Program-made: the position numbers and the translations under genes
Source: Oscillospiraceae bacterium
Lineage (GTDB): Bacteria; Bacillota; Clostridia; Oscillospirales; Oscillospiraceae
Length of the DNA stretch: 64,000 nt
Assembly: GCA_022846075.1 (NCBI GenBank)
Contig: AP025582.1
Location: 2,046,001 to 2,110,000 of the forward strand
Direction: 5' to 3'
In this document: one piece after another, positions 1 to 64,000 of the stretch
Layout: every line of letters begins with the position of its first letter
How positions within the stretch are numbered: the stretch's first letter is position 1
The notes under the pieces: model-generated
Databases searched by the model: none
Seen by the model: only the letters and a program-made list of their open reading frames with translations
Told to the model about the DNA's origin: nothing

Positions 1-777
1 CATGGGCAGGCCCCCGGCGATGCCCTTGGCGAAGGTCACCGCGTCGGGCAGGATGCCGTACTGCTGGAAACAAAACAGCGTTCCCGTCCGGCCCACGCCG
101 GTCTGCACCTCGTCCACCAGCAGCAGCCAGTCCCGCTCGGCGCAGAGGACGGCCAGGTCGTGGACGAAGGCCTTGTCCATGGGGAATACGCCCCCCTCCC
201 CCTGCACCAGTTCCAGCATCACGGCGCACACGTCGTGGCCCGCCACCTCCGAGATGCCGTCCATGGTGGGCTCGGCGTAGCGGAAGCCGTCGGTGAAGGG
301 GAAAAAGTAGTTGTGGAACACGTCCTGGCCCGTGGCGGCCAGGGTGGTCACCGTCCGGCCGTGGAAGGAGTTTTTCAGAGTCAGGATGGTCCCCCGCCCC
401 TTGCCATATTTGTCGAAGGAGTACTTCCGGGCCAGCTTGATGGCTCCCTCGTTGCTCTCGGCCCCGGAGTTGCCGAAGAAGGCCCCCGCCATGCCGGAGC
501 GTTGGCAAAGCGTCTCGGCCAGTCGGGCATAGGGCTGGTTATAAAAGAGGTTGGAGATGTGCCCCAGCTTCAAGGCCTGGTCGGTGATGGCTTTGGCCCA
601 GCGCTCGTTTCCGTAGCCCACTGAGGCGGTGCCGATGCCGGCGGTGAAGTCGACGTACTCCTTCCCCGCCAGGTCCCACAGCCTGGCGCCCTTGCCGTGG
701 TCGATGTCCACGTCGAAACGCCCGTAGGTCTGAAGCGTGTATTGATGGTCCAGCTTGACCAGTTCCTCATGGGTCAT
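1..777 (-). CDS. argD: Acetylornithine aminotransferase (ArgD), C-terminal part outside window
   Basis: PLP enzyme of arginine synthesis that transaminates N-acetylglutamate semialdehyde to N-acetylornithine in the cytoplasm. The 259 residues present read from ATG at 777 to the window edge without a stop. The fold-type I aminotransferase pattern is clear: a GNSGAESNEGAIKLARK stretch near residue 105, then LLVDEVQTGVGRTG, and the cofactor lysine K251 in TFAKGIAGGLP. It lies 15 bases after argB as the last visible gene of the argGHCJBD operon. The start is preceded by GAGAGGTG. About 130 residues of a usual 390 are missing only because the window ends. Confidence 0.95.
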   Translation of the reverse strand, partial: MTHEELVKLDHQYTLQTYGRFDVDIDHGKGARLWDLAGKEYVDFTAGIGTASVGYGNERWAKAITDQALKLGHISNLFYNQPYARLAETLCQRSGMAGAFFGNSGAESNEGAIKLARKYSFDKYGKGRGTILTLKNSFHGRTVTTLAATGQDVFHNYFFPFTDGFRYAEPTMDGISEVAGHDVCAVMLELVQGEGGVFPMDKAFVHDLAVLCAERDWLLLVDEVQTGVGRTGTLFCFQQYGILPDAVTFAKGIAGGLPM

Positions 778-792
778 ATCTGTTCACCTCTC

Positions 793-1647
793 TCAAAGAA
801 TCATGGTGCCGATGCCCTTGTCGGAGAGCATCTCGATCAGAATGGAGTGGGGGATGCGGCCGTCCAGGATATGGGTGCGGGGCACCCCCTGGCGCACCGC
901 CTCCACACAGCAGTCCACCTTGGGGATCATCCCACCGGAGATGACCCCGTCCTTCACAAGGCCGGGGATCTCGTGGAGATGGGCCACGTGGATGAGGGTC
1001 TCCTCGTCGTGGGCGTCCCGCAGGAGGCCCCGCACGTCGGTGAGGAGGATAAGCTTTTCCGCGTGGAGGGCCACCGCCAGCTTGGCGGCGGCGGTGTCGG
1101 CGTTGATATTGTAGGCCGTCTCGGCGTCCACCCCCTGGGCCACGGTGGACACCACCGGGACGTAGCCGTTGCCCAGGCAGTCCTCCACCGGCTGGGGGTC
1201 CACCTGGACGATCTCCCCCACCAGGCCGTATTTCTCGTCCAGCTGCCTGGCCTGGAAGAGCCCGGCATCCATGCCGCACAGGCCCACGGCCCGGCCCCCC
1301 GTGCGGTTCAGGGTGGCCACCAGGTCCTTGTTCACCTTGCCGCAGAGGATCTGCTGGACAATATCCATGGTCTCGGCGTCGGTATAACGAAGACCGTCCA
1401 CGAATCGGGACTCCTTGCCGATCTTTTTCAGCATGGCGGAGATCTCCGGCCCGCCGCCGTGGACCACCACCACCCGGATGCCCACCAGGGACAGCAGGAT
1501 GATATCGGAGATGACGGCCTTTCGGAGGTCCTCGGAGATCATGGCGTTGCCGCCGTATTTGACTACGATGGTCTTGCCGTAAAACTTCTGGATATACGGA
1601 AGGGCCTCCGCCAGCACCTCGGCCCGCTCCACGTGGGTATAGGACAT
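793..1647 (-). CDS. argB: Acetylglutamate kinase (ArgB), arginine-sensitive type
   Basis: Phosphorylates N-acetylglutamate with ATP, the second step of arginine synthesis. The 284-aa chain has the amino-acid-kinase signatures VVKYGGNAM (catalytic Lys about residue 30) and VVVHGGGPEIS (about 65-75). I chose ATG at 1647 because GGAGG lies 8 bases upstream; a GTG at 1662 would contain that ribosome site. The N-terminal helix (AEVLAEALPYI then FYGKT) is the extension found in arginine-inhibited kinases. In an operon using recycling ArgJ, this kinase is normally the feedback-controlled step; that regulation is inferred from family knowledge. Confidence 0.96.
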   Translation of the reverse strand: MSYTHVERAEVLAEALPYIQKFYGKTIVVKYGGNAMISEDLRKAVISDIILLSLVGIRVVVVHGGGPEISAMLKKIGKESRFVDGLRYTDAETMDIVQQILCGKVNKDLVATLNRTGGRAVGLCGMDAGLFQARQLDEKYGLVGEIVQVDPQPVEDCLGNGYVPVVSTVAQGVDAETAYNINADTAAAKLAVALHAEKLILLTDVRGLLRDAHDEETLIHVAHLHEIPGLVKDGVISGGMIPKVDCCVEAVRQGVPRTHILDGRIPHSILIEMLSDKGIGTMIL

Positions 1648-1671
1648 ATTCAAAACCTCCACGCCCCCGGC

Positions 1672-1690
1672 GGGCGGATAATATCCGCCC
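1672..1690. repeat. Intergenic palindrome, copy 1
   Basis: GGGCGGATA, a single A, then TATCCGCCC form a perfect 9+1+9 inverted repeat followed by CCTAC, in the argJ-argB gap. The same 19-mer with the same CCTAC tail recurs at 43522-43540. This makes it a dispersed intergenic element, not an arg-specific control site. There is no T run after it, so it is unlikely to terminate transcription within the operon. Confidence 0.7.
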
Positions 1691-1724
1691 CTACTGGGCG
1701 GTCGCTTTCATGTGAGACGGACCT

Positions 1725-2990
1725 TTAGGTCCGGTAATCCCCGTTGATTTTCACGTAGTCGTAGGTGAGGTCGCAGCCCCAGCAGGAGACGGTGTGGTCC
1801 CCCTCGTGGAGGTCCACCAAAATCTCCACGTCGTCCCGGCTGAGGATGGCCTTGGCCCGGTCCTCGTCGAAGTCCACCCCGGCGCCGTCCTTGCACACCA
1901 GGATGTCCCCCAGGTCGGAGGCGAAGCGCACGTCCACGTACTCCGGGCGGAAGGGGGCCTTGGAGTAGCCCATGGCGCACAGGACCCGGCCCCAGTTGGC
2001 GTCGGCGCCGAACATGGCCGCCTTGACAAGAGACGAGCCCACCACCGCCTTGGCAAGGCGCTCGGCCACCTCCTCGCCGCGGGCGTCCTTCACGGTGCAG
2101 GTCACCAGCCGGGTGGCCCCCTCGCCGTCGGCGGCGATGTGCTTGGCCATATACTCGCACACCGCGTGGAGAGCCTGGGCGAAGAGGGTGTAGTTGTCGT
2201 CCTTCCACTCGATGAGGGGGTTTTCCGCCATGCCGTTGGCCAGGACCACGCACATGTCGTTGGTGGAGGTGTCCCCATCCACCGTCACCCGGTTGAAGGT
2301 GCGGGGGACGATGGCGTGGAGGGCGTCCTGGAGCATTTCCTGGGTAATGGCGCAGTCGGTGGTGATGAAGCAGAGCATGGTGCCCATGTTGGGGTGGATC
2401 ATGCCCGAGCCCTTGGCGATGGCCCCGATGATCACCGTCCTGCCGCCGATGGTGAGGCTGACGGCGTACTCCTTCTTCTCCGTGTCGGTGGTCATGATGG
2501 CGTGGGCCGCGTCGTCGGAGCCGCCCTCCTTTTTGAGCTGCTCCGCCAGCACCGGCACCCCCTTCTCGATAGCGGCGATGTTCAAGGTCTGGCCGATGAC
2601 CCCGGTGGAGGCCACCACGAAGTCGGAGGGCTTCAGGCCGGTGGCCTTGGCCGCCGCCTCGCACATCCTTTTGGCGTTCTCGTGGCCCTCCGGGGCGCAG
2701 GCGTTGGCGTTGCCCGAGTTGGCGATGACGCCCCGGCACACACCGTCCTCCAGGTGTTCCATGGTAATGTAAAGGGGGGCCGCTTTCACCCGGTTGAGGG
2801 TGTAGGTGGCCGCCGCCACGCACTCCTTTTCCGAGAGGATCATGGCCAGGTCCTTCTTCCCCGACAGGTAGTCGGCCATGGAGGCGACCACCGGCTGGTT
2901 GCCGTCGGCCAAACCCTGTTTCACCCCGCAGCGGACGCCGCCGGCGGTAAAGCCCTTCGCGGCGGTGACGCCGCCTGAAACCTGCTTCAT
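1725..2990 (-). CDS. argJ: Glutamate N-acetyltransferase / ornithine acetyltransferase (ArgJ)
   Basis: Moves the acetyl group from N-acetylornithine to glutamate, making the acetylated pathway cyclic; some family members also use acetyl-CoA. The 421-aa length is normal. The self-cleavage region reads AKGSGMIHPNMGTML, with the presumed nucleophile T204. Most relatives have NMAT here, so the residue before the nucleophile is Gly instead of Ala. The start ATG at 2990 follows GGGTGG by 8 bases. It lies between argC (43 bases upstream) and argB (77 bases downstream). Whether it is mono- or bifunctional cannot be read from the sequence. Confidence 0.95.
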   Translation of the reverse strand: MKQVSGGVTAAKGFTAGGVRCGVKQGLADGNQPVVASMADYLSGKKDLAMILSEKECVAAATYTLNRVKAAPLYITMEHLEDGVCRGVIANSGNANACAPEGHENAKRMCEAAAKATGLKPSDFVVASTGVIGQTLNIAAIEKGVPVLAEQLKKEGGSDDAAHAIMTTDTEKKEYAVSLTIGGRTVIIGAIAKGSGMIHPNMGTMLCFITTDCAITQEMLQDALHAIVPRTFNRVTVDGDTSTNDMCVVLANGMAENPLIEWKDDNYTLFAQALHAVCEYMAKHIAADGEGATRLVTCTVKDARGEEVAERLAKAVVGSSLVKAAMFGADANWGRVLCAMGYSKAPFRPEYVDVRFASDLGDILVCKDGAGVDFDEDRAKAILSRDDVEILVDLHEGDHTVSCWGCDLTYDYVKINGDYRT

Positions 2991-3022
2991 TCTTCATCCA
3001 CCCTTTTATAAAAGTTCTTTGC

Positions 3023-3046
3023 CCAGCTTTCGTTCAGGAAAGCTGG
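3023..3046 (-). other. Hairpin at the argC-argJ junction
   Basis: CCAGCTTTC (3023-3031) pairs perfectly with GAAAGCTGG (3038-3046), and the loop contains the argC stop codon. No T run follows on the minus strand, so it looks like an RNA stability or processing hairpin within the operon, not a terminator. Confidence 0.5.
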
Positions 3047-3975
3047 AGACCCGCCGTCTCGGGGAGGCCCAGCATCAGGTTCATGTTCTGCACCGCCGCG
3101 CCGGAGGCCCCCTTGCCCAAGTTGTCGAACCGAGCGGTGATGATGGTCTGGTCGTGGTTGCCCGACACCGTCAGCTCCAGTTTGTCCGTCCCGGCGAAGG
3201 TGTTGGCCGCCAGGGTGTCACCCGCCTCGTTGAAGGGGGCCACTGTCACCAGCTTTTCCCCGGCGTAGTAGGCGTACAGGATGAGCCGCAGCTCCTCCGC
3301 CGTGGGCTGGCCCTTCAGGTAGCGGTTATAGAGCATCACCGTGGTGGACATGCCCTTGTAGTAGTCGTCCACCACCGGGCAGAAGATAGGGGGCATTTCC
3401 AGCCCGGCCACCGCCTTCATTTCCGGCAGATGCTTGTGCTGAAGCGTGGTTCCGTACAGTCTCGGGCTGTAAAGTTCTTCGCCTTTCTCCCCAGCCTCGT
3501 ACTGGGCAATCATCTTCTTGCCGCCGCCGGAGTATCCGGTGAGGGAAAAACAGGTCAGAGGGTAGTCGGGAGGCAGGACCCGCATCCGCACCAGAGGGGC
3601 CGCCGCCGCCAGAAAGCCGGTGGCGTGACAGCCGGGGTTGGCCACCCTGGAGGCCTGGGCCACAGCCATCCGCTGGCCGTGCAGCTCGGGGAATCCGTAG
3701 ACCCAGCCGGGGGCCGTGCGGTGGGCGGTGGAGGCGTCGATGATCTTGGTGTGCCCATTGTCCGCCAGCTCCGCGGCCTCTTTGGCGGCGTCATCAGGAA
3801 GGCAGAAAAACACCAGGTCGGCGGCGTCCATAATGGCCTTCCGCTCTGTCAAGCCTTTACGCTTGTCAGACGGGATGGTCAACAGTTCGATGTCGTTCCG
3901 CTGGGCCAGCCGGTCATGGATCTGAAGGCCGGTAGTCCCCTCCTGGCCGTCAATGAAAACCTTTGGCTTGCTCAT
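3034..3975 (-). CDS. argC: N-acetyl-gamma-glutamyl-phosphate reductase (ArgC), short type
   Basis: NADPH-dependent reductase producing N-acetylglutamate semialdehyde, third step of arginine synthesis. At 313 aa it is the compact ArgC form, starting PKVFIDGQEGTTGLQIHDRL with a shortened nucleotide-binding region, unlike the 340-360 aa common form. The catalytic cysteine is C116 in VANPGCHATGF. Its ATG overlaps the argH stop (ATGA, 3972-3975), so the two are translationally coupled. Gene order and the intact active site make the call secure. Confidence 0.95.
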   Translation of the reverse strand: MSKPKVFIDGQEGTTGLQIHDRLAQRNDIELLTIPSDKRKGLTERKAIMDAADLVFFCLPDDAAKEAAELADNGHTKIIDASTAHRTAPGWVYGFPELHGQRMAVAQASRVANPGCHATGFLAAAAPLVRMRVLPPDYPLTCFSLTGYSGGGKKMIAQYEAGEKGEELYSPRLYGTTLQHKHLPEMKAVAGLEMPPIFCPVVDDYYKGMSTTVMLYNRYLKGQPTAEELRLILYAYYAGEKLVTVAPFNEAGDTLAANTFAGTDKLELTVSGNHDQTIITARFDNLGKGASGAAVQNMNLMLGLPETAGLQLS

Positions 3976-5354
3976 TTCCCCCGCTCCTTCAAAAAGTCCT
4001 TGATGTGGTCGATCTGGGCCTGGACAGCGTCCGGGGCGGGACCGCCGTAGACCTTGCGGCCGCCCACGCAGGTCTTGAGCTCCAAGGCCTGGTACACGTC
4101 GGTGTCGAAGAGGGCGGAGACCGAGCGGAAGTCCTTGAGGGGCAGGGTGTCCAGGGTCTCCCCCGTCCGCAGGCACATGTGCACCAGACGGCCCACGATC
4201 ATGTACGCCTCCCGGAAGGGCAGGCCCTTTTTGACGAGGTAGTCGGCGCAGTCGGTGGCGTTGATGAAGCCGCCGGAGGCCGCCCTGCGCATGTTGTCCC
4301 GGCGGACGGTGAGGGTGTCCAGCATGGCGGTGAAGACGGGCAGGCACATCTCCACCGTGTCGATGGCGTCGAAGACCGGCTCCTTGTCCTCCTGCATGTC
4401 CTTGTTGTAGGCCAGGGGGAGGCCCTTCATCACCGTCAGAAGGGTGATGAGGGAGCCGTAGACCCGGCCCGTCTTGCCCCGGACCAGCTCGGCCACGTCG
4501 GGATTCTTCTTCTGGGGCATGATGGAGGAGCCGGTGGAGTAGGCGTCGTCCAGCTCCACGAATTTGAACTCCCAGGAGCACCACAAAATCAGCTCCTCGG
4601 AGAAGCGGGAGAGGTGCATCATGAGGATGGAGCAGGCGGAGAGGAACTCCAGGGCGAAGTCCCGGTCGGACACCGAGTCCAGGGAGTTTTCCGTGGGCTT
4701 GCGGAAGCCCAGCGCCTGGGCGGTCTGGAAGCGGTCCACGGGGTAGGTAGAGGTGGCCAGGGCGCCCGCCCCCAGGGGGCACTCGTCCATCCGCTCCAAA
4801 CAGTCCTCCAGGCGGGTCACGTCCCGGCGAAGCATGTTGGCGTAGGCCATCATGTAGTGGGCCAGGGTGGTGGGCTGGGCCCGCTGGAGGTGGGTGTAGC
4901 CGGGCATCACCGCGTCCAGGGTCTCTTCGGCCTTCTTCACCAGGACCCCCTCCAGGGCCAGGATCATGTCGATGATCTTGGGTATCTCCTTTTTCACGTA
5001 GAGGCGGAAATCCACCGCCACCTGGTCGTTGCGGCTGCGGGCGGTGTGGAGGCGCTTGCCCGTGTCCCCGATGCGGGAGGTGAGCTCGGCCTCGATGTTC
5101 ATGTGGATGTCCTCGTTGTCCAGGGAGAACTCCACCTGCCCGGCCTCGATATCGGCCAGGATGGCTTGGAGTCCGGCGATGATTTTTTCCGCCTCGTGGG
5201 GCTCGATGATACCCTGTTTGCCCAGCATGGCGGCGTGGGCCATGGAGCCGGCGATGTCCTCCTGGTAGAGCCGGGCGTCGAAGGTGATGGAGGAGTTGAA
5301 GTCGTTGACCAGGGTGTCGGTCTCCTTCTGGAATCTGCCTGCCCAGAGTTTCAT
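3972..5354 (-). CDS. argH: Argininosuccinate lyase (ArgH)
   Basis: Splits argininosuccinate into arginine and fumarate, last step of the pathway. The 460-aa chain shows the fumarase/aspartase-superfamily signature GSSIMPQKKNP at residues 275-285 (mobile-loop serine S277) and the general-acid region GYTHLQ with H155. ATG at 5354 has AGGAG 7 bases upstream. It follows argG after a 63-base gap containing a strong hairpin, and overlaps argC by 4 bases. Length and motifs are typical. Confidence 0.97.
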   Translation of the reverse strand: MKLWAGRFQKETDTLVNDFNSSITFDARLYQEDIAGSMAHAAMLGKQGIIEPHEAEKIIAGLQAILADIEAGQVEFSLDNEDIHMNIEAELTSRIGDTGKRLHTARSRNDQVAVDFRLYVKKEIPKIIDMILALEGVLVKKAEETLDAVMPGYTHLQRAQPTTLAHYMMAYANMLRRDVTRLEDCLERMDECPLGAGALATSTYPVDRFQTAQALGFRKPTENSLDSVSDRDFALEFLSACSILMMHLSRFSEELILWCSWEFKFVELDDAYSTGSSIMPQKKNPDVAELVRGKTGRVYGSLITLLTVMKGLPLAYNKDMQEDKEPVFDAIDTVEMCLPVFTAMLDTLTVRRDNMRRAASGGFINATDCADYLVKKGLPFREAYMIVGRLVHMCLRTGETLDTLPLKDFRSVSALFDTDVYQALELKTCVGGRKVYGGPAPDAVQAQIDHIKDFLKERGK

Positions 5355-5378
5355 AGAATCGCTCCTTGATATGGGATA

Positions 5379-5401
5379 CGGGCCGGTCCCAGACCGGCCC
5401 G
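5379..5401 (-). other. Hairpin between argG and argH
   Basis: A perfect 10-bp stem (5379-5388 with 5392-5401, loop CCA) lies in the 63-base argG-argH gap. No T run follows in the minus direction. It may slow polymerase or protect the argG end of the message; it is not a classical terminator. Confidence 0.55.
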
Positions 5402-5417
5402 CCCCTTGTATTTGAAC

Positions 5418-6632
5418 TTACAGCTTGCCCTGCTCCCGCAGCGCCTGGACCTTCTCGGGCAGGCCCCAGAGGTTGATGAAGCCCTTGGAGTCGGTCTGGT
5501 CGTAGTCGCTCTCCTCGAAGGTGACGAGGTTTTCGGAGTAGAGGCTCTCCGGGGAGGTGACACCGGCGTTGATGATGTTGCCCTTGTAGAGCTTGAGCTT
5601 CACCGTGCCGGTGACGTGCTCCTGGGTGGCGTCGGCGAAGGCGGAGAGGGCCTCCCGCAGGGGGGAGAACCACTTGCCGTTGTAAACGAGGTCCGCGAAG
5701 TCCACCGCCAGCTTGCTCTTCATGTGGGCGGTGTCCTTGTCCACGGTGATCATCTCCAGCACCTCGTGGGCGTGGTAGAGGATGGTGCCGCCCGGGGTCT
5801 CGTAGACGCCCCGGTCCTTCATGCCCACCAGCCGGTTTTCCACGATGTCCAGAAGGCCGATGCCGTTGGCGCCGCCCAGGTCGTTGAGCTTGCGGATGAT
5901 GTCGCTGGCCTTCATCTTCTCCCCGTCCACGGCCACGGGCACGCCCTTGACGAAGTCGATAGTGACATAGGTAGGCTTGTCGGGGGCGGTGATGGGGCTG
6001 ACGCCCATCTCCAGGAAGCCCTCCTTCTCGTAGAGAGGCTCGTTGGCGGGGTCCTCCAGGTCCAGGCCCTCGTGGGAGAGGTGCCAGAGGTTCTTGTCCT
6101 TGGAGTAGTTGGTCTCCCGGGATATCTTCAGGGGGACGTTGTGGGCCTCGGCGTAGTCGATTTCCTCGTCCCGGCCCTTGATATCCCACTCCCGCCAGGG
6201 GGCGATGATGGTCATCTCGGGGGCAAAGCGCTTGATGGCCAGCTCGAAGCGGACCTGGTCGTTGCCCTTGCCGGTGCAGCCATGGCAGATGGCGTCGGCC
6301 CCCTCCTTCTTGGCGATCTCCACCAGCCGCTTGGCGATGATGGGCCGGGCGAAGGCGGTGCCCAGGAGGTACTGCTCGTATTTAGCCCCCATTTTCAGAG
6401 AGGGGATGATGACCTCATCCACCATCTCGTCGGTGAGGTCCTCGATGTACAGCTTGGAGGCGCCGGTCTTGATGGCCTTCTCCTCCAGCCCGTCCAGCTC
6501 GGTGCCCTGGCCCACGTCGCCGGAGACGGCGATGATTTCGGGGTTGTTGTAGTTCTCCTTCAGCCAGGGGATGATGATGGACGTATCCAGCCCGCCGGAA
6601 TAGGCGAGCACCACTTTTTTGATGTCAGCCAT
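5418..6632 (-). CDS. argG: Argininosuccinate synthase (ArgG)
   Basis: Joins citrulline and aspartate using ATP. The 404-aa protein begins [18 protein letters not shown], with the PP-loop AYSGGLDTS at residues 10-18. ATG at 6632 has GGAGG 8 bases upstream; longer in-frame starts to 6707 run into the promoter region and lack a ribosome site. It is the first gene of the six-gene arginine operon, downstream of ARG-box-like palindromes. No argF or carbamoyl-phosphate synthetase gene is present in the window; they may follow argD beyond the edge. Confidence 0.97.
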
Positions 6633-6703
6633 GGAAAAGACCTCCGTTTTTTGATGTTGGAGACAGTTTACCACGGCGAAGCAAAAAAGGCAAGGGGTAA
6701 TTC

Positions 6704-6779
6704 GCATAATTATTCTAAGTAAACCGGATTTTTTTCAGCATATTTGAATATTATTCAAAATTATATGAATATTTATGAT
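6704..6779 (-). promoter_or_regulatory. ArgR operator cluster upstream of argG
   Basis: The best site is a perfect 8+1+8 palindrome, TTTGAATATTATTCAAA, at 6743-6759, which matches the ARG-box half-sites TGAAT / ATTCA. A degenerate box (TATGAATATTTATGAT) lies at 6764-6779 and another (GCATAATTATTCTAA) at 6704-6718. The region is AT-rich, unlike its surroundings, and must hold the argG promoter, although I find no convincing -35. Control by ArgR is inferred from the box and from argR at 49156-49608. Confidence 0.75.
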
Positions 6780-6791
6780 TATATACAGAAA

Positions 6792-6817
6792 GGCGGGCGG
6801 AGAAGCCTCCGCCCGCC
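6792..6817 (-). terminator. Terminator of the zinc-ribbon membrane gene
   Basis: A perfect 11-bp GC stem (6792-6802 with 6807-6817, loop AAGC) lies just after the gene ending at 6828, with a short T run on the minus strand. It separates that gene from the arginine operon. Confidence 0.7.
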
Positions 6818-6827
6818 CCAGCCATTT

Positions 6828-7526
6828 TCACATGTGGAACCTTCTCCGGGCCTCCTCCCGGAGGGAAGGCACCCGCCGGACGATGACCAGGGGGACGATG
6901 ATGGCGGCGCAGATGGCCAGCACCACCAGGGACCAAGTGGGCGACCACTCGTGGAACAAATAGCGGTCCGCGAAGAGCTCGATGAAGAAGCAGAAGGCCC
7001 CGATGGCCCCGATGAAGAGGGTGACGGTGGTCAGGATGGACCGGCCCCGGGCAAAGAGGCCCAAAAACAGCTCGATGGCACCGCCGGAGAGGATGATGGG
7101 CAGGGCCAGCCCCACATACCAGTCCAGGCCGTGGTTGGCCAGGGCGATGAGGAGCACGTAGATGGCGATGGCCGCCATGTCGATGACCAGACGCAGGAGG
7201 AGGTGGAGCTTCCGCTCCACCAGCGGGGGCACGAACCACAGCCACAGCATCACGGCGGCCCCGATGATATAGAGCGACCAAACGTGCTCCGCCCGCAGGA
7301 AGAGGTTCAGCACCCCGCAGGCCACCGAGATGGAGGCCAGGAGCACCGAGATGAGGAGGGCGGCCTCCCACCGGGACACCGGCTTCACCTCGCCCCGGTC
7401 CGTGGGGAAGGGCCTTGGGGAGACGGTATCCACCGGCTGGGCCGGGTCGTGGACAGGGGTCTGGCACAGGGGGCAGGCCCCGGCGGTGGGGTCCAGCTCC
7501 ACCCCGCAGTGGACACAGTATGACAT
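6828..7526 (-). CDS. Zinc-ribbon membrane protein, DUF6320-like
   Basis: 232 aa with an N-terminal zinc ribbon (C4, C7, C18, C21 in MSYCVHCG and ACPLCQ) on a short soluble segment to about residue 48. About six hydrophobic helices follow from residue 52 to 215, and a basic tail. The layout matches proteins called DUF6320; I recognise the overall pattern but the biochemical role is unknown. It lies downstream of the acyltransferase gene, separated only by the 240-bp structured repeat, with GGAGG 7-8 bases before the ATG. Same-strand proximity to the acyltransferase suggests a shared job, perhaps at the membrane; that is inference. Confidence 0.7.
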   Translation of the reverse strand: MSYCVHCGVELDPTAGACPLCQTPVHDPAQPVDTVSPRPFPTDRGEVKPVSRWEAALLISVLLASISVACGVLNLFLRAEHVWSLYIIGAAVMLWLWFVPPLVERKLHLLLRLVIDMAAIAIYVLLIALANHGLDWYVGLALPIILSGGAIELFLGLFARGRSILTTVTLFIGAIGAFCFFIELFADRYLFHEWSPTWSLVVLAICAAIIVPLVIVRRVPSLREEARRRFHM

Positions 7527-7541
7527 TGCCGTTCCTCCTTA

Positions 7542-7781
7542 AAGGGTCGGGGAGTAGAACCCCGTCCGGTTTTCAGGGGGCTGGCCTACCCCCAACTTCG
7601 TTATCATCCTTTGCAGACGCCCGGCCAGGCCCCTGAAAACTCCACAGGACCTTTTGTCGAGGATCGCTTGTTCACCAGAAGGCGGACGAGGCGGCCGGGC
7701 TGACGCCCTGCAACGAGGACAACGCACTGGTGAACAAGCGAGACCGGCAAAAGGCGGGCGGGGGTCTGCTCCCCGACCCTT
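7542..7781. repeat. 240-bp multi-hairpin element between two genes (MITE-like or structured RNA)
   Basis: The outer ends are inverted: 7542-7554 is the exact reverse complement of 7769-7781 (13 bp). Inside are two side-by-side hairpins. The first pairs 7569-7586 with 7623-7640 (18 bp, one mismatch). The second pairs 7665-7678 with 7727-7740 (14 bp, perfect), flanked by CCTTTTG / CAAAAGG at 7650-7656 and 7748-7754. The whole folds as a cloverleaf. One end contains the acyltransferase stop codon and the other stops just before the ribosome site of the zinc-ribbon gene. No believable coding frame is present. Confidence 0.7.
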
Positions 7782-9060
7782 AGCGGTTGGACGTGACTTT
7801 GACCGGGATGCCGGCCTTGACCAGGAAGCGGAAGAAATCCCGCTCGGTCTCGGCGTCCCTCTGGGTGCCGGCGAAGGTGATTTCCATGGTGTTGCCGTAG
7901 CTGATGGAGGCGCAGTGGGGCCGGGGCATGGTGGCCTGGCCCAGGATGACCTCCATATGGTCGATGAGGGGGGTCATCTCGTGGGGGACCTTGAAGGCCC
8001 CGGGGTTGGTGTAGGTCCCCGAGTAGGGCCGGACCCCCGCCAGGCGGTAGCTCAGGGACATGACGGGGTTTTTCAGGAACACCGGCATGACGCCCAGGAA
8101 TTTGTTGGTCTGGAAGTGGACGTTCCCCGTGAAGGTGGCCCGCATCCGGGCCTTGTCCTGCTCCAGGCGCATGAAGTGGTGGGCGTAGTGAAGCACGTCC
8201 TCGAAGGGGTAGTCCCCCAGGGAGGGGTCGATGACGGGGCGGATGGTGATGATGAAGTTGCGGAGGGTGGCCGAGGGGAACCAGGGCCGCAGGTTGATGG
8301 GGATGGCCAGGGCCACCGGCTTTTCCCGCACCGGCCGCTCCCGGCGCTGCTTGTCGATGAGGACCTTCAGCAGGACGGCGGTGAGGTACTCCGTCACCGT
8401 CACCCCCCGGCCCTTCGCCACCTGGCGCAGCTTGTCCAGGGGCAGGAAGCCCATGGTGACGTTGAGGGTGTAAAAGGGCTCCGCCGTGCCCTTGTTCTGA
8501 TAGGCCTTCCCCTTCATGCTCCCGCGCAGGACCTTTTTCCCGGCGTAGCGGGCGTAGGCGTCCTCCCGCTCCTCTTTCAGCGGCGGCTCTCTCAAATCCA
8601 GCAGGCCGGGGCCGGAGTAGGGCACGTCGTGGCCCACCTCCCGAAAGTAGGCGGCCAGCACCGTGCGAAAGAAGACCAGGGCCCCCGCCCCGTCGGAGAG
8701 GGCGTGGAAGACCTCCAGGGAGACGCGCTTTTCGTAGTAGTAGAAGCGGATAAGCCAGCCGTTGTCCTCCTGGAAACGCATGGGCTGGCAGGGGTTGGCG
8801 ATGTCGGGCTGAACGAAGGGGCCGGGGGCGTCGTTGGGCTCGAAGTAGTACCAAAAGGCCCCCTTCTTGATGCGCACAGAGAAGCCAGGGAACCGGGGGA
8901 CGCACTCGTCCACCGCCCGCTGGAGGGCGGCAGGGTCCACCGCCTCGGTGAGGACGGCGGAGAAGCGGTAGACGGCGGAATACTCCTCCCGCTGGAGGGC
9001 AGAGTATAGGATGCCCGCGTTGTCCAGGGTGTACCAGTCGGGCTTTTTCTTCCTGGCCAT
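7780..9060 (-). CDS. Condensation-fold acyltransferase (alcohol acetyltransferase-like)
   Basis: 426-aa soluble protein of the chloramphenicol-acetyltransferase / condensation-domain fold. The active-site motif HxxxDG is visible as H119-A-L-S-D123-G124, and the N-terminal half carries the usual dimer-like barrel pattern (GFSVRIKKGAFWYYFEP). Relatives are often labelled alcohol acetyltransferase, but acceptor and donor cannot be told from sequence. There is no carrier-protein or adenylation domain, so this is a stand-alone enzyme. ATG at 9060 is preceded by a GGGG-rich ribosome site. It is divergent from an alpha/beta hydrolase at 9280, which could cleave the ester this enzyme makes; the pairing is inferred from position. 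Confidence 0.72.
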   Translation of the reverse strand: MARKKKPDWYTLDNAGILYSALQREEYSAVYRFSAVLTEAVDPAALQRAVDECVPRFPGFSVRIKKGAFWYYFEPNDAPGPFVQPDIANPCQPMRFQEDNGWLIRFYYYEKRVSLEVFHALSDGAGALVFFRTVLAAYFREVGHDVPYSGPGLLDLREPPLKEEREDAYARYAGKKVLRGSMKGKAYQNKGTAEPFYTLNVTMGFLPLDKLRQVAKGRGVTVTEYLTAVLLKVLIDKQRRERPVREKPVALAIPINLRPWFPSATLRNFIITIRPVIDPSLGDYPFEDVLHYAHHFMRLEQDKARMRATFTGNVHFQTNKFLGVMPVFLKNPVMSLSYRLAGVRPYSGTYTNPGAFKVPHEMTPLIDHMEVILGQATMPRPHCASISYGNTMEITFAGTQRDAETERDFFRFLVKAGIPVKVTSNR

Positions 9061-9102
9061 CTTCTCCCCCCTTCCCCTTTTCGTCTTTTAATATTAGGTT
9101 TA

Positions 9103-9174
9103 TTTTACCACAGGCGCAAAGCGCCGTTGTGGTAAAAATGTGAAATCTGCAAAATAGCCGCTTGCGGCTATTTT
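9103..9174. repeat. Pair of hairpins in the divergent intergenic region
   Basis: Hairpin one pairs TTTTACCACA (9103-9112) with TGTGGTAAAA (9128-9137), with an inner GGCGC/GCGCC stem. Hairpin two is a perfect 11-bp stem (9151-9161 with 9164-9174). Both carry TTTTACCAC at one end. They sit upstream of both flanking genes, so they are not terminators for either; a dispersed repeat or an operator is more likely. Confidence 0.55.
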
Positions 9175-9203
9175 ACCACTCTGGAGCGTATGGCGCAACC
9201 CGC

Positions 9204-9232
9204 TTTACTTTTCCCCGCCCCCGTGATACAAT
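9204..9232 (+). promoter_or_regulatory. Sigma-A promoter of the alpha/beta hydrolase
   Basis: TTTACT (9204-9209), 17-base spacer, TACAAT (9227-9232), about 40 bases before the ribosome site of the gene at 9280. Confidence 0.7.
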
Positions 9233-9279
9233 GCAGGAACATCAAACTTAGTTCCACCACACAACAAAAGGAGGCGTCC

Positions 9280-10239
9280 ATGGAAGAGCGGCGGCACATG
9301 AATTTGATCCGGCCCACCACCGAGCAGAAGCGCATGGCGGAAAACCGGCGGCTGGAGCCGGTGATGCGGGCCTTGAAGGCCGTCCACTCGGCTACCTCGC
9401 CCGAGTCCATGGACCCGGAGGACCTGGACCGCCAGCGGGCGGGTCAAGAACTGCTGGGGCGGCTGGTGGCCCCCCGGCTGGGGGTGGCGTGGGAGCCCTT
9501 TGACCTCCAGGGGATGCCCGCCGCCTGGACCCGGCCCGGCCGGTGCTGGGAGAAGCGGAAGGTCATTCTATACTGCCACGGCGGCGGCTACACCAGCGGC
9601 AACCTGGGCTACTCCCGGCCCCTGGCCTCCAAGCTGGCGGAGGTCACCGGGTACGAGGTCCTCTGCTTCGAGTACCGCCTGGCCCCCGAGCACCCCTTCC
9701 CCGCCGCCCCCGACGACGCCATGAAGGCCTGGGACTACCTGATGTACCTGGGCTACGGGGCCCGGGACGTGGTGGTGGCCGGGGACTCCGCCGGGGGCAA
9801 CCTGGCGCTGGTGCTCTGCCACCGGCTCAAAGCCGCGGGGCGGCGGCTCCCCGCCCGGCTGGTGCTCATGTCCCCCTGGACCGACATGACCGCCAGCGGC
9901 CAGTCCTACGGCCAACGCGCCGACATCGACCCCATGATCACCATGAACTATATCCAGGCGGTGCGGCAGGTCTACGCCCGGGAGGCCGATCTGACCTCCC
10001 CCCTCCTCTCTCCCCTCTTCGGGGATTTGAGCCGCTTTCCCCCCGCCCTCATCCAGGTGGGCACCAACGAGATTTTGTACTCCGACTCCGTCCGCCTGCG
10101 GGACCGGCTGGTCCGCGCCGGCGTCCCCTGCCGGCTGGAGGTTTGGAAGGACATGTGGCACGTGTTCCAGATGTTCCCCATGAAGACCGCCGACCAGGCC
10201 ATGGAGAGCGTGGGACGCTTCCTTCTGGAAGAACTGTAA
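9280..10239 (+). CDS. Alpha/beta hydrolase, hormone-sensitive-lipase (HSL) family
   Basis: 319-aa esterase-type enzyme. The oxyanion-hole motif HGGG is at residues 100-103, the nucleophile S170 lies in GDSAGGN, and the probable acid D269 and base H294 follow at the usual spacing. EYRLAPEHPFPAA is typical of this family. ATG at 9280 has AAAGGAGG 7 bases upstream; an in-frame ATG at 9190 would overlap the promoter. There is no signal peptide, so it should be cytoplasmic. Substrate is unknown; the divergent acyltransferase suggests a short-chain ester. A strong bidirectional terminator follows. Confidence 0.88.
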   Translation: MEERRHMNLIRPTTEQKRMAENRRLEPVMRALKAVHSATSPESMDPEDLDRQRAGQELLGRLVAPRLGVAWEPFDLQGMPAAWTRPGRCWEKRKVILYCHGGGYTSGNLGYSRPLASKLAEVTGYEVLCFEYRLAPEHPFPAAPDDAMKAWDYLMYLGYGARDVVVAGDSAGGNLALVLCHRLKAAGRRLPARLVLMSPWTDMTASGQSYGQRADIDPMITMNYIQAVRQVYAREADLTSPLLSPLFGDLSRFPPALIQVGTNEILYSDSVRLRDRLVRAGVPCRLEVWKDMWHVFQMFPMKTADQAMESVGRFLLEEL

Positions 10240-10241
10240 CG

Positions 10242-10280
10242 AAAAAGCCCCCGGTGGTCTGACGACCGCCGGGGGTTTTT
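10242..10280. terminator. Bidirectional terminator between the hydrolase and brnQ
   Basis: CCCCCGG...CCGGGGG stem with an inner GGTC/GACC pair and TGAC loop, flanked by A5 on the left and T5 on the right. It therefore serves both the hydrolase (+) and brnQ (-), which converge here. Confidence 0.9.
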
Positions 10281-10286
10281 CATCAT

Positions 10287-11591
10287 TCACTCCCGCCAGA
10301 ACAGGGACAGTACAAGCCCCAGAACGATACCCGCCACCGCCGGGAGGACCCAGCCCAGGCCCAGATTGGCCATGGGCAGCCCCGACAGGGCATTTTTCAG
10401 CTCCGGCAGGTAGTCCGCCGCGGCAAAGACCACGCTGGCCACACCGGTACACAGGATGGCGGTGGGATAGACCGCCCTCCACCGACTCAGCCAGCGGTGG
10501 AAAAAGGACAGGACGATAAGGACGATGGCCACAGGGTAGATGGCGCTGAGGATGGGGACCGAAACCTTCAGGATCAGGTTGAGCCCGGCGTTGGCGATGG
10601 CCATGCTCACCACGGCGAAGATCACCGCCCACACCCGGTAGGAGATCCGGGGGACCAGGCCGTGGAAATACTCGCCGCAGGAGCTGATGAGCCCCACGCA
10701 GACGTTGAAGCAGGCGATAACGAAGATGGCGGCCAGGATAATGGCCCCCAGCGGCCCGAAGAGGGCGGAGACCACCCGGGTGAGGACCTGGGCCCCGTTC
10801 TCGGCGCCGGGAAAGGCATCCCCCGACAGAGCCCCCACGTGGGCCATCATGGAGTAGACCGCCAGCAGCACCACCCCGGCGATGATCCCGGCCCCCACGG
10901 TGCCCCGGACCACCTCCTTCTCATCCTCCACCCCCCTGGCCTGGATATTCAGGAGAATGACGATGCCGAAGGCCAGAGCGGCCATGGTGTCCATGGTCTG
11001 ATAACCGTCCAGGAAACCCTGGGTCACGGGGTGGGCGGTGTAGAGCTCCTGGACCGGGCCATAGCCCCCTGGCGGGGAGATGACGCAGCCGGCGAACACC
11101 ACCACGATGAGGACCAGCAGACAGGGGCACAGGATCTTCCCCAGCCGGTCGCTGAGCTTCTCCGGCCGGAGGGCCAGCAGAAGGGCCGCCGCGAAAAAGA
11201 GCAGGGAGTAGGCGAATTGCAGCACCGGCAGCAGCGCCAGCCGCTCCGCCGCCAGGAAGGGGGTCACCGCCATCTCAAAAGAGGTGCTGGCGGTGCGGGG
11301 AATGGCCAGACAGGGGCCGATGGAGAGGTAAATGAGCACGGCGAACCCCGTGGCGAACCGGGGACCTACCCGCCCCGCCAGAACGGGCAGGCCCCCGGCC
11401 CGGGCCACGGCGATGACCCCCAGCACGGGAAAGCCGATGGCCGAGATGAGGAACCCCGCCATGGCGCTCCAGGTATTCCCTCCCGCCTGGGCCCCCAAAA
11501 AGGGCGGAAAAATCAGGTTCCCGGCGCCGAAAAACATGGAAAAGAGGGTCAGCCCCACCAATAAAAGGTCCTTGCCCCGCAGTTTCTTCAT
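10287..11591 (-). CDS. brnQ: Branched-chain amino acid permease, LIVCS family
   Basis: 434-aa integral membrane protein with about twelve hydrophobic helices. The start MKKLRGKDLLLVGLTLFSMF followed by FGAGNLIFPPFLG is the signature of BrnQ, which takes up leucine, isoleucine and valine with Na+ or H+. ATG at 11591 follows GAGGAAGAGAG. It has its own sigma-A promoter and shares a terminator with the hydrolase, so it is a single-gene unit. There is no T-box or other amino-acid riboswitch in the short leader. Confidence 0.93.
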   Translation of the reverse strand: MKKLRGKDLLLVGLTLFSMFFGAGNLIFPPFLGAQAGGNTWSAMAGFLISAIGFPVLGVIAVARAGGLPVLAGRVGPRFATGFAVLIYLSIGPCLAIPRTASTSFEMAVTPFLAAERLALLPVLQFAYSLLFFAAALLLALRPEKLSDRLGKILCPCLLVLIVVVFAGCVISPPGGYGPVQELYTAHPVTQGFLDGYQTMDTMAALAFGIVILLNIQARGVEDEKEVVRGTVGAGIIAGVVLLAVYSMMAHVGALSGDAFPGAENGAQVLTRVVSALFGPLGAIILAAIFVIACFNVCVGLISSCGEYFHGLVPRISYRVWAVIFAVVSMAIANAGLNLILKVSVPILSAIYPVAIVLIVLSFFHRWLSRWRAVYPTAILCTGVASVVFAAADYLPELKNALSGLPMANLGLGWVLPAVAGIVLGLVLSLFWRE

Positions 11592-11627
11592 CTCTCTTCC
11601 TCTCCCGTCTGAATGATACTATCGGTC

Positions 11628-11656
11628 AGTATACCAAAATGCAGCGTTTCTTGCAA
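11628..11656 (-). promoter_or_regulatory. Sigma-A promoter of brnQ
   Basis: On the minus strand TTGCAA (11651-11656), 17-base spacer, TATACT (11628-11633). Just downstream, ATACT and AGTAT form a small inverted repeat across 11616-11632, a possible operator. Confidence 0.75.
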
Positions 11657-11746
11657 GGCGCACCCCGGTGTGTCTTTTGCAAAAATAGAATTTTTTTATT
11701 GTAAATATGTATTTTTATCTTTATTTATTATATTTTAAATCACTTC

Positions 11747-11775
11747 TTGACTTTCATTTTTAATTGACTTATCGT
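11747..11775 (+). promoter_or_regulatory. Sigma-A promoter of the serine hydrolase
   Basis: TTGACT (11747-11752), 17-base spacer, TATCGT (11770-11775), within an AT-rich stretch just before the gene at 11797. Confidence 0.6.
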
Positions 11776-11796
11776 GAGAGCATAGGAGGCGATCTT

Positions 11797-12774
11797 ATGG
11801 ATCCCACAAAAATCGAAGCGTTGGAACAGCACATTCGAAACGATTGCGGCAACATCACGGGCATCGTGGTCCGAAAAAACGGAGAAGTCCGCTACGAGCG
11901 CTATTTCAACGGCTGTACGGCCGACAGCCCCACCCACGTGTTCTCCGTCACCAAGAGCGTCCTCGCCCTCCTCATCGGCATCGCCATCGACGAGGGGATG
12001 ATCCGGGGCGTGGAGCAGAAAGTACTGGATTTCTTCCCGGAGTATGCCCCGGGGCCGGGCCAGGAAACCGCCCGCGGCGTCACCCTCTGGGACCTGCTGA
12101 CCATGACCGCACCGTTTCAATATGAGGAAGAGCCCTACGAGGCGTATTTCTCCAGCGGCGACTGGGTCCGCTCCGCCCTCTCTCTGCTGGGAGGAACGCA
12201 GCACCCCGGGGTCTTTCGCTACCGGCCCCTTGTCGGGCCGGATATCCTCTCCGGCATCCTCACAAGGGCCACAGGGCGTTCTGTGCTGGACTTCGCGAGG
12301 GAACGCCTCTTCTCCCCCCTGGGGATCTCCGTGGCGGACAGTCTGACCTTCCGGGACCAGGCGGAGCAAATGGCCTTTTACCAGAGCACGGGCGTCAGCT
12401 GTTGGGTCGCAGATCCCAAGGGCGTCAACACGGCGGGCTGGGGGCTCACCTTGACCGCCGGAGACATGGCCAAAATCGGCCAGCTCTGTCTGGACGGCGG
12501 GCGCTGGAACGGGACACAGCTTGTATCCGCCCAGTGGATCCGGGAGAGCACCCGGGAACAGGTCCGCTGGGCGGAACAAAACCTGCCCTACGGCTACCTC
12601 TGGTGGGTCATGGAGCACGGGTTTGCCGCCATGGGGGACGGGGGAAACGTGATCTACGCCGACCGGGAGAAGGGGCTGGCCGTCGCCATCACCTCCCTCA
12701 TGGCCCCGGAGGCCGGGGACAGGATCGGCCTGATCCAAACCCACATCGAGCCCTTATTCTCTGACGAAGCCTGA
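11797..12774 (+). CDS. Serine hydrolase, class C beta-lactamase / penicillin-binding-like
   Basis: 325 aa with the SxxK catalytic motif S50-V-T-K53 (FSVTKSVLALLIGI). A tyrosine-containing second motif near YGYLWWV and a GDGG-type third motif before VIYADREKGLAVAIT follow, the order seen in class C-type hydrolases. No signal peptide is evident, so a cytoplasmic esterase or amidase is as likely as a cell-wall enzyme. ATG at 11797 follows GGAGG by 7 bases; a start at 11764 would overlap the -10. It stands alone with its own promoter. True beta-lactamase activity should not be assumed. Confidence 0.85.
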   Translation: MDPTKIEALEQHIRNDCGNITGIVVRKNGEVRYERYFNGCTADSPTHVFSVTKSVLALLIGIAIDEGMIRGVEQKVLDFFPEYAPGPGQETARGVTLWDLLTMTAPFQYEEEPYEAYFSSGDWVRSALSLLGGTQHPGVFRYRPLVGPDILSGILTRATGRSVLDFARERLFSPLGISVADSLTFRDQAEQMAFYQSTGVSCWVADPKGVNTAGWGLTLTAGDMAKIGQLCLDGGRWNGTQLVSAQWIRESTREQVRWAEQNLPYGYLWWVMEHGFAAMGDGGNVIYADREKGLAVAITSLMAPEAGDRIGLIQTHIEPLFSDEA

Positions 12775-12832
12775 TGGCCGGGGCATTGGTCTTGAACCCT
12801 TCTTACCATCGCCCCCGGAACTGAAAAGGGAC

Positions 12833-12871
12833 ACAAAAATAGCGGCACCGTCATCAGACGGTGCCGCTATT
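12833..12871 (-). terminator. Terminator of the ferredoxin gene
   Basis: A perfect 15-bp stem (12838-12852 with 12857-12871) is followed on the minus strand by TTTTTG. It ends transcription of the ferredoxin; on the plus strand no T run follows it. Confidence 0.85.
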
Positions 12872-12886
12872 CATGTACGCCCAAGA

Positions 12887-13057
12887 TTAGCCCTGGGAGA
12901 TAGCCCCGGTGGGGCAGGTGCCGGCGCAGGAGCCGCAGTCGATGCAGGTACCGGCGTCGATCACGTACTGAGTGTCGCCCTGAGAGATCGCGGAAACAGG
13001 GCAGGAGTCGGCGCAGGCGCCGCAGCTGACGCAAGCGTCGCTAATCACATAAGCCAT
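12887..13057 (-). CDS. 2[4Fe-4S] ferredoxin
   Basis: 56-aa clostridial-type electron carrier. Two CxxCxxCxxxCP clusters are visible, CVSCGACADSCP and CIDCGSCAGTCP, each followed by xGAIS or SAIS, so it should hold two [4Fe-4S] clusters. ATG at 13057 has GGAGGTG 5-6 bases upstream, with a good sigma-A promoter and its own terminator, i.e. a single-gene unit. In anaerobes such ferredoxins serve pyruvate oxidoreductase, hydrogenases and Rnf-type complexes; which partner applies here is not shown. Confidence 0.97.
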   Translation of the reverse strand: MAYVISDACVSCGACADSCPVSAISQGDTQYVIDAGTCIDCGSCAGTCPTGAISQG

Positions 13058-13090
13058 TGGTTACACCTCCAAGTCACTGAATGTGACCCT

Positions 13091-13118
13091 ATTATAACAT
13101 AAGTTTTTCAAATTGCAA
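13091..13118 (-). promoter_or_regulatory. Sigma-A promoter of the ferredoxin gene
   Basis: Minus strand TTGCAA (13113-13118), 16-base spacer, TATAAT (13091-13096), about 34 bases before the start codon. Confidence 0.8.
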
Positions 13119-13243
13119 TGCTAATTTACGCCGACCCTGGGTATATTTTTAGTAGCGCGGCAAACTGTACGGACACAGGCTTTCGGGCGTTTTCGCAGTT
13201 ATCCGCCACTAACTTACAACGAGACCGTTTCAGGAGAGGAGCA
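13119..13243. other. Intergenic region upstream of clpC
   Basis: No gene was seen here. It must hold the clpC promoter, but no good sigma-A pair and no CtsR-type heptad repeat (GGTCAAA tandem) was found by eye. It ends with AGGAGAGGAG, a ribosome-site-like sequence. Confidence 0.4.
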
Positions 13244-13251
13244 GATGCAGT

Positions 13252-13401
13252 ATGGCACGACCGTCGGGGCCGTTTCGGATGGAGGCGGCGGGGAGCCTGA
13301 CCCCTGAGCTGGAGGGGGCGTCCCGCAGCGGGCGCCACCCCCGGCGGGGCGGGGACGCCCAGGCAAAGAAAAAGGGGGAAAAGACCCATGAGCGCTATTG
13401 A
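13252..13401 (+). CDS. Possible 49-aa ORF overlapping the clpC start (uncertain)
   Basis: An open frame from ATG at 13252 to a TGA 11 bases inside clpC encodes a basic, proline- and glycine-rich 49-aa peptide (MARPSGPFRMEAAGSLTPEL at its start). A ribosome-like AGGAGAGGAG lies upstream but is better spaced for a different-frame ATG at 13244. In such GC-rich DNA short open frames arise easily. I list it because it would be translationally coupled to clpC, the place where ctsR/mcsA genes usually sit, but it resembles neither. Confidence 0.2.
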   Translation: MARPSGPFRMEAAGSLTPELEGASRSGRHPRRGGDAQAKKKGEKTHERY

Positions 13402-15850
13402 ATTTACCGCGGGGGCGGAAACCGCCCTCCGTCTGGCCCAGGAGAGCGCCGCCGAGCTGGGCCACAGCTACGTGGGGACCGAGCACCTTCTGCTGGGCGT
13501 GGCCCGGGAGGGGCGGGGGCCAGGGGCCAAGTCCCTGGCCGCCGCGGGCCTCACCGCGGAGGCCCTCCGGGGCGCGCTGGTGCGCCTCATCGGCCTGGGG
13601 GCGGCGGGGGGCCTCCCCACCCAGGGGCTCACCCCCCGGTGCCAGGAGTGCCTGGAGCTGGCCCTGTCCGAGGCGAGAAGATGCCAGGCCCAGCGGGCGG
13701 ACACCGGCCACCTGCTCACCGGCCTGCTCCGGCAGAGCGACAGCGCCGCCGGCCGGGTCATCATCGCCGCCGGCAAGGACCCCCGGCGGCTCCTGGGGGA
13801 TCTGACCGCCTCCTTCGGCGTCTCCGACCCCCGTCCCCTGGAGCGCCGCCGACCGGAGCGGGAGGACCGGCCCGGCTCTTCCACCAAGCTTCTGGACCAG
13901 TTCTCCCGGGACCTGACCGCCCTGGCCGCCGCCGGGGAGCTGGACCCGGTCATCGGCCGGGAAAAGGAGGTCCACCGGGTCATCGAGATCCTGGCCCGCC
14001 GCCGGAAAAACAACCCCGCCCTCATCGGTGAGCCCGGCGTGGGCAAGACCGCCGTGGCCGAAGCCCTGGCCCTGGCCATCGCCAACCGGGAGGTCCCCGA
14101 CGACCTGTGCTCCAAGCGGCTGGTGTCCCTGGACCTGTCCTCCATGGTGGCGGGCACCAAGTACCGGGGAGAGTTTGAGGAGCGGGTGAAGAACATCCTC
14201 TCCGAGGTCCGCCGGGCGGGAGACGTGATCCTCTTTCTCGACGAGCTCCACACCATCGTGGGGGCGGGCAGCGCCGAGGGGGCCATCGACGCCGCCAATA
14301 TCCTCAAGCCCGCCCTGGGCCGTGGGGACCTCCAGGTGGTGGGGGCCACCACCACCGAGGAATACCGCAAATATATCGAAAAGGACGCCGCCCTGGAGCG
14401 CCGCTTCCAGCCCGTGACGGTGGCCGAGCCCACGGCGGAGGCCACCAGATCCATCCTCACCGGTCTGCGGCCCCGGTATGAGCGGCATCACCGCCTCACC
14501 ATCACCGACGAGGCCCTCTCCTCCGCCGTGTCCCTGTCGGTGCGCTACCTCCCCGACCGGCGCCTCCCCGACAAGGCGGTGGATCTGATGGACGAGGCGG
14601 CCAGCCGGGCCCGGCTGGCGGTGGTGGAGCTCCCCCCCGCCCTCAAGCTCCTGGAGGGCAAGGTGGCCGACGCCCGGAAGCGGAAGGAGGAGGCCATCCG
14701 GGACCAGGACTTCGAGACCGCCGCCATGTACCGGGACGCCGAGGGGGACTTCCGCCGGAACCTGGAGCACGAACAGGCGGCCCTCCTCCAGCGGCGGCCC
14801 CCCGTCTCGGTCAGCGCCGAGCACGTGGCCGCCGTGGTCTCGGGCTGGACCGGCATCCCCGTCACCTCTCTCACCCAGGCCGAGAGCCAGCGGCTTTTGG
14901 CCCTGGAGGACACCCTCCGCACCCGGGTCATCGGGCAGGAGGCGGCGGTGAAGGCGGTGGCTCAGGCGGTCCGCCGGGGCCGGGTGGGGCTGAAGGAGCC
15001 GGGCCGCCCGGTGGGCTCCTTCCTTTTCCTGGGCCCCACCGGCGTGGGCAAGACCGAGCTGTGCAAGGCCCTGGCCGCCGCCCTCTTCGGCAGTGAGGAC
15101 GCCCTCATCCGCTTCGATATGTCGGAGTATATGGAAAAGCACACCGTCTCCCGGCTGCTGGGCTCCCCTCCGGGCTACGTGGGCCACGAGGAGGGGGGGC
15201 AGCTCACCGAGGCGGTGCGCCGCCGGCCCTATTCCGTGGTCCTCTTCGACGAGATTGAGAAGGCCCACGAGGACGTGTGGAGCGTCCTTCTCCAAGCCCT
15301 GGAGGACGGTCAGATCACCGACGCCCAGGGCCGGAAGGCCGACTTCCGCAACTGTGTGCTCATCCTCACCTCCAACGTGGGGGCCCGGCGCATCACCGCC
15401 AAGGGGCGGCTGGGCTTCTCCGCCCAGAGCGAGGAGGGGGGCCTGCGGCCCCGGGACCAGGTGGAGCGGGCGGTGCTGGAGGACGTGCGCTCCACCTTCC
15501 GCCCCGAGTTTTTGAACCGGCTGGACGAGACGGTGGTCTTTCGCCAGCTGGGCCGGGAGGAGCTGTCCGCCATCGCCCGGCGGATGCTGGACCAGCTCTC
15601 GGGGCGGCTGGAGCCTCTGGGCGTGGCCCTGTCGGTGACGGCCCAGGCCGAGGAGGCCCTGGCCAAGGCCGGGTTCGACCCCGACTACGGCGCCCGGCCC
15701 CTTCGCCGGGCCATCCGCGCCCAGGTGGAGGACCCCGCGGCGGAGCTCCTCCTCTCCGGCGCCCTCCCCCCCGGCAGTACCCTCACTGTGGAGGAAGCGG
15801 AGGGCACCGTCAGGCTCACCCCCTCCCCCGCTCCCCTTCCGGCGGGCTGA
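13388..15850 (+). CDS. clpC: ATP-dependent Clp protease ATPase subunit ClpC
   Basis: 820-aa AAA+ unfoldase that feeds substrates to ClpP. Order: double Clp_N repeat (residues 1-145), AAA-1 with Walker A GEPGVGKT at 214-221 and DELHTIVGAG, a UVR motif with coiled linker (about 435-462), AAA-2 with GPTGVGKT near 548 and SPPGYVGHEEGG, then the C-terminal D2-small domain. A GGGGG ribosome site precedes ATG at 13388. Unlike Bacillus, ctsR, mcsA and mcsB are not beside it, so adaptor and repressor control must be elsewhere or absent. It stands alone and ends at a very long palindromic terminator. Confidence 0.93.
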   Translation: MSAIEFTAGAETALRLAQESAAELGHSYVGTEHLLLGVAREGRGPGAKSLAAAGLTAEALRGALVRLIGLGAAGGLPTQGLTPRCQECLELALSEARRCQAQRADTGHLLTGLLRQSDSAAGRVIIAAGKDPRRLLGDLTASFGVSDPRPLERRRPEREDRPGSSTKLLDQFSRDLTALAAAGELDPVIGREKEVHRVIEILARRRKNNPALIGEPGVGKTAVAEALALAIANREVPDDLCSKRLVSLDLSSMVAGTKYRGEFEERVKNILSEVRRAGDVILFLDELHTIVGAGSAEGAIDAANILKPALGRGDLQVVGATTTEEYRKYIEKDAALERRFQPVTVAEPTAEATRSILTGLRPRYERHHRLTITDEALSSAVSLSVRYLPDRRLPDKAVDLMDEAASRARLAVVELPPALKLLEGKVADARKRKEEAIRDQDFETAAMYRDAEGDFRRNLEHEQAALLQRRPPVSVSAEHVAAVVSGWTGIPVTSLTQAESQRLLALEDTLRTRVIGQEAAVKAVAQAVRRGRVGLKEPGRPVGSFLFLGPTGVGKTELCKALAAALFGSEDALIRFDMSEYMEKHTVSRLLGSPPGYVGHEEGGQLTEAVRRRPYSVVLFDEIEKAHEDVWSVLLQALEDGQITDAQGRKADFRNCVLILTSNVGARRITAKGRLGFSAQSEEGGLRPRDQVERAVLEDVRSTFRPEFLNRLDETVVFRQLGREELSAIARRMLDQLSGRLEPLGVALSVTAQAEEALAKAGFDPDYGARPLRRAIRAQVEDPAAELLLSGALPPGSTLTVEEAEGTVRLTPSPAPLPAG

Positions 15851-15853
15851 ATC

Positions 15854-15901
15854 AACAGGAAAAGGGCGGGCAGGAACGTTCCTGCCCGCCCTTTTCCTGT
15901 T
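15854..15901. terminator. 48-bp perfect palindrome, bidirectional terminator
   Basis: Positions 15854-15901 are fully self-complementary (24-bp arms, centre AAC/GTT) with AAAAGGG and CCCTTTT segments. It sits between convergent clpC (+) and the DUF6514-like gene (-), and its last base belongs to the latter's stop codon. Function as a terminator for both is likely, although the T runs are within the stem. Confidence 0.75.
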
Positions 15902-16137
15902 CAGCTGATGGCGTCCATGACCGCGTCCATCAGGTGGACCGGGTGGAGCTGGTGACGGGTGAACTCCTCGGCCAGGTCCGTGACCAAGGCCCCGTCGCAG
16001 GAGATGTCGAACAGCAGCGCAAATTCCCGGCAGCCCGAGTCCGTATAGAGGAATGCGTGGATCCCGTAAGACACATAGGGCCCCAGCTCCGGCGAGGACA
16101 GGAATTGTTTAACGGGACGATAGCGGAACCTGGTCAT
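15901..16137 (-). CDS. Small protein, DUF6514-like
   Basis: 78 aa beginning MTRFRYRPVKQFL. The pattern YGI, then DISCDGALVTDLAEEF, then LHPVHLMDAVMDAI is what I recognise as DUF6514, a family of small proteins in Oscillospiraceae with unknown function. ATG at 16137 has GGAGG 9 bases upstream and lies inside the end of the XRE gene (29-base overlap), so the pair is one coupled transcript. Co-expression with a repressor-type HTH suggests a role in its regulation or sensing; that is inference. Confidence 0.65.
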   Translation of the reverse strand: MTRFRYRPVKQFLSSPELGPYVSYGIHAFLYTDSGCREFALLFDISCDGALVTDLAEEFTRHQLHPVHLMDAVMDAIS

Positions 16138-16351
16138 TGATGCCCGCCTCCTTCTCAAATTCCATGGGATCGATCTCCAGCAGGATCAGGAGACGGAGCA
16201 GCACCTTGGCGCTTGGCATATTGCCGCCCCGCTCGATTTCCTGGTACCAGCGGACGGAAACGGAGACCATCTCAGCGACTTGGGATTGGGTATATCCCTT
16301 TTTCTCCCTCGCACGGCGGACCTTTCGGGAAAAGACTTCATTCAGCGACAT
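16109..16351 (-). CDS. XRE-family HTH regulator (small)
   Basis: 80-aa Cro/C1-type DNA-binding protein. The helix-turn-helix covers about residues 12-60 (ARKK-like REKKGYTQSQVAEMVSVS, then WYQEIERG and PSAKVLLRLLILLEI). No sensor domain is present. A 12-bp perfect palindrome at 16391-16402, placed about where transcription should begin, is a good candidate for autorepression. It overlaps the DUF6514-like gene. A TCGAC-type motif upstream is shared with two other XRE genes in the window. Confidence 0.88.
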   Translation of the reverse strand: MSLNEVFSRKVRRAREKKGYTQSQVAEMVSVSVRWYQEIERGGNMPSAKVLLRLLILLEIDPMEFEKEAGINDQVPLSSR

Positions 16352-16390
16352 AGTTTCACTCTCCTCGACAGAGGAATGTTATCCAAATAT

Positions 16391-16458
16391 TACTAATTAG
16401 TACACGATTATATGGTTCGCAATGAAAAAAATTACGACTTTCCGTCGAAAAGTGTCGA
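16391..16458 (-). promoter_or_regulatory. Control region of the XRE gene at 16351
   Basis: Contains the perfect palindrome TACTAATTAGTA (16391-16402), a -10-like TATAAT on the minus strand (16407-16412), and the motif TCGACACTTTTCGAC (minus strand, 16444-16458), two TCGAC units 10 bp apart. No clear -35. The palindrome covers the expected start site, as for a self-repressing regulator. Confidence 0.6.
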
Positions 16459-16673
16459 TTTTGAGCCTCTTTTGCCGCCGTTCAAAAAATAGCGTCCTGT
16501 AAAAAGGGGCGCCCAAAGCCCTCCCCTAATTGCCCTTGCCCCCTCTACTGGAGAGTGGGCCCTTCCGAGACATTCAACGCCAGCCGTTTGTAAGATATTG
16601 CCCCTTTTTCAGCACCAACACTCCTAACATCCCCCTCTTTTCCCCTGCAAAAGCGTGGGCCAGCAGTAAAACA
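16459..16673. other. Intergenic, no gene seen
   Basis: Between the XRE control region and the tRNA terminator. No coding frame, RNA gene or clear palindrome was recognised; the base composition is mixed and C-rich on the plus strand. Confidence 0.5.
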
Positions 16674-16715
16674 AAAAGCCCGGAACCATTGAAAAATCAA
16701 TGATTCCGGGCTTTT
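16674..16715 (-). terminator. Terminator after tRNA-Gly
   Basis: A long hairpin (AAAAGCCCGGAA... with ...TTCCGGGCTTTT, plus a CATTGA/TCAATG inner stem) is followed on the minus strand by TTTTTG, 6 bases after the tRNA. Confidence 0.88.
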
Positions 16716-16720
16716 CACAT

Positions 16721-16794
16721 TGGAGCAGGTGAAGGGAATCGAACCCTCGTGTTCAGCTTGGGAAGCTGACGTTCTGCCATTGAACTACACCTGC
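16721..16794 (-). tRNA. tRNA-Gly (anticodon CCC)
   Basis: 74 nt including an encoded CCA. The acceptor stem pairs GCAGGTG with CACCTGC, the discriminator is U, and the T arm contains GGTTCGATTCC. The anticodon stem TCAGC/GCTGA encloses TTCCCAA, giving CCC, which reads GGG, a common glycine codon in this GC-rich DNA. It has its own promoter and terminator. Confidence 0.95.
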
Positions 16795-16827
16795 GCATGA
16801 TCTCCCGCCGTTCCGAACGGCTTATAT

Positions 16828-16856
16828 ATCTTAGCATATCCCGCAAAAAGATGCAA
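16828..16856 (-). promoter_or_regulatory. Promoter of tRNA-Gly
   Basis: Minus strand TTGCAT (16851-16856), 17-base spacer, TAAGAT (16828-16833), about 33 bases before the tRNA 5' end. Confidence 0.75.
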
Positions 16857-16882
16857 GAGATTTTTTCGTTTTCTTTCCAAAA

Positions 16883-16918
16883 GGAGGCGCCTCGGCCCAC
16901 GTGGGCCGGGGTGCCTCC
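16883..16918 (-). terminator. Terminator of the MMPL operon
   Basis: A 36-base palindrome (18-bp arms with two G-T pairs, centre CACGTG) lies 13 bases after the secreted-protein stop and is followed by TTTT on the minus strand. Confidence 0.75.
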
Positions 16919-16931
16919 CCCATTTTGCTTC

Positions 16932-19349
16932 TCAGTGTCGGAACAATCCGGTGATTGCCTTCCAAAAATCCGCGAACATAGCCTTGATCCGGCTCCAAAC
17001 AGAGCCCTTTTCCCTCTGCTCCCCGTCCTGCGCCGCCTGGCTGTCCTCTTCCCTCACTTTGATCTCCTGGGTGCGCATAATGTACTGCACGCTGTTGGGC
17101 GTCCCGTTCCGGAGGGAGGTCAGGGAACTGGGCTTCGCTCCGGCGTCCATAAGCAGAAGGTTGTTTTCTCCCCCGGTGTGGGTGTCCCACTCATCGTCAA
17201 TGAGGTCTGTGATGGTGTTTTTGGCGGTTCGGATGGTGCCGGTCCGGTCCAGGCCGTAGGTGGATTTTCGAAGGGAAGCGGCCAGGCCGCCAAGGGTCTG
17301 GCGGGTGCCCTCATCCAGGTCCGGGCCGCTCTGACGGGCCAGGGCCTCGGCGGCGGAGAGGGCCGACCTGGTGTCCCGGAGGGTGGATTGAAGAGAGCCG
17401 GAGAGGGTCTGGGCATCGGCCAGAGCGGTTTGGACCTGGGGTTCATAGGCGTTGAGGATATCATTGAGGCCGTCCAGCTGGCCTAGGGCGTCCTCTGCGG
17501 TCTGAGCCACCTGACCCGCCACGGAGCCCAGGGTGTCCACGTCGGTCAGCAGGGCGGCCCCCTCCCCCTCGTGGGCCTTCATGGTTTTCAGCAGGTCCCG
17601 GCACAGCCCGGCCAGGGCGGACAGGTCGTCGGTGACGCCGGTGTCCCCCAGCTCCCCGCACAGGTCGGAGAGCTGGCCAACCACGTCGGCGGTGGGACGG
17701 GTGAGGTTGGAGATGATATTGTTGACCTCTTTGATCCGCGTGTTGACGGACCCGACCGCGGAGTTCAGGGCGTCCAGCTCCTTCTGCATCGCCTCAAGTT
17801 CCGTCCGGTTCCCGCCGACAAATTGAAGGGCGGCCGCCGCCGCGGTGATCTTGGCTGTCAGCTCCGCCGGATCCGTGATCCCCTTCCCTGTGTAATAGCT
17901 CATAAGGAACCCCTGGACCGCCGCCGGATCGGCGGTGGCGATATCGCCCCCCGCGGCCGCGGCGTAGGCTGCGGCGATCTCGGTGGCCAGCGACACCTGC
18001 CGGTTGACCTCCGCCACCGTCATCTCCCGTCCCCCGATGGTGACTTTCATATCATCCAAGGGGAGCTCGGATGCCTTTACAGTGGAGATCTTTCCGGGGT
18101 TCCGCAGGGCCCCCTCCAGCCGGTCCAGGCTGAAGCGCAGGCCGCCGGTCTCGTCCTCCAGGTCGTCCAGCTCGCTGGCCAGGCTGGCGGCGATGGCGGT
18201 GGCCTTCTTGTTATAACCCTCCACGTCGGTGAGGAGCTCCCGCAGGGCTTTGGTATCCTTCTGGATGGCGGTGATGGTCTGCCGGGTATTTTCCAGGTCC
18301 GGCCGGAGGGATTGGGCCGTGCCGTTGAGCTGGTTGAGGACCGCCGTGGTGTCGGCGGCGGCCTGGGCGGCGGTGTCGAAATACCCATCCATGCTCCCCA
18401 GCGCTCCCGACAGGGCGTCCAGGTCGGCCAGGGCCAGGTCGGCGCCGTCGTAGACGCCCCCCTTTCCCGCCGAAACGGTACCCCGGGCGCTGTTGAGCTG
18501 ATCCAGGCCGTTGGCGGTGGCCCGCAGGCTGCCGCTCATGCCGTCCAGGCTGTTCAGAATCACGTCCAAGCTGTCGTTGATGGCGTCATAGGAGTTCTCC
18601 GTCTTCTCCTTGGCCTCCCGCAGGTCCGCGATCTGGTCCAGCTGGGCCAGGGTGGCGGGGACCGCCAGCAGCACCAGGCCGGAGAAGGTAAAGTCCTCAC
18701 TCCCCACCCGGATGGTGAAATGCCGCTCCTCCCCCGGCATCACCATAAACAGGACGGCCCGCAGGTTGCCCACCAGCTGGACCTCCGCCCCCTCCGCCTC
18801 CAGGGAGAGGATATCGTCGGCGTTGAAGGCTGTGGCGGCGGTGAGGACCAGGTTGTTTCGGTTATACTCCGAGGCACCTGGGTTGGGGTACACGTCCAGC
18901 CCGATCTCGATGAGGCCGCTCTTCCCCGCCAGCTCCTCCGCGGGGGTGGGCACCCCGTTGAGCCGGTAGGACAGGGAGAAAGTCCAGGGCAGGTCCTCAT
19001 AGGGCTGCCGGGTTTTGCCCTCGAAATAGAACCGCTGGGGGGCCTCCTCGCCCAGCTCAAAGGTCACCGCCCCGTCGGAGACGGTGGGGACGATGCCGTC
19101 GGTGAGATTCACCACCCGGTCGTAGACGCCGTAGTCGGTGATGGCGGTGCTGCCGTTGAGCCGGTAGCTCTTCACCACACTGGAGTCCATGAGCTGACCG
19201 TAATAGTCCAGGGTGGCGTAGTAGGATTCATCACAGACGGGGGCCTGGGCCTCCCCCGCCGCAAAAGCGGGAAGGGCCAGCCCCGCCGCAAGGGTCAGCG
19301 CCAGGGCCAGGGCCCCCAGCCGTTTCCCCAGGTTCCATGTTTGTTTCAT
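16932..19349 (-). CDS. Secreted coiled-coil protein, partner of the MMPL exporter
   Basis: 805 aa with a classical signal peptide (basic start, hydrophobic core, cleavage near residue 30 after LPAFA). A beta-rich domain follows (about 35-235), and then a very long alpha-helical, Leu/Asp/Thr-rich region (about 240-760), resembling the extracellular part of YhgE/Pip proteins. The C-terminus has a short amphipathic segment (FADFWKAITGLF) but no clear membrane anchor. It begins one base after the MMPL stop, so it is co-translated with the transporter. Likely outside the membrane, assisting export or contacting the wall; cargo unknown. Confidence 0.75.
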   Translation of the reverse strand: MKQTWNLGKRLGALALALTLAAGLALPAFAAGEAQAPVCDESYYATLDYYGQLMDSSVVKSYRLNGSTAITDYGVYDRVVNLTDGIVPTVSDGAVTFELGEEAPQRFYFEGKTRQPYEDLPWTFSLSYRLNGVPTPAEELAGKSGLIEIGLDVYPNPGASEYNRNNLVLTAATAFNADDILSLEAEGAEVQLVGNLRAVLFMVMPGEERHFTIRVGSEDFTFSGLVLLAVPATLAQLDQIADLREAKEKTENSYDAINDSLDVILNSLDGMSGSLRATANGLDQLNSARGTVSAGKGGVYDGADLALADLDALSGALGSMDGYFDTAAQAAADTTAVLNQLNGTAQSLRPDLENTRQTITAIQKDTKALRELLTDVEGYNKKATAIAASLASELDDLEDETGGLRFSLDRLEGALRNPGKISTVKASELPLDDMKVTIGGREMTVAEVNRQVSLATEIAAAYAAAAGGDIATADPAAVQGFLMSYYTGKGITDPAELTAKITAAAAALQFVGGNRTELEAMQKELDALNSAVGSVNTRIKEVNNIISNLTRPTADVVGQLSDLCGELGDTGVTDDLSALAGLCRDLLKTMKAHEGEGAALLTDVDTLGSVAGQVAQTAEDALGQLDGLNDILNAYEPQVQTALADAQTLSGSLQSTLRDTRSALSAAEALARQSGPDLDEGTRQTLGGLAASLRKSTYGLDRTGTIRTAKNTITDLIDDEWDTHTGGENNLLLMDAGAKPSSLTSLRNGTPNSVQYIMRTQEIKVREEDSQAAQDGEQREKGSVWSRIKAMFADFWKAITGLFRH

Positions 19350-19350
19350 C

Positions 19351-21495
19351 TCAACCCTGCTCCTTTCCTTGTCCGCCCGCCGGGGCCGGCACCCTGCCCG
19401 CGCCCTTTTCCCGGGGCGGCTTGGCCCTTCTCCACCACAGGGTGGTCCTGTGGATGACCGGCTCGAAAACCACCAGCATGGAGGGGAGGATAAAGATGCT
19501 CACCACGGCGGAGATAATGGCCCCCCGGGCCAGCATGATGCACAGGCTGCTGATGATCTCAATCCTGGAGACAAACCCCACCCCCAGAGTGGCGCAGAAG
19601 AGCACCAGGGCGCTGGTGAGGATGGAGGTATCCGAGGCGGTGGCCGCCACGTGGATGGCCTCCTTTCGGTCCAGGCCGTTGCGCAGTTCCTCCCGGAACC
19701 GGGTGGTCATCAAGATGGCGTAGTCCACCGTGGCCCCCAGCTGGACACACCCGATGATGGTGGGGGCGATAAAGGGCACCTCGGTGCCGGTGAAATAGGA
19801 GATGCCCTGATTGATGAAAATGGCCAGCTCGATGGCCGCCACCAACAGGGCCGGGACCGTCAGGGACTTGAACAGCACCGCCACGATGACGAGGATGGCG
19901 GCGATGGAAATGTAGTTGGTCACCCTGAAGTCCACGGCGGCGGTGGAGATCAGGTCCTTGGTGAGGGCGGCCTCCCCGGTGATGTAGGCCCCCGGGTCAC
20001 AGGCCTTCACGATGGCGTCCACCTGGTCCAGCTGGGCCGCCACCTCGTCGGAGGCGGCGGGGTAGGCCGAGTTCACCATCATGAGCTGTAGGCCGTCCTT
20101 TTTGCACAGGTCCTTCACCTCCTGGGGCACGAAGAAGTCGGGTACGGCGGGGCTCATGAGCCTATCGTAGGCCACCACGGAGGTGATGCCCTCCACCCCT
20201 TCCACCCGCTCCTCCATCTCCTTGAGCTCCACGTGGCTCAGGTCGTCCCGGAATACGATGAAGTGGGTGGAGGCCATGTCGTAGTCCTCCTTGAGCTTAT
20301 TGGTGGCCACGATGGAGGGCATATCCTGGGGCAGGGCCCGGTCCAGCTTGTAGTAGACCGCGGCGTGACTCTGGGCGTACACCGCAGGGATGAAGAGCAG
20401 GGCGAAGAGGGCCACGAAGGTCTTGCGGTGGCGGACCATAAAGTCGTTGACCCGGCCGAAATCCAGGTTCAGGGTAGGGTGGCGGTATTTGGCGATGCCC
20501 CGGTCCAGCACCAGCAGGATGGCCGGCAGCACCAGCACCACGGTGGCCACCCCCAGCACCACGCCCTTGGCCATCACAAGGCCGATGTCCCGCCCCAGCA
20601 GCAGCCGCATGAAACACAGCGCCCCAAAGCCGGCGATGGTAGTCAGGGAGCTCCCCGACAGGGAGGTAAAGGCGGCCACGATGGCCTTCGCCATGGCGTC
20701 CCGGTTGTCCTCGTAATTGGCCCGCTCCTCCTCATAGCGGTGGTAGAGGAAGATGGAATAGTCCATGGTCACCCCCAGTTGGAGAACGGCGGCGATGGCC
20801 TTGGTGATATAGGAGATCTGGCCGAAGAAGAAATTGGTGCCGAAGTTGTAGAGGATGGCCATGCCGATGCTCAGGAGGAAGGCCACCGGCAGCAGCCAGG
20901 ATTCCATCGTGAGGGACATAGCCGCAAAGGAGAGGGCCACCGCCAGGAGGATGTAGAGGGGCAGCTCCCGGTCCACCAGCTCCTTGGTATCTTTGATGAG
21001 GACGGAGAAGCCGGCCAGGAAGCACCGCTCGTTGCACAGCCGGCGCACCTGGCCGATGGCCTCCATAGTCTGCTCCGAGGCCCCCGGCATATCGTACTGG
21101 ACGATCATCATGGTGGAGTCCCCGGAGAAGAAGATGTCCCGCAGGTCCTCCGGGATCATCTCGGTGGGGATCTGGATGCCCACCAGGCTGGAGACCCATG
21201 TCGCGCTGGACACCCCCGGCACCTGCTCGATCTCCCTGCGCAGCTGGTCGGTGTAGGCGGGGGGCATATCCTCCACGATAAGCATGGTGGTGGCCGCCAT
21301 GTGGAAGGGCTCCTCCAGCAGTTGTTCCCCCCTGGAGGAATCCAGGTCGGGGGGCAGATAGGTCAGGATATCGTAATTGATGCGGGTGGCCACGGAGCCC
21401 AGGACGCTGGGGATGAGCAGCAGCACCGCCGCCAGCACCACCAGCCTCGGCTTCCGGGTCAGCCCCCGGGCGATCTTTTCCAGCAAGGCCGTCAC
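19351..21495 (-). CDS. MMPL/RND-family membrane transporter
   Basis: 714-aa protein with two similar halves, each having one N-terminal helix, a large extracellular loop and a bundle of five or six helices. The proton-relay-like Asp-Tyr pairs occur in GVTMDYSIFLYHRYEEE and GATVDYAILMTTRFREE, the standard MMPL signature. Relatives export lipids, peptides or drugs by proton motive force. The start is uncertain: GTG at 21495 directly abuts GGAAG, whereas TTG at 21486 would have better spacing. It is divergent from an OmpR/HK pair that probably controls it. Confidence 0.9.
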   Translation of the reverse strand: MTALLEKIARGLTRKPRLVVLAAVLLLIPSVLGSVATRINYDILTYLPPDLDSSRGEQLLEEPFHMAATTMLIVEDMPPAYTDQLRREIEQVPGVSSATWVSSLVGIQIPTEMIPEDLRDIFFSGDSTMMIVQYDMPGASEQTMEAIGQVRRLCNERCFLAGFSVLIKDTKELVDRELPLYILLAVALSFAAMSLTMESWLLPVAFLLSIGMAILYNFGTNFFFGQISYITKAIAAVLQLGVTMDYSIFLYHRYEEERANYEDNRDAMAKAIVAAFTSLSGSSLTTIAGFGALCFMRLLLGRDIGLVMAKGVVLGVATVVLVLPAILLVLDRGIAKYRHPTLNLDFGRVNDFMVRHRKTFVALFALLFIPAVYAQSHAAVYYKLDRALPQDMPSIVATNKLKEDYDMASTHFIVFRDDLSHVELKEMEERVEGVEGITSVVAYDRLMSPAVPDFFVPQEVKDLCKKDGLQLMMVNSAYPAASDEVAAQLDQVDAIVKACDPGAYITGEAALTKDLISTAAVDFRVTNYISIAAILVIVAVLFKSLTVPALLVAAIELAIFINQGISYFTGTEVPFIAPTIIGCVQLGATVDYAILMTTRFREELRNGLDRKEAIHVAATASDTSILTSALVLFCATLGVGFVSRIEIISSLCIMLARGAIISAVVSIFILPSMLVVFEPVIHRTTLWWRRAKPPREKGAGRVPAPAGGQGKEQG

Positions 21496-21498
21496 CTT

Positions 21499-21563
21499 CC
21501 AAACGTTTGGTCTTATGGGGTCTTTCCGCCCTTATCTTAGGTTTGAAAACCCTGGAATGTCAA
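21499..21563 (-). promoter_or_regulatory. Promoter and operator of the MMPL operon
   Basis: Minus strand TTGACA (21558-21563), 18-base spacer, TAAGAT (21534-21539): a near-consensus sigma-A promoter. Downstream, CCAAACGTTTGG (21499-21510) is a perfect 12-bp palindrome lying just before the start codon, a likely repressor site or translation-affecting hairpin. Confidence 0.75.
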
Positions 21564-21580
21564 CGGTTTGGGGGCAACTC

Positions 21581-21662
21581 TCATAATTCTTAATAAAGGG
21601 GCCGGGCCCTCCGCGGGCTTCATAATTCTTAATCCCACAGACAGGGAGCGGTGGTGTATAAT
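21581..21662 (+). promoter_or_regulatory. Direct repeats and -10 of the two-component operon
   Basis: TCATAATTCTTAAT occurs at 21581-21594 and again, identical, at 21620-21633 (39 bases apart). The second copy lies immediately upstream of a weak -35 region and a TATAAT at 21657-21662. This arrangement is typical of an OmpR-family activator binding its own promoter; it could also reach the divergent MMPL promoter. Confidence 0.6.
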
Positions 21663-21688
21663 AGGGGCAGACAAAGGAGGGACGGCCC

Positions 21689-22390
21689 ATGGCGGAACGG
21701 ATCTTACTGGCGGATGACGACGCCTCCATCCTGGCTCTGGTCACAGACCTCCTCACCGAGGAGGGCATGGCCGTCACGGCGGTCCCCTCGGGGGAGGAGG
21801 CCGTGCGCCGGGCGGAGGAGGCCCCCTTCGACCTCATCATCCTGGACATCATGATGAACGGCATGAGCGGTCTGGAGGTGTGCCGGGCCATCCGGGACAG
21901 GGTGGCCTGCCCCATCCTCTTCCTCTCCGCCCGGGACAGCGTGAAGGACGTGGTGGCGGGGCTCGGCCTGGGGGCGGACGATTACCTCACCAAGCCCTTT
22001 GCCCTGGAGGAGTTGGTGGCCCGGGTCCGGGCCCACTTGCGCCGCCAGGCCCGCTCCTCCCCCGCCGCCCCCGGGGAGCGGCCCATCACCATCGGCGGCG
22101 TCACCCTGGACCCCGCCGCCCTGTCGGTCACCAAGGACGGGCGGAACATCCCCCTCTCCACCCGGGAGTTCGAGCTTCTGGCCTACCTTATGGGCCACGC
22201 CGGGCAGACCCTCTCCCGGGAGCGCATCTTCCACGACGTGTGGGACACCGATTTCGGGGACGTGGGCACCGTGGCCATCAACGTCAAGAACCTGCGGGCC
22301 AAGCTGGACCCGGACTGGCGCTACATCAAGACGGTCTGGGGCTCCGGGTACCGCTTCGTCACCCAGAGCGGGTTTACGGAGGAGGGCTGA
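21689..22390 (+). CDS. OmpR/PhoB-family response regulator
   Basis: 233 aa. The receiver domain (1-118) has the acidic pair D10-D11, phospho-acceptor D53 in LIILDIMMNG and K102 in LTKPF. The winged-helix output domain (about 130-230) has the typical STREFELLAYLMGHAGQTLS and TVWGSGYRF. ATG at 21689 follows GGAGG by 8 bases. It is coupled to the kinase that starts one base after its stop, and divergent from the MMPL operon, its most likely target. Direct repeats upstream suggest self-activation. Confidence 0.95.
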   Translation: MAERILLADDDASILALVTDLLTEEGMAVTAVPSGEEAVRRAEEAPFDLIILDIMMNGMSGLEVCRAIRDRVACPILFLSARDSVKDVVAGLGLGADDYLTKPFALEELVARVRAHLRRQARSSPAAPGERPITIGGVTLDPAALSVTKDGRNIPLSTREFELLAYLMGHAGQTLSRERIFHDVWDTDFGDVGTVAINVKNLRAKLDPDWRYIKTVWGSGYRFVTQSGFTEEG

Positions 22391-22391
22391 C

Positions 22392-23726
22392 ATGGAGGAA
22401 AAACAACGGTTCTCCGGCGTGGGCTGGCTCTCCAGCCGCCTGAGCCGGAAACTCATCGCCCTCATCCTGGTCCTGGCCGTGGCCAGCTGGCTGGCCATGT
22501 GCGCCTATTTCCTGGCCTACCTGGGCCGGTATACCGGACAGGCCTACGACGGGATGGTGGAGAGCGCCCAGGACACCGCCCTTCGGGCGGCCGCCTATTT
22601 GGAGGGCTGCGGCGGGGACTATGAACTTTTCGGCACCTGGCTTTCCGGCGAGGGCTTTGGCGCCTCGGTCCAGACCAAGGAGGGGGAACGCCTCTTTGAC
22701 CAGGCCCCCGCGGGCCTCTCCCACGGCCTTACCGCCGGGGCCTGGGCCCCCGCCTCCCTGCCGGGGGGCACGGTGCGGGTGGCCGTCCAGGTCCCCGCCA
22801 TGGCCCGCCAGGAGTTGACCCGGTCCGTCACCCACTCCGCCTTCCTGGGGCTGCTTCTCTTGAACCTGTGTGTCTTCGCCGGGGCGGCTCTCCTGATCTT
22901 CGCCCTGATGGTGGCTCCCATCGTCCGGCTTCGGAAAACCATGCGCCGCTACTACGAATCCGGGACCCGGCCGGAGCGCACCGACCGGGCCGACGAGATC
23001 GGACGCCTTCAAAACACCTTTGCCGACCTGGTCGGCATCGTGGACCGGAAGGAGAAGGCGGAGCGGCAGCTCATCGCCTCCATCTCTCACGACATCAAGA
23101 CCCCCCTCACCTCGGTGCTGGGGTACTCCGAGCGCCTCCTCTCCCCCGGACTGCCCCCGGAAAAGGAACGCAGCTATCTCCAGAGCGTCCATGAAAAGGC
23201 CGTGGCCATCCAGTCCATCGTGGATGAGTTCGACGACTACATCGACGTGGGGCTCCGGGATACCGCCCCCATGGGGCTCATGACGGCGGAAGAGCTGTGC
23301 GCCCGGCTTCTCCAGGAATATGAGGGGGAGCTTGCCGACACCGGGGTGGACTTCCGGGTGGACTGCCAGTGTCCCGGGGACAGGCTCTTATGCAACTGGG
23401 AGCATATGCGCCGCTTCTTCGGAAACCTCATCGGCAACAGCATCCAGCACGCCGGGGCGGAGCGGCTCTCCCTCTCCCTCACCTGCCGGCGGGAGGGGGG
23501 CCAGGTGGTCTTTTTCTTCTCCGACAATGGAAAAGGGGTGCCGGAGGAGCTGCTGGACCAGATCTTCGAGCCGCTGTACACCTCCGACCGGGGCCGCAAG
23601 GTCTCCGGCCTGGGGCTGTCCATCTGCAAGAGCATCATCACCGCCCACGGCGGCGCCGTCTCGGCCTTCGATCTCCCCGGCGGCGGCCTTTGCATCCGCG
23701 CCGCCCTCCCCGCGCTTGATCGGTAA
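22392..23726 (+). CDS. Sensor histidine kinase
   Basis: 444 aa. A TM helix at about 21-43, a short extracellular sensor (44-148) and a second TM at 149-174 are followed by HAMP. HisKA has the phospho-acceptor H233 in SISHDIKTPLTSVLGYS; the HATPase_c domain has N, G1 (DNGKGVP) and G2 (GLGLSICKSI) boxes. It starts one base after the response-regulator stop. The small extracellular domain (about 105 aa) is of no type I recognise. A 25-bp stem terminator begins at its stop codon. Confidence 0.94.
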   Translation: MEEKQRFSGVGWLSSRLSRKLIALILVLAVASWLAMCAYFLAYLGRYTGQAYDGMVESAQDTALRAAAYLEGCGGDYELFGTWLSGEGFGASVQTKEGERLFDQAPAGLSHGLTAGAWAPASLPGGTVRVAVQVPAMARQELTRSVTHSAFLGLLLLNLCVFAGAALLIFALMVAPIVRLRKTMRRYYESGTRPERTDRADEIGRLQNTFADLVGIVDRKEKAERQLIASISHDIKTPLTSVLGYSERLLSPGLPPEKERSYLQSVHEKAVAIQSIVDEFDDYIDVGLRDTAPMGLMTAEELCARLLQEYEGELADTGVDFRVDCQCPGDRLLCNWEHMRRFFGNLIGNSIQHAGAERLSLSLTCRREGGQVVFFFSDNGKGVPEELLDQIFEPLYTSDRGRKVSGLGLSICKSIITAHGGAVSAFDLPGGGLCIRAALPALDR

Positions 23727-23784
23727 ACAGCAAAAGGAAGCCCCCGGCCCATTGGGCCGGGGGCTTCCTTTTGCTGTTCTTTTT
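23726..23784 (+). terminator. Terminator of the two-component operon
   Basis: A perfect 25-bp stem (23726-23750 with 23754-23778, loop ATT) begins with the last base of the kinase stop and is followed by CTTTTT. Confidence 0.88.
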
Positions 23785-23829
23785 CCCCAGGTCAGGCACA
23801 CATCCAGTGTTCCATGTGTATATTCACGC

Positions 23830-23869
23830 TCGACACTTTTCGACTTTTCGGACTTTATTCCCTTATAAT
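23830..23869 (+). promoter_or_regulatory. Control region of the XRE gene at 23993
   Basis: TCGACACTTTTCGAC (23830-23844) has two TCGAC units 10 bp apart; the second could serve as a -35 for TATAAT at 23864-23869 (18-19 base spacer). The same 15-mer, in the same orientation to its gene, lies upstream of the XRE gene at 16351. Confidence 0.55.
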
Positions 23870-23992
23870 CTTTTATTTCACCGCGATTTCATCATAATAT
23901 AAAACAAAGAAACATTTTTTGCAAATGCGCACGATCATTCGGGGACATTGATGCGTAATTGCTATAACCTTCCAGCAGAGGGAGGGAAAACG

Positions 23993-24232
23993 ATGAAACG
24001 AAAACGCCATCCTACCGCTTACCAGGAGAAGCGAAAAGAGGCCAATCTGATCCAGGAGGCAGCGGCGGAAAAGCTGGGAATTTCCACCCGGAACCTGCAG
24101 TACATCGAGGCGGGACTCCGGGAGCCCAAGATCAGCATGGCTTACCGAATGGCGCGGCTGTATCAATGCAGCATCATGGACTTCATACCGGAAGAAGCTC
24201 CGCTGGATGACGCCGGGGAGCGGGAGGGATAA
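23993..24232 (+). CDS. XRE-family HTH regulator (small)
   Basis: 79 aa, a single Cro/C1-type domain (RKEANLIQEAAAEKLGISTR, then NLQYIEAGLREPKISMAYRMARLYQC) with a short acidic tail. ATG at 23993 follows GGGAGGG by 7 bases; an ATG at 23948 has no ribosome site. It is a lone gene, 215 bases after the kinase terminator. Its targets are unknown. It shares an upstream TCGAC-type motif with other XRE genes of the window. Confidence 0.85.
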   Translation: MKRKRHPTAYQEKRKEANLIQEAAAEKLGISTRNLQYIEAGLREPKISMAYRMARLYQCSIMDFIPEEAPLDDAGEREG

Positions 24233-24243
24233 ATGATTTTCCC

Positions 24244-24270
24244 AACGGACGCAAACCCGCCCGTTTTTTT
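24244..24270 (+). terminator. Weak terminator after the XRE gene
   Basis: AACGG pairs with CCGTT, with an inner CG/CG and one mismatch, and T7 follows. Plausible end of the XRE transcript. Confidence 0.55.
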
Positions 24271-24355
24271 AAGCACGGCCACCGCTCCAATCTTCCGGCG
24301 GGCGGCGATCTGGAACCCGCAGGGAAACGCCTCCGCAAAGTCTGAATGAGGAACG

Positions 24356-24390
24356 AAAAAAGAGCGCCGCCCCGGAGGGCGGCGCTCTTT
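24356..24390 (-). terminator. Terminator of the RnfCDG operon
   Basis: A perfect 14-bp stem (24359-24372 with 24377-24390, loop of four) is followed on the minus strand by a T run, 17 bases after the last gene. Confidence 0.9.
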
Positions 24391-24406
24391 GAACCGCAGC
24401 AGCGTC

Positions 24407-24841
24407 TTACAGCGGCAGCCCGCTCAGGCTTTGGGCCGCAAGGAACAGCACAAAAGCGCTGAGGGCTGGGGCGGCCTTCCCCGCCGGGCCGGAGGCCATG
24501 CGGCGGGCCATGGAGCCGTGCAGGAAGGCGGACACGCCGAAAACCACCATCCCCAGCAGGAACAGCAGGCCCATCTCCTCCGCCCCCGCCAGTCCGGCGC
24601 ACCAGGGCAGCAAGGCGAAGGAGGCCCCCGCCAGCAGAAGATTGGGCACCCAGGCCCGCTGAGCTTTGGGCGAGAGGTAGTTCTCCACCGCCAGGGCCGC
24701 CAGGGAGAAGAAGGCCAGCATGGCCACATCCAGCTTGGGGAGCACGGCCGCCGGGGAAAAGACCTTCACCAGCACCGTGATCAGGCAGGCCAACCCCAGC
24801 AGGGCGGCCAGAATGGTATTCACCAAAACGCTCTTCTTCAT
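24407..24841 (-). CDS. Small integral membrane protein of the RnfCDG operon
   Basis: 144 aa with four or five hydrophobic helices (about 6-26, 37-57, 70-88, 92-112, 126-142). ATG at 24841 lies two bases after the rnfG stop, so it is a true operon member. It does not look like RnfA or RnfE, which are about 190-200 aa with characteristic conserved cysteines; the cysteines here (C19 and WCAGL) do not fit. Its place after rnfG, where rnfE is usual, makes it a candidate substitute membrane subunit. I do not recognise the family. Confidence 0.7.
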   Translation of the reverse strand: MKKSVLVNTILAALLGLACLITVLVKVFSPAAVLPKLDVAMLAFFSLAALAVENYLSPKAQRAWVPNLLLAGASFALLPWCAGLAGAEEMGLLFLLGMVVFGVSAFLHGSMARRMASGPAGKAAPALSAFVLFLAAQSLSGLPL

Positions 24842-24843
24842 GT

Positions 24844-25380
24844 TCAGCCCCCCCATTCCGTGGCGCTGGAGGACACGTCGGCCCCCGTGACAAATGCGGC
24901 GGCGGAGTTGACCCCCTTGGCGATGGCCTTGGAGGTGACGGTGGCCCCGGTGAGGGCGTCCACGTCCTCCCCCACGGCCGCCTCCCCGGCGGTGCCCAAG
25001 AACTGGCTCAAAAAGGCCGTATCGGTGAGGGCCTCATGGCCCAGCCCGAAGGTCTCGGTCAGCGCCCGGACCACCACACCGGTGACGGTCCCCTCGTTGT
25101 CCACGCCCACCAGGAGCCGGATGCCCCCGGCGTAGCCGTCGGTGAGGGTCTCCACCACGTAGCCCGTGTCCCCCTTGTAGACGGCGGTGATGTTCTCGTC
25201 CTCCCCGTCGTATTCCTCCGGGACAAAGGCGGCGCTCCCGGGCAGGAGAACGGACATCATCTCATTTTGCTCCGCCTCGGCGTTGGCCGCGGCGGTGCCC
25301 GCCAGTCCGAACCGGGCCCCGCCCACCAGGGCGGCGGCCACAGCCAGGACGGCAATGGGCTTGATCAGGTCTTTCATCAT
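24844..25380 (-). CDS. rnfG: RnfG-like FMN-binding subunit
   Basis: 178 aa with one N-terminal membrane anchor (about 7-30) and an exported FMN_bind domain. The flavin attachment site is intact: DALTGATVTS about residues 143-152, where ApbE links FMN through phosphate to the threonine of the GAT triplet. Its ATG overlaps the rnfD stop by four bases. In Rnf complexes RnfG passes electrons on the outer membrane face. Here it may deliver them to the lipoprotein encoded upstream, since RnfA, B and E are missing. Confidence 0.9.
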   Translation of the reverse strand: MMKDLIKPIAVLAVAAALVGGARFGLAGTAAANAEAEQNEMMSVLLPGSAAFVPEEYDGEDENITAVYKGDTGYVVETLTDGYAGGIRLLVGVDNEGTVTGVVVRALTETFGLGHEALTDTAFLSQFLGTAGEAAVGEDVDALTGATVTSKAIAKGVNSAAAFVTGADVSSSATEWGG

Positions 25381-26348
25381 GCCGCCCCTCCTTTCAGAAC
25401 GCCGAAGCGCCGGGGCGCGGTATACCGGTCGATGGCCCACACGGCGGCGTTCATCAGCAGGATGGCGTAGGTCACCCCGCCGGGGAAGAGGCCGGTGTAG
25501 CGGAAGACCACGGTCAGAACGCCGCAGCCCAGGCCGTAGAGCAGCTGGCCTTTGGGATTTGTGGGAGAGGTGGCGTAATCGGTGGCCATGAAGATGGCCC
25601 CCAGCATCACGCCGCCGCCGAAGATGCTGTAAAGCATCCACTGAACGGGGTCCTGCCCCTTGGAAAAGAGCAGGGACAGCACCGCCACGGAGCCCAGGTA
25701 GGCCGCCGGGATCCGCGGGGAGATGACCTTGCGGACCACCAGGTAGGCCCCGCCCAGAAGCAGGGCCAAGGCCGAGGCCTCCCCGATGCACCCGGCCACG
25801 TTGCCCAGGAACATGTCCAGCAGGGACGCCTCAGGCAGGGCGGGCATCTGCATATGGTGCAGGGGGGTGGCGGCGGTCACCGCGTCGGCGGCGGAGCCCA
25901 AGAGGGGCAGGTCCTGCCCCAGGGCGGCAAACCGGGTCATGGCGGCGGGCCAGAAGAGGACCAGCAGGGCCCGGCCGGCCAGGGCGGGGTTGAAAATGTT
26001 CTGGCCGATGCCGCCGCAGAGGGCTTTCACCACCACGATGGCAAAGACGCCGCCCACCGCCGCCAGCCAATAGGGCACGGTGGCGGGCAGGGTCATGGCC
26101 AGCAGGACGCCGGTGACGGCGGCGGAGCCGTCGGGCAGGGTGTTGTGCTGATGGGTCAGCGCCCGGTAGAGCCCCTCGGCGGCCAGACAGGCCGCCACGC
26201 ATGCCGCCGTCACCAGCAGAGCCCGGGGGCCGTAGACCACGGTCCCGGCCACCAGGGCGGGGATCAGGGCGATGAGCACGTCCCGCATGATGGAGCCCGT
26301 GCTCTCCTTCCCCCGGATGTGGGGAGAGGATGTCACTGTCAGTTTCAT
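25377..26348 (-). CDS. rnfD: RnfD/NqrB-like membrane flavoprotein
   Basis: 323-aa integral membrane protein with about nine or ten helices, starting MKLTVTSSPHIRGKESTGSI as RnfD does. The covalent flavin site is likely the threonine in DAVTAATPLHHM; GGIGQNIFNPALAGRA and FMATDYATSPTNPKG are diagnostic of the family. It overlaps rnfC by four bases and rnfG by four bases, so the three are made together. It should carry electrons across the membrane between RnfC and RnfG. Confidence 0.94.
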   Translation of the reverse strand: MKLTVTSSPHIRGKESTGSIMRDVLIALIPALVAGTVVYGPRALLVTAACVAACLAAEGLYRALTHQHNTLPDGSAAVTGVLLAMTLPATVPYWLAAVGGVFAIVVVKALCGGIGQNIFNPALAGRALLVLFWPAAMTRFAALGQDLPLLGSAADAVTAATPLHHMQMPALPEASLLDMFLGNVAGCIGEASALALLLGGAYLVVRKVISPRIPAAYLGSVAVLSLLFSKGQDPVQWMLYSIFGGGVMLGAIFMATDYATSPTNPKGQLLYGLGCGVLTVVFRYTGLFPGGVTYAILLMNAAVWAIDRYTAPRRFGVLKGGAA

Positions 26349-27655
26349 GCCTGCTTCCCCTCCTTCAAAGTTCGTTTTCCTACCCGGAACCGCTCCACCA
26401 AAGGAAGCTTGCCGGGGCAGACATAGGCACAGCAGCCGCACTCGATGCAGTCGGCCAGATGGAGCCGCTCCAGCTCGGCCAGATCCCCCGCCTGCTCATA
26501 GCGGTAGAGGTACAAGGGCTGGAGGAGCATGGGGCAGGCCTCGGTGCATTTCCCGCAGCGGATGCAGTGGGGGTGGCCGCTCTCCCCGTTCTGGGCATTG
26601 GACAGGCACAGGACGGCGTTGACGCCCTTTACCAAGGGAGCGCTCAGGTCGGTCTGGGCCACGCCCATCATGGGGCCGCCCGAGACCACCTTCCACACGT
26701 CGTCGGTCAGGCCGCCGGCGGCGGCCACGGCCTCCTCAAAGGAAGCGCCGATGCGGACGATCAGGTTCTTGGGCTCCTTGACGGCCTCGCCGGTGACGGT
26801 GACGATGCGCTTCACCACCGGCTCCCCCTCGTAGACCGCCTTGTAGACCGAGGCGAAGGTGGCGGCGTTGAACACGGCGCACCCCACGTCCTTGGGCAGG
26901 CCGCCGGGGGGCACCTCCCGGCCGGTGACCGACTGGATGAGCTGTTTCTCCGCCCCCTGGGGATAGCGGGTGGGCAGCACCTTCAGCTCGATGCCGGGGA
27001 AGTCCTTCAGCTGTCCCTCCAGCACGGCGATGGCCTCGGTCTTGTTATCCTCAACGGCCAGTACCGCCCGTTTGGACTCCAGCACCCGCATCAGCACCCC
27101 CATCCCCCGCAGGACTTGCTCGGGATAGGTGCACAGCAGGCTGTCGTCGGCGGTGATGTAAGGCTCGCACTCGCAGGCGTTGGCGATCACGGTGTCCACC
27201 TTGCCCATGCCGGTGATGGTCTTCACGTCGGTGGGGAAGGTGGCGCCGCCCATGCCCACGATGCCCGCCTCCCGGATGATGGACACCAGCTCCTCGGCGG
27301 AGAGGCCCTCCGGATCCAGGTGGGGCGTCAGCGCAGAGGCCGGGGTATCCTGGTAGTCGTTTTCAATGACCACCGCCATGCACGTCCCGCCGCCGGGATG
27401 GGGCCGGGGCTCCACGGCCAGCACCCTGCCGGAGACCGAGGCGTGGACCGGCACGCACATGCCGGGGCCGTCGCCGATCTTCTGGCCCAGTCCCACCAGA
27501 TCCCCCGGCTTCACCAGGGGCTCGCAGGGGGCGCCGATATGCTGGCGCAGGGGGATGACCACCTCACGGGGGATGGGGGCCGGGACAGGGTCGTTCCGGC
27601 CGGTCAGTTCTTTGCGGCCCGCCGGATGGACGCCGCCAAAAAACAGGTGTCTCAT
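26345..27655 (-). CDS. rnfC: RnfC-like NADH-oxidising iron-sulfur subunit
   Basis: 436 aa. The order is: N-terminal RnfC barrel domain (FFGGVHP), the flavin/NADH-binding region with GIVGMGGATFPT (about 130-141), the SLBB-like domain, then two [4Fe-4S] motifs, CIRCGKCTEACP and CIECGCCAYVCP, near the C-terminus. In Rnf complexes it takes electrons from NADH on the cytoplasmic side. ATG at 27655 follows GAGGTGAG. It comes 17 bases after apbE. No rnfB (ferredoxin-side) gene is present, so NADH is the only evident electron source. Confidence 0.94.
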   Translation of the reverse strand: MRHLFFGGVHPAGRKELTGRNDPVPAPIPREVVIPLRQHIGAPCEPLVKPGDLVGLGQKIGDGPGMCVPVHASVSGRVLAVEPRPHPGGGTCMAVVIENDYQDTPASALTPHLDPEGLSAEELVSIIREAGIVGMGGATFPTDVKTITGMGKVDTVIANACECEPYITADDSLLCTYPEQVLRGMGVLMRVLESKRAVLAVEDNKTEAIAVLEGQLKDFPGIELKVLPTRYPQGAEKQLIQSVTGREVPPGGLPKDVGCAVFNAATFASVYKAVYEGEPVVKRIVTVTGEAVKEPKNLIVRIGASFEEAVAAAGGLTDDVWKVVSGGPMMGVAQTDLSAPLVKGVNAVLCLSNAQNGESGHPHCIRCGKCTEACPMLLQPLYLYRYEQAGDLAELERLHLADCIECGCCAYVCPGKLPLVERFRVGKRTLKEGKQA

Positions 27656-27672
27656 TTTCTCACCTCAACAAA

Positions 27673-28713
27673 TCATGTACGAAGCAGTTCGGAGAAACCG
27701 GGGCTGTAAAACTCGTTCCCGTCCCCGTCCACCCACAGGGCCTCTGCCCCACAGCGGTCCAGCAACGCCTGTCCCGCCTCCCGGGGCAGGGTGTAAAGGG
27801 CCGTGGACAAAGCGTCGGCCAGGCCGGAGTCGCCGCACAGGATGGTCACCGCCCGCCAGTACCCGGCGGGAAACAGGGTGTCCGGGTCAATGATGTGGTG
27901 GTAGCGGACTCCGTCCACCGTGTAGTAGCGCTGGTAATCGCCGCTGGTGACCACGGAGCCGTCGGTGACGTAGACGGTGTGGAGGTAGTCCTCCCGTCCG
28001 CCGTCCGGGTCCTGGACCCCCACCACCCAGGGGGCGTCCCCCTGGGGCTTGGGCCCGGTGGCCCGGACATTGCCCCCCACGCTGACCAGCAGTCCAGAGG
28101 GCAGGCCCTCGCAAACCCGCTCCACGGCGTAGCCCTTGGCCACCGCCCCCACGTCCAGCCGGAGGTCCGGGTCGGTGATCTCAACGGTGGCGGCCGCCTC
28201 ATCGATAACGACGCGGTCGAAGCCGGTGTGCTCCGCCGCGGCCCGGAGGGCCTGGATATCGGGGAGAGCGGCCTGTTCCGGGTCCTCCACCCCCTCCTCC
28301 CGGGCCTCGTGCCACAGGGAGAGCACGCTCCCCATGGTCACATCCACCCGGCCGCCGGTGCTCTCATAGAGCTCCCGGCAGAAGAGCAGCAGGTCGACGA
28401 TCCGTCCGTCCACCGCCACGGCCCCGCCTCCGGCGCTGTCGTTGAGGGCCTTCAGGTTCACAATGCCCTCGTAGTCGTTGTAGATATCAAAGAGCTGGTG
28501 GTATTCCAGCAGTTCGTCGTGGAAGCGCTGGGTGACGGCCCGGAAGTCCTCCTCACTCTCGGCGTAGCCCACCACGGTGGTCACCGTGTCAAATAGGGTA
28601 AGGAAGCTGGCCTCGTACCGTTTGGGTGTCCGCTCCTCCGCCGCCCGGGCCCCGCAGCCCGTGAGGGTAAGGAGGACCACCAGGGACAGGGACAGCCATC
28701 GCTTTTTGTTCAT
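27673..28713 (-). CDS. apbE: ApbE-type FMN transferase lipoprotein
   Basis: 346-aa lipoprotein: signal peptide with lipobox LTGC (Cys about residue 20), then the ApbE fold. Visible landmarks are VDVTMGSVLSLW, LDVGAVAKGYAVERV and the Mg-binding region near the C-terminus (DSGLADALSTALYTLP). It uses FAD to attach FMN to threonine or serine of exported flavoproteins. Chosen ATG at 28713 has GGAGG 6 bases upstream. Its neighbours RnfD, RnfG and the duplicated lipoprotein are the expected substrates. Confidence 0.94.
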   Translation of the reverse strand: MNKKRWLSLSLVVLLTLTGCGARAAEERTPKRYEASFLTLFDTVTTVVGYAESEEDFRAVTQRFHDELLEYHQLFDIYNDYEGIVNLKALNDSAGGGAVAVDGRIVDLLLFCRELYESTGGRVDVTMGSVLSLWHEAREEGVEDPEQAALPDIQALRAAAEHTGFDRVVIDEAAATVEITDPDLRLDVGAVAKGYAVERVCEGLPSGLLVSVGGNVRATGPKPQGDAPWVVGVQDPDGGREDYLHTVYVTDGSVVTSGDYQRYYTVDGVRYHHIIDPDTLFPAGYWRAVTILCGDSGLADALSTALYTLPREAGQALLDRCGAEALWVDGDGNEFYSPGFSELLRT

Positions 28714-28753
28714 GCCGGTCCTCCTTTTCCGAATCACGGATTAAAATCAGTCC

Positions 28754-29818
28754 TTAGACGGCCTTCTCGATCAGCTCCTGGAACTCGGTGATCCCGATGG
28801 TCACGGAGGAGGCCAGGTCGGCGTCGGTGGCGCTGCCGTGGTCGTCCACGGCGATGCCGGTGATCTCGCTGACGGTCTTGCCGGTGACATACTCACAGAA
28901 GGCGGCGGCCTGCTCGTTCCACTCCTTGCCGATGGAGGAGGCCTTCCGCATGTCGTAGGCGTCGCCCAGCTCGTTCTTGCTGGCCTGGGGCGCGGCCAGG
29001 TCGGTGGTGATGGCGCCGGCGGCGTCGAAGTTCACGTTGGCCTGGACCGCGTCGATGGAGCAGCTGGTGACGGTGTCCCCATTCAGGGTGACGGCGGCCA
29101 CGGTGGTATAGGCCTGGGCCAGGCCGTCGGCCTCGGCGGTGGCGTCCTTGCTCTTGCTCATATTGGTGACGGTGGTGAGGGCCAGCTTATCCCCGGCCTG
29201 GGCGCCCAGATGGGCGGCGTTGGCCACGGCGGCCTCGATGCCCTCCAGGAAGCCGCCCACGGTGACGGTGACGGAGGAGGCCAGATCGGCGTCGGCGGCC
29301 TTGCCGCTGTCGTCGATGGCGATGCCCTTCAGCTCTTCCACCGTCTTGCCCACGGCGTACTCGGCGAAGGCGGCGGCCTGCTCATCCCACTCCTTGCCGA
29401 TGGCGCTGGCCTTGCGCATACCGTAGTCATCGCCCCGCTCGTTCTTGCTGGCGAACTCGGTGTCCAGGGGAGTGACCAGCTTGCCCTCGGCGTCGAAGTT
29501 GATCTTGGCCTGGACGGCGTCGATGACGCAGGAGTCGATGACCCCGTCGTCGGTGACGGTGACCGCCACCAGGGCGATGTCGGCCTGGGCCAGGCCCTCG
29601 CCCTCAGCGGAGGCGTCCTTGCTGCTCTTCACGCCGGTGATCACGGACAGGCCGGTCTTTACGGCCCCCTCAGTGACGGCGGCGGAAGGGGCGGCGGATT
29701 CCACGGGGGCCTCGGAGGGGGCGGGCGTGCCGGCGGCGGGCTTCCCGGCGCAGCCGGCCAGCAGGCCGGCGGTCAGGCTCAGGGACAGGGCGGCGAGAGA
29801 GAGTTTCTTCATGTTCAT
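28754..29818 (-). CDS. Lipoprotein with two tandem FMN_bind-like domains
   Basis: 354 aa: signal peptide with lipobox LLAGC (C23), an Ala/Pro/Ser/Glu linker to about residue 55, and two copies of one domain (about 58-200 and 216-354). Shared features include TVTNxDG-like strands, SCxIDAVQAxxNFDA, ASKNExGDxYxMRKASxIGKEW, EQAAAFxEYxxGKTVxEx and DADLASSVT. The plan resembles PplA of Listeria (two FMN domains on a lipoprotein), but the SGAT flavin site is replaced by LASSVT, so linkage, if any, would be to serine. GGAGG lies 9 bases before ATG at 29818. It is probably the outer electron carrier of this operon (inference). Confidence 0.72.
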   Translation of the reverse strand: MNMKKLSLAALSLSLTAGLLAGCAGKPAAGTPAPSEAPVESAAPSAAVTEGAVKTGLSVITGVKSSKDASAEGEGLAQADIALVAVTVTDDGVIDSCVIDAVQAKINFDAEGKLVTPLDTEFASKNERGDDYGMRKASAIGKEWDEQAAAFAEYAVGKTVEELKGIAIDDSGKAADADLASSVTVTVGGFLEGIEAAVANAAHLGAQAGDKLALTTVTNMSKSKDATAEADGLAQAYTTVAAVTLNGDTVTSCSIDAVQANVNFDAAGAITTDLAAPQASKNELGDAYDMRKASSIGKEWNEQAAAFCEYVTGKTVSEITGIAVDDHGSATDADLASSVTIGITEFQELIEKAV

Positions 29819-29838
29819 CTTGATGTACCTCCATTTTT

Positions 29839-30168
29839 TCATTCGGCTGTGTGTTCGTTCTGCTTCATTTCGAAGTGGATCAGGAAGGACAGAAGCGCGC
29901 GCAGGGCGATGACGGCGCCCAGGACGGTCAGCTCCTTGAGATCCCGGACCAGCACGGTCTTGAGGATCTCGGCCGCCATTTTGAACTCCAAGCTCAGCGC
30001 CAGGCCGTTGGCCAGGCGGAACTTGATGTCGCTGGGCTTCCCCGTGACAAGGCCCTTCAGATACCGCCCGAAGGCGGCCGCTGAGGAGACCCCCACCACG
30101 AAAATGCCCATCATCTCACAAAGGGGGATGAGAAAGGAGAGGACCCATTCAATCACGTTCTCCAGCAT
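29839..30168 (-). CDS. DUF1622 membrane protein
   Basis: 109 aa, two or three hydrophobic helices, with the family pattern RLANGLALSLEFKMAAEILKTVL and VLGAVIALRALLSFLIHFEM. DUF1622 proteins are widespread and functionally unknown. ATG at 30168 follows AGGAGG by 6 bases and overlaps the kinase gene by 20 bases, so it is coupled to it; the lipoprotein gene follows after 20 bases. Its membership in an electron-transfer operon hints at a membrane role in that process. Confidence 0.85.
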   Translation of the reverse strand: MLENVIEWVLSFLIPLCEMMGIFVVGVSSAAAFGRYLKGLVTGKPSDIKFRLANGLALSLEFKMAAEILKTVLVRDLKELTVLGAVIALRALLSFLIHFEMKQNEHTAE

Positions 30169-30676
30169 GGGATACCTCCTGTGAGAGTGTGGGGGCGTTC
30201 CTCCGCCCCCGCATGACCTTGAGCGCCACGAACTGGCTGAGCAGCTCCACCGTTCCCTCCACGCCCAGAGGGCCGCAGTCCACCGTCAGGTCATAGCGGG
30301 CCAGGTCGGCCCACTTGCCCCCGGTGCACACGCCGTAGCGGCGGGACCGCTCCCTGTCCTGGCGCAGGGCCTCCCGCCGGGCCTCCCCCTCGGGAAGCCC
30401 GTACTGGCGGACGATCCGCTCCACCCGGTGGTCCATGTCGCTGTGGAGAAAGACCCGGATGAGCCCCTCGGTGCCGGAGAGCACATGGTCGGCGCAGAAC
30501 CCCAGGATGACGCAGGGCCCCGCCTGGGCCATGGCCCGGATGGCGGCGAAGCGCTGGCGGTCGTCCCCATCCACGTCCAAATCGGCGTCGTGGCACGCGA
30601 TGCCCAGCCGCCGGGCCAACCGCTGGCCGATCTCCTTGCCGCCGCTTCCGTATTTGCGCCCGATGGTGATGACCAC
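30149..30676 (-). CDS. Cytidylate-kinase-like P-loop protein
   Basis: 175 aa with the nucleotide-binding loop GRKYGSGGKEIGQRLARRLG at residues 6-25, followed by a phosphotransfer core (HRVERIVRQYGL, RRYGVCTGGKWADLARYDL). This is the cytidylate-kinase-like family (PF13189 type), distinct from Cmk. Substrate is unknown. GTG start at 30676 follows GGGGGGAG. It is the first gene of the redox operon, and a near-perfect Rex box lies 14 bases upstream of its start. Confidence 0.82.
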   Translation of the reverse strand: MVITIGRKYGSGGKEIGQRLARRLGIACHDADLDVDGDDRQRFAAIRAMAQAGPCVILGFCADHVLSGTEGLIRVFLHSDMDHRVERIVRQYGLPEGEARREALRQDRERSRRYGVCTGGKWADLARYDLTVDCGPLGVEGTVELLSQFVALKVMRGRRNAPTLSQEVSHAGERD

Positions 30677-30689
30677 CCCGCTCCCCCCT

Positions 30690-30707
30690 TTGTGAAATTT
30701 CTCACAA
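30690..30707. promoter_or_regulatory. Rex box upstream of the RnfCDG operon
   Basis: TTGTGAAATTTCTCACAA matches the Rex consensus TTGTGAA-N4-TTCACAA at every fixed position except one. It lies between the (unidentified) promoter and the ribosome site of the first gene, so bound Rex would block transcription when NADH is low. A Crp/Fnr-type protein (TGTGA-N6-TCACA) is an alternative reader. No rex gene is in the window. Confidence 0.72.
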
Positions 30708-30780
30708 TCGCAGTGTAACTGTAAAACCTTAATGCCAGATAGATGGAGCCTTAATATTCATTTAGGTTGTGTAAAAAGCG

Positions 30781-30818
30781 AAAAAGAATGTCGTGAAACA
30801 TGGTGTTTCACGACATTC
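30781..30818 (-). terminator. Terminator of the sensor kinase gene at 30833
   Basis: A perfect 15-bp stem (30786-30800 with 30804-30818, loop TGG) is followed on the minus strand by TTTTT. Confidence 0.88.
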
Positions 30819-30832
30819 CTGGAAACTTTTAT

Positions 30833-32581
30833 TCAATCTTCCTCTCCCGCCCTGTCCCGCAGGGGGAACGTGACGGTAAACGCCGCGCCCCCGCCGGGGG
30901 CGGTGCTCAGCTCGATGGACCCCTGGTGCTCCTCCACCACCTGCCGGACGATGGCCAGGCCCAGTCCGGTGCCCCGGCCCGCCTCCTTTGTGGTATAAAA
31001 GGGCTCAAAGATATGCTCCCGGGCCTCCTCCGGGATGCCCGGCCCGGTGTCGGACACCCGCAGCCGGATAAGGGCGCCGTCCGCCCAGGTGGACACCGTC
31101 ACCGTCCCGCCCCGCTCCTCCATGGCCTGGAAAGCGTTGAGCATCAGGTTGAGGAGCATCTGGGACAGCTGGGTCTCATTTCCGTAGAGCCACAGGTGGC
31201 GGCAGTTCAGTTCGGTCTCCACCGCCACACCGGGGGGCTGGGCGGGCGCCACCACCCCCAGCACCTTTTGGACCAGCTCGTCCGGGGAGACAAACTGGAA
31301 GGTGAGGGCGTTGTTTTTTCTCGACAGGTCGGAGAGCCGGGAGATGATCTCCTTGGCCTTCCGGGAGGAGTTGTAGATCTCCAGAACGTTGTCGTAGAGC
31401 TCCGTCTCCTCCGCGGGTAGCTTTTCCAGCGTAAGGATGCTGTACCCCATGATGGGGGTCAGCAGGTTGTTAAACTCGTGGGCGATGGAGGAGGTGAGTG
31501 TGCCGATGGTCTCCAGCCGTTGGTGGTGGGCCAGCTCCTGGGTCTTGCGGTTGAGCTCTTCCATGGCCTCGTTTTTCCTGCGCAGGACCTCCAGCTCCCG
31601 GAACTCCCGCTCCCCGCGCCGCCTGGTCCGCAGGGTCAGGACCACCAGAAGCACCACGCCCGCCACCACCATCCCGCCATAGGCCAGCAGGCGGATGGCC
31701 GCCGTGTGGAGCGGCCTGATGACCCCGTCGTAGTCCACCGACACCCCTACGGCAAAAAATCCGTTGTTCCCCTCCCCGGCGGGGAGAACCGCTATCCGGG
31801 CGGTATAGCGCTTCCCCTCCAGGCAGTCGGCGGTGTCATAAAAGGCAGTCCCCTCCTCCCCCGCCCGCTGGCGCTCCAGCAGGAAGGTCAGGCCTCCGTA
31901 GTCGCAGCTCGTCCCGTCCAGCGCCTCCACCAGGTCCACCCGGGTCCCCTCCCGGACGCGGTGGAGCAAAGTCTGCCCCCCGGCGTCCAACAGCAGGATA
32001 CGGTCCTGGGTGCCGGAGGTCAGATCCCCCGCCACCCGCTGATAAAAGCCGGGCAGATCCATGAGGGCGGCGTAGCTCAGGCCGCCCCCCATCTCCCGGA
32101 CAAAGGCCAGATAGATGTTCCCCGCCCCGTCCAGGCAGGGGCGGACGGCGCCCTTGCCCACCTCCCGCCCGGCATTGGGCGGGATCACGTAATCCGTCGT
32201 GCCGCTGGTGGAGAGAAGGACCTGCCCGTCCCGAATGGCCAGCATGGCCGTAATGAGTTCATCCTGGGCCAGAACGTTCTCCCTCATATGGCTCAGCAAA
32301 GTCTCCGAGTCTCCCTCGGTCCGCCAGCGGATCTCCGCCGACCGGAAGCCCCAGCGCTCCACGGTGTCGTCCAGGCTCTCCCCATACCGGCTCAGATAGC
32401 TGGCTACGCTCCGGTCCACGGACCGGGCCAGGCTGAAGAGCTTCTCGTCCTCGCTGGCGAGGATGATGTCCTCATATTTGGTAAAGACCCGCCCCACCAT
32501 GACGATGCCGGTGATGATAAGGGCCAGGATCAGCCCCAGAGCCGCAAAAAACCGCCTTCTTCTTTTCTGGATCGACTCCAC
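30833..32581 (-). CDS. Sensor histidine kinase with large extracellular domain
   Basis: 582 aa: TM1 (about 12-31), an extracellular region of about 265 residues with a Cache-like strand pattern, TM2 (297-318) and a coiled segment. HisKA follows with H368 in SSIAHEFNNLLTPIMGY and HATPase_c with DTGPGIP and GTGLGLAIV. The HEFNN form is common in hybrid-type and NtrB-like kinases. GTG start at 32581 follows GGGGGTGG. It is divergent from the response-regulator gene at 32664, its probable partner. The ligand is unknown; closeness to the electron-transfer operon suggests a related signal. Confidence 0.93.
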   Translation of the reverse strand: MESIQKRRRRFFAALGLILALIITGIVMVGRVFTKYEDIILASEDEKLFSLARSVDRSVASYLSRYGESLDDTVERWGFRSAEIRWRTEGDSETLLSHMRENVLAQDELITAMLAIRDGQVLLSTSGTTDYVIPPNAGREVGKGAVRPCLDGAGNIYLAFVREMGGGLSYAALMDLPGFYQRVAGDLTSGTQDRILLLDAGGQTLLHRVREGTRVDLVEALDGTSCDYGGLTFLLERQRAGEEGTAFYDTADCLEGKRYTARIAVLPAGEGNNGFFAVGVSVDYDGVIRPLHTAAIRLLAYGGMVVAGVVLLVVLTLRTRRRGEREFRELEVLRRKNEAMEELNRKTQELAHHQRLETIGTLTSSIAHEFNNLLTPIMGYSILTLEKLPAEETELYDNVLEIYNSSRKAKEIISRLSDLSRKNNALTFQFVSPDELVQKVLGVVAPAQPPGVAVETELNCRHLWLYGNETQLSQMLLNLMLNAFQAMEERGGTVTVSTWADGALIRLRVSDTGPGIPEEAREHIFEPFYTTKEAGRGTGLGLAIVRQVVEEHQGSIELSTAPGGGAAFTVTFPLRDRAGEED

Positions 32582-32593
32582 AGCCCCACCCCC

Positions 32594-32622
32594 TTGTCAA
32601 ACCGCCGGTTTTTGTCTATACT
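32594..32622 (+). promoter_or_regulatory. Sigma-A promoter of the response regulator at 32664
   Basis: TTGTCA (32594-32599), 17-base spacer, TATACT (32617-32622). The divergent kinase promoter must lie in the same 82-base gap; I do not see its elements clearly. Confidence 0.8.
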
Positions 32623-32663
32623 AACCATACACGATTGTTTTCAGCCTGTAAAGGGGGAGAATC

Positions 32664-33347
32664 ATGGCCGACACCGTACTCATCGTAGACGACGACCAGT
32701 CCGTCCTCACCATGTTGTATAAGGTAGTCAAAAGCAACGGCATCGACGCCCACACCGCCTCCAGCGGCGAAGAGGCCCTGGAGCTGCTGGCCCACGAGGC
32801 TTACGACTGTATCCTCCTGGACGTGAACATGCACGGCATGGACGGCTTCGCCGTTGTCCAATCCATCCGCCGCCGCGGGCTGAAGACCCCCATCATCATC
32901 GTCAGCGGCCGGAAAGAGGATTACGACACCCTGTACGGCCTGGATATCGGGGCTGACGACTACGTCACAAAGCCCTTCAACCCCATTACTCTGGGGGCCA
33001 AGGTCAAGGCCCTCATCCGCCGCAGCCGGGACAATCTTCCCGGGGCGAACGCCCTCATTACCGCCGGCCCCTTCCAATACAATACCAGCACCCTGCGGTT
33101 CTATAAAAACGGCGTGGAGATCCCCCTCTCCTCCAAGGAAAACGCCATGATGAAGCTCTTCATCGACAATGTCAACCGCATCTTTTCCAAGGACATGCTC
33201 TACGATCTTATCTGGGGGGAGGCCATCATCGACGAAAACGCCATCATGGTGTACGTGAACCGCCTGCGCCAGAAAATTGAGGAGGACCCCTCCAGCCCCA
33301 AGTATATCCAGACGGTCCGGGGCCTGGGCTACCGCTTTGTGGTCTGA
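32664..33347 (+). CDS. OmpR-family response regulator
   Basis: 227 aa: receiver domain with D9-D11, phospho-acceptor D53 (ILLDVNMHGMDG) and K103 in VTKPF, then a winged-helix output domain (VEIPLSSKENAMMKLFIDNV, TVRGLGYRFVV). A GGGGGAG ribosome site lies 4 bases before ATG at 32664. It is divergent from the kinase at 30833. Candidate targets are its own region and the RnfCDG operon 2 kb away; neither is shown by sequence. Confidence 0.94.
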   Translation: MADTVLIVDDDQSVLTMLYKVVKSNGIDAHTASSGEEALELLAHEAYDCILLDVNMHGMDGFAVVQSIRRRGLKTPIIIVSGRKEDYDTLYGLDIGADDYVTKPFNPITLGAKVKALIRRSRDNLPGANALITAGPFQYNTSTLRFYKNGVEIPLSSKENAMMKLFIDNVNRIFSKDMLYDLIWGEAIIDENAIMVYVNRLRQKIEEDPSSPKYIQTVRGLGYRFVV

Positions 33348-33596
33348 GGGGCAGCCTCCCGGTGGTCCCCAGTTCTTTCACCGGATGAAAAGCTGCACGC
33401 GCGATTATGATGCTTTCCCCGCTCCTCCCCCGCTTCAGCAGAACCATTTTTCTGTTCTGCCATCCTGCCGCATCACGGGATTGTCGATACCGTCCCGGTC
33501 TTATCAGTTGCGGGGCAAGCACACCCGGCCGCTGCGGCGCAGCCCGCTTTGCCGGACAAAATAACCGCGTCACGCGCGGCCAAAGAGGTATCCTTC
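33348..33596 (+). other. Intergenic region between the response regulator and a small ORF
   Basis: No convincing gene. GCAGAA (within 33440-33446) can pair with TTCTGC about 15 bases later around a T5 run, a weak hairpin. A TTGTCG and GC-rich segments follow, but no clear promoter for the small ORF at 33597 was found. Confidence 0.4.
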
Positions 33597-33737
33597 ATGG
33601 TTCACGGTATTATCATCGCCATCCACCGTTACATCGACGACTACGGCTGGTCCTGGAATATGGCCCGCAGGCTCATCAACCGGGCCTTTCACACCCAGTT
33701 TACCGAGGCGGAACTGAAAACGCTTTACCGCCAGTGA
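33597..33737 (+). CDS. Small 46-aa protein, unknown
   Basis: Starts MVHGIIIAIHRYIDDYGWSW and ends with an amphipathic, helix-rich segment (NMARRLINRAF, FTEAELKTLY). AAAGAGG lies 8 bases before ATG at 33597, and the aromatic, non-repetitive composition is unlike the surrounding frame noise, which supports a real gene. I do not recognise a family. The next gene, 74 bases on, encodes an Ltp-repeat surface protein. Confidence 0.5.
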   Translation: MVHGIIIAIHRYIDDYGWSWNMARRLINRAFHTQFTEAELKTLYRQ

Positions 33738-33811
33738 CCGCCTTGCACAGCGGCTTTCCAATCACGTCAAAACCACCGCGGGGTGGAAAATATGAAAGAG
33801 AGGCAGTCATT

Positions 33812-34450
33812 ATGAAAAGGCAGTGGAAAGGGTTTATCGCAGGCATCATCGTTACGTTCGTGCTGGGAGGCATCGTTGGGACCTCGCTGGCGTCCGGCTA
33901 CCAAAAGCAGGCTACCCTGGACTACACCGGGATACAGATCACCTTGGACGGACAGCCGGTCACGCCTACGGACGCCAACGGCAGCGCCGTGGAGCCCTTC
34001 GCCATTGAGGGCACCACATATCTCCCCGTCCGCGGCATCGCCAACGCTCTCGGTCTGGGTGTGGAGTGGGACGGCACAACACAGACCGTAAAGCTGACCA
34101 CAGCCGCCCAAACTCCCGCAAATCAGACGGGCAATCCCAGCACCCCGCCCGCTTCCGGTGAAACCATTGGGCAAAAAAACGCGCTTAAATCCGCAAACAG
34201 CTACTTGAGCATCATGCCCTTTTCCCGTGAGGGGCTGATTGAGCAGCTGGAGTTTGAGCAGTACTCCCACGAGGACGCCGTCTACGCGGCGGACCACTGC
34301 GGCGCCGACTGGTATGAGCAGGCGGCAAAATCCGCCAAGAGCTATTTGGATATCATGTCCTTCTCCCGTGACGGCCTCATCGATCAGCTGGAATTTGAGG
34401 GCTATACCCACGACCAAGCGGTCTACGGCGCTCAGGCAAACGGATATTGA
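33812..34450 (+). CDS. Membrane-anchored Ltp-repeat protein with copper-amine-oxidase-like stalk domain
   Basis: 212 aa. An uncleaved signal or anchor helix (about 7-29) is followed by a stalk domain typical of copper amine oxidase N-termini (IEGTTYLPVRGIANALGLGV, about 66-95). A low-complexity linker comes next, then two Ltp repeats (about 122-160 and 171-210: ALKSANSYLSIMPFSREGLI and the near-copy SAKSYLDIMSFSRDGLIDQL). Ltp domains occur in phage superinfection-exclusion lipoproteins and in many Firmicute surface proteins. AGAGG lies 8 bases before ATG. The role is not established. Confidence 0.82.
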   Translation: MKRQWKGFIAGIIVTFVLGGIVGTSLASGYQKQATLDYTGIQITLDGQPVTPTDANGSAVEPFAIEGTTYLPVRGIANALGLGVEWDGTTQTVKLTTAAQTPANQTGNPSTPPASGETIGQKNALKSANSYLSIMPFSREGLIEQLEFEQYSHEDAVYAADHCGADWYEQAAKSAKSYLDIMSFSRDGLIDQLEFEGYTHDQAVYGAQANGY

Positions 34451-34455
34451 ACATA

Positions 34456-34506
34456 CAGCCGCCCCCCGGCGTCTCAAACGCCGGGGGGCGGCTGTCCGAA
34501 TTTTTT
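34456..34506 (+). terminator. Terminator of the Ltp-repeat gene
   Basis: A perfect 17-bp GC stem (34456-34472 with 34478-34494) is followed by TCCGAATTTTTT. Its T run touches the stop codon of the convergent Spo0A_C gene. Confidence 0.9.
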
Positions 34507-34816
34507 AATCCACATTTGCGGCCAGGATGTCCAAAAACTGTGAGACCGTGGGTCTGTCAGGCAGCGGGCGGCCGTTCAGTTCCCTCAAAAAATCAGGATT
34601 GCTGTCCCACGCCCGCTTCACCGTCCTGCGCAAGCCGATCTCCACGGCCTTCCATGTAATGCCGTACCGTTCCGCCACAGCGGGATAGAGCCGTTTGGTC
34701 ACCTGCATCAGGGCCTCCGGCTCCCTGTTGATCACTTCCAGCGCGGCAAGACAATGGTGAAACCCTTCGTAATTTGCCGTGATGCCAAGGTTTCGCAAAA
34801 GTTTCCGGCGGTCCAT
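34505..34816 (-). CDS. Stand-alone Spo0A C-terminal-domain protein
   Basis: 103 aa that align by eye only with the DNA-binding domain of Spo0A. LLRNLGITANYEGFHHCLAA fits the start of that domain, VTKRLYPAVAERYGITWKAV fits the first helices, IGLRRTVKRAW the recognition helix, and RPTVSQFLDILAANV the end. There is no receiver domain. ATG at 34816 shares a base with the stop of the upstream XRE gene (TGATG), so both are co-translated. It could bind 0A-type boxes without phosphorylation control, as competitor or constitutive regulator (inference). Confidence 0.82.
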   Translation of the reverse strand: MDRRKLLRNLGITANYEGFHHCLAALEVINREPEALMQVTKRLYPAVAERYGITWKAVEIGLRRTVKRAWDSNPDFLRELNGRPLPDRPTVSQFLDILAANVD

Positions 34817-35172
34817 CAGCGGCCCTCCAGTGCGTCGGACAGCCTGCGCAGGACTTCCGCCGATTCCTGGATCCAATCGGCCAGCATGTTCCGGTCAGCC
34901 TCGGGCAGCGTGACAAACCAGCCCAAGCCCTGGAGCACCTTCTCCTCACGGTCCGGCTTGTTTTGCGCCAAATCTTCCGAGAGTAAAGCCGAAGCCGGTA
35001 TCCCCAGCTTTTGAGATATCAGTTCAAGGGTGTCCAACCGGGCCGCGGACGCCTGCTTCTCTATCGCCTGCAGCGTGGATTTGGTGATCCCAATTTCTTT
35101 CGAGAATTCCACCTGCGACCGCCCGCCGCGGATAGCCCTCAAATTGTTTGACAGGTTTTGTGTCAAGTCCAT
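34816..35172 (-). CDS. XRE-family HTH regulator coupled to the Spo0A_C protein
   Basis: 118 aa: an HTH domain in residues 6-65 (NLRAIRGGRSQVEFSKEIGI, STLQAIEKQASAARLDTLEL), then a helical C-terminal part (LPEADRNMLADWIQESAEVL) that may dimerise or sense. ATG at 35172 has AGGAGG 8 bases upstream. An inverted repeat (7-bp arms) overlaps its -10 and lies next to the ribosome site, suggesting self-repression. It directly overlaps the Spo0A_C gene, forming a two-regulator operon. Confidence 0.88.
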   Translation of the reverse strand: MDLTQNLSNNLRAIRGGRSQVEFSKEIGITKSTLQAIEKQASAARLDTLELISQKLGIPASALLSEDLAQNKPDREEKVLQGLGWFVTLPEADRNMLADWIQESAEVLRRLSDALEGR

Positions 35173-35182
35173 GACATTCCCC

Positions 35183-35219
35183 TCCTTACATAGTAAGGAT
35201 AAAGGAAATCCCCGTCGAA
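35183..35219 (-). promoter_or_regulatory. Promoter and operator of the XRE/Spo0A_C operon
   Basis: TCCTTAC-ATA-GTAAGGA (35183-35199) is a perfect inverted repeat containing the minus-strand -10 TACTAT (35190-35195). TTCGAC (35214-35219) stands 18 bases upstream and resembles both a -35 and a 0A box (TTCGACA, one mismatch). Confidence 0.6.
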
Positions 35220-35270
35220 AGCAGATTGATTTCCCGGCATTTTGGCCGTTTTACCGGCCAGTCAAGAATA

Positions 35271-35312
35271 AAGAGGCCGCCCCAGGTGCGATAACACCTG
35301 AGGCGGCCCTTT
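35271..35312. terminator. Terminator after tRNA-Pro
   Basis: GGCCGCC-C-CAGGTG pairs with CACCTG-A-GGCGGCC across a 6-base loop. On the minus strand it is followed by TCTTTATTC. It lies between the tRNA and the XRE promoter. Confidence 0.7.
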
Positions 35313-35365
35313 ATCTGCCTTTTCTGAAAAAGAAACCTTGAAGCCATACAGCTCCAAGGTTTTCT

Positions 35366-35442
35366 TGGTCCGAGTGACTGGATTCGAACCAGCGGCCTCT
35401 TGAACCCCATTCAAGCGCGATACCAAACTTCGCCACACCCGG
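35366..35442 (-). tRNA. tRNA-Pro (anticodon GGG)
   Basis: 77 nt with encoded CCA. The acceptor CCGGGTG pairs with CACTCGG (one G-T), discriminator A; the D stem is GCGA/TCGC, and the T arm has GGTTCGAATCC. The anticodon stem CTTGA/TCAAG encloses ATGGGGT, giving GGG for CCC and CCU codons. It has its own promoter and terminator. Confidence 0.95.
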
Positions 35443-35474
35443 ATATGCAGTTGTCACCCTCAAAGGGCTTGATT

Positions 35475-35503
35475 ATATTATCATGTTTTGCAGGAAAAGG
35501 CAA
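35475..35503 (-). promoter_or_regulatory. Promoter of tRNA-Pro
   Basis: Minus strand TTGCCT (35498-35503), 17-base spacer, TAATAT (35475-35480), about 33 bases before the tRNA 5' end. Confidence 0.75.
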
Positions 35504-35551
35504 GCCCTTTTTTGAAATTTTTTGCCCTCCTCGGGAAAAATAACCTACGCC

Positions 35552-35580
35552 TTGCAATTTTGGCTGAAATGTGGTTAGAT
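35552..35580 (+). promoter_or_regulatory. Promoter of the gene at 35615
   Basis: TTGCAA (35552-35557), 17-base spacer, TTAGAT (35575-35580), about 20 bases before the GGAGG ribosome site. Confidence 0.65.
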
Positions 35581-35614
35581 AGACCCATTCAATCCAAAGA
35601 ATGGAGGCACCGCT

Positions 35615-36067
35615 ATGTTTCAATTCTTCCAAAGCCACAAGGAGGAGAAAATAGAGATCAACCGCCTGATGGATGAGGCTTACGCCAAGGGTCTGCCCGC
35701 GTATCAGCGGGAAATCGGCCAACTGCTGGACGAGGCGGAAAATGCCGGAAAAAACGACCTGGCCCAGGAGGCGGAGATCGCCATGGGCCACTATCTGGAG
35801 CGGGTGGCCGTCTCTCTGGACAGTGCCTTACGCAAGGCGGAAAACGAAGAGATCAAAGACCGCTATGCCAAGGCTAAGGCAGAACCCGCCCTGGCCGGCG
35901 TGGAGGCCAAGGAAAAGTCCGCCCCTCTGAGCGCAGGGGATCTTTTCCGCATCCTCTATTACGCCTACACCGGCAAAAAGGCCGGCGGACAGGATACCCA
36001 GCGGCAGGATTTTCTGCTGGGGGCCTATGTGGACCGGGCGCTGAAACAGCTGGAACGACCCATTTGA
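35615..36067 (+). CDS. Alpha-helical protein of unknown function
   Basis: 150 aa, strongly charged and helical (KEEKIEINRLMDEAYAKGL, AENAGKNDLAQEAEIAMGHY) with no cysteine, signal or membrane segment. The C-terminal third (AGDLFRILYYAYTGKKAGGQ) looks like a small separate domain. GGAGG lies 7 bases before ATG at 35615. It is followed after 23 bases by the His/Cys-rich gene in the same orientation, so the two likely form an operon under the promoter at 35552. I do not recognise a family. Confidence 0.75.
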   Translation: MFQFFQSHKEEKIEINRLMDEAYAKGLPAYQREIGQLLDEAENAGKNDLAQEAEIAMGHYLERVAVSLDSALRKAENEEIKDRYAKAKAEPALAGVEAKEKSAPLSAGDLFRILYYAYTGKKAGGQDTQRQDFLLGAYVDRALKQLERPI

Positions 36068-36090
36068 ATCGAAGAAAGGACCCCACCATT

Positions 36091-36585
36091 ATGGAACACG
36101 AGCACTGTTGCCACGATCACGACTGTCATGACCACGGCTGCGGAGGGTGCGGGGGCTGTTCCCCCGCCGAGATCACTCTGACCCGGCCCCAGGCCGTTTT
36201 TCTGGCCCATTTTGCCCAGACCCCGTTTCTGCCCCTGGCCCGCTTTTTGTACCTCTCCTCCCAGGAGGATGAGCTGGAATCGGTGGGTCTGGCCGCGGTC
36301 CATCTGACCGGCGGCGAGGATCTGGAGGCCGCCAAAGCCACGGGAACCCTATTGGAGCAGCTGGCCGGGATGGGGCTCATCACCCTGGATTATGATATCC
36401 CCCTCTCCAATTATGATTACGCCGAGTATGAGACCTCCCCCATCTTTGCCCAGTTTCGGCAGGCGGTGGCCGAGGGGGCGGGGCGGCCCGGCTTCCTATT
36501 CGACACCGCGGCTCTGGAAAAGGGCAGCATGGCCCTCACCGATCTGGGGCTGGCCGTGCTGGAACGGGTCATGGAACTGCTGTAA
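36091..36585 (+). CDS. Protein with His/Cys-rich metal-binding N-terminus
   Basis: 164 aa. The first 25 residues hold a dense metal-ligand cluster (MEHEHCCHDHDCHDHGCGGC, then GGC), after which comes an ordinary globular region with helices typical of a winged-helix or adaptor fold (AVFLAHFAQTPFLPLARFLY, MALTDLGLAVLERVMELL). ATG at 36091 has AAAGGA 10 bases upstream; an earlier TTG at 36064 seems less likely. The cluster could bind Zn, Ni or Cu. It follows the helical protein at 35615 and ends at a UUCG-loop terminator. Family not recognised. Confidence 0.75.
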   Translation: MEHEHCCHDHDCHDHGCGGCGGCSPAEITLTRPQAVFLAHFAQTPFLPLARFLYLSSQEDELESVGLAAVHLTGGEDLEAAKATGTLLEQLAGMGLITLDYDIPLSNYDYAEYETSPIFAQFRQAVAEGAGRPGFLFDTAALEKGSMALTDLGLAVLERVMELL

Positions 36586-36590
36586 AATGG

Positions 36591-36623
36591 AAAAAGGGAG
36601 CGCCTTCGGGCGCTCCCTTTTTT
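36591..36623. terminator. Bidirectional terminator with UUCG loop
   Basis: AAAAAGGGAGCGCC, loop TTCG, GGCGCTCCCTTTTTT. It serves the His/Cys-rich gene (+) and the convergent Cys-rich gene (-). Confidence 0.92.
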
Positions 36624-36628
36624 GCGTG

Positions 36629-37444
36629 TTACCCGCAACAGCCGCCCTGTCCGGGGACATCGGGCGGGAAGAACTCGTCGACGGGGAACTTGACGTGGCG
36701 GAAGATCTCGCAGGGGTCATCCTCACAGTGGCCGCTGTCGCAGGTGCACTCCTTCTCGGGCATACAGTAGTCGTAGACCGGAATGAGCAGCTGGGTGTCC
36801 CGCTCCAGACGGATGAGGGAGAACTGGCCCAGAGAGACATAGAGCCGCTTGCCCTCGCCGCCGAAGCACAGGTCGCTGCCGAAGCAGGCGCAGATGCAGG
36901 GCGGAACGTCGGTGAGCTCGCAGTCGCAGGGACGGCACTCGCAGGGATCCACCAGCTTGAGGCCCAGGACCAGAGGATCCACAGCCTCCACAACCGCAGT
37001 GGGCTGGTTGACCTTGGGCAGGTTCTGGATATCCAGGCCGTCCAGGACGGTCTCGGAGGAGAAGGTCTTGGAGCTGCCTTCGCTGCCGAAGAGGATGACC
37101 CGCTTGTCAAAGACAGCCAGGCCGCAGACCTCCACGGGCCGGGCGGCGCCCACGAAGGCGTCGGCGGTGATGCGGTAGAAGTAGCGCACATCTACCGTGT
37201 AGAAGCCCCGGTTGAAGCTGATGGGCTCCACATCGGTGGATACATAGATGAGCTCCGCCTTGCCCGCCTTGACGCAGATGGCGCGGTCAATGGCGCACTG
37301 GGAACTCTGGGTGGGATAGACGCGAAGGTCTTCGACGCAGTCCTTATCACGGCATGAGTCGATGATCTTCTTGGTGTGTACACAGACGGCCTCTCGGATG
37401 CACGCGGCATCCTGAACAGGGCCGGGCATGACCTTTTCAGGCAT
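36629..37444 (-). CDS. Cysteine-rich conserved protein of sporeforming Clostridia (unknown function)
   Basis: 271 aa with more than 20 cysteines in pairs and clusters (DSCRDKDCVEDLRVY, LVDPCECRPCDCEL, CICACFGSDLCF, ECTCDSGHCEDDPC, GGCCG at the end). The middle part, with VEPISFNRGFYTVDVRYFYR and AVFDKRVILFGSEG, is what I remember from conserved hypothetical proteins of Clostridia. No signal peptide. Cysteine richness and the host suggest a spore-layer or metal-binding protein; this is a guess. GGAGG lies 8 bases before ATG; it is a single-gene unit. Confidence 0.72.
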   Translation of the reverse strand: MPEKVMPGPVQDAACIREAVCVHTKKIIDSCRDKDCVEDLRVYPTQSSQCAIDRAICVKAGKAELIYVSTDVEPISFNRGFYTVDVRYFYRITADAFVGAARPVEVCGLAVFDKRVILFGSEGSSKTFSSETVLDGLDIQNLPKVNQPTAVVEAVDPLVLGLKLVDPCECRPCDCELTDVPPCICACFGSDLCFGGEGKRLYVSLGQFSLIRLERDTQLLIPVYDYCMPEKECTCDSGHCEDDPCEIFRHVKFPVDEFFPPDVPGQGGCCG

Positions 37445-37511
37445 GTTGGTTACCTCCCGAATGAAAATGGGGAAAGACTGGGCCTTCCAATCCCATTGTA
37501 TGACCGGGAGG

Positions 37512-37546
37512 AAAAAGGGTGCCGCGGCACAGGCCCGGCACCCTTT
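37512..37546 (-). terminator. Terminator of cls
   Basis: An 11-bp stem (37514-37524 with 37536-37546) is followed on the minus strand by TTTTTCC, 10 bases after the cls stop. Confidence 0.8.
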
Positions 37547-37556
37547 GGAAATGGGA

Positions 37557-39098
37557 TTACATCAGGGGGGCAAAGACCCGGAGGATGGAGCGGAAAAGGC
37601 GGCGCAGCCAACTCTGGCTGTGTACCTCCTCCAGGGTGACCTCCTGGCTGATGGTCTGGGTGGCCAGGAAATCCCGCTTCACGTCCAGCACGGTGGGGTC
37701 TCCGCACAGCCACACCCCGTCCTCGAAGTGGAGGAACATGCTCCGGTAGTCCAGGTTGATGGAACCCACCGTGGCATAGAGGTCGTCCACGGCAAAACTC
37801 TTGGCGTGGAGGAAACCCGGCGTGTACTCAAAGATCCGCACCCCCGCCTCCAGGAGGGGGCCGTAGTGGGCCCGGGTCAGCTCAAAGACCGTCTTTTTGT
37901 CCGGGATGTGGGGAGTCAGGATCCGCACGTCCACCCCGCTCTTGGCGGCGTTGCACAAAGCCGTGTTGACGCTGTCGCTGATGATGAGGTAGGGGGTCAT
38001 GATATAGACGTAATCCTTGGCTTTGGTGATGAGGTTCAGGTATACCGTCTCCCCCACCGGCTCCCCGTCCAGCGGGCTGTCGGCGTAAGGCTGGACCCAG
38101 CGGCCCCGGCCCTTTTCCGCCTCGGGCGGCAGGGCGGTGGGACGGTAGGCGGCGTAGTCCTCCGTGACGGAGTTGATGTACTCCCACATGGTGAGGAACA
38201 TGACGGTCATGGACCAGGCCCCCTCCCCTTTCAGGAGGATGGCGCTGTCCTTCCAGTGGCCGTAACGGACCACCTGGTTGATATACTCGTCGGCCAGGTT
38301 GATGCCGCCGGTAAAGGCGGTATGGCCGTCCACGATGCAGAATTTCCGGTGGTCCCGGTTGTTGAGCCGCACCGACAGCACCGGCACGAACCGGTTGAAG
38401 GCCCGGCATAAGATTCCCTTGGCCTCCAGCTCTTTGTCAAAGTTTTTGGGGAGGGTGAAGAGACTGCCCACATCGTCGTAGATGACCCGCACGTCCACCC
38501 CCTGGCTGACCTTCTCCTCCAAAATCTCCAGCACGCTGTCCCAGAACTTTCCCGGGGCGATGATGAAATATTCCAGGAAAATGTACTTCTCCGCCTTGCG
38601 CAGCTCCTCCAGCATGGGCTGGAAGGCGTCGTCCCCCAGAGGGTAATATTTGGTGTAGGTGTTGGTGTAGAGGGGGCAGTGGGCGTACTCCTCCAGATAG
38701 CGGGATTGGTTCACCGCGTCCCGTCCGAAGGGGGCCAGGGCCTCCGCCTTCCGGTCCTGATCCAGTACCTCCATCAGGCGGTGGTCCATGCCCTCCATCT
38801 TCCGCTGGACCCTGGGGGAAAGCCGGTTGCCGCCGCACAGCAGATATACCAGCCCCCCGAACACGGGCACCAGCAGGATGGGGACGAGCCAGGCGATCTT
38901 GTAGCCCGGATCCCCCTTACTGTTGATGACATGGAGCACCGCCAGGACGGAGATCACCACGCAAAACAGATAAAACTGGACAAAGTAGTCGGAAAAGCGC
39001 ATGACCATGGCCGCCAGAAGCCCTACCTGCACCACCAGAAGAACGGCCACCAGCACCGTGCGGTGGAAGATGACCGAGGCCATTTTTTTCAGGGACAT
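37557..39098 (-). CDS. cls: Cardiolipin synthase (phospholipase D type)
   Basis: 513 aa: two N-terminal membrane helices (about 10-55), then two PLD domains with HKD motifs HRKFCIVDGHTAFTGG and HAKSFAVDDLYATVGS. It condenses two phosphatidylglycerols into cardiolipin at the inner membrane face. GGAGG lies 7 bases before ATG at 39098. Length and motif spacing are normal for bacterial Cls. It is followed by its own terminator and preceded by a GNAT gene in the same direction. Confidence 0.94.
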   Translation of the reverse strand: MSLKKMASVIFHRTVLVAVLLVVQVGLLAAMVMRFSDYFVQFYLFCVVISVLAVLHVINSKGDPGYKIAWLVPILLVPVFGGLVYLLCGGNRLSPRVQRKMEGMDHRLMEVLDQDRKAEALAPFGRDAVNQSRYLEEYAHCPLYTNTYTKYYPLGDDAFQPMLEELRKAEKYIFLEYFIIAPGKFWDSVLEILEEKVSQGVDVRVIYDDVGSLFTLPKNFDKELEAKGILCRAFNRFVPVLSVRLNNRDHRKFCIVDGHTAFTGGINLADEYINQVVRYGHWKDSAILLKGEGAWSMTVMFLTMWEYINSVTEDYAAYRPTALPPEAEKGRGRWVQPYADSPLDGEPVGETVYLNLITKAKDYVYIMTPYLIISDSVNTALCNAAKSGVDVRILTPHIPDKKTVFELTRAHYGPLLEAGVRIFEYTPGFLHAKSFAVDDLYATVGSINLDYRSMFLHFEDGVWLCGDPTVLDVKRDFLATQTISQEVTLEEVHSQSWLRRLFRSILRVFAPLM

Positions 39099-39127
39099 GA
39101 GGCCGCCTCCTTTCTGCTTGGCTTAGC

Positions 39128-39676
39128 TTATGACAGTTCCCGTACCATAGAGTATTCCTTCAGCATGGTCCCGTCCTTCAGCCGGACGGCGTTGGGCTTT
39201 TCCCCCACCACGTGAAATCCCATCTTCTCATAGAGCCCCCTGGCCCGTCCATTCCCCTCGAACACGTCCAGCTCCAGCAGGAGGACCTGGCGCTCCCGGG
39301 CCAGCTCTATCATGAGGTTGAACATGGCGGTGCCGATCCCCAGGCCCCAGCACTTTTCCAGGATGGCAACGGCCACCGAGGCCCGGTGCCTTATCTTCAT
39401 CTGACGTTGGAACGAGATCTGGCAGTTCCCCACGATCTCCCCATCCAGCACACAGGAGATCATCACCGTGTCCGGGTCGGCCAGGATCCCCTCCAGGAAG
39501 GCCGCCTCCTGCTCCACGCTCTGGGTGAATTCCTCAGGGTAGCACAGGAGGAAATCCGTCTCCCCATAGCAGCGCTTCAAAAACGCCAGCATCTCCGCCC
39601 CATCCTCCGGGGCGGGGCTGCGCAGCACAGCCTGACGGCCCCCCTTCAGCGGGACCGTCCGCGCGGGAATTTCCAT
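39128..39676 (-). CDS. GNAT-family N-acetyltransferase
   Basis: 182 aa with the GNAT acetyl-CoA binding pattern: VAVAILEKCWGLGIGTAMFN (Q/RxxGxG/A-like loop) and LDVFEGNGRARGLYEKMGFH near the C-terminus. Such enzymes acetylate proteins or small amines; the substrate is not predictable. ATG at 39676 follows a GGGGGAG site and sits 12 bases after the dnaE stop, so it probably belongs to the dnaE transcript. Confidence 0.88.
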   Translation of the reverse strand: MEIPARTVPLKGGRQAVLRSPAPEDGAEMLAFLKRCYGETDFLLCYPEEFTQSVEQEAAFLEGILADPDTVMISCVLDGEIVGNCQISFQRQMKIRHRASVAVAILEKCWGLGIGTAMFNLMIELARERQVLLLELDVFEGNGRARGLYEKMGFHVVGEKPNAVRLKDGTMLKEYSMVRELS

Positions 39677-39688
39677 ACCTGCTCCCCC

Positions 39689-42600
39689 TCACTTCACTAC
39701 CACGTTCTCCGCGCCGAAAATCTCCTTGAGCTCGCCCACCAGGGCCGGATGGAGCTGCCCCGCGGCCCCCAGGCGCTTCTGGGTGTCGGCGCAGTAAAAG
39801 ATGATCTGCTGACTGCCGGGGAACATATTGAGGACCAGCTTGGTCTTGCGCATCCTCGGGTCCCCCGCGCCGGGAATCTTGACATAGACCTTGCTGCCCA
39901 CGCTGGCCGGGGCCTGGGCGGCCGCCGGAGGCGGAGCCGTCCCGTCGGCCTCCCCCAGGGGACGGGCCCGGTCGCACATGAGCTGGGGAGCTTTCTCGTC
40001 CCGGACGGAGAGGCGGCCCTCCACCAGCAGGGCCGAGCCCTCCTTCAGATAGGGCCCGCACTCGGCCAGGGCCCGGGCAAAGACCAGCAGCTCCATGGCG
40101 CCGGTGTCGTCCTCCAGGCCCACGTAGGCCATGAGGGTGTTGTTTTTCGTGGTCTTGGTCTTGGAAGAGCTGACGATGCCAGCCAGCAGCACCCGCTGGC
40201 CGTCCTGATAGGTCTGGGGGCCCTGGGGCTGGTCAAAATCGGCCAGGATGGAGCCGATGGGGGCGGCCTTGTGCTTCTTCACCTGCTCCCGGTACTCGTC
40301 CATGGGGTGGCCTGTGAGGTAGAGGCCGGTGGTGTCCTTCTCCATTTTCATCAATTCATGACGGGAAAATTCAGGAATCTGCGGCAGGGGCACGTCAGGG
40401 GCCTGGCCGGGGCCCTCCTCCCCGCCGCCGAAGAGGTCGTACTGCCCCTCCAGGGTGTTCTTTTTGCTCTTGGCGATGGCGTCCATCACCTGCTCGCTCA
40501 CGGCCAGGAGCTGCGCGCGTCTGGCCCCCAGGCTGTCGAAGGCGCCGCATTTGATGAGGCTCTCCACCACCCGCTTGTTGCAGTCGTTGCCGAACATCCG
40601 GGAACAGAAATCCGGGAAGGAGGCGAAGGGGCCGCTTTTCTCCCGCTCGGCCAACATCTGGAGAGCGAAGCCCCGGCCCACCCCCTTGATGGCGGCGATG
40701 CCGAAGCGCAGCCCCTCCGCCGTGGCGGTGAAGTCGGCCCCGGACTGGTTCACGTCGGGGGGCAGCAGGGCGATGCCGCAGTTCTTGCACTCGCCGATGT
40801 ACTCGGCCACCTTCTCACTGAAATCCAGCACCGAGGTGAGGAGGGCAGCCATGTACTCCTTAGTGTGGTGGCACTTGAACCAGGCGGTCTGGTAGGCCAC
40901 CACGGCGTAAGCCACGGCGTGGGCCTTGTTGAAGGCATAATTAGCAAAGTCGTAGATCTCGTCGTAGATGTCCTGTCCAGTCTGCTCCGGAATCCCGTTG
41001 GCGATGCATCCGGTAATGCCCCGGTCCGGATCGCCGTAAATAAAGGCGTGGCGCTCCTTCTCGATCTCCTTGGCCTTCTTCTTGGAGATGGCCCGGCGCA
41101 CCATATCCGCCTGACCAAGGGTAAAGCCCGCCAGCTTGCGGAAGATCTCGATGACCTGCTCCTGGTAGACGATACAGCCGTAGGTCACCGCCAGGATGGG
41201 CTCCAGGGATGGGTGCTTGTAGCGGATGAGCTTGGGATCCTGCTTGCAGGCGATAAACCGGGGGATGGACTCCATGGGGCCGGGGCGGTAGAGGGCGATG
41301 ATGGCGGTGATGTCCTCGATGTCCTTGGGCTTGAGGCCCACGCAGACGCCGGTCATGCCCGCCGATTCCATCTGGAACACGCCGGAGGTGCGCCCCTCGG
41401 AGAGCATCCGGAAGACCTCGGGATCGCCGTCGGGAATGGACTCCAGGGTAAAGCCGGGGTCGGTCTTCTGCACCAGCTTCACCGCGTCGTCCAGCACTGT
41501 CAGGTTCCGAAGGCCCAGGAAGTCCATCTTGAGGAGGCCCAGCTCTTCCAGCACCGTCATCTGGAACTGGGTGACCACCGACTCGTCGTTTTTCGCCAGG
41601 GGCACGTAGTCGGCCACCGGCAGGCGGGTGATGACCACGCCGGCGGCGTGGGTGGAGGCGTGGCGGGGCATCCCCTCGATGGCCCGGGCGGTGTCGATGA
41701 GGAGCTTCACGTCCTCGTCCTCGCCGTACAGCTCCTTGAGAGGCTTGGAGATCCTCAGGGCTTCATCCAGGGTGATGTGGAGAGTGGTGGGCACCTGCTT
41801 GGCGATCTGGTCCACCCGGTCGTAGGGCATGTTCAGCACCCGGCCCACATCCCGGATGCCGCCCCGGGCGGCCATGGTGCCGAAGGTGACGATTTGGGCC
41901 ACGTGGTCTGCGCCGTACTTTTCCTGGACGTATTCGATGACCTCGCCCCGGCGGCGGATGCAGAAGTCCACGTCGATATCGGGCATGGTGACCCGCTCCG
42001 GGTTCAAAAACCGCTCGAACACCAAGCCGTATTTCATGGGGTCGATCTCGGTGATTGCCATGCAGTAGGCCACCATGGACCCGGCGGCGGAGCCCCGGCC
42101 CGGCCCCACGGGGATGTCGTGGCTTTTGGCGTAGCCGATGAAGTCGGAGACGATGAGGAAGTAGTCCACGAAGCCCATCTGCCGGATGACGCCCATCTCG
42201 TACTCCAGCCGCTCCACGTACTCTTGGGGGCTGTCCGGGTAACGGCGGGCAAAGCCCTGGCGGCAGAGCTTCTCAAAATAGGCGTCCGGGTCGCTCTCCC
42301 CCTCCGGCAGATGGAACTCCGGCAGGTGGTGGACGCCGAACTCGAAGTCCACCTGGCACATGTCGGCAATTTTCTGGGTGTTCTCCAGCGCCTCGGGGTA
42401 CTGGGGGAAGAGAGCGGCCATCTCCGCCTCGCTCTTGACGTAGAACTCCTCGGTCTCGAAGCGCATCCGGCTGGGGTCGTCCTCCACCTTGCCGGTCTGG
42501 ATGCACATCAAAATGTCCTGGGTCCGGGCGTCCTTCTTTTCCAGGTAGTGGGAATCGTTGGTGCACACCAGGGGGATGCCGGTCTCTTCGTGGATACGGG

Positions 42601-43168
42601 CCAGGCCCGCGATGACGGCAGGGTCGTCCTGGAGGCCGTGGTCCTGGAGCTCCAGGTAGTAATTCCCCCGGCCGAAAAGGGCGTCCATCTCCAACGCGTG
42701 GGCCTTGGCCCCCTCGTAGTCGCCGTTTCGGATGCGGCGGGGCAGCTCCCCGGCCAGGCAGGCGGACAGGCACACCAGGCCCTCGTGGCGCTCCCGCAGG
42801 AGGTCCAGGTCGATGCGGGGCTTGATGTAGAAGCCCTCGGTGTAGGACTGGCTCACCATATGGGAGAGGTTGCGGTAGCCCGCCTCGTTCTTGCACAGCA
42901 GGATGAGGTGGCGGGCCGAGCTGTCCAGCTCGTGGACCCGGTCGAACCGGGTGCGGGGGGCCACGTAGACCTCACAGCCGATGATGGGTTTGACGCCCTC
43001 CGCCTTGCAGGCCCGGTAGAAGTCGATGACGCCGTACATGTTGCCGTGGTCAGTAATGGCGACGGCGGTCTGGCCCAGCTCCTTGACCCGCTTGGCCAGC
43101 TTTGGGATGCGGCAGGCCCCGTCCAGAAGGCTGTATTCAGTATGGATATGTAGGTGGGCAAAAGCCAT
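39689..43168 (-). CDS. dnaE: DNA polymerase III alpha subunit (DnaE)
   Basis: 1159-aa replicative polymerase. The N-terminal PHP domain starts MAFAHLHIHTEYSLLDGACR. The polymerase core has the catalytic aspartates in PDIDVDFCIRRRGEVI. Thumb and finger regions, a helix-hairpin-helix and an OB-fold near the C-terminus (RVLLAGIVSSSKTKTTKNN) follow. The length matches DnaE1-type proteins; there is no exonuclease domain, so it is not PolC. GGAGG lies 8 bases before ATG. A 470-bp intergenic mosaic separates it from whiA. Confidence 0.96.
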   Translation of the reverse strand: MAFAHLHIHTEYSLLDGACRIPKLAKRVKELGQTAVAITDHGNMYGVIDFYRACKAEGVKPIIGCEVYVAPRTRFDRVHELDSSARHLILLCKNEAGYRNLSHMVSQSYTEGFYIKPRIDLDLLRERHEGLVCLSACLAGELPRRIRNGDYEGAKAHALEMDALFGRGNYYLELQDHGLQDDPAVIAGLARIHEETGIPLVCTNDSHYLEKKDARTQDILMCIQTGKVEDDPSRMRFETEEFYVKSEAEMAALFPQYPEALENTQKIADMCQVDFEFGVHHLPEFHLPEGESDPDAYFEKLCRQGFARRYPDSPQEYVERLEYEMGVIRQMGFVDYFLIVSDFIGYAKSHDIPVGPGRGSAAGSMVAYCMAITEIDPMKYGLVFERFLNPERVTMPDIDVDFCIRRRGEVIEYVQEKYGADHVAQIVTFGTMAARGGIRDVGRVLNMPYDRVDQIAKQVPTTLHITLDEALRISKPLKELYGEDEDVKLLIDTARAIEGMPRHASTHAAGVVITRLPVADYVPLAKNDESVVTQFQMTVLEELGLLKMDFLGLRNLTVLDDAVKLVQKTDPGFTLESIPDGDPEVFRMLSEGRTSGVFQMESAGMTGVCVGLKPKDIEDITAIIALYRPGPMESIPRFIACKQDPKLIRYKHPSLEPILAVTYGCIVYQEQVIEIFRKLAGFTLGQADMVRRAISKKKAKEIEKERHAFIYGDPDRGITGCIANGIPEQTGQDIYDEIYDFANYAFNKAHAVAYAVVAYQTAWFKCHHTKEYMAALLTSVLDFSEKVAEYIGECKNCGIALLPPDVNQSGADFTATAEGLRFGIAAIKGVGRGFALQMLAEREKSGPFASFPDFCSRMFGNDCNKRVVESLIKCGAFDSLGARRAQLLAVSEQVMDAIAKSKKNTLEGQYDLFGGGEEGPGQAPDVPLPQIPEFSRHELMKMEKDTTGLYLTGHPMDEYREQVKKHKAAPIGSILADFDQPQGPQTYQDGQRVLLAGIVSSSKTKTTKNNTLMAYVGLEDDTGAMELLVFARALAECGPYLKEGSALLVEGRLSVRDEKAPQLMCDRARPLGEADGTAPPPAAAQAPASVGSKVYVKIPGAGDPRMRKTKLVLNMFPGSQQIIFYCADTQKRLGAAGQLHPALVGELKEIFGAENVVVK

Positions 43169-43252
43169 GGTGGGACCTCCTTTTTTCTTTCGTGCGGAGA
43201 TGGCGGGCGGGTGTTTGTGTACTCACTGATTGCACGTCGGGACGTGCGGCCT

Positions 43253-43297
43253 TCTGGGGGATGTTTCTTTTCCCGAGGAAAAGAAACATCCCCCAGA
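43253..43297. repeat. 21-bp perfect hairpin in the dnaE-whiA gap
   Basis: 43253-43273 pairs perfectly with 43277-43297 around the loop CGA. The stem contains T/C-rich and A/G-rich halves and ends with CAGACCCCC. It lies upstream of dnaE and downstream of whiA on the minus strand. It resembles long intergenic hairpins scattered in Oscillospiraceae genomes; a terminator role for the whiA transcript is possible but there is no T run. Confidence 0.7.
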
Positions 43298-43420
43298 CCC
43301 CCAAAGAAAAGTCTCTGGTGCTGACCTGGGCACAGTTTCCCTTTTTAGTAGAAAGTCTACTGCTTGTTGATCGGGGGAAAAGCACGGGAGCGTCTGTCAA
43401 CTTGTGGTTTTTCTGGCACC

Positions 43421-43507
43421 GCTGCCGCTGGCGTGTGCTTGACTTTGCCAAGGGCTCCCCCTCCGGGGGAGCTGACTGAGAGGGGGCTGCCGCTGACGTG
43501 TGCTTGA
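43421..43507. repeat. Direct repeat plus palindrome in the dnaE-whiA gap
   Basis: GCTGCCGCTG-G/A-CGTGTGCTTGA occurs at 43421-43442 and 43486-43507 with one difference. Between them GGGCTCCCCCTCCGGGGGAGC, then TGACTGAGAGGG, forms the type of intergenic element common in this family of genomes. No coding frame spans it. Confidence 0.6.
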
Positions 43508-43521
43508 TTGAGGGTAGGTTC

Positions 43522-43540
43522 GGGCGGATAATATCCGCCC
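43522..43540. repeat. Intergenic palindrome, copy 2
   Basis: Identical 19-mer to that at 1672-1690 (GGGCGGATA, A, TATCCGCCC), again followed by CCTAC. Confirms a dispersed element. Confidence 0.75.
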
Positions 43541-43598
43541 CTACGGGTACGTGGTACCAATCATGTTGTACCACACATAACTCGGGCTTTCCTTGTAG

Positions 43599-43617
43599 GG
43601 GCGGCAATCAGCCGCCC
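43599..43617. repeat. Related palindrome next to the whiA end
   Basis: GGGCGGC (43599-43605), AATCA, GCCGCCC (43611-43617), preceded by TTGTAGG. A variant of the palindrome at 43522 in the opposite orientation; together with the elements upstream it fills the 43169-43639 gap, in which no gene was seen. Confidence 0.6.
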
Positions 43618-43639
43618 GCCCCCGCCCCGTGGGCGGCAA

Positions 43640-44533
43640 CTACATCTCCGCCAGCTCGGAGAGCTTTTTCAGCCGGTGGCTGAGGGAGGATTTGGTGATG
43701 GGCGGCTCGCACAGCGCCGCCAGTTCCGTCAGGGTCAGGTCCGGATTCTCCATCCGGAGCCGGGCCGCCTCCGCCAGCTTGGGGGGGAGCTCGTCCAGCG
43801 GCATCCGCGCCTCCAGACGGCGGATGGCCTCCAGCTGGGCCTGGGCGGCGTCCACCGCCTTGTCCAGGTTGGCCGCGTCGCAGTTCACCCGGCGGTTCAC
43901 GCCCCCCCGCAGGTCCTTCTCCGCCTTGGCGTTCATCAGCTCCATGGCCCCCAGGGGGGCCCCGATGGCGGTGAGGAAGTCGGCGATGTCCTCGCTCCTT
44001 TTGAAATAGGCCATGTGGTTGGCCCCCCGGGCGGCGGATTTGGGGTCGAAGCCCGCCTCTCTCAGGAGGGTCAGCAGTTCCCGGTTCACGGAGTAGTGGG
44101 AGGTGGCCAGCTCCAGATGGTAGCCCTTGGCCGGGTCGGTGACCGAGCCCCCCGCCAGAAAGACGCCCCGGAAGAAGGCGGAGCGGCAGTGCTCCTCCTC
44201 CAGCACCCCGAAATTGATGTGGTGGGCCACCGATGAGCCGGGATCATAGCCAAAGGCGGCGGAGAGAACGGCCAGCTTGTCCGCCGCCGTGATGGAAAAG
44301 ACCCGCTTGCCGCTCCCCGGGTCCGGCAGGCGGTCAAAGGCGATATGGAACCCCTTTTTCAAAAGCAGGGGGAGCCGGGCCGCGAAGTCCGCCGACTCGG
44401 TGACGATCCGGGCCTCCCCCTGGTCGAAGCGGTTGGCGTAGAGCAAAACGCCGTAGCACTCCGCCTGGTCGCAGCACTTGCGGGTGATGGGCAGGCGGCA
44501 GAGCTCCCTTTTGGTCTCGCTGGAAAAGGACAT
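43640..44533 (-). CDS. whiA: Sporulation/division regulator WhiA
   Basis: 297 aa: N-terminal LAGLIDADG-like domain (FRGVFLAGGSVTDPAKGYHL, about 120-150) and C-terminal helix-turn-helix (LTELAALCEPPITKSSLSHR). WhiA binds DNA and affects division and chromosome segregation in Gram-positives. AGGAGG precedes ATG at 44533 by about 8 bases. It is the last gene of the conserved murB-rapZ-yvcK-whiA block, 15 bases after yvcK, supporting the call. Confidence 0.95.
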   Translation of the reverse strand: MSFSSETKRELCRLPITRKCCDQAECYGVLLYANRFDQGEARIVTESADFAARLPLLLKKGFHIAFDRLPDPGSGKRVFSITAADKLAVLSAAFGYDPGSSVAHHINFGVLEEEHCRSAFFRGVFLAGGSVTDPAKGYHLELATSHYSVNRELLTLLREAGFDPKSAARGANHMAYFKRSEDIADFLTAIGAPLGAMELMNAKAEKDLRGGVNRRVNCDAANLDKAVDAAQAQLEAIRRLEARMPLDELPPKLAEAARLRMENPDLTLTELAALCEPPITKSSLSHRLKKLSELAEM

Positions 44534-44548
44534 ATCCGCCCCCTCCTG

Positions 44549-45559
44549 TCAGAATATCTTGGTGTGGGCCCGCTCCTCGTAGAGGTCCATCACCGCCTGG
44601 GCCAAACGCTCGTAGGAGTGGCGGGCGAAGGGGGATTCCTCCGAGGTGAGGGGCCGCTCCACCACGTCCACCCCCAGCCCGTTCACCCGGTCCACGTCGA
44701 TCTCCATGGGTACGGCACCCTCCTCCCGGTAACGCTCCAGAAGGCCGGGGCGGACGGGAGCGGAGTTGGCCAGGCACACGTCCAGCAGGCAGGGCCCGCC
44801 GTGGTCCAGCAGGGCGGAGACGTGGTCGGAGAGGGTCATGCCCTCGGTCTCCCCGTCCTGGGTCATGATGTTGGCGATATACACCTTGGGGGCGCCGGAG
44901 GCGCAGATGGCCCCGGCCACCCCCTCCACCAGCAGGTTGGGAATGACGCTGGTGTAGAGGCTCCCCGGCCCCATCAGGATGAGGTCGGCCCCGGCGATGG
45001 CCTCCAGGGTGGCGGGCAGGGCGGGGGGCCGCCCGGGCAGAAGCTCCACCCGGCGGATGCGGCAGTCCTGGGCCTTCTTGAAGGCGGCGATCTTGGACTC
45101 CCCCACCACCGTGGCCCCGTTCTCAAAGGTGGCCTGGAGGGCCACGTTGGCGTTGGTCACGGGCAGGATGCGGCCGGTGATGGCCAAGACCTGGCTCATC
45201 TTGGCCACCGCCTCGTCAAAGGAGCCGGATATGCCGTTGAGGGCCGCCAGGATCAGGTTGCCGAAGGACTGGCCCGCCAGGCTCCCCTCGGTAAAGCGGT
45301 AGGACAGCAGCTCCTCCATGAGGGGCTCGGTGTTGGCCAGAGCCTCCATGCAGTTGCGGATATCCCCCGGCGGGGGCATCCCCAAGTCGTGGCGGAGCAT
45401 CCCAGAGCCGCCGCCGTCGTCGGCCACGGTGACGATGGCGGTCAGGTTCCGGGTGTGGAGCTTCAGCCCCCGCAGAAGGGTGGACAGCCCGTGCCCCCCG
45501 CCGATGGCCACCACCCGGGGGCCCTGCTCCCAGCGGCGGTCGTTCTTCCCCATCTCCAT
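44549..45559 (-). CDS. yvcK: YvcK/CofD-like (gluconeogenesis factor family)
   Basis: 336 aa with a Rossmann-like UDP-sugar-binding start VVAIGGGHGLSTLLRGLK and VADDGGGSGMLRHDLGMPPP. YvcK binds UDP-GlcNAc and is needed for normal cell shape on gluconeogenic carbon. I start at ATG 45559, which shares a base with the rapZ stop (TGATG); a GTG one codon earlier and an ATG two codons later are alternatives. Neighbours rapZ and whiA are conserved partners. Confidence 0.94.
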   Translation of the reverse strand: MEMGKNDRRWEQGPRVVAIGGGHGLSTLLRGLKLHTRNLTAIVTVADDGGGSGMLRHDLGMPPPGDIRNCMEALANTEPLMEELLSYRFTEGSLAGQSFGNLILAALNGISGSFDEAVAKMSQVLAITGRILPVTNANVALQATFENGATVVGESKIAAFKKAQDCRIRRVELLPGRPPALPATLEAIAGADLILMGPGSLYTSVIPNLLVEGVAGAICASGAPKVYIANIMTQDGETEGMTLSDHVSALLDHGGPCLLDVCLANSAPVRPGLLERYREEGAVPMEIDVDRVNGLGVDVVERPLTSEESPFARHSYERLAQAVMDLYEERAHTKIF

Positions 45560-46422
45560 CACTGGGCCCTCGTCATGTCCCGGTGGTTGTCGGAGGCGTT
45601 ATACCCTTTCTGCCGGATGAAATCCGCCAGGGCCCGGGTCACGGCCACCGAGCGGTGCTGGCCGCCGGTACAGCCCACGGCGATGACCAGGGCGGCCTTT
45701 CCCTCCTCCACGTACTGGGGCAGGAGAAAGCCCATCAGGTTTTCCAGGTGGGCCATAAAGTCCGTGGTCTGCTGATTGCCGAATACGAAGTCAAAGACCG
45801 GCTTGTCCAGCCCCGTCAAATGCCGCAGCTCCGCGATATAGTAAGGGTTGGGCAGAAAGCGCACGTCAAAGACCAGGTCGGCCTCGATAGGGATGCCGTA
45901 CTTGAAGCCAAAGGAGATGACGCTGACGCTCATGGCCTGCTGGGGCCCGCCGGAGCCGAAGAGCCGCAGGATCTCCCCCCGCAGCTTGGCGGTGGAGAGG
46001 GCGGTTGTGTCCACGATGTACTCGGCCCGCTTGCGCACCGGCTCCAGGATGGTGCGCTCCCGGTGGACCGCCTCGTCCAGGGAGCGGCCGTTCTGGGCCA
46101 GAGGGTGGCGGCGGCGGGTCTCCTTGTAGCGCTTGATGATGGTCTCGGAGCCTGCCTCCACGAACAGGATCTTGTAGGCACAGCCCATTTCGGTCAGATC
46201 GGAGAGGGCGGAAAACAACCCGTCGAAGGTCTGTCCGCCCCGGATGTCGCTGACGATGGCCACCCGGTCGTATTTGGCCTGGCCCGCCATGCACAGCTCG
46301 GCGAATCTGGGGATGAGGGGGGCGGGCATATTGTCCACCACAAAATAGCCGATGTCCTCCATAAAAGAGGCCACCTGGCTCTTTCCCGCCCCGGAGAGGC
46401 CGGAGATCAAAATGAATTCCAT
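45559..46422 (-). CDS. rapZ: RapZ/YvcJ nucleotide-binding protein
   Basis: 287 aa with the P-loop GLSGAGKS at residues 8-15 and the RapZ signatures RRRHPL and GCTGGQHRSVAVTRAL. In E. coli RapZ controls the decay of the GlmZ small RNA; Firmicute YvcJ is a GTPase/ATPase of less clear role. AGGAGG lies upstream of ATG at 46422. It is 13 bases after murB and overlaps yvcK. Confidence 0.95.
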   Translation of the reverse strand: MEFILISGLSGAGKSQVASFMEDIGYFVVDNMPAPLIPRFAELCMAGQAKYDRVAIVSDIRGGQTFDGLFSALSDLTEMGCAYKILFVEAGSETIIKRYKETRRRHPLAQNGRSLDEAVHRERTILEPVRKRAEYIVDTTALSTAKLRGEILRLFGSGGPQQAMSVSVISFGFKYGIPIEADLVFDVRFLPNPYYIAELRHLTGLDKPVFDFVFGNQQTTDFMAHLENLMGFLLPQYVEEGKAALVIAVGCTGGQHRSVAVTRALADFIRQKGYNASDNHRDMTRAQ

Positions 46423-46435
46423 AAAATCCCCCCTC

Positions 46436-47377
46436 CTATTCCAAAACGCCCAGCGTCTTGACTTCCAGCTCCAGCGTGACCCCTGTCCGCTCCTTCACCC
46501 GCCGCCGGACCTCCCCGATGAGGGTGAGGATATCGGCGCAGGAGGCGCCCCCGGTGTTCACCACGAACCCCGCGTGCTTTTCCGAGACCTGGGCCCCCCC
46601 CACCCGGAACCCCTTCAGGCCGCACTCCTCAATGAGGGCGGCGGCGAAGTGCCCCTCGGGCCGCTTGAAGGTACTGCCCGCCGAGGGAAGGTCCAAGGGC
46701 TGCTTGGCCTTGCGGCGGCCGGCGAAATCCTCCATCCGGGCGCTGATCTCCTCCCGGTCCCCCTCCGTCAGAGCGAATACCGCCTGGCAAATCAGACTTC
46801 CTCCCCCGGAAAAACGGCTGTGGCGGTAGCGCAAATCGCAGTTGGCCCCGGAATAGACCCGCTTGGTGCCGTCCCGCTCCAGGCACACCACCCGCAGGAG
46901 CACCTGGGCGATCTCCCCCCCGTAGGCCCCGGCGTTCATGGTCACGGCGCCCCCCACGCTGCCGGGGATGCCCTGGGCAAATTCCAGTCCGGTGAGACCG
47001 TGCTCCAGGGCGGCCTTGGACAGCCGGGACAGCAGAGCGGCGGCCCCCGCCTCCAGGCGGGCGTTGGCCCCCGGCTTCTCGGGGGGAATGCAGCGAATCT
47101 CCTCCAGCTCCCCCGCCAGCTTGATCACCAGGCCGTCATACCCGGTGTCGGCCACCAGCAAATTGGAGCCGTTGCCCAGGAAAAAGGGCTCAATCCCCGC
47201 CTCAAAGGCCGTCTTGAGGACCGCCGACGCCTCCCCCAGTGTCTTGGGCAGGGCCATCAGAGCGGCCGGCCCCCCCACCCGGAACGAGGTATGCCGGGCC
47301 ATGGGCTCCCCCCGCCGCGTCTCCAGACCGGGGCAGGCCTCACGCAGCGCTTGTTCCAACGCATCCCATTTATCCAC
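46436..47377 (-). CDS. murB: UDP-N-acetylenolpyruvoylglucosamine reductase (MurB)
   Basis: 313 aa, FAD enzyme making UDP-MurNAc for peptidoglycan. FAD-binding segments LGNGSNLLV and IPGSVGGAVTMNAGAYGGEI are visible. Catalytic serine in AGSTFKRPEGHFA and the C-terminal acid region (SEKHAGFVVN) are as in type II MurB. The start is GTG at 47377 with AGGAGG 8 bases upstream. It begins the murB-rapZ-yvcK-whiA block. Confidence 0.95.
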   Translation of the reverse strand: MDKWDALEQALREACPGLETRRGEPMARHTSFRVGGPAALMALPKTLGEASAVLKTAFEAGIEPFFLGNGSNLLVADTGYDGLVIKLAGELEEIRCIPPEKPGANARLEAGAAALLSRLSKAALEHGLTGLEFAQGIPGSVGGAVTMNAGAYGGEIAQVLLRVVCLERDGTKRVYSGANCDLRYRHSRFSGGGSLICQAVFALTEGDREEISARMEDFAGRRKAKQPLDLPSAGSTFKRPEGHFAAALIEECGLKGFRVGGAQVSEKHAGFVVNTGGASCADILTLIGEVRRRVKERTGVTLELEVKTLGVLE

Positions 47378-47421
47378 GGTATCCCTCCTCTGGGTCAGTG
47401 TATGCCAAAGCGTCTTTGAAC

Positions 47422-49113
47422 TTACAGACTTTTTTTATATTCCTCCGCCCCGTCCAGCAGCTCTCCGGCGCTGTCCAGGGAGGCCTGGGTCACCTGGTCC
47501 CCCGAGGTGAGGCGGGCCAGCTCTGCCTGCCTCCGCCCCCGGTCCAGGGCCTCCACCGCCGTGTAGGTGCGGCCGGCCTTCTCCCCCTTCTCCACCGAGA
47601 AGTGGACGTCGGCCATGGCGGCGATCTGGGGCAGGTGTGTGACGCACAACACCTGCTTGTGCCGGGCCACCTGGGCCAATTTCTGAGCTACCTTCTGGGC
47701 GGCCCGGCCGGAGACACCGGTGTCCACCTCGTCAAAGACCAGGGTGGCCACGTCGTCGTTTTCCGCCAGCACGTTCTTGAGGGCCAGCATGATGCGGGCC
47801 AGCTCGCCTCCCGAGGCGATCTTCTGGATGGGCTTCAGGTCCTCCCCCACGTTGGCGGACATGAGGAAGCGCACCGTGTCCATCCCCTCCCCGTTCAGGC
47901 CAGTCTCCCCCTCCACCGGGGCGAAGGCCACCTGAAAACGGACCTTGGGCATATCCAGCTGGGCCAGCTCCGACTGGATGCGGGTTTGAAGGGCCTCCCC
48001 CGCCGCCTTCCGGGCCTGGGAGAGTGTCTCGGCCCGCTTCCGGGCCTCCTTCAGGGCCTTGGCCCGCTCCCCCTCCAGGCGCAGGAGGGTGTCGTCGGCA
48101 AACTGGATCTCGTCCAGCTCCTTGCGGCACCGCTCCAGATAGTCCAGCATATTCTCCACGGTGGCGCCGTACTTCTTTTTCAGCCGGTAGAGGAGGTCCA
48201 GCCGCCCCTCCAGCTCGTCCAGCTCCCCAGGCTCAAAGTCAAAGCTGCCCCGGATGTCCCGGGCGGTCTCGGCGGCGTCCTGGACCAGACAGCGGCACTC
48301 CGAGAGCTGGGTACGCAGGGCATCCAGCTCACCGCTCACCCCCGCCATTCGCTCCAAGGCCTGCTCCGCCTCCATGAGGAGGGCGGCCGCCCCGGCGCTG
48401 TCCTCGTCCCCGGAGAGGGCGAAGTGGGCCGCCTCGGCGGCCTCGGCCAGATCCGCGGCGTTGCGGAGGAGGTCCCGGCGGGCCTGGAGCTCCTCCTCCT
48501 CCCCCGGCGTGAGCTCCGCCCGCTCCAGCTCGCCGATCTGGTACTGGAGGGTATCCACCTTCCGGGCCTTCTCCGACTTGTCCATTTGCAGGGCCCTCAT
48601 CCGCTCGTCCAGCTCGGCCAGCCGGCCGTAGGCCGCCCGGTAGTCGGCCAGGGGGACCGCCGTGTCCCCAAAGCGGTCCAGGTATTCCAGGTGGCAGCTC
48701 TCGTCCAGCAGTTGTTGGCCGTCGTGCTGGCCATGGACATTCAAAAGCTGTCGGCCCAGGGCCTTGAGCTGGGCCACCGTCACAGGGCGGCCGTTGACCC
48801 GGCACAAATTCTTGCCGTCGGGCAGGATCTCCCGCTGGAGGAGAAGCTCCCCATTCTCGTCGGGGCCGGTTCCGTTCTCGGCAAACCAGGGCAGGGCCTT
48901 CACCTGGGTGAAGGCCCCCGTCACCAGGGCCGACTTGGCCCCCGTGCGGATCAGGTCCCGGCTGGCCCGCTCCCCGGTGACCGCCCCCATGGCGTCCACC
49001 ACGATGGACTTGCCCGCGCCGGTCTCACCGGTGAGGGCGTTGAAGCCCCCGCCGAAGACGATGTCCGCCGACTCGATGACGGCGATATTCTCGATGTGAA
49101 GGACGGAGAGCAT
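47422..49113 (-). CDS. recN: DNA repair protein RecN
   Basis: 563-aa SMC-like ATPase of double-strand break repair. Walker A GETGAGKS lies near residue 35, followed by a long coiled-coil middle (about 150-370). The signature ASGGELARIMLALK and Walker B TLVFDEVDTGVSG close the ATPase head. Two adjacent ATGs exist; the second (49113) has the better 7-base spacing to AAGGAG. It follows argR, the conserved order in Firmicutes. Confidence 0.96.
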   Translation of the reverse strand: MLSVLHIENIAVIESADIVFGGGFNALTGETGAGKSIVVDAMGAVTGERASRDLIRTGAKSALVTGAFTQVKALPWFAENGTGPDENGELLLQREILPDGKNLCRVNGRPVTVAQLKALGRQLLNVHGQHDGQQLLDESCHLEYLDRFGDTAVPLADYRAAYGRLAELDERMRALQMDKSEKARKVDTLQYQIGELERAELTPGEEEELQARRDLLRNAADLAEAAEAAHFALSGDEDSAGAAALLMEAEQALERMAGVSGELDALRTQLSECRCLVQDAAETARDIRGSFDFEPGELDELEGRLDLLYRLKKKYGATVENMLDYLERCRKELDEIQFADDTLLRLEGERAKALKEARKRAETLSQARKAAGEALQTRIQSELAQLDMPKVRFQVAFAPVEGETGLNGEGMDTVRFLMSANVGEDLKPIQKIASGGELARIMLALKNVLAENDDVATLVFDEVDTGVSGRAAQKVAQKLAQVARHKQVLCVTHLPQIAAMADVHFSVEKGEKAGRTYTAVEALDRGRRQAELARLTSGDQVTQASLDSAGELLDGAEEYKKSL

Positions 49114-49155
49114 CATATCACTCCTTACGCACAGATGGCGGGGCCCATCCGGGCC

Positions 49156-49608
49156 TCAGCCCAGCATCTCCCGCATCTCCTCGCAGAACTCCTCCGCCGC
49201 CTCCCCGTTGCGCATGATGAGGATGACGGTGTCGTCCCCCGACAGGGACCCCACCAGCTCCGGGATATCCATGCCGTCGATGGCCGCCCCCGCCGCGGGG
49301 GCCAGGCCGGGCATGGTCTTCAAAACCACGATGTTCTGGGCCACGTCGAAGGAGGTGACCCCCTCTTTGAAAATGGTCCGCAGCCGCCCGGCGAAATTGA
49401 GGGCGGTCTTACGCTGGGAGACGGTGTATTTGTAAATGCCCCCGGCGGTGAGCTCCTTTACCAGGTGGAGCTGCTTGATGTCCCGGGAAATGGTGGCCTG
49501 GGTGGTGGCCACCCCCCGCTCCTTGAGGGCCTCCAAAAGCTGTTCCTGGGTCTCGATGTCCCTCTGGGCCACGATATCCAGGATCTCCTGCTGCCGTTTG
49601 CTCTTCAT
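49156..49608 (-). CDS. argR: Arginine repressor (ArgR/AhrC)
   Basis: 150 aa: winged HTH (about 1-70, RQQEILDIVAQRDIETQEQL then TTQATISRDIKQLHLVKE) and hexamerisation/arginine-binding domain (about 80-150, with GDDTVILI). It represses arginine synthesis genes when arginine is bound. GGGAGG precedes ATG at 49608. It lies between nadK and recN, as usual in Firmicutes. The ARG-box palindrome upstream of argG (6743-6759) is its probable target. Confidence 0.95.
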   Translation of the reverse strand: MKSKRQQEILDIVAQRDIETQEQLLEALKERGVATTQATISRDIKQLHLVKELTAGGIYKYTVSQRKTALNFAGRLRTIFKEGVTSFDVAQNIVVLKTMPGLAPAAGAAIDGMDIPELVGSLSGDDTVILIMRNGEAAEEFCEEMREMLG

Positions 49609-49611
49609 GGG

Positions 49612-50478
49612 TCACATCCTCCCCAGTTTTTGGTTCACCACCGTGTAAAAGCTGCGGTTGGTGAGCCTGGCCAGCTTGGCCTTGGTTTTGGACCGGCGCA
49701 GCTCCACCTGGTCGCTCCCCCCCAGGCGGAAGGCCTTGCCCCCGTCCACCGACAGATAGGCCGTCTTGCGGGAGAGCTTGCCCATTTTCACCGCGATGGC
49801 CCGGCGGCCGTCCAGCACGAAGGAGCGGGCGTGGAGGGCGTGGGGACAGATGGGGCTGACGATGATGTTCTCCGCCGTGGGCTCCACGATGGGCCCACCC
49901 GCGGACATGGAGTAGGCGGTGGAGCCGGTGGCGGTGGCCACCACCACCCCGTCGCCGGAAAACCGGCCCACCAGGGCCCCGTCCGACTTCACGTCCAGGT
50001 CGATGATCCGGGCCACGGCCCCCTTGGTGATGACCGCGTCGTTGAGGGCGGTGTCCCGGAAGATGGTCCGCCCCTCCCGCCGGACGGACACGTCCAGCAT
50101 CATCCGCTCCTCCAGGGTGTACTTCCCCTCGGTGAGCCGGGAGAGGAGGTTCAGCTCGGACACCTCCAACTCGGCCATAAAGCCCACGCTGCCCAGATTC
50201 ACCCCCAGCACGGGGATGTGGTGGCTCTCCGCGTCCTTAGCCGCGTGGAGAATGGTGCCGTCCCCGCCGAAGCACACCAGCAGGTCGGCTCCCTCCATGG
50301 CCTCCTCGGCGGAGAGGAACTTCAAATGGGCCGGCAGCTCCACGCCGCTCCCCTTTTCCAGGGCGAAGGGAAGGCTCATGCAGGTCTCCGCCCCCGCCTC
50401 CCGGAGGACCCGCTCAGCGGTCTGGACGGCCTTCAGGCCCTTGTCCCGGTATGGATTGGGGCTCAAAACGATCTTCAT
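49612..50478 (-). CDS. nadK: NAD kinase
   Basis: 288 aa; phosphorylates NAD to NADP. The signature GGDGTILHAA stands at residues 71-80 (catalytic D73), with LGVNLGSVGFMAEL and TATGSTAYSMSAGGPIV, all standard. ATG at 50478 starts immediately after the tlyA stop (TAA-ATG), with GGAGG 8 bases upstream. Part of the dxs-tlyA-nadK-argR-recN cluster. Confidence 0.96.
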   Translation of the reverse strand: MKIVLSPNPYRDKGLKAVQTAERVLREAGAETCMSLPFALEKGSGVELPAHLKFLSAEEAMEGADLLVCFGGDGTILHAAKDAESHHIPVLGVNLGSVGFMAELEVSELNLLSRLTEGKYTLEERMMLDVSVRREGRTIFRDTALNDAVITKGAVARIIDLDVKSDGALVGRFSGDGVVVATATGSTAYSMSAGGPIVEPTAENIIVSPICPHALHARSFVLDGRRAIAVKMGKLSRKTAYLSVDGGKAFRLGGSDQVELRRSKTKAKLARLTNRSFYTVVNQKLGRM

Positions 50479-51285
50479 TTACGTTCCCTCCTCCAGCGTG
50501 GCGTGGGACGCGTCCACCAGGGCGGCCAGGTCCCCTTCCCAGGGCTCCCCCGCCTGGGCGGAGATCCACCCCAGGTACTCGATGTTCCCCTCCGGGCCCC
50601 GGATGGGGGAATAGGTCAGCCCCCGGACGGAGAAATCCGCGGCGGCGGCGTGGTCCAAAAAGTGCTCCAGCACCTCCCGGTGGACTGCCCGGTCCCGGAC
50701 GACCCCCTTCTTCCCCACCTTGTCCTTTCCCGCCTCAAACTGGGGCTTGATAAGGCATACCGCCTGTCCGGCGGGCTTCATCAGCCCCCGGAGGGGGGGC
50801 AAGATCAGGTTCAGGGAGATGAAGGACACGTCCACGCTGGTAAAGTCCAGCTCGTCAGGGATCTGCTCGTGGGTGAGGTAGCGGGCGTTGGTCCGCTCCA
50901 TGCAGACCACCCGTGGATCGCTCCTCAGCTTCCAGGCGAACTGGCCGTACCCCACGTCTACGGCGTACACCTTGGCCGCCCCGTTTTGGAGCATGCAGTC
51001 GGTGAAGCCGCCGGTGGAGGCGCCGATGTCGGCGCAGAGGGCGCCGTCCAGGGTGATGGGCCAGGTCTCCATGGCCTTCTCCAGCTTGAGGCCCCCCCGG
51101 CTGACGTACTTCAGCCCGCCGCCCCGCACCTCGATGGAGGCGTCCTCCCCCGTGGGGGCGCCGGCCTTGTCCACCTTCTGGCCGTTCACATAGACCTGGC
51201 CGCTCATGATGACAGCCTGGGCCTTCTGCCGGCTCTCCGCCAGTCCCCGCTCAAAAAGCAGGATGTCCAGCCGCTTTTTCCCCAT
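50479..51285 (-). CDS. tlyA: TlyA-family rRNA methyltransferase
   Basis: 268 aa: N-terminal S4 RNA-binding domain (LDILLFERGLAESRQKAQAV) and a FtsJ-like SAM methyltransferase (ADIGASTGGFTDCMLQNGA). TlyA methylates 2'-O of rRNA cytidines; relatives were once called haemolysins. ATG at 51285 has GGAGG 9 bases upstream and overlaps the dxs end by 35 bases. Position between dxs and nadK is conserved in Firmicutes. Confidence 0.94.
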   Translation of the reverse strand: MGKKRLDILLFERGLAESRQKAQAVIMSGQVYVNGQKVDKAGAPTGEDASIEVRGGGLKYVSRGGLKLEKAMETWPITLDGALCADIGASTGGFTDCMLQNGAAKVYAVDVGYGQFAWKLRSDPRVVCMERTNARYLTHEQIPDELDFTSVDVSFISLNLILPPLRGLMKPAGQAVCLIKPQFEAGKDKVGKKGVVRDRAVHREVLEHFLDHAAAADFSVRGLTYSPIRGPEGNIEYLGWISAQAGEPWEGDLAALVDASHATLEEGT

Positions 51286-53119
51286 GTCCGCAGACCTCCC
51301 ACGCCTTCCCGGCGATGCTCGCTCCGTCCAGGCCGTAGAGCCTGCGGAGCTGCTGTACGCTGCCCTGGGGCGGGAATCCGCTCCCCAAGTTCTGTAAGGC
51401 AATATTCCTTGTCTCAATTCCGGCCTGCGCCAGGGCGGCCGCCAGGCGGATCCCCACGCAGTTGGCGGCGGCGCTCTCCTCCGCCACCAAAAGGGTCCCG
51501 GTCTTTTTCACCGAATCCAGGACCGGGGCGGCGTTCAGCGGTGTAATGCTGTTCAGCTTTACAATTTCAGCCGATACACCCTTCTCCTCCAAAAGTTCCG
51601 CCGCCTCCAAAAGGGCGTTGATCTGGGTGCCGTAGCCCACCAGGGTCAGGTCCCGGCCCTCCCGCAGGACAGCGGCCGGCGCGTGGCCGAAGGACATCCG
51701 GCAGGTCCCTTCCCCGCCGCGGGGATAGCGGACCGCCACGGGGCCCCTGCACTCTTTGACGGCGTATTCCAGCATGTCGGCCAGCTCGGCGTAGCTGGCC
51801 GGACAGAGGACCTGAATGCCGGGGATGGTGTCCAGGAAACCCACGTCGAAGATTCCGTGGTGTGTCTCCCCGTCCTCCCCCACCAGCCCCGCCCGGTCCA
51901 CGCAGAATACCACGTGAAGGCCCTGGATGGCCACGTCGTGGAGGAGCATGTCATAGGCCCTCTGCAGGAAGGAGGAGTAGACGGCAAAGACGGGGACAAG
52001 CCCCTGTTTCGCCATCCCGGCGCACATAGTGACGGCGTGGCCCTCAGCGATGCCCACGTCGAAGAACCGCTCCGGGAACCGCTGGGCGAAGCCGTCCAGC
52101 CCGGTGCCCGGCTGCATGGCGGCGGTGACGGCGCAGATCCTCCGGTCCTTTTCCGCCAGGGCGCATAGGGTCTCCCCGAACACCTGGGAGAAATTCCTCC
52201 CGGGCGCCGCCAGGGACAGGCCGGTGGCGGGGTCGAACTTCCCCACCCCGTGGAACCGGCCGGGGTCGGCCTCTGCGGGGGCATACCCCTTCCCCTTCAC
52301 CGTCCGCACGTGGAGGAGCACCGGCCCCTCCAGGTCCTTAGCGTAGCGGAGTAGGCGGGTCAATCCCCGCACATCGTGGCCGTCCACGGGCCCCAGGTAG
52401 GTAAAGCCCATGTCCTCGAAGAGGGAGCAGGGCAGCAGAGTCTCCTTGATGGCGGTCTTGATCTTGTGGGTCACCTTATAGATGTGGCGGCCCAGGGAGA
52501 AGCCGTTCATCACCCGGCGGTAGCCCTTTTTGAAGCTGAGGTATTGGGGCTTGAGCCGCTGGTGGGCCAGGTGCTCCGCCACCCCGCCCACGCTCTGGGT
52601 AATGGACATGCCGTTGTCATTCAAAATGACGATCATGGGCTCGCCGCTGTCCCCGGCGTCGGAGAGGCCCTCGTAGGCCAGGCCGCCGGTGAGGGCGCCG
52701 TCCCCCAGCAGGGCCACCACGTGGTAGTCCTTTCGGAGGATGGACCGGGCCCGGGCCATCCCCACCGCTACCGACACGGAGGTGGAGGCATGGCCCACGG
52801 AGAAGGCGTCGCACACGCTCTCCCCCGGTTTGGGGAACCCGGACAGCCCGCCGAAGGAGCGCAGGGTGTCCATGGCCCCGTCCCGGCCGGTGAGCATCTT
52901 ATGGCAGTAGCACTGGTGGCCCACGTCAAAGACGATGCGGTCCCGCTCCGGGGCAAAGACCCGGTGGAGGGCCACAGTGAGCTCCACCGCCCCCAGATTG
53001 GCCGAGAGGTGCCCCCCCGTCCGGGAGACCACCTCCACCAGCCGGTCCCGCAGGTCGGCGCAGAGAGCCTCGGCCTCCGGATCGGTGATGAGATGGAGAT
53101 TGTTCGGTACGTTCAGCAA
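51251..53119 (-). CDS. dxs: 1-deoxy-D-xylulose-5-phosphate synthase (Dxs)
   Basis: 622 aa, first enzyme of the MEP isoprenoid pathway, using thiamine diphosphate, pyruvate and glyceraldehyde phosphate. GDGALTGGLAYEGL is the cofactor motif; the transketolase C-terminal domain follows. I place the start at TTG 53119, since GGAG lies 9 bases upstream and the protein then begins LNVPNNLHL as relatives do; in-frame starts further up to 53251 extend into the intergenic region. Beside ispA, giving precursor synthesis and chain elongation together. Confidence 0.95.
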   Translation of the reverse strand: MLNVPNNLHLITDPEAEALCADLRDRLVEVVSRTGGHLSANLGAVELTVALHRVFAPERDRIVFDVGHQCYCHKMLTGRDGAMDTLRSFGGLSGFPKPGESVCDAFSVGHASTSVSVAVGMARARSILRKDYHVVALLGDGALTGGLAYEGLSDAGDSGEPMIVILNDNGMSITQSVGGVAEHLAHQRLKPQYLSFKKGYRRVMNGFSLGRHIYKVTHKIKTAIKETLLPCSLFEDMGFTYLGPVDGHDVRGLTRLLRYAKDLEGPVLLHVRTVKGKGYAPAEADPGRFHGVGKFDPATGLSLAAPGRNFSQVFGETLCALAEKDRRICAVTAAMQPGTGLDGFAQRFPERFFDVGIAEGHAVTMCAGMAKQGLVPVFAVYSSFLQRAYDMLLHDVAIQGLHVVFCVDRAGLVGEDGETHHGIFDVGFLDTIPGIQVLCPASYAELADMLEYAVKECRGPVAVRYPRGGEGTCRMSFGHAPAAVLREGRDLTLVGYGTQINALLEAAELLEEKGVSAEIVKLNSITPLNAAPVLDSVKKTGTLLVAEESAAANCVGIRLAAALAQAGIETRNIALQNLGSGFPPQGSVQQLRRLYGLDGASIAGKAWEVCGHGEKAAGHPAF

Positions 53120-53252
53120 AGGCCCTCGCTCCTTTCTCAAGAAATTCGCGCCTCCCACCCGTGTGGGGATAGACGCAGGAAAATCGATCCACGGGGGGTA
53201 TCCCGCTGTCCCCCTCTGGGGAACCGTCAGAAAAGCCCCCCGGAAGGACATT

Positions 53253-53714
53253 CTACCGGGTAAAAAACCAGCCGCCGCCCCAGCCCACGGCGATGCCCAG
53301 CAGGGCCCCCATAAAGACCTGGAGCGGGGTGTGGCCCAGCAGCTCCTTGAGCTCTTTGCCGAACATGGCCGGCTTCATCTGGGTCCAGTGCTCCATGATG
53401 TAGTTCAATATCTTGGCCTGCTCCCCCGCCGCCCGGCGGACGTTGGAAGCGTCGTACATGACCACGATGGCCATGGACGCGGCGATGGCAAAGAGAGGCG
53501 ACGACCAGCCGTAAAGGTAGGCCACCGACGCCGCGCAGGCGCAGACGAAGGCGGAGTGGGAGCTGGGCATCCCCCCGCTGGAGACGATATGCCGCCAATC
53601 CAGCCGCTTTTCCGTGACAAGCACCACCACGAATTTGATGACCTGGGCGACGGCCCAGGCCAGGATGGCCAGATTCAATATCAGGTTTCCGGTGAGAAAA
53701 TCCACTACATTCAT
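53253..53714 (-). CDS. Divergent PAP2-family membrane protein (DUF212/YuiD)
   Basis: 153 aa with about four helices. The divergent PAP2 signature GGMPSSHSAFV and a C-terminal GHTPLQVFMGALLGI are typical. Relatives are predicted phosphatases of lipid phosphates; the actual substrate is unknown. GAGGAG precedes ATG at 53714. Between ispA and dxs, it may act on a prenyl-phosphate, but that is only suggested by position. Confidence 0.88.
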   Translation of the reverse strand: MNVVDFLTGNLILNLAILAWAVAQVIKFVVVLVTEKRLDWRHIVSSGGMPSSHSAFVCACAASVAYLYGWSSPLFAIAASMAIVVMYDASNVRRAAGEQAKILNYIMEHWTQMKPAMFGKELKELLGHTPLQVFMGALLGIAVGWGGGWFFTR

Positions 53715-53726
53715 GGGGGCCTCTCC

Positions 53727-54605
53727 TCAGTTCGTTCTGTCTACCAGCTCGTGGGCCAGCGCCGTCAGGAATTCCGGGTGCTCAAACCGGGACAGGGCCT
53801 CCTCCGCCTCGGCGGTGAGCTTCTCCACCATCTGGGCGCACCCGGTCAGCCCCTTGAGGGTGACGAAGGTGGTCTTTTCCCCCCGGGCGTCCGAGCCGGT
53901 GGGCTTGCCCAGATCCGCCTCGTCCCCGGTCACGTCCAGCATGTCGTCCCGGATCTGGAAGGCCAGCCCCAGCTTCCCGGCGTAGCGCCGGACCGCCTGG
54001 CGGTCCTCCTCGTTCCCCCCGGCCACAATGCAGCCCATCTCCGCGGCGGCCGAGATAAGGGCCCCGGTCTTGAACCGCTGGAGCTCCTCCACGTCCGCCT
54101 GGGTCAGGGAGCGGCCCTCCCCCGCCATATCCAGGGCTTGGCCGCCCACCATGCCGCCGGCCCCGGCGGCGTGGGCCAGGCAGTCCAGCGCCTCCACCAC
54201 CCGCTCCGGGGCCAGGTCTCCCCGGCCCTCCAGGGCGATCTCGAAGGCGGCGGTCAGCAGGCCGTCCCCGGCCAGCACCGCAGTGGCCTCCCCGTACACC
54301 TTGTGGTTGGTGGGCCGCCCGCGGCGCAGGTCGTCGTCATCCATGCAGGGCAGGTCGTCATGGATGAGGGAATAGGTGTGGATCATCTCCACGGCGCAGG
54401 CGAAGGGCAGGGCGGCGGCAGGGTCCCCGCCGCACATGCGGCAGGTCTCCAGCGTCAGGATGGGCCGCACCCGCTTGCCCCCGGCCAGAAGGCTGTAATT
54501 CATGGCGTCATAGATATCGGCCCGGGGCGTCCGCCCCCGGAAGGCCCCCTTCAGGGCCTCTTCGATCAGCGCCTTGTCAGCGGCGAGCCGCGCTTCAAAA
54601 TTCAC
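53727..54605 (-). CDS. ispA: Polyprenyl (farnesyl) diphosphate synthase
   Basis: 292 aa. The first Asp-rich motif DDLPCMDD is at residues 83-90 and the second, DDMLDVTGDEADLGK, about 215-229. The length matches bacterial farnesyl/geranyl diphosphate synthases. The GTG start at 54605 overlaps the xseB stop (GTGA). Product length cannot be set firmly, but IspA-type farnesyl synthase is most likely. Forms a unit with dxs. Confidence 0.93.
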   Translation of the reverse strand: MNFEARLAADKALIEEALKGAFRGRTPRADIYDAMNYSLLAGGKRVRPILTLETCRMCGGDPAAALPFACAVEMIHTYSLIHDDLPCMDDDDLRRGRPTNHKVYGEATAVLAGDGLLTAAFEIALEGRGDLAPERVVEALDCLAHAAGAGGMVGGQALDMAGEGRSLTQADVEELQRFKTGALISAAAEMGCIVAGGNEEDRQAVRRYAGKLGLAFQIRDDMLDVTGDEADLGKPTGSDARGEKTTFVTLKGLTGCAQMVEKLTAEAEEALSRFEHPEFLTALAHELVDRTN

Positions 54606-54838
54606 GGCTCCATCCCCTCCATGGGGGCCTCCACCGCGCCGCCGTCGGCGCCGGGCAGCAGCTTGGCCACCTTCTGCTCCGCCTTGTCCAGGGCGGAGGA
54701 ACACTGCTTCATGAGGGCGGTGCCCTCCTCAAAAAGGGCCAGGGCCTCCTCCAGGGGGGCGTCCCCCTTCTCCAGCTGGGCCACGATGACCTCCAGCCGG
54801 GCCATGGCCTCCTCAAAGGTCAGTTTTTTCTGCGCCAT
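54602..54838 (-). CDS. xseB: Exodeoxyribonuclease VII small subunit
   Basis: 78 aa, all helical: KLTFEEAMARLEVIVAQLEK, EALALFEEGTALMKQCSSAL and EQKVAKLL fit the XseB pattern exactly. It pairs with XseA to degrade single-stranded DNA. ATG at 54838 lies 45 bases after xseA; its stop overlaps ispA. Confidence 0.95.
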   Translation of the reverse strand: MAQKKLTFEEAMARLEVIVAQLEKGDAPLEEALALFEEGTALMKQCSSALDKAEQKVAKLLPGADGGAVEAPMEGMEP

Positions 54839-54883
54839 GCCGCGTCTCTCCTTTCTTGGAAACAAGGCCTTTGGGTCCGGCCC

Positions 54884-56071
54884 TTACAATACTTCACAGG
54901 CGATCTCGCCGTCGGCGACCCGGAGGGACACCGGATCCCCCGGCTTCACGTCCTTCGCCGACTTCACCACGCCTTTTGGCCCCTTGGCGATGGCGTAGCC
55001 ACGGCCCAGCACCTTCAAGGGGCTGAGGGCGTCCAGGGAGGCGGCCAGACGGGCGAAATCGGCCCGGCGGGTGCCCAGGCTCAGGGTGAGGCCGTGGGCC
55101 ATCCGGTCCCGCTGGCGGTCCAGCAGCATCCGCCGGTCGTCCACCCAGCTCATGGGGTCCCGGAGCATCCGGCTCCGCCCCGCCCGGTCCAGAGCGGCCC
55201 GGGAAGTCTGGAGCTGGCGCTCCACCGCCTTGCCCATCCGGCGGCCCAGGTGGGAGAGCAGGGCGTACTGCTCATTCTGATCGGGCACCGCCAGCTCAGC
55301 GGCGTTGGAGGGGGTGGCGGCCCGCAGGTCGGCCACGTAGTCGGCGATGGTCACGTCGGGCTCGTGGCCCACGGCGGAAATGACGGGGATGCGGGAGGCG
55401 TAGATGGCCCGGGCCACCCCCTCGTCGTTGAAGCACCACAGGTCCTCCATGGACCCGCCGCCCCGGCCGGTGATGATGAGGTCCGCGGCCCCCTGGGCGT
55501 TGACCCAGGCGATGGCCCCGGCGATCTCGGCGGGGGCCTCCGCCCCCTGGACCCGGCAGGGCACCACATAGACCTCCGCCATGGGCCAGCGGGCGTTCAG
55601 GATGCGGAGCATATCCCGCACGGCGGCCCCCGCCGGGGAGGTCACCAGGGCGATGCGGGCCGGGAACCTGGGCAGGGGCTTCTTATGCCCCTCATCAAAG
55701 AGCCCCTCCGCCGCCAGCCTGGCCTTGAGCTGCTCGAAAGCCACGTGGAGGTCCCCCACCCCGTCGGGGGTGAGGCTGCTGACATAGAGCTGGTATTGGC
55801 CGTCCCGGGGGAAGACCGCCACCCGCCCGAAGGCCACCACCTTCATGCCGTTCTGGGGCCGGAACCGGAGGGCCGAGGCCTCCCGGCGGAACATGACGCA
55901 CCGGATGGCGCCCCCCTCATCCTTCATGGAAAAATAGTGGTGCCCCGAGGGATAGGTTTTATAGTTGGACAGCTCCCCCCGGATGAAGAGCCCGGAGAGG
56001 GCCGGATCGGCGTCCAGCAGGTCTTTGATGTGCCCATTGACCTGGGAGACCGAATAGACGGGATATTCCAT
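54884..56071 (-). CDS. xseA: Exodeoxyribonuclease VII large subunit
   Basis: 395 aa: N-terminal OB-fold (VSQVNGHIKDLLDADPALSG, LSNYKTYPSGHHYFSMKD), catalytic core (LVTSPAGAAVRDMLRILNAR, ITGRGGGSMEDLWCFNDEGV, PVISAVGHEPDVTIADYVAD) and C-terminal helices. GGGGAGG lies upstream of ATG at 56071. The length is normal. Confidence 0.96.
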   Translation of the reverse strand: MEYPVYSVSQVNGHIKDLLDADPALSGLFIRGELSNYKTYPSGHHYFSMKDEGGAIRCVMFRREASALRFRPQNGMKVVAFGRVAVFPRDGQYQLYVSSLTPDGVGDLHVAFEQLKARLAAEGLFDEGHKKPLPRFPARIALVTSPAGAAVRDMLRILNARWPMAEVYVVPCRVQGAEAPAEIAGAIAWVNAQGAADLIITGRGGGSMEDLWCFNDEGVARAIYASRIPVISAVGHEPDVTIADYVADLRAATPSNAAELAVPDQNEQYALLSHLGRRMGKAVERQLQTSRAALDRAGRSRMLRDPMSWVDDRRMLLDRQRDRMAHGLTLSLGTRRADFARLAASLDALSPLKVLGRGYAIAKGPKGVVKSAKDVKPGDPVSLRVADGEIACEVL

Positions 56072-56152
56072 TGGCAGGGCCTCCCCTCAAAAGAATCAAT
56101 GCCGCCGCGCAAGCCGGCCCCTTTGGGCCGGTGCCCCGGCTTTTCGCCCTCT

Positions 56153-57079
56153 TTATCGCCTCGCCAGCCGGTGGGCCAGGATGGCCGCCCCCATGGCGTT
56201 GTCGGCAGAGTATTGGGGCGGGGCGAAAACGGCCTGACATGCCTCTGTGAGCACGTGCCGCAGGCGGGTATTGGAGGCCACGCCCCCGGAGCAGAGCACC
56301 GGCAGGCCGGGATGCTCCTCCATCGCCGCCAGGGTGGCCCGCCGCACCACGTCGGCCACCGTATCCAGGACAAAGCGGGCCACTGTCTCCGGCGCCCTTT
56401 CGGCCGCCAGGTCCTTTACCTGGTTCTCCACGCCGGAGAGGGAGAACTCCAGGCCCCGGAGTTTGACCCGGAAGGGCTTGGGGCCGTCCGCCGCCTCCGA
56501 CGCCAGGGCATCCAGCGCCTTTCCCGCGGGGAAATCCAGCCCCAGCAGCACTCCCGCCCGGTCGATGAGCTGCCCGGCGGAGATGTCGGTGGTGCCGCCC
56601 ACCTTCTCGGCCCTCACGTTGACCCCCTCCGGCTCCACCCGCAGCAGCTCCGTGGTGCCCCCGGACAGGTGCCAGGCCAGGAACGGGGCGTCCAGCAGGT
56701 CCATCCGCCCGGCGCCCCAGGCGGCGGCGGCCAGGTGCCCCTGCTGGTGGGAGACGGCGAAAAAGGGAATGCCCAGTACGGAGGCGAGGGTCCGCCCCTG
56801 GCTCTCCCCCGCCAGAAAACAGGGCATATAGGACCCCTCCACCACCCTGGGGCGGGTGGAGGCGGCCACGGCGGAGATGTCCCGGAGAAGGCCGGAGCGG
56901 CCCAGTTCCTCCAGCCGGCCCGGCAGGGCCTTCACATGCTGGAAAAGGGCCTCCGACTGGCGAAGGCCCAGCTCCCCGGAGCGTACCTCCAAAAGGCGGC
57001 CGGCATTGACGCCGTCCGCCCCATCGAAGACCGCCGCGGAGGTGGTATAGTTGCTGGTGTCCAGGCCCAGGGTAGTCAT
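56153..57079 (-). CDS. TsaD/Kae1-family paralogue (glycoprotease-like)
   Basis: 308 aa of the ASKHA fold: LGLDTSNYTTSAAVFD start, metal-type histidine pair in VSHQQGH, HLSGGTTEL, and GGVASNTRLR near the end. Compared with true TsaD, the segment usually reading ...GPGLxGxLxxG is replaced by VAASTRPRVVEGSYMPCFLA, so this is the clostridial second copy often found beside nusB, not necessarily the tRNA t6A enzyme. It starts one base after the nusB stop. Function unproven. Confidence 0.82.
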   Translation of the reverse strand: MTTLGLDTSNYTTSAAVFDGADGVNAGRLLEVRSGELGLRQSEALFQHVKALPGRLEELGRSGLLRDISAVAASTRPRVVEGSYMPCFLAGESQGRTLASVLGIPFFAVSHQQGHLAAAAWGAGRMDLLDAPFLAWHLSGGTTELLRVEPEGVNVRAEKVGGTTDISAGQLIDRAGVLLGLDFPAGKALDALASEAADGPKPFRVKLRGLEFSLSGVENQVKDLAAERAPETVARFVLDTVADVVRRATLAAMEEHPGLPVLCSGGVASNTRLRHVLTEACQAVFAPPQYSADNAMGAAILAHRLARR

Positions 57080-57080
57080 A

Positions 57081-57587
57081 TCAGCCCTCGTCCCCGCCGG
57101 TCTGAGGGGCCTCATCCTGCCCGGGCTTCCCCACGGGGTCGGGGATGTGCTCGGTCCGGACAAAGGAGCCCAGGATGCCGTTCACGAAGGCCGACAGTTC
57201 CGGCTCCTCATAGTGCTTGGTCAGCTCCACCGCCTCGTTGATGGCGGCGGCGTTGGGGATGTCCTGCATGTACAGGATCTCGTACATGCACACCCGCAGG
57301 ATGGCCACCACCACCCTGGGGATGCGCTGGAAGTTCCAGCCGATGGCGTACTTGGTGATATAGCTGTCCAGCTCGGCGCCGTGGTCAAAGACGCCGCGGA
57401 CCAGCGTCTCTATGTACTCCCGCTGCCCCACGTTGGGGAACTCGGCATACAGGGGCTCCTCCTGGCCGATCTGCTCAAAGGCGGAGCGGGTCAGGGCCTT
57501 GGACAGGAGCTCGTCGGCGCTCTGGTTGGAAAAACCCAGCTCGAAAACAAAGTGGACGGCGATCTCTCGGGCGTTACTTCTGGTCAT
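57081..57587 (-). CDS. nusB: Transcription antitermination protein NusB
   Basis: 168 aa, helical. Characteristic parts are REIAVHFVFELGF at the start, ITKYAIGWNFQRIPRVVVAI and INEAVELTKHYEEPELSAFVNGILGS near the end. NusB with S10 supports antitermination on rRNA operons. GGAGG lies 7 bases before ATG at 57587. TATACT and TATAAT hexamers upstream (57600-57650) point to its own promoter, so it starts the nusB-xseAB-ispA-dxs-...-recN transcript. Confidence 0.94.
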   Translation of the reverse strand: MTRSNAREIAVHFVFELGFSNQSADELLSKALTRSAFEQIGQEEPLYAEFPNVGQREYIETLVRGVFDHGAELDSYITKYAIGWNFQRIPRVVVAILRVCMYEILYMQDIPNAAAINEAVELTKHYEEPELSAFVNGILGSFVRTEHIPDPVGKPGQDEAPQTGGDEG

Positions 57588-57691
57588 GCGGTTCCCTCCA
57601 TAGGGCCTATCGGCCCAGCTTATCCATTATATACAGCTTAGTATACACAATTACGCCGGAAAAATAAACCCCCAATCGACGCCAAAACGGC

Positions 57692-57726
57692 AAAAAAGCC
57701 CGGAGCGAGAAAACTCGCTCCAGGCT
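57692..57726 (-). terminator. Terminator of asp23
   Basis: AGCC(c)GGAGCGAG pairs with CTCGCTCC(a)GGCT across an AAAA loop, then TTTTTT on the minus strand. Confidence 0.9.
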
Positions 57727-57738
57727 GTGGGGACCGGG

Positions 57739-58131
57739 TCAGCCCTGCTTGGGCTTTCTGGCATGGTCGAAGGTGACACCGGCCACGTGGACGTTGACCC
57801 CTTCCACGGTGAAGCCGCTGGCGTTCTCGATGGCGCCGAACACCGCGTCCTGGACCGCCTTGGCCACCTCCTGGATGGTGGAGCCGTACTTCACCAGGAT
57901 GGAGATATCCACGGTGACGGAGTTCTCGGTGACGGTCACCCGCACGCCCTTGCTCAGGTTCTTCCGGCCAGCCAGCATCTCCACGATATCGCTGCCCAGG
58001 TTGGCGGCCAGGCTTCCCACGCCCTCCACCTCCAGGGCGGCGGCCGCGGCGGTCACCGCCAGCACGTCCTCCGAAATATGGATGCAGCCCAGCTCATCAG
58101 GGCAGGAGATGTATTCTTTTCCGTCGGCCAT
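57739..58131 (-). CDS. Asp23/Gls24-family envelope stress protein
   Basis: 130 aa: GCIHISEDVLAVTAAAAALE, VRVTVTENSVTVDISILVKY and VQDAVFGAIENASGFTV are the Asp23 pattern. These cytoplasmic, often membrane-associated proteins are involved in envelope stress. I start at ATG 58131; a GTG three codons earlier abuts its ribosome site. Between spoIIIAH and nusB, the usual clostridial place, with its own promoter. Confidence 0.93.
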   Translation of the reverse strand: MADGKEYISCPDELGCIHISEDVLAVTAAAAALEVEGVGSLAANLGSDIVEMLAGRKNLSKGVRVTVTENSVTVDISILVKYGSTIQEVAKAVQDAVFGAIENASGFTVEGVNVHVAGVTFDHARKPKQG

Positions 58132-58232
58132 TGGCTTCACGCTTCCTTTCCTATGGGACAGTTTTCCGGTATGGATACCTAGCCCCGGACACGGCGCTGT
58201 TCCAGCCGCGCCCTAAGGGATTGAGTAAGGCT

Positions 58233-58260
58233 ATTGTACCACAAAAAAGGGAAAATACAA
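58233..58260 (-). promoter_or_regulatory. Sigma-A promoter of asp23
   Basis: Minus strand TTGTAT (58255-58260), 16-base spacer, TACAAT (58233-58238). Confidence 0.65.
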
Positions 58261-58285
58261 CCGGAATTTTTCACGGGCGCGGGGA

Positions 58286-58314
58286 GGAGGGGCGGGGTCA
58301 AACCCCGCCCCTCC
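58286..58314 (-). terminator. Hairpin after the spoIIIA operon
   Basis: A perfect 13-bp GC stem (58286-58298 with 58302-58314) lies 33 bases after spoIIIAH. No clean T run follows within 10 bases (GTGAAAAATTCC comes later), so termination may be partial. Confidence 0.55.
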
Positions 58315-58346
58315 CGGTATGTACGGCGCTTCCGGCCCGCCGGGCC

Positions 58347-58925
58347 TTACCCCTCCGCCTCGATGATCTTGATCTGGCTGGCGGGCACGCCGGTCTCACC
58401 GGTGACGATCTCGGTGATACGGGCCACGTCGGTATCCTGGAGGCCGTTCTCGGTCGCGGAGACCACCACGGACACGCCGCCGTCGCTGATGAAGGCCACG
58501 CAGTCGGTGTACCCCTTGGCCACCACCAGATTCTCGATCTGGGCCTCGGAGACCGTGGCGGAGGCCAGGGTCTCGATGGCCGTCCCGGCATCCGCCTTCA
58601 CCGCCTCCTCGGCGGAGTCGCTGGACAGGGTGTCCTGGAGCATGGCCAGGGCGCTGTCCCGGGCCTGCTGGCGGTTGAGCCGGGCGGAGGCGAAATAGCC
58701 GGTCTTGGCCGTTTCGCCGGGCTGGGCGCTCTCACCGGGGGCGGGGGTGGCGGAGGCCGCGGCCAGCAGGGGGTCGTTGGTCTTTCCATCCACCAGGGCC
58801 GCCTGGCCCAGGGTCTTCCCCACGTCCGTGGTCCCCTCCTTCTGGTAGGACCAGTTCAGATAGACCGCCACACACACGAACAGGACGATGGCGGCCACCA
58901 CCGCGTTGCGTTTCCAGAGTTTCAT
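58347..58925 (-). CDS. spoIIIAH: Stage III sporulation protein AH
   Basis: 192 aa: one N-terminal TM helix (about 8-25), a linker rich in Ala/Pro, and the YscJ/FliF-like ring-building domain (RDSALAMLQDTLSSDSAEEA to the end). SpoIIIAH in the mother-cell membrane binds forespore SpoIIQ, forming the channel between the cells. It is the last gene of the operon, 10 bases after spoIIIAG. Confidence 0.94.
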   Translation of the reverse strand: MKLWKRNAVVAAIVLFVCVAVYLNWSYQKEGTTDVGKTLGQAALVDGKTNDPLLAAASATPAPGESAQPGETAKTGYFASARLNRQQARDSALAMLQDTLSSDSAEEAVKADAGTAIETLASATVSEAQIENLVVAKGYTDCVAFISDGGVSVVVSATENGLQDTDVARITEIVTGETGVPASQIKIIEAEG

Positions 58926-58935
58926 ACCAATTTCC

Positions 58936-59454
58936 TCACTTTCCCTTACATATCGAGATTTTATCCATCCCCAGCCCCGTCAGGGCGGAGACCGCCTCAC
59001 TGAGTGTCAGGCGCACCTGGGGATCGTCTCCCCCCTGGGCCACCACCAGCGCCCCCTGATAACCGGGCCCAAGCTCCTGGAGCGTCACCGGCTCCTGGGC
59101 CCCCGAGCCCTTGGAGGCCATAACGGTGGTGGTCTCCCGGCGCTTTTCGCTGTCCCCCTCCTGGGCGCTCCCGTCCTGGGCCAACACCTGCCGGGGCCCC
59201 TCCCGGAGGGTCAGCACCACCGTCACCTCCCCCGCCCCCTCCACCTGGGAGAGGGCCTTTTCCAGTTTGTCCTCCATCTCGCCGACCTGAAAGAGGTCGC
59301 TCCGCCCCTCCGGGACCTGGGCCGCGGGCTGTCCGCCCCCGCCCTCCGGCAGCAACAGAAGCAGGGCCCCCACCGCCGCCACCAGCAGGACGTATTTGTA
59401 CTTTCCCAGGGCCTTGAGCAGCTTTTCCGCCCACGCCCCTCTATTCCCGCTCAT
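58936..59454 (-). CDS. spoIIIAG: Stage III sporulation protein AG
   Basis: 172 aa with a TM helix (about 20-36) and a ring-forming extracytoplasmic domain (EMEDKLEKALSQVEGAGEVT, then VVLTLREGP; C-terminal VRLTLSEAVSALTGLGMDKI). Forms a large ring in the mother-cell membrane. Its ATG overlaps the spoIIIAF stop (ATGA). Confidence 0.94.
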   Translation of the reverse strand: MSGNRGAWAEKLLKALGKYKYVLLVAAVGALLLLLPEGGGGQPAAQVPEGRSDLFQVGEMEDKLEKALSQVEGAGEVTVVLTLREGPRQVLAQDGSAQEGDSEKRRETTTVMASKGSGAQEPVTLQELGPGYQGALVVAQGGDDPQVRLTLSEAVSALTGLGMDKISICKGK

Positions 59455-59930
59455 TCCACGTCCTCCTTAAAGCTCTGGCGGTCCGCCGGGATGTCAAGCT
59501 CCTGGGCCAGGGCCTTGGACAGCTGGTTTTTCTGCTCCGCCGTCCAGCTGCCCTGTACCTGGGCGGACCAGGGCACCGGCCAGCCGGCCTCCCCGGTCTC
59601 CACCTCTACCGCCGCGGTGCACACGCACCCCAGCTGGGCCGCTTTGTCCACAATATATGCGCCCGCCTTCTGGGCTATGAGGGTTTTCATCACATCTTCC
59701 CCGCCCTGGGCCGCCGCCTGGGGGTCCAGGGCGGCATAGGCCGAGGCGGTCACCGCCAGATCCCCCGGATCCAGCTGGAGGATGGGCCGGGCCACCGCCA
59801 GCAGGAGGACCAGCCCCCCCACCAGCTTCCCCACCTTTTTGACCGTCCCCTCCGGGGTCAAGGCCTGGGCCAGAGCCACCGCCAGGGCGGCGGCCACCAC
59901 GCCCAAAAGCCAGGAACGAAACCATTCCAC
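59451..59930 (-). CDS. spoIIIAF: Stage III sporulation protein AF
   Basis: 159 aa with two TM helices (about 5-22 and 35-50) and a C-terminal soluble domain. The GTG start at 59930 shares its first base with the spoIIIAE stop (TAGTG), giving MEWFRSWLLGVVAAALAVAL at the N-terminus. Identified mainly by position between AE and AG and by its two-helix plan; sequence conservation in this family is low. Confidence 0.88.
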   Translation of the reverse strand: MEWFRSWLLGVVAAALAVALAQALTPEGTVKKVGKLVGGLVLLLAVARPILQLDPGDLAVTASAYAALDPQAAAQGGEDVMKTLIAQKAGAYIVDKAAQLGCVCTAAVEVETGEAGWPVPWSAQVQGSWTAEQKNQLSKALAQELDIPADRQSFKEDVE

Positions 59931-61027
59931 TATCCGCTCACCGCCTTGATGGAGGTAATCAGAGCCACATACAGGATCAGGGCGCAGCCCCCCGTCATCC
60001 CCAGCACCAGGGCAAAGGCCGAGCCGATGGCGTCGATGAGGGCTGAAACCGGCCCCGGCGTCACCGTGGCCGTGAGGGCGGCGGCGCACTTATAGACCAG
60101 ATAGTGGGCCCCCAGCTGTAAAAACGGAGCCAGGCAGATCGCCAGAACCACCAAAAGCCCCACCACGCCCACCGTGCCCTTCAGGATGCCCGCCCCGGCC
60201 ACCACCGTCTCGGCGGCGTCGGAGAGGATGCCTCCCACCACGGGGACCATCCCAGACAGCACCGTCTTAGCCGCCTTCTGGGTCACGGCGTCGGCGTTCC
60301 CCGCCACCGCCCCGGAGAGGGTGAGGTAGAACACAAAGACCGTGAGGAGGACGGAAAGAAGCCCCGTCACCGCCCACTTGAGGAGGGCGGCCACCCGCTT
60401 GAGCCCGTCGTTGTCAACGGCCGCATGGGCCGCCGAGGCGGCTACGTAGGCGTAGACCAGGGGCATCAGTAGCCGGTCGGCCACCGTCAGCAGGAGGGCG
60501 AAAAAGAGGAGGGTGGCCCCCTGCCTGGCCACGGCGGCGGCAGGGGCCCCGGCGGCGGCGCAGGCCGCCGTCACGGTGGGCAGCAGCAGCTTGGAAAAGC
60601 CGTCCATCTGCTCCATGGCCTGCCGCCCCATGCCCATGAGGGCGTTAACGTCGGCCACGGCGATGGCGGCCACCGCCGCCGCCCCCGCCAGCCGCACCGG
60701 GTCCAGCCCGCCGCCCCCCAGCTCTCCCCGCAGGCTCTCGGCCAGGCCGCACAGCAGGGCCACCGCCAGCAGCAGCACCCCGCTGCGCCCCGCCCGGCGG
60801 AGGGCCCCCGTCAGCTGGCCGTTCCCCGTGTCCAGAATGGCGGCGGCCCCGGCGGCGAAATCGTCCCCCGTCAGGTCCTCCACCTTTAAGTACCCGTCCA
60901 AATACTCCTCCGCGGCCCCGGTGAGCTTGTCCGCCCCCACCGCGTCCCGCAGGTCCGCCCCCCGTGCGGCGGGCAGGAGGAGGAGCAGCAGGAGGAACAG
61001 GAGCCCGCCCCTTCCCACCGCTCTCAT
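59930..61027 (-). CDS. spoIIIAE: Stage III sporulation protein AE
   Basis: 365-aa polytopic membrane protein with a signal-like N-terminus (LLFLLLLLLLPAARGA) and about seven helices. The conserved parts include GFSKLLLPTVTAACAAAGAP and GMVPVVGGILSDAAETVV. Part of the SpoIIIA-SpoIIQ channel. ATG at 61027 overlaps the spoIIIAD stop by four bases. Confidence 0.93.
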   Translation of the reverse strand: MRAVGRGGLLFLLLLLLLPAARGADLRDAVGADKLTGAAEEYLDGYLKVEDLTGDDFAAGAAAILDTGNGQLTGALRRAGRSGVLLLAVALLCGLAESLRGELGGGGLDPVRLAGAAAVAAIAVADVNALMGMGRQAMEQMDGFSKLLLPTVTAACAAAGAPAAAVARQGATLLFFALLLTVADRLLMPLVYAYVAASAAHAAVDNDGLKRVAALLKWAVTGLLSVLLTVFVFYLTLSGAVAGNADAVTQKAAKTVLSGMVPVVGGILSDAAETVVAGAGILKGTVGVVGLLVVLAICLAPFLQLGAHYLVYKCAAALTATVTPGPVSALIDAIGSAFALVLGMTGGCALILYVALITSIKAVSG

Positions 61028-61407
61028 AATAACGCCCCCAGGGTGTCGAAGACGGTCTCCACCAGGGGGAGGGCCGTAAAGAGGGCCAGGGCGGCCCCCG
61101 CCGTCTCCAGGAAGGCGGCCACGCCCCCCTCCCCCGCGTCTTTGCACACGGCGGCGGCCAGCCGGGCCACGATGCCGATGCCCACCGTCTTGACCACCGG
61201 CTTCCAAATCTCGGGGGAGAGCCCGGCGGTGCGGGCCAGGGAGTCCATCAGCCCCCGCACACCCGCCAGGGCCTCCATTGCCTGGCTCAGGATCAGCACC
61301 CCCGCCGCCAGGACCAGGACCACTGCCAGCTCGGGCACCCGCTTGCGCAGCACCAGGGCGCAGAGGGCGGCCGTTACCGCCAAAGCGGCCAGTTTTAAAA
61401 TATCCAT
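61024..61407 (-). CDS. spoIIIAD: Stage III sporulation protein AD
   Basis: 127 aa with three or four hydrophobic helices (LAALAVTAALCALVLRKRVP start; VVKTVGIGIVARLAAAVCKD later), typical of AD. It starts 6 bases after spoIIIAC and overlaps spoIIIAE. Confidence 0.93.
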   Translation of the reverse strand: MDILKLAALAVTAALCALVLRKRVPELAVVLVLAAGVLILSQAMEALAGVRGLMDSLARTAGLSPEIWKPVVKTVGIGIVARLAAAVCKDAGEGGVAAFLETAGAALALFTALPLVETVFDTLGALL

Positions 61408-61413
61408 CCGCCG

Positions 61414-61608
61414 TCACAGCCCAAACAGCCCCTTCACCAGTACGAAGAGGTCGCTGATCTTCTGCACCACCATCATCAGCACCACCACCAGCCCCGCCAG
61501 GGTGGTCATCATGGCCTGCTCCTCCCGGCCGGAGCGGGAGAGCACCTGGTTGAGCACCGCCACCAAAATCCCGATGGCCGCGATGCGGAAAATAAAATCC
61601 ACGTCCAT
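61414..61608 (-). CDS. spoIIIAC: Stage III sporulation protein AC
   Basis: 64 aa, two TM helices: DVDFIFRIAAIGILVAVLNQ and LAGLVVVLMMVVQKISDLFV are the family pattern. GGGGGAACG lies just before ATG at 61608. Thirteen bases after spoIIIAB. Confidence 0.94.
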   Translation of the reverse strand: MDVDFIFRIAAIGILVAVLNQVLSRSGREEQAMMTTLAGLVVVLMMVVQKISDLFVLVKGLFGL

Positions 61609-61621
61609 AGTCGTTCCCCCG

Positions 61622-62134
61622 TCAAATCAGCAGTATGGTAAGGAAGGCCCCCAGGGCCAGTCCCATGGTGCCGTAGGCCCTGCCCTGCCGCCTGCGCTCG
61701 GCGCGCACCCGCTGGGCGTTGGCCTCCAGCCGGGCCCTGGCACCCTCCACCGCCCGGCGCTGGTCCTCGGCCCCATAGCGGCCCAGAACGGAGCCCAGCT
61801 CCAGCAGGATCTCCCGGTCCTCGGCGGCCAAACCCATGGGGATCTCCTCCGCCGCCCCGGCCCAGATCTCCTCGAAGGGCCGTTCCCCCAGCGTGTCCAT
61901 CCCCCGGGCACAGGCGGCAAAAAAGGCTCCGGCGGGCTCCGGGGCCCGCCGGGCCAGGGAGGCGAAGAGCTGGGGCATGGCCGGCAGGCGGAAGGAGAGC
62001 TCTCCCTCCAGCAGTCCCAGGGCCGCCGTCAGGGCCGTCAGCCCCTTTGCCCGGGCGTCCAGCGTTCCTACGGCCCCCAGCCCCAGGGCCAGCCCGCCCC
62101 CCGTGAGGAGGAGGGCTCCCAACAGCTTCAGCAT
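61622..62134 (-). CDS. spoIIIAB: Stage III sporulation protein AB
   Basis: 170 aa with N- and C-terminal TM helices bracketing a helical cytoplasmic domain (LGLLEGELSFRLPAMPQLFA, then GAEDQRRAVEGARARLEANA), resembling the T2SS GspF fold. ATG at 62134 overlaps the spoIIIAA stop by seven bases (62128-62134). Confidence 0.93.
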   Translation of the reverse strand: MLKLLGALLLTGGGLALGLGAVGTLDARAKGLTALTAALGLLEGELSFRLPAMPQLFASLARRAPEPAGAFFAACARGMDTLGERPFEEIWAGAAEEIPMGLAAEDREILLELGSVLGRYGAEDQRRAVEGARARLEANAQRVRAERRRQGRAYGTMGLALGAFLTILLI

Positions 62135-63027
62135 GGCAGCTCCTCCACCCGGCAGCGGGGGCCGAACCCCCGCCGGTCCAGGTACACCACCCGCTGGAAA
62201 AGCCCCCGGGCCAGGAGGTCCCGGTACACCGGCCGCCCCCGCAGGTCCTCTAGACTGGCGCCGTGGGCGGTGGCCAGCAGCCGCACCCCGCAGTTGGCGC
62301 ACTGCTCCAGGGCGGCGCAGTCGGCGGGGGCGGTGATCTCGTCACAGGCCAAAACCTGGGGGTTCATCCCCCGCAGGAGCATCATCAGCCCTTGCGCCTT
62401 GGGGCAGCCGTCCAGCACGTCGGTGCGGGCCCCCACGTCGAACTGGGGCACCCCCTCCCAGAGGGCGGCCACTTCCCCCCGCTCGTCGGCCAGGCCCACC
62501 CGCAGGGGGGGCGCCCCCTCCCCGTCGGAGATCCGCCGGACCAGGTCCCGGAGGAGGGTGGTCTTTCCCCCGCCCGGCGGGGCCAGCAGGAGGGTGTTGG
62601 GCAGGCTCCCCGCCGCCAGCAGATCCGCCAGCACCTCCGCCCCGCAGCCGGGGACGGCGTGGGCCACCCGGATATTCAAAGAAGAGAGGGTCCGCAGGTT
62701 GCGGACTTGTCCCCCCTCCGCCGCCACGCTGCCGCACAGCCCCACCCGGTGGCCCCCCCGGACGGTGAAATAGCCCTGCCGCACCCGTTCCAGGGCGGCG
62801 TGGGCGCTGGCCTGGGTGGCAATCTCCACCGTCAGCTCCAAATCCCGCACCGTCACCGGCTCCCCGCCGGGCAGGCCCAGCTCGTCCATCCCCACCGTCA
62901 CGGTGGGGGGCCGCCCCGCCCGCAGGCGAAACTCCTCCACCTGCCGCTTCACCAGCGCGGGCAGCTCCTCCGCCCGCCGCCGGAGCCCGGGGGGCAGCAG
63001 TATGACCGCGTCGTCAAATCCCGCCAT
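62128..63027 (-). CDS. spoIIIAA: Stage III sporulation protein AA (secretion-type ATPase)
   Basis: 299 aa: N-terminal domain, then a VirB11/T2SS-like ATPase core with Walker A APPGGGKTT at 149-157 and a Walker B region QVLACDEITAPAD. It probably energises assembly of the SpoIIIA channel. I start at ATG 63027 (GGAGG 7 bases upstream); an ATG two codons earlier is possible. First gene of the operon, behind a sigma-E-like promoter. Confidence 0.95.
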   Translation of the reverse strand: MAGFDDAVILLPPGLRRRAEELPALVKRQVEEFRLRAGRPPTVTVGMDELGLPGGEPVTVRDLELTVEIATQASAHAALERVRQGYFTVRGGHRVGLCGSVAAEGGQVRNLRTLSSLNIRVAHAVPGCGAEVLADLLAAGSLPNTLLLAPPGGGKTTLLRDLVRRISDGEGAPPLRVGLADERGEVAALWEGVPQFDVGARTDVLDGCPKAQGLMMLLRGMNPQVLACDEITAPADCAALEQCANCGVRLLATAHGASLEDLRGRPVYRDLLARGLFQRVVYLDRRGFGPRCRVEELPC

Positions 63028-63056
63028 CGTCATCCCTCCTCTTTGGTACTGGCCTA

Positions 63057-63085
63057 TCTCTATGAGGGCTTGGACCATTTTATGA
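63057..63085 (-). promoter_or_regulatory. Sigma-E-like promoter of spoIIIA
   Basis: Minus strand TCATAAAA (63078-63085), 13-base spacer, CATAGAGA (63057-63064) followed by T. This fits the sigma-E pattern (KMATATTK, 13-15 bases, CATACANT) well, and spoIIIA is a known sigma-E operon. Confidence 0.7.
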
Positions 63086-63086
63086 A

Positions 63087-63119
63087 TGAAAAAAAGGAGG
63101 CGGGTCATAGACCCGCCTC
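63087..63119 (-). terminator. Terminator upstream of spoIIIA
   Basis: A perfect 10-bp stem (63097-63106 with 63110-63119, loop ATA) is followed on the minus strand by T7. It ends the small-membrane-protein operon and overlaps its last stop codon. Confidence 0.9.
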
Positions 63120-63381
63120 ACCAGCGTGCGAAAGGAAGCAATAAAAATATCATAAAACTCAGGGCGAAGAAAGCGAGGAAATAGCCCAGGCTCACCTTCC
63201 ATAAAACGGAGAGCACCCGGTGCGTCCGTCTCCAGCCATGGGTCCCCGCCATGTAGGAAAAGGAGCCGGCGAAAAAGAGGGTCAGGAGGGCGAGGAGAAA
63301 GAGGGGGGCAGCCAGCTCCGTCATATAGAAAAACGCCCACAGGTCCAGCAGTCCCCTGCACAGGGAATCGGCAAGCGCCAC
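63118..63381 (-). CDS. Small membrane protein, tandem paralogue 1
   Basis: 87 aa with two hydrophobic helices (about 18-42 and 63-82) and, between them, GWRRTHRVLSVLWKVSLGYF. GTG start at 63381 has GGGGGG 7 bases upstream. Its neighbour at 63397 has the same plan and the motif GWTRWSRVLSILWKVCLGIW, so the two arose by duplication. Function unknown. Confidence 0.72.
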   Translation of the reverse strand: MALADSLCRGLLDLWAFFYMTELAAPLFLLALLTLFFAGSFSYMAGTHGWRRTHRVLSVLWKVSLGYFLAFFALSFMIFLLLPFARW

Positions 63382-63396
63382 GCATCATCCCCCCTT

Positions 63397-63630
63397 TCAC
63401 ATGGAGACACGCAGAAGAAACAGCCACAGGAAGGTCAGCGCCAGCCACACGGCCCAGATGCCCAGACATACCTTCCACAAAATGGAGAGCACCCGGCTCC
63501 ACCGGGTCCAGCCGCGGGCCTTTGCCGCCCAGCACAGGACGCCGGAGAGGGCGGACAGGCACACGGAGGGCAGGGCGATAAGGCCCCCCGCGGAGAAAAA
63601 GACCATGAACGCCTCAAAGCTCCCCTTCAT
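63397..63630 (-). CDS. Small membrane protein, tandem paralogue 2
   Basis: 77 aa, two helices (about 8-33 and 52-74). It shares the RVLSxLWKVxLG motif and helix layout with the next gene. GGAGG lies 9 bases before ATG at 63630, which is inside the end of the XRE gene, so all three are one transcript. No family recognised; control by the YozG-like regulator is probable. Confidence 0.75.
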   Translation of the reverse strand: MKGSFEAFMVFFSAGGLIALPSVCLSALSGVLCWAAKARGWTRWSRVLSILWKVCLGIWAVWLALTFLWLFLLRVSM

Positions 63631-63862
63631 CGTTCCGTTCCTCCTCCCCCGCCCCCGGGCAGTATTCCAGCAGATCTCCCGGTTGGCAGTCCAGGGCGGC
63701 GCAGAGCTTAGCCAGGGTGGACACCTTCACCGCCTTAGCCTTGCCCGTCTTTAAAATGGACATGTTGGCCAGGGTGATGCCCACCCGCTCGGCCAGCTCC
63801 GTGACGCTCATTTTCCGCTTGGCCAGCAGTACGTCGATGCGAAAGACGATGGTCCCATCCAT
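63614..63862 (-). CDS. YozG-like XRE regulator
   Basis: 82 aa, a compact Cro/C1 HTH (RIDVLLAKRKMSVTELAERV, GITLANMSILKTGKAKAVKV, LAALDCQPGDLLEY), typical of regulators encoded beside DUF2975 membrane proteins. ATG at 63862 has GAGG 8 bases upstream; a GTG at 63871 would overlap it. Its DNA target is not visible in the window. Confidence 0.88.
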   Translation of the reverse strand: MDGTIVFRIDVLLAKRKMSVTELAERVGITLANMSILKTGKAKAVKVSTLAKLCAALDCQPGDLLEYCPGAGEEERNDEGEL

Positions 63863-63872
63863 ACCCCTCACC

Positions 63873-64000
63873 TCAAATCGTCAGGTCGTTTTCCGCCTTC
63901 AGCTCCGCCGCCTGGCGGAAGAGGGCGGACATGACCAGGCACAGAAGGCCCCCGGCGAAGAAAACGGGGACGAAGAGGGCGGCGGCCAGACTCAGCTGGA
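63873..64000 (-). CDS. DUF2975 membrane protein, C-terminal part only
   Basis: The last 41 codons, ending SALFRQAAELKAENDLTI, with a hydrophobic helix (SLAAALFVPVFFAGGLLCLV) before. The AELKxENDLTI ending followed by a YozG-type HTH gene is the usual DUF2975 arrangement. The rest of the gene lies beyond the window edge. Function unknown. Confidence 0.8.
   Translation of the reverse strand, partial: QLSLAAALFVPVFFAGGLLCLVMSALFRQAAELKAENDLTI

Follow-up and report, generated by a model that had tools for sequence, protein, structure and literature searches.

The window analysed here is a stretch of 64,000 nucleotides from an Oscillospiraceae gut bacterium (contig AP025582.1), and all coordinates refer to it. 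Eight genes run along its minus strand from 30676 to 24407, with junctions that overlap by 20, 4 and 4 bases and are elsewhere separated by gaps of 2-40 bases, which bears out the tightly packed eight-gene operon with a terminator described in a first-pass annotation of this DNA. The first two genes are accessory and encode a cytidylate-kinase-like protein (30149..30676; GTG start, 175 aa, PF13189 (Cytidylate_kin2) above cut-off) and a small DUF1622 membrane protein (29839..30168; 109 aa, PF07784 above cut-off). These are followed by a PplA-type lipoprotein (28754..29818; 354 aa), an ApbE flavin transferase with the lipobox LTLTGC (27673..28713; 346 aa, PF02424 above cut-off), RnfC (26345..27655; 436 aa), RnfD (25377..26348; 323 aa) and RnfG (24844..25380; 178 aa). 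The last gene (24407..24841) stands at the RnfE/RnfA position and encodes a 144-aa membrane protein with five helices. Behind it lies a terminator-like hairpin on the same strand (24359..24390), with a 14-pair stem and then a T-run. The 7-kb region holds 7 terminator-like sites, compared with 3.8 +/- 1.9 in shuffles, and the strongest are this stem at 24390-24359 and an upstream stem at 30820-30784. Upstream of the operon, a sensor histidine kinase (30833..32581, minus strand) diverges from a response regulator with REC and Trans_reg_C domains (32664..33347, plus strand), which is a candidate regulator of the operon. Homologues of the histidine kinase occur within the fetched stretches of 14/32 other loci of the window type defined below (45-72% identity over at least 540 aa).

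Cofactor sites of the Rnf subunits and candidate sites of the lipoprotein

RnfC scores 497 bits against TIGR01945 (cut-off 246) and RnfD 319 bits against TIGR01946 (cut-off 207), while RnfG scores 55.7 bits against Pfam FMN_bind (cut-off 22) and 65 bits against TIGR01947, below the cut-off of 102. RnfC retains its NuoF-type FMN/NADH domain and two sets of four cysteines (364, 367, 370, 374 and 403, 406, 409, 413). RnfD retains Thr161, the site of covalent FMN, together with the riboflavin-site residues Asn120 and Asp257, and RnfG retains the FMN threonine Thr147, within LTGAT, and Tyr83. With matches over or near the family models and the cofactor residues kept, the three subunits are intact, as had been noted. 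The A. woodii residues that PMC11889175 describes, from mutation or structure, as holding FMN-G, riboflavin and FMN-D (T185, Y113, N123, D249 and T156) correspond to T147, Y83, N120, D257 and T161 in the window. Conservation of the eight cysteines of RnfC and of the threonines of RnfD and RnfG reaches at least 90% in 33 window-type rows and 94% in 19 complete-Rnf rows; for the threonines this is an alignment-based count, used instead of a strict flavin-motif pattern, which is found in 23/33 RnfD and 31/33 RnfG. Given the family-model matches and the electron path RnfG-RnfD-RnfC that PMC12174285 describes between RnfG and NAD in RNF, the three subunits would form an unbroken chain.

The lipoprotein matches no Pfam family above cut-off. 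Its lipobox ends at C23 and is followed by two FMN-bind-type domains of about 150 aa each, the PplA/FMN-bind2 arrangement, so that the two repeated domains seen at first pass are upheld. The candidate flavinylation motif SSVT occurs twice, at T184 (codon 29269-29267) and T340 (codon 28801-28799). The canonical flavinylation motif is [S/T]GA[S/T]; the presumed flavin sites of the lipoprotein read SSVT, not SGAT. An ApbE and a PplA-type lipoprotein, the latter a candidate for flavinylation, are present together in the operon; the definition of extracellular electron transfer (EET) given in PMC8238504 asks for an ApbE plus a flavinylated lipoprotein in the cluster.

Conservation among relatives and a complete Rnf in the same genome

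Among the loci fetched, 33 (32 distinct) are of the window type. Left out of this type were L111, in which RnfC and RnfD lie far away on the other strand, and L115, which differs in gene order and runs into a contig end; L073, with an RnfC fragment only, and L086, at a contig end, were not counted either. The lipoprotein, ApbE, RnfC, RnfD and RnfG are present in 33/33 loci and the 144-aa protein in 31/33 (30 by tblastn, one by hand), the remaining two loci stopping at a contig end. The DUF1622 gene is present in 17/33 and the cytidylate-kinase-like gene in 9/33. What recurs is therefore a core of these six genes, found also in Flavonifractor plautii, and not the conserved unit of eight that had been envisaged. 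No RnfB was found beside the 33 loci, apart from two distant FeS matches below 36% identity. The partial gene set could reflect a decaying Rnf duplicate without present function, but this is most improbable: the window frames are intact, gene order with 4-base overlaps is conserved in most of the 33 loci and across genera, and the cofactor residues are kept.

At a distance of about 87 kb, the window's genome also carries one complete rnfCDGEAB operon with its own C, D and G; the window set is therefore a second, incomplete paralogue. The first-pass annotation had counted as an argument against its reading a separate rnfABE unit whose products assemble with the window subunits; rnfA, rnfB and rnfE do exist, yet as members of a full operon that brings its own RnfC, RnfD and RnfG, and this argument therefore arises only in form. 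It might nevertheless be that, in certain conditions, the second C, D and G act as alternative subunits and team up with the complete operon's RnfA/B/E, the result being an Rnf variant in contact also with the lipoprotein. The presence of that operon is consistent with this idea, as is the rnfA/E pair carried by 7/8 genomes with a window-type set in the family sample, but the idea is quite unlikely on four grounds. The relative G135 (99% complete) has the partial set without RnfA/E (0 PF02508 matches) or a recognisable RnfB, its sole PF04060 match lying in a 760-aa protein whose length is not RnfB-like. The RnfC proteins of the 33 loci form one clade apart from complete Rnf, and so do the RnfD proteins, each clade with 100/99 support. 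All 31 loci whose contig continues have a partner protein of their own at the RnfE/A position. Finally, residues of the RnfG membrane stalk that are fixed in the 19 complete-Rnf rows (e.g., T39 and I43) are changed in the 33 window-type rows, and in the C. tetanomorphum structure described in PMC9588780 this helix packs against the RnfA/E/B helices.

A probable RnfA remnant and a second lineage

A Pfam scan of the operon recognised no rnfA, rnfB or rnfE gene, and the ORF list together with Pfam gave no RnfB gene within it. The 144-aa protein likewise matches no Pfam family above cut-off, including PF02508. Compared as a profile by hhalign, it reaches 93.4% against RnfA (E 2.5e-7), with 20/20 half-samples at 72-95%, but only 2.3% against RnfE alone and 56.9% against a mixed RnfE+RnfA profile. 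In controls, 100 column shuffles reach at most 2.3%, and 7/7 other membrane families remain below 1%. The protein lacks conserved cysteines at the RnfA/RnfE cluster positions. A fold search did not confirm the likeness to RnfA, and the best PDB sequence match, to cytochrome bo3 subunit 4 (E 0.11), was taken as chance. The profile comparison makes it probable that the 144-aa protein is an RnfA that has shrunk and lost its cysteines. The descriptions given at first pass, of an unrecognised protein and of absent rnfA, rnfB and rnfE, hold as far as Pfam is concerned; rnfA is not simply absent, as it is probably kept in this relic.

A second lineage (L053, L055, L056 and L057) has the order lipoprotein-ApbE-C-D-G-E-A, with no RnfB nearby. 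Its RnfE and RnfA have lost 15/16 cluster cysteines, each of which is kept in 19/19 complete Rnf. RnfD Gln115, kept in 19/19 complete-Rnf rows, is lost in 33/33 window-type rows and in 5/5 second-lineage rows; the latter include L054, whose Rnf is complete and retains every cysteine, and the loss was rejected as a diagnostic mark. In L050, RnfG bears three FMN_bind domains and ends in a tail similar to the domain of the lipoprotein, a hint at direct transfer from RnfG to the lipoprotein.

Replacement of Ndh2 and a proposed export of electrons

The components of flavin-based EET in Listeria are Ndh2, demethylmenaquinone (DMK), PplA, FmnB, EetA and EetB. Across related loci, the lipoprotein-ApbE pair adjoins either Ndh2 and quinone genes or RnfCDG, and both in no fetched locus: Ndh2, UbiA and polyprenyl synthase occur within about 20 kb of 0/33 window-type loci, and RnfC, D or G at 0/40 quinone-type loci. 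The window operon shares with the Listeria system a PplA-type two-domain lipoprotein and ApbE, and differs from it in having RnfCDG in place of Ndh2 and quinone genes and in belonging to a genome without UbiA (0 matches; control positive in 14/14 genomes). This absence was dropped as a statistical signal because the family baseline is 21/150 over cut-off and 25/150 at E <= 0.001. UbiA is present in all eight quinone-type genomes, partly by definition. EetA and EetB lie in the cluster in about half of the relatives (17/33 and 18/33) and elsewhere in the window's genome.

RnfCDG in place of Ndh2 beside the same lipoprotein suggests that NADH is the donor, just as it is in the known exporter. This argues against electron uptake or a two-way valve, in which the lipoprotein would take electrons from outside donors and the chain would reduce NAD+; the same carriers can run either way, and complete Rnf is described as reversible (PMC11889175), but such a role here is very unlikely. 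It is also unlikely, if less strikingly so, that the electrons feed a dedicated outside reductase and not diffuse acceptors. PplA/FmnB systems are known to partner with flavinylated reductases outside the cell (PMC9973259), but the only two FMN_bind matches in the window's genome are both RnfG, and the one protein in it that matches PF00890 over the full length is not exported and is encoded next to a PreA-like gene; no outside flavinylated reductase was found among these matches.

It appears quite likely that the operon is the NADH-side half of Rnf, rebuilt as a one-way exporter of electrons to an outside acceptor, with the ferredoxin half dismantled. Gene content, conservation, the residues kept and lost, and the replacement pattern are seen in the sequence, and from them we infer flavinylation, direction, RnfG-to-lipoprotein transfer, acceptor and lack of pumping. 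Cytosolic RnfC would oxidise NADH through FMN and two [4Fe-4S] clusters, and electrons would traverse the membrane by way of riboflavin and covalent FMN in RnfD, reaching the covalently bound FMN in RnfG. From there they would pass to the two-domain lipoprotein, in place of RnfA/E and ferredoxin, and on to ferric iron, free flavin, quinone or a similar acceptor outside. The operon's ApbE would attach the flavins, and the probable RnfA remnant may hold the membrane helix of RnfG. The ferredoxin path would be closed and could not run in the window set, since RnfB, RnfE and the [2Fe-2S] site are gone. Export would proceed without ion coupling if the Na+ site lies in RnfA/E, and RnfCDG would substitute for the Ndh2 and demethylmenaquinone of the known flavin-based exporter. 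The NADH-to-outside chain without the ferredoxin part of Rnf, as first proposed, agrees with all the comparative tests run (RnfC/RnfD clades, cofactor residues, G135, Ndh2/quinone replacement, second-lineage cysteine loss), but needs amending in that rnfA is probably a relic, the unit has six genes, not eight, and the lipoprotein motif is SSVT.

Like the Rnf complex (RnfABCDGE), the window set has RnfC, D and G in this order and with all examined cofactor residues; unlike it, the set lacks RnfB and RnfE, has at most a cysteine-less remnant of RnfA, possesses its own lipoprotein and ApbE, and falls in a separate clade. Partial NQR/RNF systems, in which electrons are proposed to flow in one direction only, from NAD(P)H to an FMN-bind protein on the outside, were described by Meheust et al. 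2021 (PMC8238504), and the window set resembles these NQR/RNF-like systems in being a partial Rnf with proposed outward flow. As described there and in PMC10979944, they fuse RnfD to NqrF (PF03116-PF00175), have a single partner and lack the RnfD flavin threonine, whereas the NADH module of the window is RnfC, its RnfD matches PF03116 only and the threonine is kept. The same work (PMC8238504) describes multi-flavinylated RnfG clusters, in which RnfG is linked to more flavin domains, suggested there to offer electrons another way to acceptors outside; L050 is similar, but these are RNF clusters, defined there by RnfB. For EET, the definition given there also requires that the flavinylation cluster include an NADH dehydrogenase (K03885) bearing a membrane helix, and there is no Ndh2 in the operon or the 33 loci. 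The window set is thus covered by none of the operational definitions that PMC8238504 gives for RNF, NQR/RNF-like and EET systems, and consequently such genomes may be missed or annotated as ordinary Rnf.

It is conceivable, though somewhat doubtful, that in Clostridia the dismantling of the ferredoxin half gave rise on at least two occasions to an NADH exporter that derives from Rnf, uses no quinone and does not pump: in the window type through loss of RnfB and RnfE and shrinkage of RnfA to a cysteine-less stub, and in the second lineage through absence of RnfB and retention of RnfE and RnfA as scaffolds free of clusters. Both exporters would be linked to a PplA-type lipoprotein, and the halves of Rnf would then be machines that can be separated. 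The Na+ pumping site has been proposed to lie in RnfA/E for A. woodii and in RnfD for C. tetanomorphum (PMC11889175, PMC12174285), and a stand-alone NADH half would be a natural dissection of Rnf with which to test these two placements. If export takes place as proposed, common gut anaerobes, among them Flavonifractor plautii, would be able to unload NADH to acceptors outside the cell without quinones, hydrogen or cytochromes, and predictions of which gut organisms can respire would change.

The window operon and its genome

The operon runs from 30676 to 24407 on the minus strand as eight consecutive genes, neighbours overlapping by at most 20 bases or standing no more than 40 apart, in the order cytidylate-kinase-like protein, DUF1622, 354-aa lipoprotein (P0003), ApbE, RnfC, RnfD, RnfG and 144-aa membrane protein. 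A 14-pair terminator-like hairpin closes it, bearing out the first-pass annotation's reading of eight tightly packed genes ending at a terminator. The genome, a single 3.23 Mb contig with a completeness of 97.84, holds two matches each to RnfC_N, FMN_bind and PF02508 (the RnfA/RnfE family). A complete rnfCDGEAB operon, some 87 kb away, accounts for both PF02508 matches, one RnfC_N match and one FMN_bind match, and the window set is thus a second, partial Rnf. The first-pass annotation would have seen itself refuted by rnfA, rnfB and rnfE forming a separate unit whose products assemble with these subunits; the three genes are present, but inside this complete operon with its own C, D and G.

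An EetB-EetA-ApbE trio (L159, contig C1 957.9-959.8 kb) lies apart from both rnf sets. EetB is described as a FAD-exporting ECF-S subunit (PMC9973259), and the trio could be the FAD export route for both sets. Upstream of the operon, a histidine kinase and response regulator (window 30833-33347), conserved at 14 of the 32 other loci of the window's type (type 2), are a candidate sensor for the export system.

Three surroundings of the lipoprotein

In a family sample of 150 genomes, evenly drawn from a larger group, P0003 has matches at E <= 0.001 in 39, the weak ones mostly to the signal region, and at E <= 1e-20 in 21, the surroundings of which sort into three types. Type 1 (8 genomes) combines Ndh2, polyprenyl synthase, UbiA and often EetA and EetB with the lipoprotein and mostly ApbE, contig ends cutting some loci. 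The window's genome is one of 8 of type 2, in which the lipoprotein and ApbE are joined by RnfC, RnfD, RnfG and the 144-aa protein. In type 3 (5 genomes), RnfC, D, G, E and A accompany the same pair. Searching named genomes with the lipoprotein alignment yielded 495 confirmed relatives. The best 80 of them, a ranking rather than a census, comprise 32 of type 1, 25 of type 2, the variant L115, the dropped locus L111 and 21 with neither in reach. Type-2 hosts include Flavonifractor plautii ATCC 29863 (L066), three more members of Flavonifractor, one MAG of Intestinimonas and MAGs of Lachnospiraceae.

Ndh2, UbiA and polyprenyl synthase are all missing from the stretches fetched for the 33 type-2 rows (32 distinct, L040 and L069 being identical); the window's own match lies 24 kb off. 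None of the 40 fetched type-1 rows holds RnfC, RnfD or RnfG. UbiA has no match in the window's genome (control positive in 14/14) and is found in 8/8 type-1, 0/8 type-2 and 0/5 type-3 genomes; since only 21/150 family genomes exceed the cut-off, the type-2 count is statistically unremarkable. More to the point, type-2 genomes have no visible demethylmenaquinone route for an Ndh2-type chain. The statement in PMC7074142 that cad-apbE pairs are confined to genomes without rnf genes meets counter-examples in these loci.

The variant L115 has the order EetA-EetB-DUF1622-lipoprotein-ApbE, several RnfG-like frames, and then RnfC and RnfD where the contig stops. In Mobilitalea sibirica (L111:16773-18335), a distant RnfC/RnfD pair with a 608-aa RnfD-like frame lies far from the lipoprotein. 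Some lipoproteins are enlarged (L044:6365-9349, L048:11470-13560, L105, L107, L130) to 994 and about 660-700 aa, with the two-domain unit present in three or two copies in tandem.

RnfC, RnfD, RnfG and the 144-aa protein

In the RnfC and RnfD trees (58 rows each), a single branch sets apart all 33 type-2 rows (support 100/99 in each); complete Rnf from the same family falls outside it, and type 3 is placed elsewhere, with L143 and L151. The type-2 set would be a machine separate from complete Rnf. Residues conserved at a level of 94% or more among 19 complete-Rnf rows and 90% or more among the 33 type-2 rows include the eight RnfC cysteines, RnfD N120, D155, T161 and D257, and RnfG T147. Mutation of FMN-G T185 or Y113, or of riboflavin N123 or D249, stops A. 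woodii Rnf (PMC11889175), and in PDB alignments the kept residues cover these mutation-sensitive sites and FMN-D T156. The structure from C. tetanomorphum shows a four-helix bundle built from the helices of RnfB and RnfG plus a single one from RnfA and another from RnfE (PMC9588780), so that loss of these partners is expected to show in the RnfG helix. Type-2 RnfG is altered in its membrane helix and helix exit at positions fixed in complete Rnf, with T39, for example, replaced by L in 33/33. RnfD Gln115 (L003 numbering), present in 19/19 complete-Rnf rows, gives way to G, A or C in 33/33 type-2 and to C in 5/5 type-3 rows.

A natural test is offered by G135, a type-2 genome of about 70 contigs (completeness 99%, contamination 1%) that lacks any PF02508 match. 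Its one match to PF04060, used to look for RnfB, is in a 760-aa protein unlike RnfB in length and neighbours, a putative corrinoid iron-sulphur protein. The remaining 7 of the 8 type-2 genomes in the family sample have an rnfA/E pair. The G135 lipoprotein (L051:10476-11515) is split over two frames, by assembly error or a true break.

The 144-aa protein follows RnfG in 31/31 type-2 rows with a continuing contig (30 by tblastn, L102 by hand). The first-pass annotation had called it unrecognised and rnfA, rnfB and rnfE absent; it indeed has no Pfam match, but its profile (30 sequences) matches that of RnfA (19) at 93.4% (E 2.5e-7) over 56 columns at the RnfA C-terminal end. The nine other profile comparisons, RnfE included, reach at most 2.3%, save type-3 RnfA at 40.6%. 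Half-samples gave 72-95% in 20/20, 100 column shuffles at most 2.3% and reversed profiles at most 2.5%. Clustering membrane proteins of the loci gave nine families, of which the RnfA/E family is the sole match, seven unrelated ones staying below 1%. An RnfA HMM run on 4858 six-frame frames from 33 loci found four matches, three of them 144-aa proteins (E 0.0057, 0.019, 0.92). A low-confidence extension aligns it to RnfA 35-196, which would drop the first helix with Cys28 and set no cysteine opposite Cys116. A fold search gave no match confirming RnfA. On balance, the 144-aa protein is probably an RnfA remnant.

Probable electron exit and a second loss of the ferredoxin side

Electrons would most likely pass from NADH through RnfC, RnfD and RnfG to the lipoprotein and outside. 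The RNF path from RnfG to NAD+ (RnfG-FMN, RnfD-FMN, riboflavin, RnfC clusters, FMN; PMC12174285) would, reversed, provide the exit line. The L050 RnfG (L050:16290-17947; at least 552 aa to the contig end, three FMN_bind domains) has a C-terminal tail resembling the domain of the PplA-type lipoprotein (pairwise E 2e-6), an architecture that hints at direct RnfG-to-lipoprotein transfer. Whether the type-2 set moves ions depends on the RNF pump site, placed in RnfA/E in A. woodii (PMC11889175) and proposed to be RnfD for C. tetanomorphum (PMC12174285).

One-way flow through a partial NQR/RNF is an idea already published for RnfD-NqrF fusions (PMC8238504, PMC10979944). PMC8238504 defines RNF by RnfB, EET by K03885 and NQR/RNF-like by the fusion; an RnfC-based form with a PplA-type lipoprotein lies outside all these definitions. 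Searches of the open-access literature turned up no description of such a form.

Four type-3 loci (L053, L055, L056, L057) carry RnfCDGEA without RnfB nearby, beside a PplA-type lipoprotein, ApbE, EetA and EetB; the fifth (L054) is a complete CDGEAB with RnfB and all four cluster cysteines. The four RnfA/E cysteines, ligands of a [2Fe-2S] cluster (PMC9588780), are all intact in 19/19 complete-Rnf rows. In the four loci, RnfA (that of L053 read from translation only) keeps 0/8 and RnfE 1/8 (L056, first site), so that 15 of 16 positions are lost. Three type-3 genomes (G109, G004, G052) have extra PF02508 matches beyond this pair and a PF04060 match elsewhere; G114 has no PF04060 match elsewhere, but is 79% complete. 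Judged from these cysteines and gene sets, the four loci record a separate loss of the ferredoxin side, the second beside the same lipoprotein.
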